From contig CM007990.1 in the NCBI GenBank assembly GCA_002189035.1, positions 3,286,001 to 3,350,000 of the forward strand: a stretch of DNA of 64,000 nucleotides. Direction: 5' to 3'. Shown in pieces: positions 1 to 64,000 of this stretch. The notes below the pieces were generated by a model that did no database searches, was not told the DNA's origin, and saw only the letters and a list, made by a program, of their open reading frames with translations. Numbering within the stretch: the first letter of the stretch is position 1; every line of letters begins with the position of its first letter. The position numbers and the translations under genes were made by a program. This DNA is from Utricularia gibba. Lineage: Eukaryota; Streptophyta; Magnoliopsida; Lamiales; Lentibulariaceae.

Positions 1-539
1 GAAAGATAATTCAAAATATAGAGGAAATATTTGATTTTCTTTTTTCTTTTTCATTTTCTGAAAAAATATATACTTTAAAGGTTGGGTTCTTTGTTTTTTA
101 ATTTCAAATACATGAATAATATTATTTGCCCTAAATTTCGTTAGTCAAATGAGATTAGATTTTTTTTCATTTATTTTTAATACATCTATCAAATTATAAT
201 ATTATGTTAATATTACATTGTCTCTCTCTTGTAATTGATAATCTGTTGATTTTGCATGATACCATTTAATAAGGACAGCTAATATCCATTAAATGCTCAT
301 CTTAGTTCAATTTTATTGGGGTTCTTGAAAGTTTGCATTCAGGTTTCTTCTCCCCTTCGTGTGAGTGGATCTATGGAATTTGGAAGATATTTTTTATGGG
401 GTCAAATGCAATGAAAGAGTGTTTTTGACTTTTTGATGAATCATAGAGAACTGGAAAAAGATGTTTTTTTTTTATAATCACAACCAACCTATGGTGCAAA
501 TACTATTATGGATTGGGTTTTGCATTGGTTTTGGATAAA
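1..539. other. AT-rich sequence upstream of the first Mutator-like copy, no gene
   Basis: No supportable coding region. The sequence is poly-A/T rich. It does not resemble the stretch that precedes the second Mutator-like copy, so similarity between the two copies begins only near 540. The left end of the first element may therefore lie close to here, but no terminal inverted repeat or target duplication was recognised. Confidence 0.5.
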
Positions 540-809
540 AAAAAATGTAGCATGTTCTTCTATAATATGTTGCACGTTAAAAGATTATTAAAATGTGTGT
601 CTTTTACCCATAATTTTTTATGGATTATTGTTATTTTTTATCTAGGATTATGTGGTCTTTGTATTGTGCTATCATTAAGGGAGTCTTCTGTTCTTTGTAT
701 GCATGTTTTTAAAGATTTTCCTAATGACTTCTGTTACTCCTATCAAAATAATGGGTGTCGGTTGTCTTCGTCAATCTTATTATTGATTTCCTAGTTGATG
801 CATTTGTAG

Positions 810-3800
810 ATATGGATACTCACATGAAGGATGAAAGCGACTTCGAATTAGACTACGGGAGTGAGGAGGAAGACTATGAAATTCTCGATGATCAATTCCC
901 CATTGAGAATGATGATTATGGACTATCTTTGCAATTTCCCGTATTCAAAGGAGTACAATCAGAAGCTCCTAACAATGATACAAGTGAAGTCCTTTAAACA
1001 TTGTTAAAATGGAAAGCGATAGTGTTTGAATACAAGAACTTATATTATTATTGTTTTTAGTATTTAAATTGTGTTTTATTTATAGGGAAGGGATAATCTT
1101 TAAATTAAAAGTTGAGGCTAAAGACACACTTGAAGAATATTGTGTTTGGGAAGAAATCCAATTTTGGTTCGAGAAGAATGATAAGCATCGTTTGATTGCT
1201 CATTGTAAAGGTAATGAAGGGGTAACATACCCGTGGAAGGTGTATGTGAAGATAACACCGATGACGGTTTGGAGTGTTTGTGAAGTCACTCCATATCGAG
1301 ACCATTGCCGGCCACATGTGAACAACAAATCAGTGAATGCACATTGGTTTGGGAATATGTATATGGATAGGCTTATTGATCGTCCGTTGATAAAGGTTGT
1401 AGATCTACTTACGGATATAAAACGTGATTGGCATGTGAAGATGTCTCCTCAAAAGGTGAGGAGAGTGAAAGAAAATGAAAGAAAGATGGCAACGAAAAGT
1501 ATGAAGAATGATTTTGAGCAACTTCGAAGTTATTGTGAACAATATTGGGTATCGAATGAAGGTGCTATCGTGGCAATACTGGAGGTAGATGATGGTAAAG
1601 ATGAGAAAAGCAAAATATGCGAAAGAGTTTATTCTTGTCTTAAGTTATGCATTTTTGAAGCATTTTTCTAATATATTAGTGGATTTTTTTTTAATTTTGT
1701 AGTATTTTTTCTTACATATTTTTGGTTGCTTTATTGTTGAATATTGTATATTAGAAGTGTATATTATTTATTATGTAATGATAAGTTAGCATTTAATTAT
1801 AGTTGGTTTATTGAATTATGTGATAATATTTGGTTTTTTTTAGTATTTTTTTGTTTTATATGTTAATTATAGGCTTGTAAAGATGGATTCCATATATATG
1901 GCTATAATGTGATCGGAGTTGATGGTATGCATATATTGAGTAAATTGAATGGGAAAATGCTAGTGGCTATGGCCTCAGATCTGAATAATTGAGTTTTCCC
2001 CCTTGCATAGGGTGTTGTTGGTAGTGAAACTTTGATGACTTGGACTTGATTTATAAAATTGCTTGCGAAAGACTATGGTATTTCAAAGGAGACGCAAGAA
2101 TCATTTACCATATATTATTCGTTTTGAGAGACTTACTTCCAAAAGTCAAGGTAATGCATTGAGTCATATATGTTATAAATTGTAAACTAATGATGTTTAT
2201 TTGATACTTGGTTATTGTATTTTGTAGTTCCGTCATTGTGTCTTGCATTTGCTCATGAATCTTAGTAAGAGTATTTCAGCGAAGTTGACAGCTGTTTTGA
2301 AGAGCCATGTGTGGGCTATTGCTCGAGATACAGCACCTAGTCAGTTTAGGCGTGCCATGGATGCACTTAGGAATGCAATCCGAAAGCATACGAGCATATG
2401 GACGATATCCCACCATCCAAATGATGTGGAGCATTTTTCGATTGAGGCAACAAATACGTCATTTTGACGAACAACAACTCAAAGTCCCTTAATTCGGCTC
2501 TCAAGGATGAGACTGGACCTAATCGAGCTTTTGGAACGGATAAACAACAAGGTTTGCGATTGGCTTGCTAAGCGTCGTCGAGATGCATCAAAATGGCATG
2601 GAGATTTATTTCCAATAATTGAGAATATTCAAAGCCAAGCATTGGAAGATGGAAGAAAGAGGCAAATGTCCGTTTGTGATCGAGATAATTACTAGTGGTA
2701 GGAGGGAACAAAAAAATATATCATTCGGTTGATCAAGCATTTATGTGATTGCAGAGTATGGAAAATTACAAGTATGTATTTTATTTTATTTTTTTGTTTT
2801 ATTATAAGAATTAATATTATATGTGTATTAGTTTTTAATATGAATATTTTGTAAATGTATTCTTAGTCGTATGATAAAAATTAATGTTATATATGTAGTA
2901 TTTTTTAGTATGAATATTTAAGATTATATTGTTAGTTTTATTATAAGAATTAATATTATATGTGTAGTATTTTTTAGTATGAATATTTTGAATTCTATTG
3001 TTAATTTTATTATAAAAATTGATGTTATATATCTAGTGTTTTTTAATATGAATATTTTTTATTCTATTATTAGTTTTATTATAAGAATTGATGTTATATG
3101 TATAGTATTTTTCAATATGAATATTTTGTATTCTATAATTGTTTTGCATTTTTGTCTATTGTATATTTAGGTATATCTTGCAAATATGCAGCCATTGCTA
3201 TCATTTTGGAAGGCCATACTTTGGTCGAATACACAGACTCTAGAGATACACGTATAGCCTATCAAAGAATGTATGACGGTGACGTTTTAAGGTTTCTAGG
3301 AGCTGAAGAATTGCTTTCTATGGCCGACTTACCACTTCCACCTGAATAGAAGTGTAGGAAACCCGGTCGGCCATCTACTTCATGAAAGCGCAGATCCTCC
3401 AGGTTTTGTCCATCAGACTCTTTTTTGTATGGATTGATTTTGGATCGATTGAATGTAATCTGTAAGTTGGTATCATGTTACACATGTGGCAAGAAAGTCT
3501 ACAAGAAAAAAGATTGCAACAAAGGTGAATTAAATGAAAATAGGGTTCAACAATTGGAAGAAGATGAAACATCCATGCCACCGGACCTGTGTATGGCCAG
3601 CATGGAAGTTGCTGATTATTGTAGTTCGATGGGCAATGAGAAAGTTGGTGAGACTTCTCATCAAAGCCCTGTGGAAGTGAAGAAAGAAAATGCTAAACTG
3701 TATCAAGAAATACCTTTAAAGACAGTCCCGATGAGTGTAGTGTACAGCATGCCATAAAGATAAACAAACAACAAAGGAGTCATCTTCAATAGTTGCGTGA

Positions 3801-4815
3801 ATACATAGGTGGAAGTCAGCAGCAACTTGGATGCTTCTGATATTCAATTGGTTCTAAAAAATAAACGAAGGTGTAAGGCTCCTCATCTACGAGTGTATGA
3901 TAAGTTAATGGACGATGTACTAGACAATATCATTGAGTAAGTCAATGGATATAAATCTAATAGAGTATAAATTACCTATAGGAAAACCGTGGCACTACAG
4001 TCACTGGGTCATCTAACGAATGTTGCATTCATCCACAACCTATGGATGCAACATGCTGTGCACAAAAAGTTTGACTTGGAAATAATTGAAAAGTAATGTG
4101 TGAGGCACAATCCATGCAACACACGTTACATCTTCTTGCCAATTAACATGAAATAAGCTTTCCTATACATATATATTCCTTATTTGCCATTAAAATATGT
4201 GTCACTTTCAATTGTCTCTATGTCTTGTAGTGGTCACTACACCCTTGCCATATTGTCTTGTCATGGATTCGATACATAGCATATCCACTCATATGACAAA
4301 TAAACTTTAGAAGTAAGCAATATGTTATATTGTGTTTTATTATGAATCTCTATTAATCTTTTTGTTATGTATTATCTATAGATTAGTGGACTCCGTTATT
4401 AAAGTGAATAGTTGGTATGATGATTGTGTGAAGGAGCTTGAGCTATCTATTTTTTGGCCAGAGACTAGTATGACTTTGCTGATATTATTTTCTTTTCCTT
4501 ATTTTAATGTTGATCAACATATAGGTCCCTAAATAAAAGGATGCAATTGAGTGCGGGATTTATATATTATACTATAGGCATCTCTTCCTCCAGCAAACTC
4601 CCAACCTTTACACTATCAAAACACATCCCTTGTTTGTAAATAATTTTTAAAATTTGTTGGTTATTTTATTAGTAGGTATCACTAAGTACTATTATGTTGC
4701 ATAGATGGTGTGAGATTGGTTCGTTGAAGAAGAAATTCGTGAATTTGCCGAATTGATGGAGATTTCTCGTCGATCTAAGAGCAGTCGGATAAGCAAACCT
4801 TCCCAAAAAATGTAG
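810..4815 (+). pseudogene. MULE transposase-Ulp1 fusion, copy 1, multiple stops
   Basis: Exon-like blocks follow copy 2. An acidic segment (about 810-997) opens the protein. The MuDR N-terminal domain (about 1086-1650) reads EGIIFKLKVEAKDTLEEYCV and LLTDIKRDWHVKMS. The MULE core (about 1873-2150) has GVDGMH but in-frame stops replace tryptophan codons (LA*GVV). The SWIM second half is GISCKYAA, so the CxH pair is damaged (His to Tyr). The zinc knuckle reads CYTCGKKVYKKKDC, with the metal-binding His lost. In the protease part the region after the catalytic His has lost about 35 bp (near 4250), and the Gln codon of the Q-x5-C motif has become TAA (4534-4536), although the Cys (IECGIYIL) remains. 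Not functional. Confidence 0.8.
2800..3146 (+). repeat. Minisatellite, about 69-bp unit x5, in the SWIM intron of MULE copy 1
   Basis: The phrase TATTATAAGAATTRATRTTA recurs at 2800, 2870, 2939, 3008 and 3077, a spacing of 68-70 bp. Each unit continues through TAGTATTTTTTAGTATGAATATTT. It occupies the intron that splits the SWIM zinc finger (CxC on one exon, CxH on the next). The same intron of copy 2 carries a related but rearranged array. Confidence 0.85.
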
Positions 4816-5086
4816 ACATTGAACTTGTTTGTTGGTATGAAATTGCAGACTTTGTTATTTGTCTAAAACACTACTTTTTTTTAATTTTTAAACAAGTATT
4901 ATACAAACAATCATAATATGCTTATGATTTCTGCATTTTTTCAGATAATTTATTTGAATTCTAATTACTATCATTCTAATTACATTTAATAAAAAAATAA
5001 ATATGTGTGTAGAAGGGTATAGAAAATACCACACGGGACTCGTGCTATATGGAGGGTGACACACGGGCGTGTGGAGGGTTGATATG

Positions 5087-5111
5087 GGCGTGGGTTATGG
5101 TAACCCACGCC
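5087..5111. repeat. Perfect 11-bp hairpin in a GC-rich island
   Basis: GGCGTGGGTTA (5087-5097), a TGG loop, then TAACCCACGCC (5101-5111): a perfect inverted repeat with a 3-nt loop. It sits about 270 bp downstream of the stop codon of MULE copy 1, inside a GC-rich patch with CACACGGGCGTGTGG at 5060-5074, in otherwise AT-rich DNA. Related hairpins lie at 6466-6486 and 12124-12163. Confidence 0.85.
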
Positions 5112-5409
5112 GGTATAGTAGACAACATAAGCCATGTCCGTGTTATGTAGTAATTGAAATATTTGCTGCTTAATTTGTATTTTTGTGCTTTTTTAACCCA
5201 TAATTTAAGGATTCAATTCTAATTCAATATAAATTGTATGTTTTTATAAAATTAAAATTAATTCATAAAGAAAATGAAAAACGAAAAATAATAAATTAAA
5301 ATACTGAAAGTTCAATTCATTTTCATTAATTGCAATTTTTGTATGAATAAAAATGTTATTAACAAATAAAGATACAAAAGTATGAGCTTGATAGAAAGAT
5401 GGGTTTTCC

Positions 5410-5710
5410 ATCAAATCGAGTGCACATTTTATTAAGATGTTACTTGATTATTTGTAAATTGAATATATATTTTTTATTTAAATTTTATTTTATCAATTGA
5501 CCCTTAAATGCAAAGGGGAACGAATGCAGATTTTTTATTTTAAATTTTTATTAGCATTCGATTCTTAGATATAATATGGATCGAATGCATATTTTTTTTA
5601 TTTTAAATTTGTATTAGCATGCGACTCTTAGGTGGAATTTTGATCGATTGCATATTTTTTTACATAAAATTTATATTAGAACTCAATCATTACATACAAT
5701 TGGGATGGAG
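5410..5710. repeat. Degenerate tandem repeat, about 62-bp unit (CGAATGCAT family)
   Basis: CGAATGCAG, CGAATGCAT and CGATTGCAT occur at 5521, 5582 and 5645, each followed by a T-rich stretch (TTTTTTATTTTAAATTT). A weaker unit (CGAGTGCAC) is at 5417. The same word set forms an array at 31734-32040. Confidence 0.65.
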
Positions 5711-6129
5711 AAGAGTCCAATGCATTGCATCTCTCACTGACACATGAACTCTCCATTTGGCATAAGATGGTGGCTTTCTAATTCATTTATCATTAAATTT
5801 TGATTTTCTTTCATATAAAATCATATTGTGACTCCATCTAAAATGAGAATACATTTTTTATCCACAAAATCCATGTCATTTATTCATTTTATACGGGTTA
5901 ACGGATTACGACCCTCAACTCATCCTGGATACAAGTCAACCCATACATACACGGGTTTACCCATATCCAGGTTGACTTGACTCGAATAAGCATAATAGAA
6001 ATTTATACCCACGTATGCAATGCTTGGTAATTACAAATCATCTTAAGAAATTTTATACCATTTTGTTAGACACAATGAATTTAAAATATGTTTGGGATAT
6101 TCAAACTTAAGAATTTAATAAAAAAATAA

Positions 6130-6790
6130 TATAATAAAAGAATGTACTCTATCCTTTGGAAGACCAAGCATCGGATGCGTTATTTTTTTCTTAAAAAAAA
6201 AACAATCTATCCTTAAAAGTCATAAGTATAGAATGTATTATTTTACTTATTAAAAAAATAATGCACTTTTTCCTTAAATGATACAAGGATCGAATGCATT
6301 CTTTTATCAATAAAAAAATAATACAATAAAATACTGCACTATATCCTTAGAAGACATAAGGATAAAGTGCAATATTTGTTATTAAAATACTATTGCACTC
6401 ACTCTCCACAGGGCATGGGTTACGATAACCGATAACCGATGTCGGTGCCCCACCCTCCACACGGCTGTGGGTTACGCTAACCCACACAAGTATGCCACCC
6501 TCTACGGGTAACCCACATTGGTATGCCACCCTCCACATGCCAGTATTTTTTTAATAAAAAATACAATGTACTCGATCCTTATGTCTTCTAAGGATAAAGT
6601 AAATTCTTTTATTGTATTATTTTTTATTAATAAAAGAATACACTCGATCCTTATGTATTTTAAATATAGAGTGTATTACTTTTTAAAAAAAATTTAATCT
6701 ACCCTTATGCCTTTTAAGGATAAAGTGCCTTTTGTAATGAAAAAAATAATGCATTCGATGCTTCTATCTTCTAAGAGATAGAGTTCACAA
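6130..6790. repeat. Near-palindromic 60-70 bp repeats on both sides of a GC-rich core
   Basis: Units of the form TCCTTAGAAGACATAAGGAT followed by AAAGTGCA or CGAATGCAT recur near 6150, 6210, 6270 and 6343. In the other orientation they recur near 6565, 6625, 6690 and 6748. The core (about 6400-6540) is GC-rich with repeated ACCCTCCACA and GGGTTACG words. Confidence 0.6.
6466..6486. repeat. Perfect 9-bp hairpin in the GC-rich core upstream of MULE copy 2
   Basis: TGTGGGTTA, CGC loop, TAACCCACA. It shares the GTGGGTTA/TAACCCAC arms with the hairpin at 5087-5111 and resembles the longer one at 12124-12163. Together the islands bracket MULE copy 2. Confidence 0.8.
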
Positions 6791-9586
6791 TAAAACACTA
6801 CAAATGTTATACATTCATATATACAAAATTCAACTTATAGTATATTTACTTTGGCCTTCTTAAAAAAAAAGGATTTATGTATACTTTATTTTGAAAATTT
6901 TGAATACAATAAAATTATATTACAAAATTTTATTTCTAATCAATTGAACTTATAAATATCATAAACTATTCATGATACACATGTGATACTCCCATGTTCA
7001 GATTTTTTCATTGAAATTCTAGATTTTTCTACCCTGTCATTTCTCTTCTACTTGGATTCACCTACACTAGGGATGAGGGTGCTTATTTTGGCTGAGATCA
7101 TTTGTTGAGGCAAATTGAAGTAGAAGTTAGGGACAACAGTGGAAGCCTAACTTGTTTGTTCCTATCATATTTTAGGGTCATTACTTGCTTGGCCCTGCAC
7201 TGCTTGAATTTTTTTTACATTTTAGAACACCTAGTTTTATATCCTTTAGGTGGATTAATATATAATATGTCCTTCCATAATATGTTGCACATTATGGGAT
7301 TATTAAATGTGTGCTCTTTACATGTAATTTTATATGGATTAGTGTTATTTCTTCTACTAGATTATGTAATATTTTGTATTATGCTATCAAAACAGTTGTA
7401 TGTTCTTTGTATACATGTTTTCCCAGATTTTCCATGTGACTTCTGCTTTTCTTCTTGTTAGTCTCATCAAAATAATAGGTGTAGGTTGTACTCATTAATT
7501 TTGTTGTTGATTTCCTAATTGGCAATTGTAGGTATAGATACTAACATGGAGTATAAAAGTGACTTCGAATTTGATTATGGAAATGAGGAAGAAGACTACG
7601 AGATTCTTGATGACCAATTCCCTATCGAGAATGATGATTATGGGCAAGCTTTAGAAATTCATGTCTGAAGGAATACAATCGGAAGCTCCTCAAAATGAAA
7701 CAAGTGAAGGGCCTTTCAACATTATTAGAACAGAAAGCGGTAGTGTTCGAATACAAAAACTTATGTAAGTATAATTTGTTTTGATTATGTTGTATTATTA
7801 TTATTTTTAGTATTTAAAGTATGTTTTATTTTATTTATAGGGAAGGGATAATCTTTGAATCGAAAGCCGAGGCCAAAGATGCACTTGAAGAATATTGTGT
7901 GTGGAAAGGAAACCAATTCTGGTTTGAGAAGAATGATAAGCGTCGTTTGATTGCTCGTTGTAGAGGTAGTGAAGGGGTAACATGCCTGAGGAAGGTGTAC
8001 GTGAAGGTAACACCGATGATGACTTGGAGTGTTTATGAAGTTACTCCACATAGAAACCATTGTCGGCCACAGGTGAACAACAAATCAGTGAATGCATGTT
8101 GGCTTGGGAAGATGTACATGGATAGGCTCATTGATCATCCATTGATGAAGGTTGCGGATCTACTTACAGATATAAAACGTGATTGGCATGTGGAGATGTC
8201 TACTCACAAGGTGAGGAGAGCAAAAGAAAATGCAAGAAAGATGGCGATGGGAAGTATGAAGAATGATTTCGAGCACCTACGAAGTTATTGTGAACAATAT
8301 CGGTATCGAATGAAGGTGCTACCGTGGCAATATTGGAGGTAGATGGTGGTGAAGATGAGAAAAGTAAAATATGTGAAGGAGTTTATTTTTGTCCTAAGGT
8401 ATGCATTTTTGAAGTATTTTTTTTTATTTGTGGATTTGTTTTTATTTTTGTAGTGTTTTTTCTTACATATTTTTGGTTGGTTTATTGTTGAACATTGTAT
8501 GCTAGAGGTGTATTTCATTAATTATGTAATGATAAGTTAGCATTTACGTATGGCAAGTTGATGGATTATGTGATAATATTTGATTTTTTTTAATATTTGC
8601 TTGATTTCTATGTGAATTATAGGCTTGTAAAGATGGATTCCGTATATGTGGCCATAATGTGATTGGAGTTGATGGCACGCATACATTGAGTAAATTGAAC
8701 AGGAAAGTGCTAGTGGCGACGGCCTCGGATCCGAATAATGGCGTTTTTCCTCTTGCATGGGGTGTTGTTGGTTGTGAAACTTTAGTGGCTTGGACTTGGT
8801 TCATGAAATTGCTTGCTGAAGACTACGGTATTTCGGAGGAGACGCAAGAATCATTTACCATAGTTTTAGATAGAGCTCCTGCAATATTATCTGTATTGAG
8901 GGACTTTCTTCCGAAAGTCAAGGTAATGCATTGAGCCATATATGTTAAAAATTGTAAACTAACGATGTTTATTTTACACTTGGCTATTGTATTTTGCAGA
9001 TCCAGCATTGTGTCTTGCATTTGCTCAAGAATCTTGCTAGAAGTATTCCAACGAAGTTGACGGCCGTTTTGAAGGGCCATGTGTGGACTGCCGCTCGAGC
9101 TACAACGTCTGGTCAGTTTAGGCGTGCTATGGATGCACTTAAGGAATGTAATTCCAAAGCATACGAGTATATGGACAGCATCCCACCATCTCAATGGTGT
9201 TGAGCATTTTTTGATCGAGGCAACAAGTGTGCCATTTTGACGAACCACAACTCAGAGTCCCTTAATTTAGCTCTCAAGGATGCTAGGATGCTAGGAGGCT
9301 GGACCTAATCAAACTTTTGGAACGGATTAACGACAAGGTTTGTGATTGGTTTGTTAAGCGTCGTCAAGATGCATCAAGATGGCATGGAGATTTATGTCCA
9401 AGAATTGAGAATATTCTAAGCCAAGCATTAGAAGATGGCAGAAAGTGGCATATGGATGTTGGTGATCAAGGTAATTACCGATGGTCAGAGGGAACAAAAA
9501 AATACACCGTCAGGTTGACCAATAATTTTTGTGATTGTAGAGCATGGGAAATTACAGGTATATATTTTATTTTATTTCTCTTGTTT

Positions 9587-9978
9587 TATTATAAGAATTG
9601 ATGCTACATGTGTAGTATTTTTTATTATGAATATGTCGTATTCGATTGTTAGATTTATTATACGAATTGATGTTACATGTGTAGTATTTTTTGTATGAAT
9701 ATTTCATTAGGTTTATTATAAGAATTGATATTATATGTTTAGTATTTTTTAGTATGATTATTTTGTATTCTATTGGTAGGTTTATTATAAGAATTGATGT
9801 TACATGTGTAGTATTTTTTGTATGGATATTTTATTAGGTTTATTATAAGAATTGATGTTATATGTTTAGTATTTTTTAGTATGATTATTTTGTATTCTAT
9901 TGGTAGTTTTGTTAGAAGAATTCATATTATATTTATTGTATTTTTTAGTATGAATATTTTGTATTCTATTATGTGTTT
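9587..9978 (+). repeat. Higher-order minisatellite (alternating 58- and 69-bp units) in the SWIM intron of MULE copy 2
   Basis: The unit start TATTATAAGAATTGATGTTA recurs at 9587, 9656, 9714, 9783, 9841 and 9910, giving intervals of 69, 58, 69, 58 and 69. The 58-bp units lack 11 bp of the TTTTGTATTCTATTGGTAG tail. The pattern is a 127-bp dimer repeated, built from the same 69-bp monomer as the array in copy 1. Confidence 0.85.
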
Positions 9979-10861
9979 TACATTTTTATCTATTGTTTGG
10001 TTAGGGATACCTTGCAAACATGCGGTCGTTGCTATTATTTTGGAGGGCCATACTTTGGTGGAATACACAGACTCTAGATATACACGTATGGCGTATCAAA
10101 AAATGTATGATGGTGATGTGTTCAAGCTTCTGGGAGCTGAAGAATGGCCTTGTATGGCCAACTTACCGCTACTTTCACCTGAGTGGAAGCGTAGGAAACC
10201 TGGTCGTCCATCAAATTCACAAAAGCGCAGATCCTCCAGGTTTTGTCCATCACACTCTTTTTTGTATGGATTGGTTTTGGATTTATGGTTGATTGAATGT
10301 AACTTGTAGGCTGATATCATGTTCCACATGTGGCAAGAAAGGCCACAAGAAAAAAGATTGCAAAGAGGGTGTCTTAAATGAGGATAGGGCTCAACAAATG
10401 GAGGAAGATGAAACACCCATACCACTGGAACCATGTACGGCCAACAAGGATATTGCTGATTATTGTAGTTCCATGGGCAATGAGGAAGTTGGTGAGACTT
10501 CTCACCAAAGCCCTATGGAAGTGAAGAAAGAAAATGCTAAACCGCATCAAGAAATACCTATGAAGACGGTCCCAACAAGTGTGGTGTACAACATGCCACA
10601 TGGTCAAACGAACAACAAAGGAGTCATCTTCAATAGTTGCGTGAATATGCGGGTGGAAGTCAGTAGCAACTCGGATGCCACCGAGCTTCAACCGGTTCTG
10701 AGAAATAAACGAAGGTGTAAGGCTCCCCATCTACGGGTGTATGGCGAGCTGATGGATGATGTACTAGACGACATCATTGAGTAAGTCAATAGATATGAAT
10801 CCAATATAGTACATATTCTATTTTTTTGGAATTTTATTCTAGATCATTGTTTTTATCTGTA

Positions 10862-11739
10862 GGAAAATCGTGGCATTGCAGCCACCGGGTCGTCTAACGA
10901 ATGTTGCATTCATCCACAACCTATGGATGCAACATGCCGTGGAGAAAAAGTTTGACTTAGAAATGATTGAAAAGTGGTGTGTGAGGCACAATCCATGCAA
11001 CACTCATTACGTCTTCTTACCAATTAACATGAAGTAAGCTTTTTTATACATATATATTCCTCATTTGCCATTAGAATATATGTCACTTTGAATTGTCTCT
11101 ATATGTTGTAGTGGTCACTACACCCTTGCCATATTGTGCAATCTTGGAGAGAAATACCAACGGTGTATCCTTGTCTTGGATTCGATGCATAGCATGTCGA
11201 ATCATATAACAAGTAACCTTCGAAAGTAAGTAGTGTGTTTTAATACCTTGTGCTATATTGTGTATTATTCTTAATCTCTGATAATATTTTTGCTATGCAT
11301 GATCTATAGATTAGTGGACTCTATATTTAAAGTGAATGGTTGGGATGATGATTGTGTAAAGGAGCTTGAGTTGCCTATTTTTTGGCCAGAGGTTAGTATG
11401 ACTTTGTTAATATTATTTTTTCCCTTATTTTAACGTTGATAAACATATAGGTCCCTAAACAAAAAGGTGCAACTAAGTGCGGGATTTATGTGTTATACTA
11501 TGTGTATCTTTTCCTCTAACAAGCTCCCAACCTTTACACTATTGAAACACACCCTTTGTTTGTAAGTAATTATCAAAATTTATTGTTTATTTTATTAGTA
11601 GGTACTAAGTACTATTATGTTTCTATAGATGGTACGGGATTGGTTCGTTGAAGAAGATGTTCGTGAATTTGCAGAATTGATGGAGATTCCTCATCGATCT
11701 AGAAGCGGCCGGGTAAGTAAACCTTCCAAAAAAATGTAG
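10862..11739 (+). other. Ulp1/C48-type cysteine protease domain of MULE copy 2
   Basis: Four exon blocks with canonical splice sites. Catalytic residues in family order are His in GHYTLAIL (CAC 11116-11118), Asp in LVLDSMH (GAT 11179-11181), Gln (CAA 11460-11462) and Cys in TKCGIYVLYY (TGC 11478-11480). The Q-x5-C spacing matches SUMO proteases. Upstream FLPIN (about 11026) precedes the His as in the family. The domain reads open from 10862 to the TAG at 11739, so unlike the transposase part it carries no visible stop. The role in the element is unknown; deSUMOylation is only an inference from the fold family. Confidence 0.75.
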
Positions 11740-11939
11740 ACATTGAACTTGTTTGTTGGTATGAGATTGTAGACTTCTTTATTTATCTTTGACACTATTT
11801 ATGCATAATATTTGTTTCTTTAAAATTTTTAAACAAACATCACATGAGCAATCATAATATGTTTATTTATACTTATGCAAACATCATACGATAGTGTAAG
11901 GATCATGTCCTTCCTTAGACTTGTCTCGAGCATTTCTCA

Positions 11940-12250
11940 GTCCCAAGTCCACACTGTTTATTACCGCTCGATCCGAATTGCTTGTAAGTATAGAGCGCTA
12001 ATAAACCTCAAGGCCACACGGGCATCCTTTTTATTTATTAGTGCTCGATCCAAATTGTGTGGCCTTTCTCTTAGCGCTCGATCCTTACACACGGTTCGGA
12101 ACGAGCGATGATGAATCTGTAAGCCACACGGGCGTGGTTTACGCATAAACCACGCCCGTGTGGCCTTGTCGCACTGCTTGTGTGCATAAGGGCGTCATTT
12201 ATGATACACGCTCGATTCGAATCATTCCTAAGGGTCGAATGCTAATAAAA
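11940..12250. repeat. 3' flank of MULE copy 2: repeated GCTCGATCC words and a long hairpin
   Basis: GCTCGATCCGAATTG, GCTCGATCCAAATTG, GCTCGATCCTTACAC and GCTCGATTCGAATCATT occur within 300 bp, separated by segments with CCACACGGGC. The same GATCC(TTA) and AATGCTAATAAA words fill the spacer upstream of this copy. The block may be subterminal sequence of the element. Confidence 0.55.
12124..12163. repeat. Perfect 18-bp hairpin, GC-rich
   Basis: CCACACGGGCGTGGTTTA (12124-12141), CGCA loop (12142-12145), and its exact reverse complement (12146-12163). It lies about 385 bp past the stop of MULE copy 2. It is longer than, but related to, the hairpins at 5087-5111 and 6466-6486. Confidence 0.9.
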
Positions 12251-12555
12251 TTAAAAACTAAAAAACTTTCATATTTATTATATGGTTTAATAAATAACAT
12301 ATTTACATTATTTATATTTTAAGAAACATATATCATATGTTTAAAAATATTTTTTTTGTAATTCTTGCATTTGTCATGTTATCGTATGTTTAGAAATAAA
12401 TCTGATGTATAAAAATATTGATAATAATCTTAAGTTCACATTGCAACGACATCACGAATTCGAATCGTAGTGGGTTGACACGATGAATATTCGGATTGAC
12501 TGTTGTGCCCATGTCTACAGGGCACTTATTGCTCAATATTTATTTCAAAAGGTAT
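12251..12555. other. AT-rich spacer, no gene
   Basis: No coding or repeat structure seen beyond A/T runs. Confidence 0.4.
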
Positions 12556-13060
12556 TCAATTTGTTTAAAATTTTGAAAAACTTTATAGGTTATTTATGTC
12601 AATTCAATAAACTTATTAGGTTAATTCTGTTAATTTGTCACACTTTATGGGTTAAATATGCGGATTTAACGAACCTTAAGGGTCAACAATGTCAGATTAT
12701 TAAACTGTAAAGGTCAAATATGTCAAATTATTGGGTTGAATATACCAACTGAACACTAAATATGGGATCAACAGTAAACTTATTGGGTCAAACGGACTCC
12801 GTTGTAAACTTTTATAACTTTTCCTTGGGTCAAATATACCTCGTTATCATATTTTATGGGTTAAAAGTATCAAAACTGAATTTTTCATGGGTCAAATATG
12901 TCATGCAACAAATTTTTTACAGGTCAAATATATCATTTTGTAAATATTTTGGGTCACATGTGAAACCGGTACCGGTTCAGGTCAAATATGCCGAACCGAT
13001 CATTTTGTTATGGGTCAAAAATGGTAAAATTTCAAAATTTTAGGTCACAAATGCCAACAC
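12556..13060. repeat. 31-bp degenerate tandem array with GGGTCAAATATG core
   Basis: GG-T cores fall at 12588, 12619, 12650, 12681 and 12712, exactly 31 bp apart. They continue at 12734, 12765, 12786, 12828, 12859, 12890, 12922, 12952, 12980, 13013 and 13043, mostly 28-33 bp apart. The core consensus is GGGTCAAATATG; between cores the sequence is T-rich and variable. Eight cores are exact GGTCAA, i.e. TTGACC (W-box type) on the minus strand. One unit includes the palindrome AACCGGTACCGGTT (12964-12977). The array ends about 125 bp past the stop codon of the FAR gene. Confidence 0.8.
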
Positions 13061-13184
13061 CCCGATTCCTTTTCAATTATTTTGAGAATTCAATCTTAAT
13101 ATTGTATTACTTTGATATTTTCGAAGTTTGGTGAACAAAACAAGTTCGCCAATCTTGAATGGAGTATCTAAACCCGAAGTTTGT

Positions 13185-15524
13185 TTATTTCATGACACGT
13201 CTCACCAGCCCGGGCATGTGGATCTTCAAAGCATACTCCTCCCAGTCAATAACCTTTGGATCGAAGTAGAATAAATCTTTCTCCACAGCATCGGTTTCCC
13301 TCATCGCCCTTCTTAGATTCTCAGTGTTGGTGTCGTCAAAACTACAGGAACACCTCAGTGAATGTTAGAGAAAATGTTATCATATGTTGTAGTAATCTGA
13401 CAAACCCTCACTGAATGTTAGAAGTGATTATAATGATTTCTCACCATCCTTTGAAGAAGAGATACGGCTTGAAACCCTGTACCAATCGAGAAGCTGAATC
13501 TATCTTTCGTCGATTCCTGCTGTATGTTTCGTCGAACTGGCCGAAGCTGATGGTTTTGATGATTTGGAAACACTGAAAAAGAAATACAAAAACTCGAATG
13601 TTTATATCCTTCGGCATCCTCTGCATTTAGGGTGAAGGCGAGATGAACCTTCAAGGGAAGCGTGTACTTTATGTTGAAGTATATGTGGAAGCTCTTCATG
13701 CTGCGTATCAGTCTACACCTGTGGACTCGGATCCGCCTTCCTTGCGCGTCTATCAGAGGGTTGCCAGTGAAGTATGTGAAAGCATAATGTGGCCACATTT
13801 TTAGTATAGAAGGATTTCTTGCTGAGGAACCGACTTGGTAGATTGCACTATTTCCCCCATTGGCATGCTTCACGGTGGCTACGAGCATGGCATTCACCAC
13901 CATGTCCACCGGAATCTGGACGCAAATGTCAGCTTTCCGATCATCAACAACGTCAAGTTTATACTAATAAGCATGGTGTGAATTCACAAGCACATGTCTG
14001 ACTCACCAAATCCAAGATCGTATTGGGGCCACCAGGGAAGAACTTGAGTTTCCCCTTGCCATATGGTACGATAAGCCCATCAATTGTCCTGAGATTCATC
14101 TTTGAAGCACATTTGTTCATCTCATGAATTTAGAATGAAACCCTAATCTAGAATTGTATGAATTTCCCAACTTTATTTATTTATTTATTGAGTAAGTTAA
14201 TTACCCAACGACATCAACACAGCCAGGGAATGGCTCCATGTAAGTGCTCGTCACCATGGTCGGCCGTACGATGACTACAGGCAAGTTCCCTTTCAAGTCT
14301 CCAATGAGCATCTCCCCCATCGCCTTGGCGAACACATAGGTATTTGGCCATCCATGTTTTCTTGCTCTGTACCATGAAAAGGATAGTGAGCAGTCCTTCG
14401 AAACAGTATAAACACAAGAATTGATATATTGAAACTCGGTATTCAATGTATTGAAAAAACATGTATGTGAAATCTAAATACATAATAAATATAAATTATA
14501 CTCGATTAATTAATCACATTGCGTCATTTGAATAGTAAAATATAGCTAACCTTTGGGTACCAAGATTTCTCATATATGTTTTAATCTGCTGTTCTGAGGT
14601 GTTTTTGACTCGAAACTGCGCTATTGTTTCATTAACCAAATTCTTCTCAAAGTCAATGTCCAGCCCTGATATTCAAAGCTTTCCCCATTCTCAAGGGCTT
14701 TTCTAGTATACGACCATCTTTCTCCCCGCATACATATGCTTTGCTTGATAACTTAAGTGTTACATTATGATTTTTGTGAAGAAACAACACAAACAACCAA
14801 CCCGTTGAAACATGAATAAGAGCCTTCAACTTGGTGCAACCTTTTGAGAAATCAAGCACATGTTTGGCTCCCAATGTGTTCACTTGAAAGGATACATCAT
14901 ACCTAGGCATCGAATAACCAATTTCTTTTTAAAAAAAAAGGAGGTTTTGAAAATGCAGAAGAAATTCTTTCACCTTTCACTGAATCTTGTGTTTGCAGCT
15001 AAGTGGATGACAACTTCAACTTCTTTTAATATCTGATGGAGAATCGCAGACTCCTTAATACCCAAATTTTCAAGGGAAACGTCTCCGCCGACAGCAACAA
15101 CTCTTTCAGAGATCCATGAACCAAAATCGGCACCATGTCGTTCTTTCAGAACCGTGAACAAATCCTTCGCTAGAATCTGCAAACAAAACAAAAGTTGTAT
15201 GGCAATAGTTTTAAAAACTAACAAATTTGAGCTATTTTTCTACCTCATTCTGGAAGCGAAGCAGCGCTAAGTTCGAATCTGAAGCCCTGAGGAGGATGTA
15301 GAGCTTCTTGACATTTGGCTGGACCCTCAGAACTTTCTCCACAAACACTGTAGAATATTATGAATCTATCTGATATCAATCTTTCTATAAGAAAAAAAAA
15401 CAAAACAGAAAAAAACAAAAACAAAAAAATTGTTGAGAGGCTTACCCTTAGCAAGAAATCCTGTTCCTCCGGTAACAAAAATCACACTCTTGTTCAGAAA
15501 CTCAAGAACACTGCCAAACTCCAT
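13185..15524 (-). CDS. FAR: Fatty acyl-CoA reductase (alcohol-forming), ten exons, one frameshift
   Basis: FARs reduce very-long-chain acyl-CoA to primary alcohols with NADPH for wax, suberin or pollen wall. The ATG at 15524-15522 opens [20 protein letters not shown]; the nucleotide-binding motif is [10 protein letters not shown]. Exons (high-low): 15524-15446, 15347-15244, 15176-14974, 14902-14802, 14738-14551, 14366-14205, 14088-14007, 13915-13649, 13572-13445, 13341-13185. All junctions are GT/AG and phases agree except across exon 5. Landmarks: [29 protein letters not shown], active site [10 protein letters not shown] (YxxxK), [11 protein letters not shown], then the FAR C-terminal domain with KPYLFFKG and [13 protein letters not shown]. 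About 490 aa, the usual length. Exon 5 changes frame near 14667 (ALNI into [11 protein letters not shown]), equal to 1 nt too many or 2 too few. No other lesion was seen, so either a very young pseudogene or a sequence error. Confidence 0.9.
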
Positions 15525-15596
15525 GGACTGATTACATACAAAAGAGAGGCAAACTTTTGGTTGGTGTTGTGATTACTATGATCCTCCCTTATGGCA

Positions 15597-15604
15597 TATT
15601 TATA
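15597..15604 (-). promoter_or_regulatory. TATA box of the FAR gene
   Basis: TATAAATA on the minus strand, 73 bp upstream of the FAR start codon, in a suitable position for a short leader. Confidence 0.6.
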
Positions 15605-17316
15605 GGAGAAGAAAAAAGGAGCAACGCTACTTTATTTTATAGATTACTATTACTTCATAATTTTTTTATCTCTTATAGAGTGTTTGATAGTCGATTTTAA
15701 CTCTTTTCTCAATCAATTTTTTCCAAAGCTTGAAAGTAAAATGAAAGTTTGAAATGTGTACCTTGAAGATGTCATATCTTTATACCAAGCTTTATATAAA
15801 TATTAAATAAACGAATAATAAGATGAGGAAATATAAGAAGTTCGATAAATTTGACTGTGAGAAGTCGTAAAATATCATAAGATCTTTGGAATATGATAAA
15901 GGGTTTGAGTCTAAGATTTCAATGGCTTCCTTCTTCATGCCAACGTTTCAAATTTTGCAAATTCGGTCAATCTCATATTTTATATGTCGTATTAAATTAA
16001 TACCAAGTATCATCAATTTTGTCACGTGGATCACATTTACACATCACCATTAAATGCCAACTGCCATGAATTGTGCGGATGGAAAGGCGCCAGTGCAGAG
16101 GATTGGATCGCCCAACTGCTTATACTTAAATAAATCATGTCTTCATTACTTTATGTGTGCACTCAGTACTAGATGTGGCTTCATCCGCACCAAATGTATA
16201 ACTAGGAAGGGGGGGGGAGGGTTGGTTGATGGTTGATACCGAATGTGGGAATTAGTGATGATGGTGAACAGTCGATGTCTAGTAGGAAAGTTTATGTAAA
16301 AGAAGCGGTCTGAAGCTGACGGATACCAAATGGCTAGAATGTGCGAGTTTGGAGACATGGGTGATTGAACCTCATATATCATAACCGATTAATTAGAATG
16401 TGGTGCTTCCAATCCGCAATAGGTGAGGATGGCTGAAGTTTGTTTTGCGCGAAACAGAGAGTGAAGTCTACGATGGACTTTTAGATAGTTTAAGAAATTT
16501 CATAATTGTGTGGTATCAAGAAAGGATTTTTGAATTTTTCTAAAATTTACATTTACAAACACTCAAAAACACTGTATGAACAATCCAATTATAAAAAATG
16601 TACATGGGTAAAACTTCAGTAGACATACCCAACAATTTAACAATTTAGATATTTTTTTTAAAATTTGACGCCCATCCTAAGAAAAAATTTCTCAACACAG
16701 CCTAAACTTCTTCCTTGTTCATTGTCTAATAAAAGTGCTTGCATTCGACATTTAAAAAAAATCACAGGTGAGATATTAAAGATGCACACTTGAATAGATT
16801 TTCATTTTAAGTAGCTTCTACATGCTCCGATACCATAATGACTGTTAACATTTAATATTTATTCATCACACATCATGGAAAGCAAAGCAATGAATTTTGG
16901 AGGGGATATATGGCTCTTGAGAATGTTTTCTAGGGTTTTTCAACACTAAAATATAACTGATCACATGTTCGTCTTCTTTCCCAAGGTGTGCTCGAGAGTA
17001 AACTTCAACACTCTGCTCATCCGGAGTCATGGAGCATGAACTCAGCAACCAAGCCATGATCGCCATGTTCGTTTGTCATGATTGGTTTTCCCTTAAATCT
17101 CGTCTTAGGTTGTTAAAGTGGCTGTCTTTACATCATTGTAGTGACATTTTGTTGTTTAGTTCTGATCAACCCGAGTATTGCATTATCTATACTGCAATAC
17201 AAACCAGTCAGTGCACTCACTGGTCAATGCATAGACAAGAAACATTCTCAAAATAAGATCATGCGAATCTTGTAAATTATGAAGAAGCGAGACTTACATA
17301 AACTTTTTGGCTGATT
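15605..17316. other. Intergenic between FAR and DUF761, no gene
   Basis: AT-rich with a G9 run at 16209-16217. Short open frames here have no recognisable family match and no splice-site context. The two neighbouring genes are both on the minus strand, so this holds the FAR promoter and the DUF761 3' region. Confidence 0.5.
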
Positions 17317-17796
17317 TCAATAATTTTCCAGTACAGCAAAGGAATTCTGCCGCGCCAAATCTTGATAAAATTTGATGATAAACTCTTCAGCAGCCACATC
17401 AATCCGATCATCTTCACCCTCAATTTCGTCTGTCATCAGAAACGGGGAGTCAGATATCCTGATCTGCCTGAGCACCGACGATGTCAGGCTGAAGTGGATG
17501 GGCAGCGGGGAGCTCTTGAGGTTGCTGAGGTTGAAAGCGTGGGCGTAGAAGAAAGTAGGGCTGTTACTGCACGTGAACTCGTAATGGAGGCCGTGGACCG
17601 GCGGTGATGTCCGGTGTAGGCGACGGTGATGGAATAGGACGCCATGAAGAGCGGCTTTTCCGGCGATCTTAGCTTGCTTGAGCACCACGTTGAGATGAGG
17701 GAGGAGTTTGCGGCCTCTCCTGAGCAGGAAATAGACCACGCAAACAGTGCTCCAAAACTTCTTTGCCATGATGGGTAACGGGAGCTTCTTCTCCAT
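17317..17796 (-). CDS. DUF761 (cotton-fibre / ACRE146-like) protein, 159 aa
   Basis: Single-exon gene. The ATG at 17796-17794 gives MEKKLPLPIMAKKFWSTVCV; the frame extends 12 bp upstream without another ATG, so this start is chosen. The N-terminal part is basic and hydrophobic (YFLLRRGRKLLPHLNVVLKQ). A central HHRRLH and HYEFTCSNSP lead to the C-terminal signature: IRISDSPF, an acidic stretch, then VAAEEFIIKFYQDLARQNS. That end is the DUF761 motif (PF05553). Members are small plant proteins of unknown biochemical role, some rapidly induced by elicitors. The whole architecture and length fit the family. No lesion seen. Confidence 0.85.
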   Translation of the reverse strand: MEKKLPLPIMAKKFWSTVCVVYFLLRRGRKLLPHLNVVLKQAKIAGKAALHGVLFHHRRLHRTSPPVHGLHYEFTCSNSPTFFYAHAFNLSNLKSSPLPIHFSLTSSVLRQIRISDSPFLMTDEIEGEDDRIDVAAEEFIIKFYQDLARQNSFAVLENY

Positions 17797-17882
17797 GGAT
17801 TCTTGCAATTACTTGTTTTTTTTTTTCCTTGTGTGAATCTCGGAATGCTTCTCCTGTGGTGATTCAGTGATCTGGGGAGGGG

Positions 17883-17890
17883 TATTTAAA
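17883..17890 (-). promoter_or_regulatory. TATA-like box of the DUF761 gene
   Basis: TTTAAATA on the minus strand, 87 bp upstream of the chosen ATG. Confidence 0.45.
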
Positions 17891-19561
17891 GTACACAAAT
17901 CAGATGTGGCCTGGCCTGTCCAGTTGAAATATTAGATTCTCATTTCAAGGGAGGTATTATTCCATGAAACTCAGATCCATTTATATCCTAATCATACCCT
18001 CAATCTAATTGTTATTGGAGTAATTGGTGGTCATATTTCTTTTACATGTTTCGAATGTAAAAATATAAATTTCACATTACTCATCACTGAAAATATGACC
18101 CATGCTTGTTTATCTCTAAACATAAGAGGATTTTAACTACCTTGTCGAATTTTCTTCCCTAACCAGTAATCATGGTTTGCACGTTTTAAGGGCGTGGACC
18201 ACAAAGCAAGTTCACATTAAATCAGTTGACAATTTTGTAAAATAAAAGATGCGTTTCAGATTTAGCAAATGCAAAAAATTTGAAAAGCGTTTCGCATTTT
18301 TAATTTACTTAAAGTTCTTCACTCCGGGTGCCAACCTTTTCAGAATCAGTGGATTCAAAAGGAGATTGGAGTGATGGGGAGGCGTTCGCTATAAAGAGCA
18401 TGCAAAAGCACCACCTTTTAGAAATATCTACCAAGAGAAAAACCTCCAATTTCAAAAATCTCGAGTCCTCTTTATACGTACTACTCAGTGCAAATTGTGA
18501 AGGGAGAAAAATATCTCGGGTGATGGTGGGATGCCAAAGTGAACTCCATTACTCCTCCCACTTACTGCCGTTTGTCTGTTGATATGACACCACGTGGCGG
18601 GTGAGACTTTCCCGCTAAGGAAACCATATTTTACTCCTGCTGTATGAAATGCACTTCTACTCCAAAACCATATCAAGACGCCTCCGCTACTTGGAACACT
18701 GCAATGTCTGGTCGGGGTGGAAAGTGGAAACACACGATCTCAAGTATAACAAGTTCCAGTGCTCCTCAAATTTAAAAGGTGAGAGCTAATTTTGAAAAGT
18801 CAACTTCTTTAAATAATAATCATTGTATATAAATAAATTAATAATATATGTATATAATGATAAAAATATCAAAATCATATTCATTTTTTTTAATAAATAC
18901 GAATATGAATAATGTAAAATATATATTCGTTATTAGATAATATTCAAAATATTATCTTACTATACGTAAATGCATTTTTACAAAATGAATTTGAATATAT
19001 GTATTTTTTAAAAATTTTGGCAAAAATCAATTATCTACAGTTTTTTCTAACCAAAAAAGTTTTTAATCTGACCAATACTCCATAACATTTCGTAAGAAGG
19101 AAATCGAAGCTGTAGTTGTACTTGCTTCTGTTATTATTGGAAACACCCACCGTTGCCGCACTAGGAAATAAACTAGGAAAGCATGGCTCACACTGCATGA
19201 ATGGTTCGAAGACAAGAATGTCAAAATAGCAGAAATCGAATTGTTTTGAAATCTAATCTAACTTCAAAATCAGAGAATGGGAAGATGCTTACAGCACTAC
19301 GCAGTTGCTAAAAAATCTTGAAAAACCAAATCATCTAGGTGAGGTAGTATACGATCGAAAGGAACGAAAAGTCAAGGCTAGAGTCATATGTTGCTAAAAA
19401 ACCCGTGATGGTAGGTTTTTCTGTTAAGTGCAAGCTAGAAGTGAATTGGTCACTCCCACGTTGTATAGCAGTTATGCATAGAGACCCGTCTACAAAAGGC
19501 AGTCAGGGTGGGAGGAGAATAGAATGAGCAGTACGAGGGGCTACAATTCTGTATATGGGTT
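17891..19561. other. Intergenic; includes a promoter-like island with a G-box, no gene assigned
   Basis: From about 18300 to 18770 base composition is more balanced than the surroundings. It contains GCTATAAAGAGC (TATA-like, 18388-18399) and ACCACGTGGCGG (CACGTG at 18591-18596). Open frames of 80-odd codons on both strands show no family I recognise. The rest (18780-19560) is AT-rich without features. Confidence 0.4.
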
Positions 19562-20700
19562 TGATAAATGGGAAATTCGCATGTTGTTGTGTAAAATACT
19601 AATTTCTCTACCAAATAAATCTATAAGCCTAATTCATAATCAATCATAAGAGAAATATGAGCATAATGAAACTAGGATCAAACACAAGGAGTATTGAGTT
19701 TGTTTTGTATAGTAGTTGATTAATACAGTCTAAGTTTAAACTAATACAATTCTATGATAGATTATAGTAAAATAATAAACAAGTAAATCAGATCTGTGAC
19801 TGAAAGGAAATAATTTGATGTTTTGATACTTTCAAGAATAGCATGTTTATTTTTGTTCTTATTCTATCTCAATAAAAAATCATTCATCTAATCCACAAAA
19901 GTTCAAATCTATCTAAATCATTGTCTTTCCCAAACCTATGGTCTACCGCTAATTAGACTTGGCTTATGATAAACATACCATGATTTTCCCTTCTTAGATG
20001 TATCATAGTTTGTTAAGAAAATAGTGTGATTATGTGGTTAGTATAGTTTAATGAACAATAAGCATGCTTGTACCATTTAATCCCAAGGCATCACTTGATA
20101 CTTAGTTACTTATAATAAAGAGAAATCAAACAAGTTCATAACATAAAATTAACTACATTTTCATGTCTCAGCTTGACAATAAAAAAAATAAATAGTAACG
20201 GAAAATATAAATAGTTCAACATGAAATTTTAAATTGTTTGTGCTTTTGGTTAGATATAATATTCTTGAATAGAAGAAATCTTAAAAAATGAGCTGAGTTT
20301 TTATGTTCATCTCCTTCCTGTTCATTCTTTTGTGATTTTTCTTCCAAATCCCCTTCTCCAGACTCCCTTGCGTGTTTTATCACCTTGTGATTTGGTGTAC
20401 TATCTCTTCTTCTTTTTGTCTCCATTTTTTTGCATCCTCATTGCGCACTTTCGGCTTCTTAGGATTAGATTTGCTAAAAACATGCTGCATTGCTCTAAGG
20501 AAAATGATTAAATCAAATATTGGGGGTTAAATCTAGGATTTGGTGAAAAAATTCCGAAAACTACAGAGTTTTTGGTTGATATGACTAAACAATGGATGAA
20601 TAAATGATCAAGCTAAAATAAAATACTTAATAGCAAACTGCTAATTGTAAAAATATCAAAATACTAAACAAAATCCTAATTTTTCATAGTAACAACATTC
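19562..20700 (+). repeat. LTR-like repeat family R, copy a
   Basis: Begins TGATAAATGGGAAATT and continues TAAGCCTAATTCATAATCAA, matching copies at 21412, 38541 (minus) and 44137 (minus). A pyrimidine-rich tract near 20330-20440 (TCTTCTTCTTTTTGTCTCC) is matched at the same place in copy b. No coding capacity. The TG start suggests an LTR, but the right edge and a target duplication were not established. Confidence 0.6.
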
Positions 20701-21411
20701 ATTTTCAAACTTAAAACTACTAATAATTATGTTGTATCAGGGTTGCTGATGTACTAATCCTTGTGATCGTGGAAGCAGGAGCATGGATGTAGTGCAATGT
20801 TCATATTTGGTGTGTTATTTCTATTTGTACTGTGTACTATGAACATAGTGAATTCCTTAGCGAGGTTTTCCTTGGTTTGGGTTTTTACCTGATAATTTTT
20901 GTGGTTCTTTTTATACACTCTAACAAGGTAGAAAATCGTATTGCACAAATCAATGTAGTTCAACAAGGTCCCTTGGGCTTGCAACATCATCCATAGTGCA
21001 TCCGTTGAATTTGATGTCATCATTGAATTATTAGATGGTATTAAGTCATCTAAGAATATAGAAACTTGTAGATAAACTAGAAGTGATGAAAGCATCCAAA
21101 ATACAACATTTAAGATTACATTCACTACTTGCACTCCAGAAGGAGAGGCCTGATATCAAGCTTAAATTGTGCTTGCCTTCTGGCAATCCACATAGGAAAA
21201 AAAGGGACCTCACCCACAATGTTACTAATGTGCATAAAACAATCATTTTTCAATTAGCCACTTCAGCCATTCCAAGCATACTGCACTATTCGGATTGCTA
21301 AAGGGTCAAGTAAAAAGCATATGAAACAATAAACATCCTACAATACTAAGATAACATCAAGAAATATTGATATTATCATGGAAAAAATAAATGATTTATT
21401 TATTTATTATC
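20701..21411. other. Segment between R copies a and b, no gene recognised
   Basis: AT-rich with short open frames lacking any recognisable domain. If copies a and b were LTRs of one element this would be its internal part, but no primer-binding site or polypurine tract was found. Confidence 0.35.
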
Positions 21412-22440
21412 TGATAAACGAAAAATTTGTGCAAAGTCGTTAATTTGCATATTTCTTCTATCAAATAAAATTTATAAACCTAATTCATCTCAATTCATAT
21501 GAAAAATATGAGCATAGTAGACTAGGGTCAAACATAAAGAGCTAGGTGCTTGCTATGTGAAAGTCAATGCATGAAAACAATGTCACGTTAGTAGAATTAG
21601 TCTTAACTAGGATTAAGGCTGAACTAAGATGGAATATAGTAAAGAAAAGTAATAAACTTTGGAACTCAGTTGTTTCTAAGATAGAATGGATGATGCCTTG
21701 AGACTTCTAGGATATGTATGCTTATCATTAAACAAGCTCACGCAAACCATAAATCAAACAACTAATAAACAAGGTTTAGGTCTACCCGGACTCTTGTTTT
21801 CCCTCTAATCTTTGGTCAACCTCCAATTAGGGTTGTTAAGCTGGGTTTCACTACTTTCTCCTCCTGGATCTATCTTGGTTTATTAAGGAAGTGGCGTGAC
21901 TTATGGTTAATTAGGTCTAAAGATTGATTAGCACATTTCTCCCCCTTTCATCCCAAGTCACCCCTAATTACTCATCCACTCATGCTTAAGATAAACGAAA
22001 ATAAAAAAGAAAACATCATCCACAATATACTCATCTTATAGTCGACTAGCAAAAAATAAACAAGAAGGAAACTTAAAAGTTCAATCGAAAGTTGGAAAAT
22101 GTCGCTAGCTACTCTTAGCTAAGAGTAAGATTCCTTGAAAATTGAAAATAATCTTCAAACATCAATTTCGTTTCTATTCGTCTTCCTTCTTCTTCCCTCA
22201 AAAACCTTCTCCAGAAAGAATTTGTGTCTCCAACAGGGGAGATCTTTCATCTTGTCCCCCTTTTTGTCTAAAATCTCCCTTTTTCTCCTCATTGGATTTT
22301 GTGTGTACTCCTTTTCAAACTTCTGCCTCATCTTCTGCCACTATACTATTCATATTCGGCTCCTTAGAATTTGTGTTGTTGACATGTGCTGCATTGCTCA
22401 AAGAAAACTATTAGAAGGTTGGGACTAAATCGTAAAAATA
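21412..22440 (+). repeat. LTR-like repeat family R, copy b
   Basis: Begins TGATAAACGAAAAATTTGTG and follows copy a collinearly (ATAAACCTAATTCATCTCAA, then pyrimidine-rich 22170-22300, then GTGCTGCATTGCTC near 22386). Same orientation as copy a, starting 1850 bp downstream of it. Confidence 0.6.
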
Positions 22441-22639
22441 AGGCAACTATCGTACTATATGCAAAAATATAGAACTAGGCAGGAAAAATTATGTTTTGTA
22501 GCAGAATATGAGTAATTTACATGTACTCAATCACTGAAAAAATATGTGTTATCATTATCTTAATAAGAATTTGAAGATTTTCATTTATTCACTTTCAAGC
22601 AAGTCAATATTCATAGTTATCTAAGAATCATAGGCATAA

Positions 22640-22889
22640 TGTTACCCTCAGAACTTGTACAAGTATGTCAGTTCTCAAAGTTTATACATATATGTATAAG
22701 CAAGTTTTGAATAAGGTGGATTTTAGATCCAAAGTCATTCTTTATATTGTTTTTAAAACTAAACTTTTATTTTGTTTTCAGTTTTCTGAATCATCGTTTT
22801 TAAAATAAATTTTCAATAACAATTGCTTGTGGATATGATCTTATTTTATTACTTTAAAGGTTTTTTTGCACTTTCATAATTACCATCAA
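22640..22889 (+). repeat. 3' remnant of 5' LTR, Athila-type element
   Basis: CTCAGAACTTGTACAAG and AATAACAATTGCTTGTGG onward match the distal halves of the LTRs at 48350-49393 and, reversed, 35195-36292. It ends in ATTACCATCA just before the primer-binding site. Confidence 0.6.
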
Positions 22890-22894
22890 GTGTT

Positions 22895-22916
22895 TTGCGT
22901 TGTTGCCGAGGAATCG
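22895..22916 (+). other. Primer-binding site of the Athila-type element
   Basis: TTGCGTTGTTGCCGAGGAAT resembles the TGGCGCCGTTGCCGGGGA word that follows the 5' LTR in many Athila-type elements, with a few transitions. It lies about 5 bp after the LTR end. Confidence 0.6.
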
Positions 22917-23929
22917 TATTCCTTTGGATGTTATCTTAGTATGTCCGCACAAGCAAACTCATTTTATCTTGTTGCATGTGTAGGCATAGGGCTTCAACTT
23001 AGTTGTATCCACTCAACTTAGATTGATAGGACTTGCAAGAGAATTAGGTTGGAAAATTGTCGACTGCATAAGCAACAAAAGGAGAAAACATGGCTCGAAG
23101 GCATTCTGGACATGAGGAGGATTTTTTGGTTATGTTTTAATCAAATAGTAGACAGGAACAGATGCCAAGACACAAGCCGAATAGGGCAACTAGATCAACC
23201 TTATTGGCAAATGAAAGAGGACAAGGTATAGGCAGATCTTCTACTCATTGTGATTGTGCAGGCTCATATCGAAGGTGTAGTTGATGGATCTGATCAAGAG
23301 CATGCACGAGAACAAGTAGCACCAAGGTTGGGATCAAATCCAAGTGTGGAACTTCTTCGAGAAGGACCCATAGGTGCATTATCATACCTAAAAAGAACCA
23401 GCAGGCTGTTGGACCATGGTCTAGGAATGCACAGGCATGCAGGCATTAAAAAAGGTCATTTGCAATCAATGCTTGCATAAGACTAGCAAGAGAATAAAGC
23501 TTTTAAAACTCACCAACATGCAAGGCAAAGTAGCAACCCACAAACACCAATGCTGGAAGTAAATTCTCCTCTTAGATGGGAAGGAGAAGATCGTTGGGGG
23601 TATCATGGAGCAGCCCCATGCAATAATCAAAATCTTCATTATGAGGAGAGAGATGAATTCATGGAAAATCCTTAAAGAAAAAATCATCAGAGACAAAGAC
23701 GGATGCACAAGAGGAATTTGCATGCTGATGCACCATCTAGTGAAGATGAAGGACCCAAACCAGTACGTAGGGAACAACTTGTGCAAGCTAGGAATCATCA
23801 CTTAGAAATAGATAGGTACTTGTGCAGGAAGCAGAATGCTAACAAACTTATTGTTGATCCTTGGGATGATGTCCCTTTAGATGATAATTTTTGACACACG
23901 AGGAAGCCTTGTCCAATTACAGCATCAGC

Positions 23930-24430
23930 CATTAAGTACGAACATTCCAACTTCAGCCTTCGTTGATCACCCATGGTGCAACAAAGCCCATTCCGTGGAG
24001 AATTCAATGAGGATCCCAAAGAGCACATTGAAATTTTTCGAGGATATAATGACATAGTGGCAGAACGAAGAGTCTCCGATGATGTAATCAGGTTACATTT
24101 ATTTTCATTTTTATTATTGGGATTGGCCAGCATATGGTTAGACTCTCTACCATCCAACTCTATTTTCACTTGGAAAAATGGAGGATATATTTTTGGATAA
24201 ATATTTTGAGCCCACGAAATACTCTAACACCAGATTTGAGATTATCAATTTTTTATAGGATAAAGGAAAAAGTATAGCAACAACTTGTGAGATATTTAAA
24301 GCAATAACACAAGTCATAAACAAGTATGGATTCAGCCCTGCTGCTATGATCATGTGCTTTTATGATGGGCTGATTGCACATGCAATGCGACTACTTAATG
24401 TGGGTGTTGGACCCCTTGGCCAGCTAAGTC
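23930..24430 (+). pseudogene. gag remnant of the Athila-type element
   Basis: MVQQSPFRGEFNEDPKEHIE, then VSDDVIRLHLFSFLLLGLAS, IWLDSLPSNSIFTW and, after a shift, FSPAAMIMCFYDGL. These match the retrotransposon gag core that precedes the zinc knuckle. Stops and a frame change near 24200 break it. Confidence 0.75.
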
Positions 24431-25217
24431 CTAGGAGAGCTTGAGAACTAATTGATGAGTTTTCAAAACGACAGGCATGATGGTCTCAGCCAGCCAAGAA
24501 TCTAAAGATTGGAGTGTGGGATAACACATGTGATACCACCATCTCAAAGATTAGCAAAACCTTATTGAAGTTGAACAATAAAATCAGCAAGCTCCAGCCC
24601 GTCATCACTCAAGTACAAGCAACCACCAAAAAGATGAAGATTGAGGTAGAAGAGAAAGTATGAATATTAACTTTGTGAATTTTCCGAGAAAACTTGTGCA
24701 AGGAGCTCCTGCACCTGTACAAGGAACAACTAAGAAAATCAGGGCAATACTTGGCTAACCCATAATTAGAACCAACAACAGCCGCAATGCCCATTCTTAC
24801 GATATATGCTCAATCAATTCATGGAAAAATAGGAAGGACTAAATCAAAGAATGTTGGAGCAAATCAAACAAGTATATGGGTTAGTGATTGAGCAACTTAA
24901 GTAGGTGAGAGGGAATTCTCTGACCAAATGATGAAGGTGAATAAGCATCTGGAGCAACTCGGTATGACAACTCATATCTTAGACAGCTAGATGAATAATG
25001 TCACTTAAACTCACAAAGCTTCAAGACTCCCAAGTCAACTAGAGAAAAACCCTGCACAAGCAGACAAGTTGCTGAATGTTTTAGTGTATATATCTCCTCC
25101 TTTTTATAACTCTCTAATTCCTTATCTGAAGAGATAGTAAAAATCATCAATGGATCAACAATATTCCAAGTTTCTGGAGATGCTGAAAACGCTTCATATC
25201 AACATCCCATTCATGAT

Positions 25218-25808
25218 GTGATGTTGCAAATGAATATTTATGTAAAATTCTTGAAGGATATTCTAGCCAACCGCGGGAAAATCAAGAATAATATTGTTAT
25301 TGAATTGTCCAAGCAATGTAATAGGGTTCTGAAACATGGATTGATTCAAAAGCATGCTGACTTTTGCAATTTTTCAGTCTCTTGCGTCATTAGAAGAAGT
25401 AATTTTGAGAAGTCCTTCCATGATCTTGGGTCAAGTATTAGCTTAATGTTTTATTCTTTATTCAAAGCACTGAATATTGAGGAATTTAGAGACATAAAAA
25501 TTCAGGTGGTCTTTATTGATAAATCCATGAACAATCATGAAGGAGTGGTAGAAAACATACTATTAAAAATTGTAAAATATTTTGTTCTTTGTGATTTTGC
25601 TATTTTAGATATGATGCTTGATGTGCAGGTGCCAATCATCTTTGTGAGACCCTTCATGTCAACCACAGGAATTTTGATTGATGTAAAAGTCGGAAAATTG
25701 ATACTCATATTCAGAGAAGAAGATCTGGATTTTAATGTTGATCAGGCTATAAAGAGATTTTACTGCAAGGAGCTTGTGCAAGGAGAATCAAAAGATGCTG
25801 TTACATAG
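25218..25808 (+). pseudogene. Aspartic protease remnant of the Athila-type element
   Basis: Open for 196 codons. FEKSFHDLGSSISLMFYSLF aligns with the retropepsin region of Athila-type elements (DLGASINLMP). The active-site Asp-Leu-Gly is at 25432-25440. VPIIFVRPFMSTTGILIDVK is the conserved C-terminal strand pair. This is the longest intact piece of the element. Confidence 0.75.
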
Positions 25809-26349
25809 AAGCATGCACAAGCCATTTTTCTACACGAAATTCTAGAGATAAATCATATGGAGAAAGGAATGGAAGACACCCCAAATGACACACTGATGAT
25901 GGCTCAATTGACAAAGAAGGAGCTTGATGTTGGAGGATAAATTGAATTGAAGAAGCCGGCACTATCATTAAGGTATAAATTTCTTAAGGATGATCACATT
26001 TATCTAGTAATTGTTAATGTAGAATTGGATGATGATTGCATCCAAAAGCTGTTGGATGTCTTGTGCAAGTACCAACAAGCAATTAAGTACACCTCGGATG
26101 ATTTGAAAGGGTTGGATCCTCAATTTTGCACTCATTGGATTTAGTTGGGAGCATAGGCAAGGCCTATTGTGTAACTATGAAGGCAGATGAACCCTATGCT
26201 AAAGGAGGTGATAAAAAACAAAATTTCGAAATTGTTAGATACTGATATCATGTACTCTATTTCAAATAGTCAATGAGTCAACCGAGTGCACTAAATACCA
26301 AAGAAAAGAAGCATGATAGTGATGGAGAATGGGAAAAGAGACTTGATCC

Positions 26350-27320
26350 CCTTGCATAAGATCACTAACTAGATGATGTGTATTGATTTTTGGAAACTCA
26401 ATGAAGCCACTAGAAAGGATCATTACCCACTACCATTTATTGATCAAATTTTGGAAAAGTTAAGCAATCAAGATTTCTATTGTTACCTAGATAGTTATTC
26501 CGAATATTTCCAGATTCCAATTCATCAGGAGGATCAACACAATACCACATTTACTTGTCCTTTTGGATTATTTGCGTACAAGAGAATGATATTCAATTTT
26601 TGAATGCTCCTGGGACTTTTCAGTGTTGCAAGACAACAATTTTTTTAGGGCATGTGAAAAAGACCATAGAGGTATTTATAAATGATATATTTGTTTATGG
26701 GGTTGACTTCAATTCATGTTTGCAGAACTTAAGCATCATTTTAGAGAGGTGCATTGAGTGCAACTTGGTGGTCAATTGGGAGAAATGTCATTTTATGATA
26801 AAAGAATACATTGTGCTTGGATATCATATTTCATTCAAAGTCATTCAAGTGGATCCATAAAAAATGAAAGTGATTGTAAATTACCATCACCAACTATAAT
26901 AAAGAGGATTAGAAGCTTCTTGAGGCATGTAGGATTTTATAGGAGATTAATTGCTAATTTTTCTTACATTTCTAGACCACTAACAGTACTGCTTGCGCAA
27001 GACATAGAATTCTGTTTAGATACAGAATACATACATATCTTCAACACATTGAAACAGGTCCTTGTAACTTCACTCATTCTTCAACCACCAGATTGGACCT
27101 TACCATTTAAGCTGATGTGCAATGTAAGTGATTGTGTTGTAGAGACTATTCTTGGGCAAAAAAGAGACAAGGTAATTCATGTAATTTATTATGTTAGTAA
27201 AACTCTCAATGCAACTCAAAGGAACTACATAACCACATAAAAGAAGTTGATGATAATTGTTTTTGCCATTGAAAAAATTCAGATCCTACTTGCTGAGTGT
27301 GAAGGTAATTGTTCATACGG
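26350..27320 (+). pseudogene. Reverse transcriptase and RNase H remnant of the Athila-type element
   Basis: MCIDFWKLNEATRKDHYPLP and PFIDQILEKLSN open the RT; HQEDQHNTTFTCPFGLFAYK follows. VFINDIFVYG stands where the catalytic YxDD motif is expected and keeps only one Asp. RNase H follows with FLRHVGFYRRLIANFSYISR and YYVSKTLNATQRNYITT. Several frame changes (near 26600 and 26860) separate the blocks. Confidence 0.75.
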
Positions 27321-27769
27321 ATCATGCGGCCTAGAAATATCTTTTTAGCAAGCAAGAATCGAAGCCTAGGTTGATTAGATGCTCCAAGAATTTGATTTGG
27401 AGATTAATAACAAGAAGGACAAGGAAAATGAAGTAGCTAATCATTTGTCATGCTTAGAAAATTATCTTGTTGGAGGTGCCTTGCCCCCAGAATCTGCATT
27501 TCAACCAATGGAAGTGCTTCCTTGTACAAGCAATGTATTATTTCTAAAAGGAATCTATGCTTTTCAAACGATATGCTGATTGAATTATTAGAAGATGCCT
27601 ACTACCAGAGAAGATAAGGAACGTTATTTGGCACTTTCATTCATCATCATATGGAGGGCATGCAGCTGCATCCAAACTACTTTTCAAAATTCTTCAATCT
27701 TAATTTTATTGCCTACTAGGATCATGATGTGAGGGCATTTGTTCAAGCATGTGATATACATTTTGGAGA

Positions 27770-28467
27770 TAGAAATCTTTGATGTTTGGGGTCTGGATTT
27801 TATGGGGTATTTTCATTCATCTTATGGCCACACCCAAGTTCTAGAATTGATGAAAGAGTTGTAACTAACAGGAAATTGAAGAGGTTTCTAGACCGTACGG
27901 TGGTCAAAACCCAAAAGGATTGGACAAGCAAATTCACAAATGCTCTATGGGCTTATCGCACAGCACATAAGACTCCATTGGGGACCTCTCCTTACTGTTT
28001 GGTTTATGGGAAAGACTTTCAATCACCCATGGAACTGAAGCATAATGCCAATTGGGTGATCAAGGAATCAAATTTGGATGCTAAGGTAGTTTGGGGAACA
28101 AAGAATTTTGCCGCTACAAGAGCTAGATGAATTAAGGATGAGTGCCTACAAAAAGGCAAATGCGTACAAGGAACAAACAAAGGTTTGGCATGACAATCAC
28201 TTGCGCAAGAAGGACTTGGCAGAAGGTGACCCAGTTTTGTTATTTAACTCTCGTTTTCATTTATTTCCAGGAAAGCTCAAATCCAGATGGCGTGGACTAT
28301 ATGTTATCAAGAGAATCTACCCTAATGGAGCAGTAATCATCACCCACCTAGATCATAGAGAATTTATGATAAACATTCAATTTTTGAAATGGTTTCATGA
28401 AGGAGTAAAATCTTTCATAGATAGATTGTGTGTTCCGGTGGATCTCTCCAACCACCCTCCACCTTGA
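27770..28467 (+). pseudogene. Integrase remnant with an internal deletion, Athila-type element
   Basis: VWGLDFMGYFHSSYG (start of the integrase core) joins after only about 30 bp to TNRKLKRFLDRTV and WTSKFTNALWAYRTAHKTPL, so most of the DDE core is missing. The C-terminal part is good: VWHDNHLRKKDLAEGDPVLL and FHLFPGKLKSRWRGLYVIKR. Confidence 0.75.
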
Positions 28468-29310
28468 TGAGGAAGCATCTATGGTTTACTTGCTACCATT
28501 ATAAAAACAAGTGATTTTTCTTTTATTATTTTAATTTATTTTCGATTTTCTCTTGCATTTTTCTGTATTCAACTAGCACATGTGCAAAAACTTCTCTTTA
28601 CCCAAGGACTGAGCATTTTGAAAACAATTTTGTTCATTTGCTTATGCAAGTTGCAAAAACCAAGAGTTCTTTTTCAAAAGAAGAAAAGTTGAGAGCAATT
28701 TTCAATTCATTGATCAAGCTCTCTCTCAATATTTTATGGATAGATTTTCAACAATATTATATTTAAGATAGAGATCGATTTTGCCAAAAAAAAAAAAAGA
28801 AATAAATAAAGAAGATGAGAAGAAGAGAGAGAGAGAAAAGAGACTGAAGGGTTGGAACAAGCCACAAATGTAGAAGAGAAGAAGCTTGTTGGAGTACAAA
28901 AATCAAAGGACAAATATGGCATAAATTGTTTGATGGATGCTTACCCCTTGCTACCCATAATATGGAGCCTTCAGTCGAATTTCTCAACTATCCCAAGCTC
29001 CTGCCAAGTTACAACCCAAGAATAAGATGTAATGATTGCACAAGCTTACTAAAACTAGTGGATCACTCATGCAAGTTCACTAACTCTCCTACATCAAAGT
29101 ATTGAGCGAATCATTTTCATTTCACTCTCCTATTATGAATTTCTTTTCTTGAACACAATGAGTGAGACCTATGAGGAGTGCAGGGGAAGCTAATGAATGG
29201 TGTGCCATTAGATAACTCACACATATTACTAATCATAAATCTATTTGCAAGCTATTATTTTGGAGGAAAAATGCTTTGAACAATTTCTTGAGGATAAGCA
29301 AACATTTAAG
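28468..29310. other. Untranslated tail between integrase and 3' LTR
   Basis: No coding sequence. Contains A-rich and AG-rich tracts (28785-28850). A clear polypurine tract next to the LTR was not identified. Confidence 0.4.
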
Positions 29311-29870
29311 TGTCACTTATTTTCATTCCTTTTATCTTATTTTTCCTATGTTTTTAGATGAACTTTATATATTTCATATCATTTTGATTTTTGGAGAGAA
29401 AGTATGTTTTGTGATTTTTTCAAAATGATTTTGATCTAATTTAAAGGAGATTCGAGCTGATCTTTATATGGGTTTGATTTATCCAGATGAAAACTTGGTC
29501 AAAGATTCGCATCTTATTTTGGAAGATTTCAATCTTATCTTAAAAGATTTAGATAGAATATTTGATACCAACGTATCAAAGAAGCCCAACAAATCTCCAA
29601 CATTATATAAAGATCGGAGACCAAAGAGTCAGTCTAGTAGTCTAGAGGAGCATGCACTTGTGAGCACTTACGGCTAAGGATTTGCAGTGAAACCTTGTTT
29701 GCACAAATCCTGCATATGTAACTGTTTTACTATGTTTTTTGACATTTAATTTGATATTTGATTTTGTTTTTCGTAATTTTTTTCCTTATCAACGTACTAT
29801 TTAGTACCATATAATCCAAGAGAGTATGGAAGAATCTTGTATTGACCTCAAGCACAATTTAAATTCAAAC
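29311..29870 (+). repeat. 5' portion of 3' LTR, Athila-type element
   Basis: Starts TGTCACTTATTTTCATTCC. It shares TTTTTGGAGAGAAAGT, a TATATAAAG box (29605-29613) and GATTTGCAGTGAAACCTTG with the LTR relics at 35.2-36.3 kb and 48.4-49.4 kb. It stops near 29870, missing the half that the 5' LTR still has. Confidence 0.65.
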
Positions 29871-31700
29871 TATTTATTCATTATAATATCCCTAATGCCA
29901 TCGATCTAGAGGTTCAACGAGCTTATAATATTAAAAAATGACAGCCATTCATCTCATTCACGAGGCTCAATGAGCTTAAATTCTACATGTGATGATATAT
30001 ATATTTTTGGAGTATAAAAAAGTGAATAATGTAATTTTTTAATAATTAAACCCAGATTCAAAAAATTAATAATTTTTGAATTTAATCTTAAATATAAATT
30101 AATAATTTTATTACAAAATAAAAGGAGGTTGGAATTTATAAAATTTTAAAAAATAAGTCTAAGAAATTATGAAAATCTCTAAATTGTTGCATGGCACAGG
30201 ATGTTTGATTTGAAGTTTGATTGGGTTTGGGTTTGATGATGGCACTCCCACACCCAATATTATTATTTCACTAGATAGGATTTAACATGTGGCCCAAAAA
30301 AACCTGAGAGGGTCTTATACCCCTCTTCCTTGCAAGTCAAACTTGGGTTCACTTATCATTAGAGGTGACATTGATTCAAACCAGAACTGTATGATTTCGA
30401 GCAAGCTCGAGATATTTGGAATGCATAAACCATAATTTTAACCTGTGTGGAACCGATGGAGCCAACGGTTCAAAATTGATGAACCATCGATTTCATTTTT
30501 TAATGGTTTGAAATATCTTTAATAGATATTATTGAAACTTGAAAAATTCTTGAAAAAATAATGTGTTTTGCAAGCACCTCCAATGGCTCATGTGGGTATT
30601 TGAAATCATTCTCAATTTTAAAACTATTTTTAGATGCTCTTAATAATCGTTTAAAAAGTCTTAAAAATCTTTGAAAAAAATGACGCAAGCATCCACAACG
30701 CCTCATGTGGGTGATTAAAAATTAATCTCCAAAAAATTGTTGATTCTGATTCCAATTTAGTTCAATATTTTTTATTTTGACTTTCGATTAGTTCAAAGTT
30801 TAAAATTCTGGTTTCGAACTGAAATCAAAATCAACAATAAACTACAATTTATGAACCGAATGTTAAAAAAAATCGCTCGGTTCCAAACTGATCAATTCAA
30901 GAATGTAGGGGCAACTAGACTATTTGTTTTGAAAATGTAACCAACCTCATTATGGATTTCCATGTTGCCCTTTTGGGGGCATTTCTTAATATTCTTCAAA
31001 GCAAATCATCATTGTTTAGGACAATCAATGCTATTATTATTAGCACGTTTTAAGGAACTGCTGCAGACACCACACGTGCTTTGTGCTTCATAGTTAATGC
31101 TATTATGCCTTTTTTAAAAAAAAAAAAAAATAGGCATCACTCATTGCTCATATTCTTTCAACATTCCCACCATCGTTCGGAAATCTGCTCCCTCAAAATC
31201 CTCGTCCTACGTTGAAGCATAGCTCCGCGGAGTACACTCACACAGTATGATGTAAATGTCTGCTATTGCTTTATCCCTTTTCCAGCATAATGATTTGGCT
31301 TCAATAACCTACTTACGATATAATAGAGTGGTTTAATATCATAATGCACTCCACCAACCCCATTAGCCCAGCCATATGCGACACGTGCTGTGCATTTATG
31401 ACATAACACGTGCTAAACGGAAAGTGCTTCGAAAGGGAAACGCGCGCGGTACCTTATCACTCACACCATCGCCAGTTGGGGGTTCCTTATAAATCTAATT
31501 TTAAGAAAATACTGATTATATGATTATATGTAAGTGTAGTAGAAATCTATCCATTTTTATTTTGTAAATAGTTTTTATTTAATAAATTTTGAAATTGATA
31601 TATTATAAACATTTATTCAATATAAAAATAATAACATGTAATAATTAACAAAATTATGTTATAAAATATGTATAAATATGAATAAAAAATATGTTTTTTC
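29871..31700. other. Intergenic, no gene; short duplication and a G-box trio
   Basis: CAAGCAYCYNCAAYGSCTCATGTGGGT-type words at 30571 and 30686 mark a diverged direct repeat of about 115 bp. CACGTG occurs at 31073, 31383 and 31408, each as ACACGTGCT, without a gene following. Otherwise AT-rich. Confidence 0.4.
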
Positions 31701-32060
31701 AAAAATCGAAAAAAATGGATTTTTCACCAAACTGAGTGCATATTTTTTTAGGTATTGTTTATGTAATTTTTAAATCGATTGCATAATTTTTCTATTTTAT
31801 TTTGAAATTGTAATACTTGATTCTTAATTGTTATTTAAATTGAGTGTGATTTTTTTATTTTATTATTTATTTAATCTTTAAATATTTTTTGGATCGAGTG
31901 CAATTTTCTTAATTTGTTATGTACTGATCTTTAAGTATTATTTGGATTGAGTGTAATTTTTTATTTTATTATACATTCAATTCTTAAGTATTATTTATAT
32001 CGAACGTATTTTTTATTTTAAATTTATATTATGCTCTTGATCCTCAATTCTTATTAGTAT
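31701..32060. repeat. Degenerate tandem array, about 53-bp unit (GATCGAGTGCA family)
   Basis: GAGTGCA-like words at 31734, 31777, 31842, 31896, 31949 and 32002; the last four are 53-54 bp apart. Each is followed by a T-rich stretch and then TTCTTAAGTATTATTT. It belongs to the same word family as the array at 5410-5710 next to the MULE copies. Confidence 0.65.
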
Positions 32061-32201
32061 TAACCTCATGAAAAGCTTGTTGCTTTCTTTTTATCTTTTA
32101 CCAAGTCAACTTATTGGATGAAAAAAATTTCAAAAGAACTCATACCTGTGAGTATTCAGTCACGTGGTCATTATCATAACCTTCACATGAAACATCAGTA
32201 T

Positions 32202-32405
32202 CTAAATATTCACAAGTTGACTTTTGGAAGGCATATGATTTGGAACGAGTAATTGCTTATCATAACTTTCACATACAATGTGGCAATCAATCTCAATATA
32301 TTTAGTGCGTTCATGAAACATAGGATTTTGTGTAATATGAATGGTTGATTTGTTATCACACAATAATAGGATATACCCTTGTACTGCATAACATAAATCC
32401 TTCAA
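32202..32405 (-). pseudogene. Ty1/copia RNase H fragment
   Basis: ILLLCDNKSTIHITQNPMFH followed by ERTKYIEIDCHIVCES and QLVNI is the standard end of copia RNase H (CDNxSAxxxxxNPxFHxRTKHIE). No further copia domain or LTR was found around it. An isolated relic, distinct from the copia element at 41.5-45.7 kb. Confidence 0.8.
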
Positions 32406-35194
32406 AAGGGATGCCTGTCATCGTAGTCCCAATGTGGCAGCTGAAGAGATCAGCTGCCCACCTAAAAAGATACACTTACATGTTTGTGTATTACTATATT
32501 TGAAGAAATATTGACTTTCTTTGAAATGACTATATTAAGTATAGTCATATTTCAAAAAGATTTTTAGAGGATGACAATCTCTCAAATTTTAGTGGAGAGA
32601 AATGACCATGTGTTCAAATTAACCCTACCACATGGTGGGAGTCAAAGTACTTTGGGTTGGATTATGGAACCTACTTCCTATCTTAGTGTTTTCTCATTTG
32701 CATGAAGGGTTGTGACCAACAAACAATTCAGGAATAGTTATACAATGGGACCGCATGTATGGAAAACATCATTGGATTCATCCAGTCATATCCATTCATG
32801 ATATTTAGTGCTTGTTGCAATGACAAATAATGCAGTTAGGAAGACCTCTTGCATTTTCAGTAAATAATGGAAAATAATAAATCATAGCTATAGAAATTAA
32901 TTATATGATTTATTATTTTCCATTATTTACTAAATCTAGCAATAATTTAAATCATAGATAAAAATGCGTTAATTTATTGATTAAATCTACTTTTCTCATA
33001 TATAACACATTTAATTCTATTAGATTTGATGCAAAAAAAAAATACCTCTAACATTCAAAATTCAATTTTCCAAGTAAACCTACTAGTTTTGATATATTTC
33101 ATAGTAACATGGATCACATTGTAGATTTAGATAATTTATTTTATATAATAATATTTGTTGATATTATTATTGATTAAATTTTTCCTTAATTTGATTTTTA
33201 ATAGTTTAATTATATTTATTTTTAACATTTTATACATGAATGTGCTGAATCTTAATTTAATAAAATTAAACATATTGTAACTGACATTTATACTTAAGAA
33301 CCAAAATTCCCAAATTATATTGCAAACTACATAATTAACATAATTATCAATTCAGAATTAGAGTGCGATATTGTGTAAAAATTGATGATATTTGTAGTAT
33401 TTTAACTTTTTGGATAAGGAATTAGGTGAGTTAGAATAGATCAAATTATCAAAATTAGTGTTAATGAATTTATTTTATCCAAAAATCTATTTTTGCACCT
33501 ATTTTACATTGCTCCATTTGCTAGGATGAATCTACTATTCATCCAGGCCCTTGGAATGCACAGTCCATCTAGGCTAGGCCATGTTATAACCATCTTGTGC
33601 AGCAATTATTAATTCAGAGTCAAAATATAAATTACGCATCTACATACATGAGTGGATAAGACTACCTGGTGGGAAACAGGGAATGAGAAACTATGCCACC
33701 CAAAGGCATGCAATAGGGGGTAGGAACGATCGAATAGAGAGAGAATGAAGATTTATGATGCTGGAAGGAGATTTTCCATCGAGTTTGAACACGTTACAGG
33801 GAAAAAAATGAAGGAGGAACAATTTCAGTGTGACAACAGAACCTAACTCCAACACCTGCGGCACTGCAAAACCGTTTGCACATATGACTTACCACTTAAA
33901 ACCGTTGGCTCCTTGTGAATCGATCTAAACTTGCCATTATTACATTATTTTCTTCATGAATTTGATGTAGATTTTATGTTCAATTTTATATATATCTTTT
34001 AATGAGAAAAATCTCTAAGCCTACGATACCTTTAACATTTTCTACCAATCACAAAGTATTACAAGAAAATACAAATGTAGAATCCTCCCTAAAACAGAAA
34101 ATATCGTCGAAGCAGCCTCAGTTTGTTCTATTCATTCCCTGCAAACAAATTCTCTTTTTATAAGCAGTAGATCTTTTTCTCTCTTTTTTCACTCCAATCT
34201 TGCACGCCAACCATAGTTAATTGCATTATTGTGATGTTGTTGCTTTTTTTTCACAAGCCTTTCTTATCCTTCCTTCGCATTCAGACTTGTAATTCATGTT
34301 TCACTCCTATACTTGTAATAAATTCGAAATTGGTCTAATTACATGGCCCAACCCAAATGGACCAGACTTATGGACTTTGATGAATGATAGCACATAATTT
34401 TCAGTGTTGTAGGACTAGAAAATGATTAATATCATGTTATAAAATTAGTGTTTTATCAAGTATTTCCGTATTTTTTGTGTTTAGCAGTGATTTTTGTGTC
34501 TTTTAGTCAAGATAGAAAGAAAAAAATATCTCTAGGACTTTAGGAAAACCATCAAATTAATACATAGTTTACTATGCATTTTTATCTTATTTTTATCAAT
34601 TGTATATCTATGGATTTCATGGAATGACTACAATGTTGAATTAATTAATGCCTTACTTTGGTATGCACAACATCTTCTTTAGGTAATGATATTCTTCCTA
34701 TGATTAGAAATTTTCCAAATACAATTTTAAATTTACTTGCAAGAAACTAAATATAATACTTTTTGTTGAAACTAAAAACTTTACTATTATTGGTGTAGAT
34801 TTGTTCACATGCAAATATAGAGATATATGATGCATGGAAAGTGGTTCTAGCCACAATTTGTGGAAGTTAATGATGTTTAGGAAATATTTAAATTTTTTGT
34901 ATCAGAAATGATAAATATAATAAACAAACATAATAAAACTTTGATATGACTTAGTGAAATATACAATAAATTCATGTCACTTTCAAAATATTTTTCTTGA
35001 ATAATTTTAATTTCAAAAATACATTATTTTTATATAAAAGAAAATAAGCATTTGTTATTTTATTAATTTTTAATACTTATTTTCAATAATATAAAACATT
35101 TTTAAATTTTGTGCTGATTCATTATGAAAAATTAAATACAAATCCGTGATCAAAATTTTAGGCTTTCATAAATTTACAGTAATATTTTTTTGAA
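32406..35194. other. Intergenic, AT-rich, no gene; contains one perfect hairpin
   Basis: Apart from the hairpin at 32859-32931 and a small inverted repeat GGCAGCTGA/TCAGCTGCC near 32436-32458, no structure or coding region was recognised. Confidence 0.4.
32859..32931. repeat. Perfect 28-bp inverted repeat, 17-nt spacer
   Basis: Left arm 32859-32886 (begins AGTAAATAATGGAAAATA) and right arm 32904-32931 are exact reverse complements. The spacer is GCTATAGAAATTAATTA. Transcribed, it would fold into a 73-nt hairpin with no mismatch. AT-rich, with no obvious target duplication at its edges. Confidence 0.85.
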
Positions 35195-36292
35195 AATTTT
35201 GTGATAATAATAAAAAAGATCGTATTCATAGAGAATTGTTACTAAAATTTTCTTTTCAAAACAATGACTCAAAAGATGGAAAACAAAATATAAGATTGGT
35301 TTTAAAAACAACCAGAAAAGTGGCTTCAGATCTAGTATCGACCTTACTCAAAACTCGTCTAAACTTGTATGTATAAACCTTGATAATTAACCAGCTTGCG
35401 CAAGTTCTAGAGGTGTTATTGTGAAATAGTGCTACTCAATAACTATTATAGCACCGATTTTCATTTAGTGGGATTATGGAATCAACCATGTCACTAGAAC
35501 CGTTTTACCTCTTGTGACACGTGTTTTTCTTATAATCAAATCTAACCATGCACCTCATACCTTGCAAATAGATTAGATAGAATATATATTACCAATAATG
35601 TCTGATTGAACTCTTCTCCTTAGGTGCATGTGGCCAATCTTTAATTCTCCCACATTCCCTTAAAGGTATGTAGTATTAAATTGCATGTTGGTAAGAAAAA
35701 TGTTGCAAGAAACAGAATCAAACTTCAAGTTAAATATAAAAAAAATATAGTAAATCAATCACATGCGTAGGACTTGTGCAAATAAGGTTTTACTGCAGAT
35801 CTTTATTCGCAAGTGCTCACACTTGCATGCTTAATTCTAAACAATAAAAGTTGATGAAAAACAAAAAGAAAATAATCCCGGACTCGACTCCAAACCCTAA
35901 AACTGACTCGATTGCTTTGATCTTGGAACTAAGGTCTTTATATAATGGTAGAGATTTGTCGAACTTTCTAGATGCGCTTATAATAAATCTTCTATCCGAA
36001 AATTCTATGATAAGATACAAATTTTCTAAGATATGATCCAAATATTTTAACATAAGATACGAATCTTATCTTATTTGAAAATATTTAATTGATTCTTTAT
36101 CTGGATAGACCAAGGTCAACTCGAAAATCCTCCAAATTTTACCAAAATATTTTGAAAATCCACAAACCACACTTTTACCTCAAAAAGATTAAATGAAAGA
36201 TATAAAATTCTTTTAAAAGTATAAGTAAAGAGGAATAAAAGTAATGCAAAAACATATTAAAATAGCCTTAAAAAATATAAATATAAATGACA
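35195..36292 (-). repeat. Solo LTR-like relic of the Athila-type family
   Basis: On the minus strand it starts TGTCATTTATATTTATA. It then carries a TATATAAAG box (35936-35944), GATCTGCAGTAAAACC, CTAAGGAGAAGAGTTCAATC and AATTCTCTATGAATACGATC, in the same order as the LTR at 48350-49393. No internal coding sequence adjoins it. Confidence 0.65.
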
Positions 36293-36349
36293 AAAAATCA
36301 TTTATCATTTTATAATATCTTTTTAGTTAAATAAAATATCTATAAAACA

Positions 36350-36373
36350 AATAATATATATATATATATATAT
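36350..36373. repeat. TA dinucleotide microsatellite
   Basis: Uninterrupted alternating A/T run just outside the LTR relic. Confidence 0.9.
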
Positions 36374-37250
36374 TGGAATTAATAAACATATTTGAAGAGA
36401 CTAAATAGAATAAAAGAAAAAGGCAAGGAACTGATTCGATTTATATGGTGTATAGAACATTTGCATTTTTACAATGGGTATAATTATAAATTATTCTCTT
36501 TCACGCTAACAAACTTAAAGATACATAATTTCCAAAGTACTACGTTACAAACTATTTTTATTTTATTGATTTTATTAAAAACATTGTCAAAATAATATAT
36601 ATTCAATTAAGCTGTAGAAAAATATTTAGAAAAAATTGATTTTATATATATCTTAAATGTATATTATTGTATAAAATATTAAATTGCTAGTTATTTTTAA
36701 AAATTATTTACATTATGTCTATTTATTATAAAACTTAAACCATAATTGATGAGATAAATTCAATTATTTATTCAAAAAGAAAATTTTATATTAGAAAATT
36801 GAAAACTCAATTAGAGGAACAAGAAATTGAAGAAAATGAGACAGTATATCATAGAGTAAACAATGAGCAAACTATAGATTCGTTTGCCACATAATGGATG
36901 GAAGATAATGATACTGTACAATTACATTTAGACTTCGAAGAAGTTCAATTAAACAAGTTATAAAAAGCATCTATCAATACGAAACAAAATATCTAATGTT
37001 TTCTCTTGAGAATCTTGATACTTTAAGGTCAATGAAATCAATCATCCTAAATATTAATGGTCTATTGGCAGATGTCATATACATGGACAAGGGACATGCA
37101 TTAAGAACGTCTAGTTACATCATTGAGAGTAGAACAAGTAGCAGAATTATTATCACTCTATTTACTTATTCACTATCATTGTTCATTTTCCATTGCAATT
37201 TATCTTACACCAAATTGCCAAACTATAGCAAATTTATAGATTGATGTACA
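36374..37250 (+). other. AT-rich segment with a possible NIF-phosphatase-like gene fragment
   Basis: The frame 36996-37244 reads KSIILNINGLLADV, which resembles the first motif of plant FCP1/NIF-type HAD phosphatases (hhhDhNGLLhD), but the catalytic first Asp position reads Asn and nothing else of the domain is recognisable. It may be a captured fragment or chance. No other gene in this stretch. Confidence 0.2.
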
Positions 37251-38541
37251 GGAATGTTTGATGTTGTGATTAGCAGCTTATTTACGTTATAAAATGGGAT
37301 TTAATACAATATTTCGAAATGTTTGTGATTAGTAGCTTATTGACGTGTTTTTATTCCAGATTGGAACAAAATCATTCCCAATCCTTGTTTTAATCACTTT
37401 CTTTGAGTAATATAGTATATTTTAACAATGCAAATCCCAATGAGCCAAAAGTATAGAATAGAGTTAGCATAAAAAGAGACAAAAGAGAGCAAAGGGAAGC
37501 ATCAAATCCCAAGGAACTAAAAAGGAGATATTTTGGACATAACGAAGAGGGGACCTACTGGTTCGAACACACGCAGAACACAATTTTGGAGAAAGGGAGA
37601 TTTGAAGAAAATCGTAGAAGTACCAAGAAGAACAAGGGAGAAGAAACCAAGAGCCAAGCAGATTTTACAAGATTTTTTTTGTTTATAGGAATGCAATGAG
37701 TAGTTTTAGCATTCCACATGAATTATTTATGATTTCTGTTCCTGTTTATATTTCTTTTATTGTTGTTGAACTCTGAAACAACAATGATATTTATTATATG
37801 TTATGAATGTATTTTATTTTATCTCTATATGAGTAGCCAAGTACCAAGGGATGCCTTGTGACCAAAAAGGACAAATGTGCTCATTGATCTTTAACTCATG
37901 CTAGCCATATAATTACATTATTTTCTTAACAAATTAGGATAGATTGAGGAGTAAGAGGTAGTGAAACCCATCTTAAATAACCCTAGTTAAAGTTATATCA
38001 AATATTAAGAGAAAAGAAAGATTTGGATAGACTTAAACTTTTGTTGACTAGATGCATAATTTTATGTTAGAAAGGGATGATTATAACTATGACTATGTTG
38101 TCCCCAAAAGTTTCAAGGTACCATACTATTTTCATTTAGAAAGGAATGTGATTTACTTGCTTATTTCTTTGCTGCATTTTATCAGAGACTTTCATTAGTC
38201 CTTACTTAAATGAAAACTTTCATCATAACAAACAATGAATACATTAACTTTTACATGTCAAGCACATAGCTTCTTTTTCTTTGACTTGAGTTGGGTTAAA
38301 AGCATGGAATGTATTTGCACCATCACCATCTTCAAATAAAGTATTTTCTACAATGGTACCATGGATAGCATATAACAATGCAGCCTCTAATACACCGGCA
38401 ACTTCTAGCGTATGAAATGGGTGTTCAACCCTAATCCATTATGATCGTTATTTATTCTATGATTGAGTATTGATTAGATTTATAAATTTATTTGATGGAA
38501 GAATTGCATTTTAATGACATGTGTAAATTTTCCGTTTATCA
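37251..38541 (-). repeat. LTR-like repeat family R, copy c
   Basis: Inverted relative to copies a and b. The plus strand ends in TTTCCGTTTATCA (38529-38541), the complement of the family start. ATAAATTTATTTGATGG and CTTAACAAATTAGGATAG match copies at 43.6-44.1 kb. The far edge is approximate. Confidence 0.55.
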
Positions 38542-41488
38542 TGTTGCAATTTTCTCTTCACATAAAGAGTAAGTTTATGATTTGTTTTAAAAATTTTTAT
38601 CTTTGTTTGCTTGGTAGTGAGTTTGTATGTAAAATGTTAACCTCACTCTTATGGGTTACCATTGGTGAGATCTAGGATTTTCGTGAAGTATAAGCAAGTA
38701 CAATGACATTGGAATATGCATTGAAATGAGGTTCAACATCATTAAATTCAAAGATTTGTGATGGATTTGAGATGATGATACAACCTTTAATTATTGTTAT
38801 AATACTAATAACACTCTGCTAATTGACAATTCACTAGATAAGTCACTTCTAAATCTTGTAATCTACACATCCTTATATATAACTATCATAGAATTCATCT
38901 ATTTTAATTTCATTTTATCATATTCAACATGTAAACAATGAATATTACCTTTTTTCTTATGGCATGACAAAAAGTGAGGATAATAATTATAGAGTGATGG
39001 ATAAATTAGATTCTCTTTAGAAAAATTATATAAAATGGATGACATGAAAAACACCTAATTTTGAAAGGTTATGAACATTGAGAGCTTTATGCATCCTTGA
39101 AACATAAGTTCACATAGTTCTATTATACTAAGATAGTTATATTAGGTGGGCTATTTATTTTAATTTTATTAAAAAATTTAATGATCCAAATACATAATTT
39201 TAATAAATAATAAGGAAAATATATTGACAATGTAAATACTTCTATTCATGGATAAGACCATACCTTAGGCATCGCTTGTTATGAGAAGGGGCATCTGAAA
39301 TATCGTGGGCACCTCTGGTTACAAATAATCATCATAGTATTCTAGATGCTATTTGTTATTAGACAACCATCCAAGAGGAATATCAGGAGCATTGTTTATT
39401 ATTAGGATGAATATCTAAGGCAGTGTTTGTTATTAGATGCATGTCCAAAACATGAATTGTCATGATTCACCCTCACCTGGAACGATATTATCCGTTTTAA
39501 ATACTCAACCTTTATAATTTTATGTTCTCCTCTTATAGGGAAAAGACCTTGTGCAAGATTAGAAGTATTACTCTATTTTAAGTATATTTCATCCCCCCAT
39601 CCGTAACAAATGTGGAATACCATAATCGTCACAAGGCATCTTACTTTACATTCTTCCCCTCTTAGACATGTACTGTCTTTGATTAGTGCCACCTTATTCC
39701 ACCATTATCACAGGTTCAATTTTGGTTCTGATATATCGTAACTATCACAAGATTCATGGCCTTACATAAATAATTTCGGTTTTTTTTTCGATAACAATAT
39801 TTTTAAATTTTTTTTATAATTTTAAATAATAAAACATTTATATAAAAAATAACGCATGAACATTTTTTAAATGGCCCAAATGGTTAGGGATGTTCCATCT
39901 GCACGGTACACTACATTTAAGTGGCATGATAAGTTGCGTAAACCTATGGCTCATTATTCTGTTGACTACGATTAGAATATTAATTGCGGACTTGTATCAA
40001 TTATTTTTGTTCCTAACCTTAGGCCACGACTCCGTGTCCTCCGCTGCGCTTCAGTTATTACTCAGAATTGACCGACCTGCCCCGTGAAATAATAATTAAA
40101 AACTAATTAAAATAGACTACCCTTTTACATTTGCATCTAAAATTTTTATATTAGTTTTTTAATAAAAAGTTATGATGAATAGTTTTGTGTCTTACTTGTT
40201 GGATTTTACTGTGAAATTAAAAAATTCATTTTGTTTAGAAAATAAATTAGTATACTATTTTTGTATCGGTTCTTTTACTTCCCGCATCGGTATATTCTAG
40301 TGCAAGCAAGGAGCTATTCCATTGTTGTTCTCACTTAAATCTAATAACAAGAAAAATAAAAATATTCTTTATATAACAATTTTAAAACTTCTCTATTAAT
40401 GAATATATGAAATTATTTATGAAATGAAAAATATTGGAATATAACACTATTCATTTCTTGTGAATCCATGTAAGTTTCAGACTAATGTTTGACAATATGC
40501 GAACATATAAGAATCTAAATGATTCTCAGCAGCATACGTGATTACTAATTTGCTTTCATTTCCATCCAAGAAAAGTTTATTTCTTATTTATATTGAAGAA
40601 AAGTTTTATTTCTAACATGTTATGGAATAAAAATTAAAATTTTGAACCTTTTCATAATGATGAAATAGTTTGTGGGTTTTATAAATATTTTCAATAAATA
40701 TATTATCAATCATTGGTTGCAATAATTAAGATCATGTTTCACTAATTTGTTTACAATTTCAAAAATATTATTGAAATTAATGATCAAATAGATTGTGTGA
40801 TCACATGTAAAGTCAAAACATATAATAAATATAAATTATATTTAAAAATTTAAATCCAATCAATAAATATTAAGTTATAATTTCTTATATATTCGATTAT
40901 TTCATTTTGATTTCCCGATATAGTATTAATTGTTCTAATATTTGTGTTGAAGACAAATACTCTAATATTATATCAAAATTAGTAATCTGATGGGTTAAGT
41001 GAACACATATAAAGTTCAAATAAATAATAAACATGAATCACATTTGAAAATATTAAGTCTAATCAATTATTAATGAACTATTATTTTTTATATATTTGAT
41101 TATTTTAATTTTATTTAATCGTGTAGTATTATTTGTTTTAATATACATATGTCTTGAAAAAAAAAATGTATTTTTAAATACAACAGGAATAATTTTTTTT
41201 TCTCAATTTTTGTACCATTGGGAGAATCCATCTTTCACTACGGTCAATTGGGAGGTTTGGACCAGTCATTCATGTTTTTGGCTGGTTCCGATGAGTAGGA
41301 ATGGCTACAAAAAAGCATCCTTTTCACACCTCATTGTGCTCCACACGTACTGAGCGCGGTTCCACCCTAGCGCATCCTACCTCTTATATTGGGAGAAAGT
41401 GATGTGAATTATTCACTGATTGGCTTTTTTGTAAAAGTTGAAAAGGTAACACTGTAGCAACTAGAACAAACACAGGGTGGGGAGATTC
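38542..41488. other. Gene-free AT-rich region with small repeats
   Basis: Contains a copy of the short LTR-like family seen at 45.9-46.3 kb (39470-39660: AATTTTATGTTCTCCTCTTA, then a degenerate ending CATCCGTAACAAATGTGGAA) and weakly periodic GTTTGTTATTAG words at 39268-39440. No coding region supported. Confidence 0.45.
40802..41165. repeat. Tandem duplication, 202-bp unit
   Basis: CACATGTAAAGTCAAA at 40802 and CACATATAAAGTTCAAA at 41004 start two diverged units that stay collinear through TCTTATATATTCGATTATTT and TTTTATATATTTGATTATTT. Confidence 0.65.
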
Positions 41489-41681
41489 TGTTGAAGTTAT
41501 TGAGCTTAAGAGAAACCGCAGTATCTTTGCAAGCTTGAGGGAGATAAAAAGGTGCTTTCAAAACAGCAGCAACGGCAACGACCGATTCTGTTAGGTTTTT
41601 TCATATTTATATGTGTGTTTATAAACAACTATCCCCAATACATAATGGCCCCAACTCTCAAGCCACTATTTGCTTGCGACA
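41489..41681 (-). repeat. 3' LTR of the copia element
   Basis: Plus strand TGTTGAAGTTATTGAGCTT to TTGCTTGCGACA, matching the right-hand LTR word for word in blocks. It is bordered by CCCCTCTC (41684-41691), a polypurine tract on the element strand. Confidence 0.75.
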
Positions 41682-41733
41682 GCCCCTCTCAAACTCACAA
41701 GTGTACTTAGTTGTGAGTTTGCTATCTAAATAA

Positions 41734-42960
41734 TCATGACAGCTCCGGCCAAGTGCCTTTGTAAATGTATCTCCAATCTGATTTTCTGAACATACTGCAC
41801 TGTGATCTCACTGTCCCCAACCCATTCACCAAAAAAATGGTTGTCAATTTCAATGCAATGACAATGACACTCTTCTTGTTACAAAAGAGTTCTGATCTCT
41901 CGGTGGCAGATGTTAAGAATTGAACTACTTTTCTTGTCCAAACCACCTCAGTCATTGTCGTAGCAAAAGCCCAATACTCAGCTTCAGTACTTGAATGAGC
42001 CATTATCCTCTGCTCCTTACTCTTCCAAGGTACCAAAATGCAACCAACATAAACACAAAAACTACTAGCTGAATGTCTGCTGGTTAAGCCCAATTTGTAT
42101 CACAGAAGCCATGGATTGAAGATAACTGGAGTTGATCAACAAGATCTTTATATAATAAAATTCATCATGTAGTGCCCCACACACATAGCGTAATATTCGC
42201 TTTACAGATTCCATAGCATCATATGCAGGCAAATACATATGTTGGCATATCAAGTTGACACTGAGTGTGAGATCTCGGCAAGTCAATGTGAGGTACTGCA
42301 AAGCTCCTGCTAAGGATCTTTGCATATTTGATCTGCCTCACGACAATCTGATTATTTGTTCATTGAATATCAATCCCTAGAAAATACCAAAGTTTGCTGA
42401 GATGAGTCATTCTATAAATATCCGTCACCCTTCACTTGATCTGTCGTATAAGGAATGAAGAATTCTCCATTATCACCATATCATCAACATAGAGTAGAAT
42501 AATTGCAATAGCACCATTTTGCTGATATAGGAATAGAGAGTGATCTGCAGTAGATTGAATAAAACCTATACTCAACAAGGTTGCTTTTCATGAAATCTCG
42601 GAGGGTATTACATGTAAACCTCTTCATGTAACTCACCATAGGAAGGCATTTCTAATGTCTAATTGGTATAAAGGTCAATCATAACATAAAGTCAAGCATA
42701 GCACAATGCAAATGGTTACTATTTTTTTAACATCGGGCTAAATGTTTCATCATACTTGACTTAACTATTGTGTAAAGCCACGAGCTACCAATCTTGCCTT
42801 GAACATATCCACTAAAGCATCAGGTTTATATTTAATCTTATAAACCCATTTGCAACCAACCACATTTGTATCTTCGGTCATGTAACAAATTCTCATGTGC
42901 TGTTCAAATTCATGGCTTCAATTTCTACAGTCATGAGCAAAATTGATAATACATGATTTT
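41734..42960 (-). pseudogene. Copia reverse transcriptase and RNase H remnant
   Basis: From the right: WVYKIKYKPDALVDM and KARLVARGF (about 42740-42870) open the RT. LLYVDDMVIM has the catalytic YVDD at 42480-42491. SLAGALQYLTLTCRDLT with VKRILRYVCGAL (42065-42325) is the connection, and FCVYVGCILVPWKSKEQ with AHSSTEAEYWA (41734-42093) is RNase H. Stops and shifts separate the blocks. Confidence 0.8.
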
Positions 42961-44137
42961 CATTGATTTTAAATTAGAAAAGTGTTGCATTATCTTATGA
43001 AGTTATGATGTTAATCAATATTTTGACATTTTTGTAAATGACAGCACGATTTTAGTGTTTTATTCCATAGTAGAATTAAATAATTAATTTAACGTCAATC
43101 TTAATTTAATCTTCTTCATTAGAGTTATGCACCATATTTTCAGCAAGTACAATCCCAAGGAGTCGATAGTGGACAAGACATGAGAAGAAACATGGACACG
43201 AAAGGAGTGAGAAAAGCTGAAAAGGATAAAAAGATAAACATCAAATCCCAAGAAGTAGAAAAAAAAATTATTGGAAGAGAGGATAGAGAAAAGTACAGAG
43301 AGCTTCCCATAAGAGTAGAAGGGGGATTTAAAGAAAAATTGCAAAACAACACAAGGAATAAGGAGATGAAATTTGGAACTTAGCTTAGTTGAAGACATTT
43401 TTATTAGAAACATTACTTCTAGTTGAAAGTAGATCGCAAACATTGTTTTAGCCTTTCATTTTGAAACTATTTTTATTACTGATATTGTTCATTTTCTTCT
43501 TGTTAGATTCTGACTTGAGACATGTTCTTGATGTTAATTTGTAGAATCACGTTCTTTAGCTTTAATATGAGGCTAGGCATCATATGGTGTCTTGAGACCG
43601 AAACGAACAAGCATGCTTATTATTTTTAGACATGCAAACTAAATTATCACACCAATTCCCTAACAAATTAGGTAAGAACCAGGTGAGTAAACAATAATGT
43701 TTATCTTAAAACACTTGATTAGAGACAGACCAAAAGTTAGAGAAAACAATGGCTTTAGGTAAACTTGAACCTTTTGCTTATTATGATGAATCATTTTTTA
43801 GTTTAGGAGGGATAATGATAATGATGAGTATGCTGTTCTTAAAAACCTCAAGACAACACATTATTTATTCATAGAGAGTAATATGATTTGCTCATTTACT
43901 GCTTTTGCTGTATTATATCATAGAATTATAATAGTTCTAGCTTAGACTTAATCTTCATTGTAAGGAAATCAAAATGTATTAACCTTCACACAAAAAACAC
44001 CATGCTTCTTCTATTCGATCATAATTTTACTATGCTCATATTTGTTTGATGTTTGATTAAGATTTATTAGGTTTATAAATTTATTTGATATGAGAAATTG
44101 TAATTGTACAACAATGTGCGAAATTTCCCATTTATCA
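42950..44137 (-). repeat. LTR-like repeat family R, copy d, inserted in the copia element
   Basis: The plus strand ends in AAATTTCCCATTTATCA (44121-44137), the complement of TGATAAATGGGAAATT. ATTAGGTTTATAAATTTATT and CCTAACAAATTAGG match copy c. It lies exactly where copia protease and integrase would be, between gag (right) and RT (left). Confidence 0.6.
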
Positions 44138-44215
44138 AATACCCAACATGGATTACGAGCCACCTCTTCATACAACGATGGCTCAGTTACCTCTTGTGCT
44201 GAAATAGACGTATCA

Positions 44216-45511
44216 TCAACAACGGTTTAGACATAATCTGCCAACTTCAGTGGTGGTCAATGTCTCATGGATTACCGCAAAGTAAGTGATGGGGTGGCTA
44301 TTACAATTATTAGTAAAAATATTACTTGTGCCAATGAAAGGAAATAATTCGAAGAATTTACTTGTATTTGGAGTGATAGATGTTGAAGCATATGTCAAAG
44401 CTTGATTATTTGTTCTTCTTTTTAAAGGCTGCTCAATTCTTGATGATGAAGTTAGAGAAGAACCACCTTTTGTTGAGATCTTTGCAGTCAATGCAGAAAT
44501 ATCTTTGTCTAAATTATAACGATCATAAAAATTAGTAGCAATGTGATTCAGATAGCAACAAATTTGGCAAGTCGCATCGGCTTGACTTTCCTCTCATGAC
44601 ACGCCCACAAACATTCCAACTTTGGCCTCGAGTTCCGTCGAGAGAGAATTTAACATAGTTTGGGTGATTTCCCCTTCATAATTGGAATGATTACGACGCC
44701 ACTGATTATGACGACCACGGTTACTAGAATAGTTGGTGTATAACATTGAATCAGTGAGCACGACTATTTTCTGAAGATTGCCCTGTTGATGTATAGTTGC
44801 GTTGAATATTGCACAAATCCATAATTGGAATGACCACCATACCCTGATTATGATGACCACGGCTATCAAAATAGTTGGTGTATAACACTGGATCAGTGGG
44901 CACGATAGGATAGGTTTCTGAAGATTGTTTCATAATGCATAAAAGTAGGCAATGGCTGCTGCCATAACACAACATCAATGGTAAACTAATAGGTTTCTTG
45001 CAACCCCTCAATAAAGTACATCACTTTGTAAATAATATCATCAATTGTGCCAACTGATCACAAATAGAGCTAATTTCATTACGAAAGGTAAGAATGGATT
45101 TGTTACATTGTTTAATCTTAGTCAAATAACACTTCAATTGTAATATTTGGGATTCTATTTGTATCATACAAGAGTTCTTAAGTCCAATCCTTAAGGCATG
45201 CACATTATTAAGATGAAGAACTTGTGCCAAGATGCCATCAAATAACATGGATTTTATCAAGTCACAACCTGTGCATCCAAAGCCAACCAATTCTCATATG
45301 ACTGCTCAATTTCTTTTCCTGTGGGATCTATGACTTTCTTAAAGAGAATTATTAGAGGTGTGGTGATTATACCATCAATATAGCCATAACGATGTTGACT
45401 AACCAAATAATTGCTCATGAGGTTGCTCGAGATTGCATAATTGACATTATTGAGGTTTACCGGAATGACATGCGCAAGCATCCTAAGAGCAGACAAATCC
45501 CTCAAGCCCAC
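44216..45511 (-). pseudogene. Copia gag remnant with a 142-bp internal tandem duplication
   Basis: HRYGYIDGIITTPLI and YENWLALDAQVV, then ILAQVLHLNNVHALRI and MIQIESQILQLKCYL, are the UBN2-type gag core of copia. Towards the C-terminus TDPVLYTNYFDSRGHHNQ and TDSMLYTNYSSNRGRHNQ (44731 and 44873 share AGTTGGTGTATAACA) show a 142-bp duplication. The zinc knuckle reads CQICCYLNHIATNF, last Cys replaced. Multiple frame breaks. Confidence 0.75.
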
Positions 45512-45522
45512 TTATAACACCA
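45511..45522 (-). other. Primer-binding site of the copia element
   Basis: TGGTGTTATAAG directly abuts the LTR end on the minus strand and resembles the initiator-Met tRNA site TGGTATCAGAGC. Confidence 0.6.
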
Positions 45523-45724
45523 TGTTGAACTTGTTGAGCTTAAGAGAAGTCATAGGTGTTTGTAAGCTTGAGGGAGATAAAACGGTTCATTCAAACCCAA
45601 CAATGGTAATAACCAATTCTGCTAGAGTTTTTTCTTATTTATATGTGTATTTGTATATAGCTATCCCTCTAAACTATTGATAATATATATAATGGCTCCA
45701 TCTCTTTAGCCACAATTTCCAACG
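45523..45724 (-). repeat. 5' LTR of the copia element
   Basis: Plus strand TGTTGAACTTGTTGAGCTT through TTATTTATATGTGTATTTG to AGCCACAATTTCC, collinear with 41489-41681. The outer edge is approximate. Confidence 0.7.
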
Positions 45725-45889
45725 AATTCATTATCTGAGCTACAGGCTCATCATCAGAGTTGAAGTTGAGTTGGTCTTGAAACTTCATGTGATTGAGTTG
45801 CTCCCTTTTAATCTGGCAAGAATGTGAACCACTTCACTTGGACTTGATGTTGCAAGCTTTTGTATCAATTAGATGTAACAATTTATTCT

Positions 45890-46340
45890 CATCTTGCATG
45901 ATATTGCTTGCTTCTGGCACCTAACAATCACAATTTTACGTTCTTCTCTTCCAGAAGTCCTCATACTAGATTAGAGAATATTCCTGTATATAAAGTATTC
46001 TTCTATCATATCCATAATCGATGTAGAATTCCTCTAAGATCTTTACACCCTTCCTTAGGCTGTGCCTTTCCGCCCCACCATATAAATTGAGCATTCTTGT
46101 TGAGGTTCATCTCACCACCAATTATAGGTATGGGGTTTGGCTTTGATATAAAATATAACAATTCATCTTTTTTTTTTCATGATATTATACATCTCATACA
46201 TTCAATTCTCACGATTTTACGTTCTTTTTTTTTTTGGATAAAAGTCTGTATATAAGATTAGAAAATGCCCCTCTATATAAATGATCTTTCTACCCTATTC
46301 ATAACTAATGTGAGATTCAATTAATCATTACACTTTACGC
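45890..46340. repeat. Two tandem copies of a short LTR-like family
   Basis: CACAATTTTACGTTCTTCTC with TATATAAAGTATTCTTCTA and TCCATAATCGATGTAGAAT (from 45890), and CACGATTTTACGTTCTTTTT with TATATAAATGATCTTTCTA and TTCATAACTAATGTGAGAT (from 46165). A third copy is at 39470-39660. The conserved TATATAAA followed by ATAAC-AATGTG is reminiscent of TRIM-type or solo LTR sequences; the class is not proven. Confidence 0.5.
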
Positions 46341-46344
46341 TTTT

Positions 46345-46860
46345 GTAGATAGATTAGACTAAATATAACTTAATAATGATGTTCAATTGAGCCATTTTTA
46401 TTAGGTATTGGAGATCAATTTTCTTATATTCTCTTGAGATTTGATGATGATTAGAAGCATACTAGCAAAAAAAAAAACATTATGAAAAATGGAATCAAAT
46501 CTTAAATTAAAATATCGAAAAATATAGTAAATCAACTATAGATCCTTAGATGGGAGTGGCTTGCATGCAAATGTTTGACTCTATTTTGAAAATAAACATG
46601 AAAGTCCGAAAAGTAAAAAGAAAAAGTATTGAAAAGATGTATAAAATATTTGAGATATTTATATAAGAATAGATTTGAATCTTTTATTAGGTTTGCATGA
46701 TAGATTTAATTAAAAGTTTTATTTAAGTTTCAATTCTTGGATCAAATATCCATTCATACACATCCTCTTAGGTCTAAATTTGTATATTTCCAAACCCATA
46801 ATTTTTTGGTCTTTATTTATTTCAAATTAAATAAAAAATACCCTAAAAATTTATAAAATA
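46345..46860 (-). repeat. LTR relic of the Athila-type family
   Basis: On the minus strand it contains TTATATAAATATCTC (TATA region), GTTGATTTACTATATTTTTC and GATTTGATTCCATTTTTCAT, matching the R/U5 part of the LTRs at 29.3 and 48.4 kb. Ends uncertain. Confidence 0.5.
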
Positions 46861-46990
46861 TATTTTCTTTTGTAAAATATTAAATTAATATAAAATATGG
46901 AAAATTAATAAAAAAAATGAAAAAATAGAATATAAAACCAATATGATAAATGATTTTGTGTCGTTCCAAAATATGTTTTTCCACTACTAT

Positions 46991-48341
46991 TGATGTGTGT
47001 CGTTTCCACAACAAATTTTAATACTTTTAAAACATCGTAAAACACCAAAGCGTAGTACGGGTATCGAACACAGGGAGCGGTTTTTGAGTGAAAGGTGAGG
47101 CACCCCGAATACAACTGTCACGATTTGTAAACGGTTTTGAAGGTAAAAGGTGCGAGAAATGTTGATGATGAAGCTTGAGTAAAGGAAAGAGAGGGGTTTT
47201 GAGCAAACAACTAAAATGAACATAAGCGATGAACCTTAAATAAAGTAAATGTTCCTAGGTTTGGAATCCTGTCCAGCTATATTCGTTGCGTCTTCACTCT
47301 TCTTTGGTCCTCTCGAGTATTCGGTTATAGGAGTAAAGAATTGCCTACCCTCCCTTACACTCTCTTGCAAAAAGGCACGGGAATAGCCCGATGTTGCTCC
47401 TCCTTGGACGAACGTGAGAATAAGAGGTCCTGCCAGCGTACCCTCACGGCCGAATTACGCGCGTGTGCCCGAGTGTTGCCAATGACCCAATGAGTCCAGA
47501 TACGAGGTCACTACCTGTCCATTGATCCTGAGGTACGGCCACAAACAAAACGTTGTCTTCCTCCTACAAAAAGGGCTCGAGTTGGTGCTTTCCACCTTGC
47601 TCCTCTCCAAAATCCGCGGGTAGTGATCAGCTAACCATGAATCGTGAATAAGGGGACTGTTACAGAAAGACTGCAACATAGTCGCAGCGAAGACATACGA
47701 AACCCGTTCGGATTCAGAGAAAATGTGAAGATAAGCTAACGATACATAGATCTGGTGGTGTTCCAACCCAGAAACGCAAGTTCCTAGCCGCGAACGGCCA
47801 TACAAACTAAAGAAAACGCAAACAAGGTTCTAGAGAGAAGCTAGAGGAAAATTCCTCTAGAGAGAGAAAACAAAAGGGAAACTAAGCTGAAAGTAAAACT
47901 AAACTTGTTTGAACATAACTGAACTTCATTGAGAGTATGAGCTTTTGTGTCCTTGTGATTCTGCTGAACTTGGGATGACTTGTAAGCAACGTCTGACACT
48001 GGTACGCTAATGATGCTGCCTGTTAGAGACTCTCGTGTTCCGCACGTCAAGGCTCATGATTAGGGGTCTGCAGTCTTCCGGAAATCAAGGGAATGTCAGT
48101 TCGGGAAAATCCAATTTGTCGCCATCTGATGCCCTTTTTCTCTCACTTCCTGTCACGTGTGTGCCTCTAGAAAAACTCAATTAAAACTATTAAAATTAAT
48201 AGATAAAATACAAGATTTAAGATAATTACCCTAAACTAGATAAGAACCTAAATCTCATATTATAGACTCTTAATTAGATAGTCCTAATCATAATTAAGCA
48301 TAAAAACAACCTAAGAATTAGTAATAAAATGACACTTAACA
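46991..48341. repeat. Solo LTR (1351 bp) with 5-bp target duplication
   Basis: Starts TGATGTGTGTCGTTTCCAC and ends GACACTTAACA, with ACTAT on both sides (46986-46990 and 48342-48346). Collinear with 57078-58401. Contains TTGTTCGAT-type words read as TCGAACACAGGGA on this strand and a conserved non-coding core (AATAGCCCGATGTTGCTCC). TG...CA ends plus a 5-bp duplication are the mark of LTR integration. No internal retrotransposon sequence adjoins it. Confidence 0.8.
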
Positions 48342-48349
48342 ACTATTGA

Positions 48350-49393
48350 GTGTTGTTTTTACATATCTTAGACTCCACTCTCTCATTATTTTCAATTGAT
48401 TTTCTATCTTTCATACTACTTTGATCTTTTTGGAGAGAAAGTGTATTTTGTGGATTTTTAGAATACTTTTTGATCAATTTGAGAAGAAATCAAGACCCAT
48501 CAAATTATGGACTTGATGTGCCATGAATCTCAGCCCAAGACTCAATCAAACAATGAAGATTTGATTTAAGATTCGTGAATAAAATAGAAATATGAAGATA
48601 ATCTTCGAAGATTTGGATAAATGATTTGAATATAAGATTTTATCCAAACCCATCAAACAAGCCCAATACAAATATTTGGATCTAATCTCCTATAACTACA
48701 TCACTCTCTCAACCATTAGAAACGTCTTTGATCACTTTTCTTTTGTATTTTTTCCTATTTTCATGTTGAAGTCGAGTTTGCGCATATAAAAACTTGTGGT
48801 TGAAGATCTGCGGTGAAGCCTTCCTTGCACAAGTCCTGCGCGTGTGACTATTTTACTATGTTTTTCGACATTTAAATTAAGATTTAATTCTGTTTTTCAC
48901 AACTTTTTCTTCACCAACATACTTTTTAGTATCACCTAACCCGAAGGGAGTATGAGAGAATGAAAGGTTGGCCTCAACCACCTAAGGAGAAGAGCTCAAT
49001 CGGACATTGTTGGTAAGACACATTCTGTTTAATCTATCTGTGAGATGTGAGATGTAGGAGTTAGATTTGGGTGTGGGAAAAACATGGATTATCATGAGAG
49101 TTGAAATGACTCTGGTGGCATAGTTGATTTCATAATCCCACAAAACAAGGGACGGTGCTATAACGGTCACCGAGTAGCACTATTTTAGAATAATACCCTC
49201 AAACCTTGCGCAAGCAGGTCATACTTCAAGGTTTGCACACGCGTAAGGGACGAGTTTTTAAACCCAAATCTTTCTTGTGTTTTTAGTCTTTTTAAATTTT
49301 TGTTTGAAAAGAAAATTTCAATAATAATTCCTTATGAATACAATCTTATTTTATTACTTCGACGGTTTCTGTGCACTTGCAGAATCACCATCA
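48350..49393 (+). repeat. Solo LTR-like copy of the Athila-type family
   Basis: The fullest LTR of this family in the window: TTTTTGGAGAGAAAGTG, GATCTGCGGTGAAGCC, CTAAGGAGAAGAGCTCAATC, GGTGCTATAACGG, ending GCAGAATCACCATCA. The left edge is approximate. Confidence 0.6.
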
Positions 49394-50320
49394 CAATACA
49401 AAAAAATAAAAAAAATAATAAAAAATATGTTTTAAAACGATTCAAAATCATTTATTATTTATAGTTATTATATTCAATCTCTAACAAATTTTAGGTATGT
49501 AAGGAAAGTTTACATGTCAGAAAGTGTGTAGTAATGTATGTTTTATCCTATCATACACACAACATGTATGCCTTATTTTGCCATGACTTTCAGTAATGGA
49601 TCACAACAAACCTGAGTACTTAATTCCAGCATGGTAATATTTTTTATCATGGTTATAATATATAGAAAATTACATTTAACACTCCTTATAAAGGAAGTTT
49701 GGGTTGAGTGTAAATCTCTACATGCTGTCCTATGGAGGGAAGATTTGTCCTTTGTCGCTAAGTAATATTAACAAATTAAGGATGTCTAGATAACTACATG
49801 GACGGATAGAATTACTAATTTCGAAAAATTATTTCAAAATAAACATTATTATCAAATATAAATGATATACAAATTTAAAAGTGTTTATTGTTTTTAAAAA
49901 GCTACAGATCCTAAATTCAATTTTATTTGAAATTATTTTCTAAAAATGGTTTTGAAAAAAAAAACATTAGTCATACACGATAAATATAGAAAACTTGGGT
50001 AATTAGATACATTTGAATAGTGCCTGCCAGTTGGTTACTTGCGAATGGATGCCTTGTCCGGTGGCTGCTCATCTAAAAATATATATATATATATATATAT
50101 TTTATTTAATTTTATTTTCGTTTAGGTGGGTTGCCTATGGAAAGAAATGGAATCTGGAAGCTTCCTTCCATGTGAGGATTAAAGGCGAAAGCAACTCCCC
50201 GAAACCCCTGGTGGTAACAAGGTAGCAGCAGCCAACCGCCGCCTCGTATTTGGAAGTCACTGTTCCAAACCAAACTTCTTTATTTGCATCCATGTACATC
50301 AATAACTAATAAAAATCAAA
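49394..50320. other. Intergenic, no gene; TA microsatellite at 50078-50100
   Basis: AT-rich to about 50000, then mixed composition towards the HOTHEAD-like promoter. No coding region. Confidence 0.45.
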
Positions 50321-50835
50321 TACCCCCGTCGCGTGGTGTGGCGTGGTGTGTGTGTTCAGTTCAGTCCAGTCCAGTCATCAGTGTTGTGAATGCTGATGGA
50401 AATTGATTCCTTTCTACTTTGATGTATCCAACGTAAAGTAAAAAGAAGCAGCTGTCATTTATGATGTTACTGTGGCTATTTATTACGCAACTGCAACTGC
50501 AACTGCAACCGCGGATCGGACCCAACCAACGTACACAGGTTTGTTCAGTCGTCCGAGGCACCTGGTTTTGCGGATGGATCGCACAGGCACAGCACCAGCC
50601 AGATCAGATCAGATCAGATCGCATCTCCCTAATTCTGTTTGCTTTCTTACAAGCATTTTTGCTATGTTTTTTTTTCCCTTTTCCCAGGGACGCTGATGGA
50701 ATGGAATAATCTCACCTTACCAGTCAACACTTGGCTATGGAGCTCTCAGTCGTGGGCTTGTGAGAGAGAGCCCCTCCCCTCCCCTCCATTCATCTAGCGA
50801 TGCGCCTGCTCTGCTCTGCTCTGCATTTGATTCCA
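50321..50835. repeat. Cluster of different short tandem repeats upstream of the HOTHEAD-like gene
   Basis: GTGTGGCGTGGTGTG (near 50335), TTCAGTCCAGTCCAGTC (50360-50376), (AACTGC)n at 50489-50507, (AGATC)n at 50600-50618, (CCCCT)n near 50774-50787 and (CTCTG)n at 50808-50823: six unrelated motifs with 5-6 base units in 500 bp. Confidence 0.7.
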
Positions 50836-51040
50836 TTCTCTCACCAGAGTCCCAGTTTTCGCAGTTGGCATCTCCCCTTTCACTTCATTTTACTCTCTTC
50901 TCTCAAACTAGAACCTTCGGCCCTCTATACAAGGTCGAGCATTTTCCAACTGTTAAAGAGAATCGCAAGTCCCAGCAACACAACTTAAGTTGGTCTGCGG
51001 CTATAAATTTTTGTATTGTTTCCTCTGTTTTTGTTGTTGG

Positions 51041-51066
51041 TATATATAGCCTACTGCCTATATAAG
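51041..51066 (+). promoter_or_regulatory. TATA region of the HOTHEAD-like gene
   Basis: TATATATAG at 51041 and TATATAAG at 51059-51066, 126 bp or more before the ATG; the second is the better-placed TATA box. Confidence 0.55.
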
Positions 51067-51192
51067 GGGGTCCCGTGCTTCCACGGACCTGCTGCTCGAG
51101 CACTTTCTCTCTCTTTTGTCTTCGACGACGGCGAGACCGAGAGTTGCAGGAAGGAATTGCGCTCTTTACTTTCCATCACTTCAGATTCGCCA

Positions 51193-53591
51193 ATGCGGAA
51201 TCGGGGTTTCTCTTCTTCTTCGTCATCTCTGTTGTATCTCTGGATCGCTATTCTCCTCCTCGCCTGCTCTAAAGGTCTCACGCTGATTCACGTGCATTTG
51301 CATTGCGTTGCATTCTGTCCTGTTTTTTCTTTTTTTTTTTAACTGGAAATGCTTCTCACATGTTTCAAGTGCAAATCTCAATTGCATTGCGGAATTACGC
51401 AGGGGAAGAATTCGAGCGGCAGCAGTACAGGTACAAATTCATAAAACCCGCGAGCAAATTCGTGGATCATCGGGATGACGCCGCGGGGGAGGAAGCCGGA
51501 TATGATTACATCATCGTCGGAGGGGGACGGGAGGATGCCCCTTGGCCGCGACCCTCTCCCAAAACTACACCGTTTTGTTGCTTGAAAGAGGGGGCACGCC
51601 CTTCCACAACACCAACATCACCCTCATGGAGAACTTCCACATCGCGCTCGCCGATACCTCCGACACCTCGCCGTCCCAGATGTTCATCTCCACCGACGGC
51701 GTCTTCAATTCCCGCGCTAGGGTTCTTGGGGGCGGCACCTGCATCAACGCCGGTTTCTACACCCGCGCTAACCCAAGGTACAAATTATTACCACCAACCC
51801 CTCCTACTACTCTAATATATATCAGTTTTGTTTTCTATTTTTTTATTTCGTGGGGAGTTGAGTTGAGTTGACTTGATGATTGCAATGAAGAACGCACTAC
51901 TGGATCTTGTGGCTTTTTGTGGCAGTTTTATTAGAAAAGCAGGGTGGGATGATGAACTGGTGAAGGAATCCTTCGAATGGGTTGAGAAACAGATAGTTCA
52001 TAAGCCAAAGCTGAACCAGTGGCAGATGGCTGTGAGAGATGGCCTACTTGAAGTTGGAGTCTCGCCTTACAATGGCTTCACATATGACCACAAGTACGGT
52101 ACCAAAGTTGGGGGAACCATCTATGATAAAAGTGGGCGTCGTCACTCAGCTGCCGAGCTTCTCGCTTCCGGCAACCCGGACAAGCTCACCGTTTTGGTGT
52201 ATGCTACCGTCCAGAAAATCAACTTCGACACCAGCAATGAACCAGGTAAGAAGCAAGTATGCTGTCAATGTTCTCTGTGTTTCGCCTCTCTGGTTAAGCT
52301 TGTATTGTACTGGATCGCCTCCTTTAGTGTTCTTCTTATGTTTGTAGCGCCTTTACAAGCGTTCGACATGTTGTTTTGGGGATTGTTACTTGTGTTTTGG
52401 CCATATGGAAATTTTTGTCTGTCTCAGGGGGGAGGCCTAGAGCCGTGGGGGTTACCTTCAAGGACGAAAATGGAGTGATCCACAGGGCCACACTGAGAAA
52501 AAGGCCGGAGAGCGAAGTCATACTATCGGCCGGAGCAATCGGAAGCCCACATCTACTGCTTCTGAGTGGGATTGGGCCGGCATCAGAGCTGAAAAAGTTC
52601 CATATTTCACCCGTTCTTGAGAACGAATTCGTGGGGAAGAACATGACTGATAACCCTCTTAACACGATCTTTGTACCCATAAATGGATCGGTTGAGCAGT
52701 CTCTGATAACCACCGTGGGGATTACCCGGCAGGGAGTGTACATCGAAGCCAGCAGCGGATACGGTCAGTCCAGGAACAGCATCCGTTGGGACCATGGAAT
52801 CGCTTCTGCTGAGGTAGACACCAATTAGGCTGCTTGTTTTTTGAACACATGAGCGCAGTAAGTTTAGCTAATATGATTGTAATGCGTCTCCCTGTAGATT
52901 GGTCAGCTGTCAACTATTCCTCCAAGGCTCAGAAGCCATGAAGCAATCCACAGGTATAGACTAACCAAGAGAGACCTTCCGCACGAGGCCTTCAGGGGAG
53001 GATTCATTCTGGAAAAGATAGCAAGGCCAAAATCCAAAGGTCATATCAGTCTCAACAACACCAACATCGATGATAATCCGATCATCACATTCAACTACTT
53101 CAGCCACCCCGAAGACTTAGCACGGTGTGTATCCGGGATCCGCATAGTCAAGAAGCTTCTGAAATCCAACAGCTTTCGGGGGTTCACTCAGCTGGACAAG
53201 CATTGTGTGGGGAAGCTGATGAACATGAGCGTCTCTGCGAACATCAATCTCATTCCTAGGCATAAAAATGATGGAAAATCATTGAAACAGTTTTGCAGAG
53301 ACACGATGATCACGATTTGGCATTATCATGGCGGATGCCACGTCGGAGAAGTAGTCGACAAGGATTACAAAGTTCTTGGTGTTGATAGGCTTCGCGTAGT
53401 TGATGGAGCCGTCTTCTTTGAGTCCCCCGGCACCAACCCTCAGGCCACTGTCATGATGATGGGAAGGTAACCCCCGCAGAAGTATAGCCCAGGCTTCGAC
53501 GGTCCTTTTTTTCTGTATTGGAGTCTAAATGAAAAGCTCACATTGTCGCAGGTACATGGGGCTGCAGATGCTGAAGAACAGAAAATCATAA
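51193..53591 (+). CDS. HTH: HOTHEAD-like GMC oxidoreductase, six exons, one frameshift
   Basis: HOTHEAD is a secreted FAD enzyme thought to oxidise long-chain omega-hydroxy fatty acids for the cuticle; mutants show organ fusion. Exons: 51193-51274, 51403-51777, 51926-52245, 52428-52813, 52898-53466, 53552-53591, all GT/AG and phase-consistent. A signal peptide (LLYLWIAILLLACSKG) opens the protein. YDYIIVGGG starts the FAD motif. GMC signature 1 is VLGGGTCINAGFYTRA; signature 2 is GAIGSPHLLLLSGIGP. Active-site region IWHYHGGCHVG and GTNPQATVMMMGRYMG close it. About 590 aa, the family length. In exon 2 the frame changes between 51527 and 51536, within the GxGxxG loop: GCPLAATLSQNYTVLLLERG follows in another frame, as if one base were missing from a G-rich run. 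The exon sum is divisible by three only if that base is added back. Confidence 0.9.
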
Positions 53592-54266
53592 GGAACTGGA
53601 AAAGCTCCAGCGAAGTCTTGCAACTGATGACATAACCATGTGTTTATGAAGGAGAATTCAGCTATGTAACTTGTTCCTGTTTTGTTTGGCGGAGGATAGA
53701 AGGGCAGTTGCGATTGTTTGTATGTAAGAAGAAACTAATGAATTTGTAAAAGAAGATCAATCTCTTCTTTTCTATTTCGACTACAAATGTTATTGTGTCT
53801 AGCAAAACAGTTAAGTCAGAACCATGATTTCCTCGCAGATTTCAAGTGAAACAACAACTTTGGAGGTAGTGTTATCAGTTATGCTTCAATTACCCACAAT
53901 CGTATCCAGCACATGAAGAGGAGCAACGAAAACGGACAACTGTCAACCGCTGCAACAAGTTACCATCTAACTAAACCGTTTCAATCCTGACAAATGTCTT
54001 AAACCAGAGGAAGAATAATCACCACAAACATGTTTTCCTTTTTTGGTTTTCATTTCAGTGAATTTACGCAATGGAATAAGTGGGATTACACTTCCTGTTC
54101 CATTCAGAAGTATGGTTTGTAACTTCGTTAACACAAATGAATTCACAAAAACTTGGAACAACAGATGCAGAGACTCAGGCTATAACCAGCAGCAAACCAA
54201 GACAACAAGTCGTTGAAATCAAATCACAACACCAGTGGCAAACAATTTCAATCCTTGTGGTCTCCC
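53592..54266. other. Tail-to-tail intergenic space, HOTHEAD-like / IQD
   Basis: Holds both 3' untranslated regions; no other gene recognised. Confidence 0.5.
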
Positions 54267-55795
54267 TCATCTGCAATGCGCTGCGTGCTTTGCGTTTCCT
54301 CCTGGTGGGTAGAGGTCCTTGCAGAAATCAGCTGTGTACAAGTCTACATCAGCACTCATCCGATTGTTTCCCTTGGACAGAGGACTTGGTTTATGACGAT
54401 AAGGCAACTCCTCAACAGAATGTCTTCGAATTGACCTGGCAGGAGCTTGCTGTGAAGTGATAAAAACACACGGCTTCTGCTTAGCCTTCACTGAACTAGT
54501 CATGCTCATGTAGCTTGGCTTGTTGTCACTGGAGCCTGGTGATTCTGAAGTGGTGGTCGTTGATGAATTCGAAGCCCTGCTGAAATCAGAGGGGGCTCGT
54601 AGTACGGCTCAGACGAAGATCTCAGTATCTGGCAACTAATAGACCCTCTTGAATGACCCTTTCCATTTCGAAACGAATCTTGATCCGATGTGGCGCTGGA
54701 ATATGATGCACCTGATGTATATTCTGATTGCTTTGCTGATGATGCTGACAACGGATCGTCAACTTCTTCCGTCATCTTAGACTCCCAAGGCTTCACTGCC
54801 ATCCAACGCTGCAACCAATCAAGTCCTGATCCTTTCTTATCCAACTTCCTTGGAGTTGCTATTTTGCTGCACGATGATGACTTGGGAGTCTGCACCTGCA
54901 ACATCATACGCTTGAGTGAACACCTTCTGAACCAAGAGATAATTTATTTATTTGTTACCTGTTGCTGAGAAAGTGCGTAGTTCATTGCTCTTTCTCTTTT
55001 GATGGCTCCTTGCTGCTTCAATTCAAGCTTGGACTTGAGTTCCTCAACTGTGCCTGGGCTATCACACCATCCTCCATGTCCCTGCTATAACACAACAGTG
55101 AGACTGGTTTAACCAAAAGCAAATGCTCAACTGTACACAAAAATCAAACCACAGAGGTGGCGGCCATTTTTACAGAATCCTGGAGCACTTGGTGAGGACC
55201 CGAAGCCAAGACTGTGCAGCGAGCCTGAGCCCTTACTCGCGCTTGAACCCGAACCATCGCCTGCATACATCTGAAAGTGACTGCAGCCTGTTTTCTTACT
55301 AGTCGCCCACGGACTATTGCTTGGAGTCTCACCAATGCTTTCAAGGCCCTCAAGGCGCGTTTGGCCTTCAAATTTTCTCTTCATTAAAAAAGAGCGTTTT
55401 TTTTTATTTGAAAAGGAGGATGAAGTTTGGTTAGAGATATGATCACCAGAAAAGAGCGGAACACTGTTTGAATCCTAACAGCTGCCCACTCTCGCCGGAC
55501 GGCCATGAAATCCTTAGGTGAAGCTTTGGCTAATGCGGCCATCGCGGCAGCCATTTCGCTGTCGACATTCTGTGGAGAAACCTCCGATCCCGTGACCACC
55601 CCCCCGAGGAGCTTCTCCACAACATCCATTTCCAGGCCTTAATGCCACCCCCCTTTTGCTGACAAGAAAACCGAGAAAACATTTAGATCAGAGGAAGAAA
55701 AAAGGGAGTGTTTCAGAGGAGGTTGCATTACATACAGTTTGAGGAGGCCTTCGGAGGGCAATGATAGATCGAACCCACTTCCCAGAAACACCCAT
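54267..55795 (-). CDS. IQD (IQ67-domain) calmodulin-binding protein, five exons, two homopolymer frameshifts
   Basis: IQD proteins bind calmodulin through IQ motifs and associate with microtubules and membranes. Exons (high-low): 55795-55736 ([20 protein letters not shown], typical IQD start), 55658-55447, 55365-55150, 55081-54959, 54895-54267; short introns of 63-81 bp. IQ67 domain: [16 protein letters not shown], a phase-0 intron at the family position, then [20 protein letters not shown] and [14 protein letters not shown]. Downstream: [35 protein letters not shown], and C-terminal [13 protein letters not shown] and [11 protein letters not shown]. About 413 aa. The frame is lost at a run of seven C on the plus strand (55599-55605; eight expected, between [10 protein letters not shown] and VVTGSEVS) and at five G (54591-54595; six expected, before [13 protein letters not shown]). 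The start at 55629 would drop the conserved N-terminus. Confidence 0.88.
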
Positions 55796-56781
55796 GATTT
55801 CCGACAGACAAGGCGAGAGAATCTTTCCCCTTGTTGTAATGAGGAGGAATTTAGATAAAAATAGATAGACCAACAACGCCAAGTCGATGTCAGGAGGAAG
55901 GCCGTGTAGTGAATGGTGCGTTTGAAATTTAAATTTGAAGGGAAAGTGAAAGGTGAAGTCCAGACCAACGGCACGGCACGGCACCTGCTTGCCTTTTCGC
56001 GTTTGAATTTCTCATCGGAAATTTGCAGTTGCAACCGGTCCCTGCTCTTTCCGTTTGAAAACCAGCAGAGATCATTTTTTCTCTTCAGACATCGTCCCCT
56101 CCCCGCCCTTCCCCCCAAAAAAGGATCTTCAGTTGATCTTGCAAAGTTGCAACAGTAGCCAAATTGCATTCTAAATTTAACACAAGAGTTCCAAGTGTGC
56201 ACTTTCAAAGCATTTGAAAAATGCATGTACTCGAAACAGTCCGTTTTGCAAACAGCGACTTTCTCTGGTATTTAAATTCTTTTCAGCAGGTAATTGATGT
56301 GTCATTTTAAATAGTGTCCCGTAGTCCAAGGGAGGATATTATAGTTATTTATTATTAGCATGATATAACAACATCATGATTTATTCAAATAACACAAGAT
56401 AGGAACAATTATCATATGGGAGACTTATGGATGAATATCATTTTATGTATTTTTTTATTAAAAAAATGAGCATGATTGGTGTGTATGGTTTAAAAAATTG
56501 ATATTTTTAATTTCGCTAAATAGTGTGTACAAACGATCTTCTCCATTACTAAAAACAGTAAACCCTAAAGATGCCTCCTACATTGTTATCCTCGCATAAT
56601 AATGGCCACGTGTGCCATTCCATATTGTTATGAGAGAAAGTTGATCGTCACCCAATTGAAGTGAAGATGTTAAAGATGCAATATGTTAGAGAGCAAGCAT
56701 TTGAAGCCATATGTGAACATAATGATCGGCAAATTTCAGGAGCATCATGGGCATTCTTCTAAACATCCACAAGCAATTTAA
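55796..56781. other. IQD promoter side and intergenic, no gene
   Basis: Mixed composition to about 56300 (probable leader and promoter of the IQD gene), then AT-rich. No further coding region. Confidence 0.45.
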
Positions 56782-57077
56782 AGGGCTTGTTTGGTTGGCT
56801 GGTGTAGGCTAGTTTTCATTAAAATTTCATCCGTTTATTATGTTTGGTTGGATGGTGTTCCAACACCTGATGGTTTACAAAACTAGTTGCAATACCTATG
56901 AGAGTGAGTTTTGTGAAGCCTCTTGAGGGACTAGGTTCCACAAACTAACACAATTTACATACATTTTTGCCCATATCAAATTTGGGATTAGGGTTCCAAA
57001 TATGCGGCCACACCAATCCTTATCTTATTTTCTCACAATTTCAACAATTCAATGACTAGGTGTTTATGCTAGTATCA

Positions 57078-58401
57078 TGATGCGTATCGTTTCCATAACA
57101 AATTTTAATATTTTTAAAACTCGTAAAACACAAAAGCATAGTATGAGTGTCGAATACATAGAGTTGTTTTTCAGTGAAAGGTGATGTTAAACTGAATACA
57201 ACTATCACGATTTGTAAATGGTTTGGAAGTAAAAGGTGCGAGGAAAGTAAATGATGAAGCTTGATTAAGGGGGTAAGAGGGTTTTAAACAAACAACATAA
57301 ATAAACGTAAGCGATGAATCTTAAGTAAAGCGAATGTTCCTAGGTTTGGAATCCTGCCCAGCTATGTTCGTTGCGTCTTCACTCTTCTCTGGTCTTCTGG
57401 AGTACTCGATTATAGGAGTAAGAAATTTCCTATCCTCCCTTACACTCTCTTGCAAGAAGGTACGGGAATAGCCCGATGTTGCTCCTCCTTGGACGAACGT
57501 AAAGATAAGAGGTCCTGTCAACGTACCCTCACAGTCAAATTGCACGCGTGCGCCCGAGTGTTGTCAATGACCCAGTGAGTCCAGATACGAGGTCACTATC
57601 TGTCCCTTGATCCTGAGGTACGGCCACAGACAAAACTAGTCTTCCTCCTACCAAAAGGGCGTGAGTTGGTACTTTCCACCTTGCTCCTCTCCAAAATTCC
57701 CTGGTAGTGATTAGTTACCCATGAATCTTTAATAAGGGGACTGTTACAGAAAGACTGTAATATAGTTGCGTAAAACATATGAAACCCGTTCGGATTCAAA
57801 GAAAAGATGAAGATAAACTAACGAAACAGAGATCTGGGAGTATCCTAACCCAGAAACGGAAGTTTCTAACCGCAAATGGCCATGCAAACTAAAGGAAATG
57901 AAAACATATTCTAGAGAGAAGCTAGAGGAAAATCCTCTAGAGAGAGAAACAAAAGTCTAAACTGAGTTGGAAGTCCCCCTCAATGTCTGAACAAAATTGA
58001 ACTTCAATGAGAGTCTGAGTTTTCGTGTCCCCTTGGTTCTGCTATGAAATGGCATGACTTGCACGAAAGTTCTGCTTTGACATTGGTACGCTAATGATGT
58101 CGCATATCAAAGACTCTCGTGTTCCGCATGGCAAGACTCATGATTAGGCGTCTGCAGTTTTTCGGAAATCAAGGAGTGTCAGCTCGAGAAGATCTATTTT
58201 GTCGCCATTTGGTGCTTTATTTCTCTCACTTCCTACCACGTGTGCACTTCTAGAAAAACTTAAATAAAACTAGCAAAAATATTAAATAAAATACAAGATT
58301 TAGGATAATTACTTTAAACTAGATAAAAGCCTAAATCTCATATTATATCACATTTAAACATAAAAACAAACTAAGAAATAGTAAGAAAATGACACTTAAC
58401 A
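57078..58401. repeat. Solo LTR (1324 bp), second copy, nested in the Harbinger element
   Basis: Starts TGATGCGTATCGTTTCCAT and ends GACACTTAACA, collinear with 46991-48341. Flanks TATCA (57073-57077) and CATCA (58402-58406) are a 5-bp duplication with one mismatch. CpG-type C to T changes are frequent relative to the other copy. Confidence 0.75.
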
Positions 58402-58406
58402 CATCA

Positions 58407-59904
58407 CTTATCTCCTTTTTGCTTCTTTTCATGTGATTACTCATCACACATTATCTTCTTCCACCGACTGATTACTTTTGTGATTGGGTCAATTTCCATT
58501 CACAAATTCATCGGTACATATGCATTTTAGAGTATCTCCAAGTTCAATTTCACTTGTTTTATATGTAATACATTTGGCTCCAATTTCAATTCATTTGTGT
58601 TCTTCTAATTTACTTTGGGTGACTATGGTTGAATCATTTTGATCATGTTAATTCAATTGAATATTTGTCGAATTTTTTCGTATATATTATTCCTCGATGC
58701 ATTGGATTTATGAATTGTTGTCATTATAAATAGCAATGTCATTGGCTGAGGAAGAATTCATGTTTTTATTATTCAGAATGCGGATTGTTATTCAATGGAT
58801 ATCTATATTGTGTGCATTGGAGGAAAGTGAAAACGGATTGATCACTTCTCAACTTGTTCAATATTCATTGCTTAGGAGGATACCTTTGCAGCTATCAAGG
58901 TTATTTGAGCTTATAGTATATCATTGAATGGTTCTTTTTATTGAACCATTGAATGAGATGGGATGGTTATAAAATGAAATGAGAACATTGATGGTTGTTG
59001 ATCATACATACATTTTCTCACATGGATGTAACATTTGTTGCTTTCTTCTTAAAGTCTTCTATTCAGAACAGCCCCAAGAAAACTTTATGACAAGAATGAA
59101 ACGATTTTCTATGATTGTTTAACATTGTAGGATTTGAACATTTCTTTTCCACTTATCTTGTTATTTTTGAGGATGATCTGACATGTTTTTATTGTAGATT
59201 ATTGAAGTTATCTTGCTTTACTTTAGTATGTGTGGCTAAGATAGTAATGATGCCTTAGAAAACAAAAGAATGGTGTGTTCACTTAGCTCAAGTCCGAATT
59301 GACAATGTGCTTCTATATGTTTTATCAACAAATCTAGAAGTCCACATTTATTAGGTGAGTATTGCCCCTCAATTTCACAGGTAAAAACTGTTGTATGTGC
59401 TTATTTAGTGGTTTAATTAAGCACATTGCATTACGCTATCCCATTACAAACTTGTCAATCATGATTTAACAAAACCCATATGTGAGATGGGTTTTCTTAA
59501 ATCTTTTGAGAAGTATTAAAATATTGATGATAATAATCTTCCTCCATAAACAAGTTTTGTGCATATATTTGTGTATTTTTTCATCATCTTCATCTCAAAT
59601 CCATCTGATTTTTGCAAATCGACGATTAATGAGTTTGAATTTTGATATTCTAATGACAACTCATGATTCAATTTATGTTGTGGTTAGTTACTTTTGCTCA
59701 CATGTTTGATGAGGCCATGCAATTGGTTGTGTGAAAATTGCAATAAATTGTTTGTTGTTTATTGAGGTTGTTGCAATGTTTTCCAATGTGATTAGATTGG
59801 GTGCACTTGTTGTAGTGCATTGCATTGGTCAGCACCTATATATTATGTAACTTATGATTGTTCTCATGTTGCATTACTACTCTACACCAATAAATGCATG
59901 AATT
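58407..59904. other. Internal part of the Harbinger element, no gene recognised
   Basis: AT-rich. A second (Myb-like) Harbinger protein would be expected somewhere in a complete element but was not recognised here. Confidence 0.4.
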
Positions 59905-60990
59905 TTGTTCTCGTACCAAGAAAAAATATCTCAACAAATAGAGCATTTGATTGCAATTTTATCTTATTCAAGAAGCAGTTGTCTTGAAAAAATACACTTA
60001 AGTGCAAATGTCTTCAGCAAGTTATGCTATGTTTTTCGAAGTAATAGAAGACTAACTACTTCAAGGTATGTCAATGTACCAACATTGTTTTTGGGTAATT
60101 TTGATCATCATAGGAAAACAATGGAGCGAAAATTCGAATTCATGCGAAATAGTTGGATAGTATCTAGATATTTCAATCTGGTACTACCATCCATCTTATC
60201 ATTACATCAACATTTGCTTAAGAAGCCTATGGTAGTCGATGTTTATGGATATGTCATGCGTATTTTACATGACCCAATTTTCTTGTTTCTTTTTCAGAAT
60301 TTCTTAGGTGCATTGAATGGTTCATGTTTCAAGGTGAAAGTCAAGAATCAAGATAAATCAAATTAGAAGAATCACAAAAGAGTTGTGTACACTAACATGC
60401 TAGGACTGTGTAATGACAAGTTCATATTCATATATTTATTGTTTTGTTGGGGATCTGCCACTGATATTAAGGTCCTACGAGATGCAATTTGTCGACAAAG
60501 GGCATTCACTATACTCAAAGGTAACTACTTACCGTGGGTGGAGGCTTTTCATACCGAGTGATTATTATGCATTCCATTTTTTTTGTAGGATACTATTGCT
60601 TGTGTGATACTACATAATGCAAAGGATTATTTCAACATGTAGCATACTTATGCGAGAAATGTTATTGAGAAGGCATGGGGTCTAATGAAGATAAAGTAGG
60701 GTATTTTATGAAGTTATAGTTTTATCATATTAAAATACGAACTCGTATATACTCATGTGTGCCCTACTTTATATTTTTATCTAGCAAAGAAGGCCAACCA
60801 ATCCATGGGAATAAGTCATCTTGGAAGAGCACCAAAATCTAGATTTACAAGACTATGAAGATGATCAAGACATTTTCTTCATAGGAAACTCAGTGGAATG
60901 GATACAATTATGAGATTCAATGGTGGAGACAATGTTCGAAAAATGGAGAGATGCCACAAGAAGAAGAATATAAGGTGCTACATATGGAGG
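59905..60990 (+). pseudogene. PIF/Harbinger DDE transposase remnant
   Basis: Matches the DDE_Tnp_4 family in order: CLEKIHLSANVFSKLCYVFR, then NSWIVSRYFNLVLPSILSLH with HLLKKP, FLGALNGSCFKVKVKNQD, VVYTNMLGLC, WGSATDIKVLRDAI, YARNVIEKAWGLMKIK and EWIQL with MVETMFEKWRDATR. Catalytic positions: first Asp is replaced by Asn (AAT 60316-60318, GALNG for GALDG), second Asp present (GAT 60463-60465), Glu present (GAG 60667-60669). In-frame stops at about 60364 and 60640 and frame changes make it inactive. Confidence 0.8.
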
Positions 60991-62619
60991 ATGATGTTGC
61001 ATTGGAGTGTCATACAGATCATTTGTTATTTTATTTTACAATAATGGATAAATGTGAACTATGCTACATTGATATTGTGTAAAAACATCAGCTTTTCCAA
61101 AGACCATTTGTTTTTACGTTGCTAATTATGAATGTTGTTTTGCCTTAGTATTCTTGATTGACCTCGCATGAATATGTGTTCTAGGCATCGGGAGAAAAAA
61201 AATTTGTAGTGCTTAGAACATGTGGTCAATATGGAGGATGCATCTATCACACACACCCCATGCTAAGATGTCTAGAGAAAAAATAAGGACCACCCTACAT
61301 ATCTATGTGTAGACTAGATCTTAGTGTTCCAGGCACCACAAACCATAACTTGCTATGCCTAGAACATATAGATCCAGTTTGCTCGAACGAAGGTTACAAA
61401 TTTGAAATAAAAAACATCTGTCAATCTAGCGAGCATGTAAAGTTTGACGGGATTCATAAGTGCACATAGGTAAGGCACCGTGAGGTAGAATTTGTGGTGC
61501 TTGAAACACATGAACTAAAGTTGATATACAAAAAAATAATTAACTATACCTACAAATATATAAATACAACCATAATTAAATGTAGGCCATCGATAATGAT
61601 TTTATTAAATATAATTTGAGATTGAAAATTGGGTCTTGAGTTGAAAACCTTAGGCCCAACTGCCACATCCTTTCACCACACACTCATTTATTGCAGGACA
61701 TACCGTCTGCACCACAACCGCATGGTCTTCTATAATTCATTTGCACCACAACCACATGGTCCTCTATAATTTTCACTTCACATACTCTATAAATTTTGGT
61801 TCAAAGAAATGCTTACTTTCAAGAAACTGCAAATTCGATTTGCGATTCTAGAGATATACCATTTATGAGACAAGACAAGTGGTGAAACCATTGATAGTAA
61901 GGTTCCATCTAGGTTGAAGCAACAAGATTTTGTATGTCTACCTAACACTTTCGATGTGGGCTTCGATTACCACTACCACTCTTCATGTGCGAGTTGTTGA
62001 GATGTTTGGAGGTTCCAATGTCTCACCTAAATACTTGTTCAATTGCTCATGTGCTAGTATTTAAGAGAGTATGCATGGAGAAACATATTATATTGACCCT
62101 ACCTTTTATTTTTGGTATGTGTATATTCGAAATTGGAAAAATAATCATTTGTCATTGAAAAGTAAGCCAGGTATAACACTTGTCAATTTTATTTAGAATG
62201 GGTATGATACTAATGGACAATTTTCATTTAGGTATATCCACTTGAAGAACATTGAATTCCAACAAATCTCAGCTTTTACAAGTTGATTGAAAATTCAAAG
62301 GGTAATGACTGAATGTATTTTTTAAATTATATATTTTTATAAAATATACTTTTAAGAAATTGCATATTTTTTTTATCATATTTTAATTAATATTATTTTC
62401 ATATAAATTCAAAAATATAGTTTAATTAAAAAATTATATATTCTTGTAGATATGTATTTTAATATATATATATATATATATTTACATTTTTATGAATATA
62501 ATTATTTATTTTTAATGTATAAATATTATATTTTATAATATTAAAACGTATATACCAAATGTGGGTTTATCCTTAAATCTATCTAGAAAGCCACCTAAAG
62601 TGCCCAACCAAACTTGGCC
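60991..62619. other. 3' part of the Harbinger element, no gene; TA run at 62462-62481
   Basis: GTGCTTAGAACATGTGG (61207) and GTGGTGCTTGAAACACATG (61492) are weak internal repeats. No coding region supported. Confidence 0.4.
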
Positions 62620-63701
62620 TAATTTGTTATAAACGTCGATATTTGACTAATAAGTTTTTGGAGAGCTAATTTGCTAACAAACTCCTTATTTTCACCCCCA
62701 TTAAGAAATAAAAAAATGTTGATGACTTCGACATCGTCCCTGTCACACGACAAGATAAAATGATTTCTTCTCCTTATTAAACAAATACTTTTTTCTTTGT
62801 TGTGGCGGAACTTTTTTGGACACGTGGTTTGTGTTCATGGGAACTCCCTGACCCTTCACCTCCTTCAGCTCACCTATCCTCTCCTACTCAGCACACGAAA
62901 GATTCCGTCTTGCATTCCTCTTTCTTTTTCACATTTTCCCTGTTTTTTATGTGCAGAATGCATTCATTGGAGGTGGATAATCCCACCTACACGTGTCCTT
63001 GATCTCTGCACTATGAAGCTCTTCTTTTTTCTACGGTCCAAATATCCACACGCCATTCCACCGATTCCGAGAGGCCTTTGTCTAGGCGGAGTGCTGTTCA
63101 CTTCTTTATTGGTCGGCATGCGTTGTGTTCAGGGAATATGAACTTTCCATTTTGATCGCGTTATGGGGTTCCCCTCTTTCGGGTGGTTAACTCCTCTCGC
63201 GCCCATAAAAAAGTAGATCTTGATATATACTGCAGTAGACAAGGGCGTATTGATGACGATGGATGGATGAACTGTAATTCGAGTTGGGGTTGCAAGGAAT
63301 CCATTTACCTGATGTTTTGTGCAATGGAAAGTTGTTTTCAACAGGGTTTTCTTGTGGGTGTGTTGATTTTGCCTTTTTTTATCTTTCATTTTGCCTTTTC
63401 ATTCTTCCGATAGCTTTCTTCCGTCCTTTCGTAGCTGTGAGTGAGGTATCATAAATCAGTTTTTGGCTCTAGTCAGCTAATTTTATTAGTTACTTTCTGG
63501 GAAGAGTTTTTATTCCGATTACTTACATGTATTTATGATTTCTTTCTGTAATTTCTGAAATTTCTAAGAGTCTTTTCAGCATGGAGATGTGTGTTTGCGC
63601 TTTAGTTTCAGTTTTGTGAACTTGAAGAAAGGTAACGATTGGAAGACTAGTGAAAAAAATTTGGAATCTCTCAATAATTGGAGAGCACTCGGTTTAAACT
63701 T
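62620..63701 (+). promoter_or_regulatory. Probable promoter and leader of the gene at the right edge
   Basis: Composition changes from AT-rich to mixed at about 62800. CACGTG G-boxes occur at 62821-62826 (ACACGTGGTT) and 62990-62995 (ACACGTGTCC). Pyrimidine-rich leader-like stretches run to 63600. The transcription start was not located. Confidence 0.4.
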
Positions 63702-64000
63702 ATGACTCACTCAGAGAGCTTGTTTTCCGGTCATAATCTGACGCTGGATGGAAATGAGGCTTGCCTCCAGAAGAACGCATCTGAAATTAATGATATGTTT
63801 TCCGTTCCTGCTTTGATCCTGGATAGTAGCTATAAGTGGGATAGTAGCATCAATATTTTGATAATGGAGCATGTAGAGGTTTCTCAGTCTACACTTCATA
63901 GAAGTTTGATTGTTGGTGAGGAGGGCCTATCAGGAAAAGATGATACAGTTCAACATCTTCAAGTAAGTGAAGAAGATGAAGTTCTCTCTGTTGGGGAGGA
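63702..64000 (+). CDS. 5' part of an unrecognised protein-coding gene, runs off the window
   Basis: Open from ATG at 63702 to the last base, 99 codons, with an in-frame TAA upstream at 63675. Begins MTHSESLFSGHNLTLDG and continues with an acidic, serine-rich, soluble sequence (VQHLQVSEEDEVLSVGE). Coding-like composition and a promoter-like upstream region support a real gene. I recognise no domain, and splicing into an upstream exon cannot be excluded. An overlapping minus-strand frame (63711-63899) looks like a shadow. Confidence 0.5.
   Translation, partial: MTHSESLFSGHNLTLDGNEACLQKNASEINDMFSVPALILDSSYKWDSSINILIMEHVEVSQSTLHRSLIVGEEGLSGKDDTVQHLQVSEEDEVLSVGE

Follow-up and report, generated by a model that had tools for sequence, protein, structure and literature searches.

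The question raised by this locus is whether a MULE transposase and a Ulp1-type protease, whose coding remains follow each other on the forward strand of the window (the whole stretch of 64,000 nucleotides of Utricularia gibba DNA analysed here), are parts of one gene, and, if so, to which kind of element that gene belongs and what the protease would do in it. Our reading of the sequence, to which we assign a probability of roughly 0.8, is that the locus is a dead, 5′-truncated copy of a MuDR-like MULE with a single spliced transposase–protease fusion gene.

We translated the plus strand and found one collinear exon series at 7548–11713 (+). Exon 1 (7548–7766) encodes an acidic N-terminus, exon 2 (7842–8398) the MuDR N-terminal domain (PF03108, E = 5.7e-6), exon 3 (8623–8922) the MULE/DDE core with two catalytic Asp (PF10551, E = 6.1e-15), and exon 4 (9000–9556) the remaining DDE core; the DDE triad is present as the two Asp and a presumed Glu. 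They are followed by exon 5 (10007–10241) with a SWIM zinc finger (PF04434, E = 1.7e-9), by exon 6 (10310–10782) with a CCHC knuckle (PF00098) and an open linker, and by the protease exons P1 (10863–11034), P2 (11112–11226), P3 (11310–11391), P4 (11451–11561) and P5 (11629–11712), the last of which holds the C-terminal part of the C48 region. The full fused reading frame was assembled exon by exon, and none of the copies read is completely intact. The domain order from MuDR N-terminal domain through MULE/DDE core, SWIM and CCHC to Ulp1 (C48) lies on a single strand. This bears out the initial annotation, which had proposed one MuDR-to-Ulp1 exon series and had named PF03108, PF10551, PF04434 and PF02902 for a Pfam search; all four were matched in that order. 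The transposase domains are at or over their Pfam cut-offs, as in a MuDR-like MULE, with the CCHC knuckle borderline (20.5–20.9 bits against a cut-off of 20.8). Exons 4 and 5 are separated by an intron made up of an expanded tandem repeat (9585–9970) with units of about 58, 69 and 127 bp, whose length differs among copies.

The protease part matches PF02902 with E = 2.5e-5 (24.6 bits against a cut-off of 20.7) in the window copy and with 37.6 bits in the related copy L063. The catalytic codons His 11116 and Asp 11179 are in P2, and Gln 11460 and Cys 11478 are in P4, just where the annotation had put them. The best match of the protease among solved structures is human SENP7 (E = 1e-10), whose motifs SHW, LILDS and VPKQ....DCG align with the catalytic His, Asp, Gln and Cys. 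A PF02902 match over the cut-off together with this His-Asp-Gln-Cys set assigns the protease part to Peptidase C48. The same four residues are shared with SENP7 and the ULP2-type SUMO proteases; however, host deSUMOylases are not fused to a transposase, whereas the window protease is a predicted peptidase that is.

Comparison with relatives showed a 2-nt frameshift near 7664 in exon 1 (where the copy L061 is continuous), a 1-nt frameshift near 8300 in exon 2 and, in exon 4, a TGA at 9201–9203 and an 8-bp tandem duplication near 9281–9296, which is also a frameshift. These lesions bear out the earlier claim that the transposase part has four or more. The protease part had been described as free of stops. 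However, an in-frame TAA lies at 11517–11519 in P4 (..YLFL*QAPNLY..), 13 codons past the catalytic Cys; at this position all readable family copies have Gln, apart from L008 with a stop of its own. With a stop in the protease too, the earlier picture of a damaged transposase next to an intact protease has to be given up. Both activities were presumably lost in the window copy, and the copy itself is an ordinary relic. The catalytic Cys is lost in several copies, being Tyr in L061 and L062, as would be expected if the protease were dispensable, or if these copies had simply decayed.

We searched the plant assembly of about 100 Mb with the DDE and protease sequences. At about 20 loci, a DDE exon is followed within a few kb by a protease exon of the same strand. 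The pairing was judged by eye from match tables; among the matches listed for these loci, none placed a DDE exon near the protease exon on the opposite strand. In L063 the DDE–protease pair is split by a nested insertion, and a MULE–ULP copy that looks like the L083 type lies nested and reversed within this window-family copy (about 3000–4300 of the reverse complement). Ten further regions were excised and read exon by exon, and in all relatives read the ULP and the transposase share strand and frame. Three lineages can be distinguished by the DDE exon: the window family, L068–L070 at about 45–50% identity, and L083 at about 30% identity. By eye, the domain order in L083 is unchanged and the introns within the protease fall at the same positions. 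The upstream regions (7022–7256 against 208–551 of the window) differ between the window copy, WIN_B, with L061 on one side and WIN_A (a second copy in the window), L062 and L066 on the other, with the coding parts close, as if there were subfamilies with different 5′ ends.

The same-strand arrangement could also mean that each element carries two separate genes, a mudrA-like transposase and then an independent ULP gene, comparable to published elements that carry a transduplicated ULP. In published ULP-MULEs the ULP is described as downstream of the transposase ORF (PMC2528002), and in Arabidopsis KIU forms a gene of its own (PMC13317346). However, exon 6 is free of stops between the knuckle and the protease in the window copy, L061 and L062, and it is joined to P1 by an intron with a GA|GTAAGT donor, whose junction is conserved in position and frame in L068–L070, that is, across lineages of only about 45–50% identity. 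L083 has, by eye, kept the introns at FPE|V and YPSF|L, so that the protease-internal intron positions are common to three lineages and the joining intron to two. The dN/dS of the linker is 0.45 (0.34–0.59), which indicates that the linker evolves as coding sequence, and the transposase and ULP distances are correlated across copies (Mantel r = 0.78, p = 0.0015). The open linker, the conserved joining intron and this co-inheritance support the earlier claim that MULE and Ulp1 are combined in one gene, and we consider two separate genes improbable. The comparison also supports a single fused gene that would predate the split of the three lineages. It has further to be asked whether the protease exons are those of a host gene, unrelated to the element, that a MULE entered or adjoined, since the host genome has other C48 genes. 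The same arrangement recurs at many dispersed loci, and the copies share element sequence and a terminus beyond the protease; a host-gene origin is ruled out by these dispersed copies. The protease might instead act as a processing enzyme that cuts itself free of the transposase, as viral polyprotein-processing enzymes are among the C48-like folds. The usual Ulp cleavage signal is a di-glycine, and the exon 6 linker has none in any of the 11 family copies read, which makes self-processing less likely; we regard it as very unlikely.

If the two parts form one gene, the protease may still have been kept by selection for longer than the transposase, and the initial annotation had suggested that it was under selection longer or was used in trans. 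We estimated dN/dS separately for both parts, as the annotation had proposed. Over nine copies, dN/dS was 0.52 (0.44–0.61) for the transposase and 0.41 (95% interval 0.30–0.54) for the protease, with a bootstrap support of 0.92 for the lower protease value (0.95 in the four closest copies); too few ULP changes for an omega comparison were available in the clade L068–L070. The lower point estimate would agree with a longer-lived protease, as would L063, in which the transposase is broken yet the ULP is free of stops. However, the two confidence intervals overlap, the stop density of the nine copies is not lower in the protease (18 in 1472 codons) than in the transposase (42 in 4359 codons; Fisher’s test, p = 0.37), and the window copy has a protease stop as well. 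Transposase and protease were thus both under purifying selection, and the difference suggested earlier is not clearly present. These results lend no support to either suggestion, longer selection or use in trans; a longer-lived protease is possible, but we think it unlikely.

We return to the fused gene and to the element that carries it. The span of 7264–11870 given in the initial annotation covers the gene but not the element. Homology between the window copy and L061 runs from 7022 to 13063 (+), and the flanks are unrelated. The true 3′ terminus, ...TGCCAACACCCC, is at 13063; the ending ...CAACACCCC is common to L061 and the window copy, and its form is also found in L064, L068, L071, L072 and L074. 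The match of the window copy ends at 7021/7022, whereas other copies extend about 0.8–1.2 kb upstream to GAGATAATT..., and position 7022 was therefore rejected as the 5′ end of the element. The MuDR TIR primer given in PMC2563033 begins with the same 9 bases as the 5′ terminus, GAGATAATT. Immediately upstream lies WIN_A (208–7021, +), which belongs to the same family but is further decayed; it has the order MULE to ULP (exons 824–4788), and both its ends are truncated. The junction at 7021/7022 sets the 3′ part of WIN_A abruptly against the 5′-truncated WIN_B, as from a deletion or a recombination between neighbouring copies, or it may be an assembly join.

Both ends are present in the copies L061, C142 and C321, which are flanked by 10-bp TSDs (10/10, 9/10 and 10/10 matching positions), within the range of about 9–11 bp of MuDR-like MULEs. 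The first 28 bases of these copies agree in register with the reverse-complemented last 28 at 19, 20 and 22 positions, where controls average about 8 of 28; the control frequency is at most 0.0023. These three relatives thus have short degenerate TIRs, and the 3′ one of the window copy is at 13036–13063 (+). The lack of TIRs that had been assumed earlier is contradicted by these repeats and TSDs. For the window copy itself, neither 7022/13063 nor the region upstream of WIN_A yielded a TSD, which is expected with 5′ truncation, and none was convincing in L064, L068 and L069. Near the 3′ end, an array of GGTCAAATATG-like motifs at 12650–13023 (+) holds 7 of the 10 matches in the window, all on the plus strand, where chance would give a mean of 2.2 per whole window; an inverted array of the same kind is found at the 5′ end of L061. 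Two other repeats were noticed. A GC-rich repeat block (GCTCGATCC.., GCCACACGGGCGTGG..) lies at 11950–12190, close to the element’s 3′ end, and in L061 it also occurs near the 5′ end. A repeat of about 1.3 kb with TGTTAAGTGTCATTT / AAATGACACGCATCA ends is present at 46990–48341 and 57078–58402 of the window, and another breaks the last protease exon of L070 (about 5264–6592).

The element had been taken for a member of Kaonashi. The Kaonashi elements of Arabidopsis are described, in the cited accounts of Hoen 2006, as non-TIR MULEs with a C48/ULP under purifying selection and with many copies (PMC2528002, PMC6117577, PMC13317346). The window family resembles them as a many-copied MULE whose ULP is under purifying selection (dN/dS 0.41, 95% interval 0.30–0.54). 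However, the ULP of these KI-MULEs is in reverse orientation to mudrA (PMC2528002), and KIU shares its element with two other genes, its Ulp1 function being described as unknown (PMC13317346). Here the ULP is fused to the transposase, whose strand and frame it shares in every relative read, and degenerate TIRs are present, so that membership of Kaonashi as stated is unsupported. ULP-MULEs of the same orientation, with the ULP downstream and in the same sense as in the window family, are known from the Mutavine/Jitvine families of grapevine (PMC2528002) and, as cited there, from melon and rice (van Leeuwen 2007); according to that account both TIR and non-TIR families occur. Because its ULP is same-sense and not reversed, the window family belongs with these, as compared by described architecture, and the element kind is already known from several plants. 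By description they share the MuDR-like transposase and the downstream ULP1 domain; the window family differs in the joining intron and intron positions conserved across lineages, in its short degenerate TIRs and in a TSD of 10 bp, not 9. No paper naming a C48-MULE fusion was found in the literature search. The mudrA-type transposase domains and the terminal GAGATAATT are shared with maize MuDR. MuDR, however, lacks a ULP, and its TIRs are long and near-perfect, in contrast to the short degenerate TIRs and the ULP found here.

An intact gene would encode one polypeptide in which an N-terminal DNA-binding domain precedes a DDE transposase, SWIM and CCHC fingers come next, and a cysteine protease of the ULP2/SENP7 kind forms the C-terminal part. 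Such a protein would bind the element ends and the subterminal GGTCAAATATG arrays and would move the element by cut-and-paste. The tethered protease could strip SUMO, or a SUMO-like modifier, off the transposase or off chromatin or silencing proteins at the element, and this deSUMOylation may help the element to escape repression. Most likely, in terms of predicted domains, the intact protein moved the element by cut-and-paste, and its tethered ULP2-like protease would have targeted SUMO conjugates at the element or the transposase itself, this second part being the more conjectural. Only tentatively do we propose the fuller view, that transposase and SUMO protease were one polypeptide before the three lineages split and that the protease was a deSUMOylase acting against silencing, tethered in cis and targeted by the DNA binding of the transposase.

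ULP domains are recurrent in plant transposons, and their role is described as unknown (PMC13317346). In the present family the protease lies within the transposase polypeptide, the joining intron is conserved and the element ends are defined, which narrows the possible roles of the ULP. In a family fused in this way, the protease would be present wherever the transposase is.
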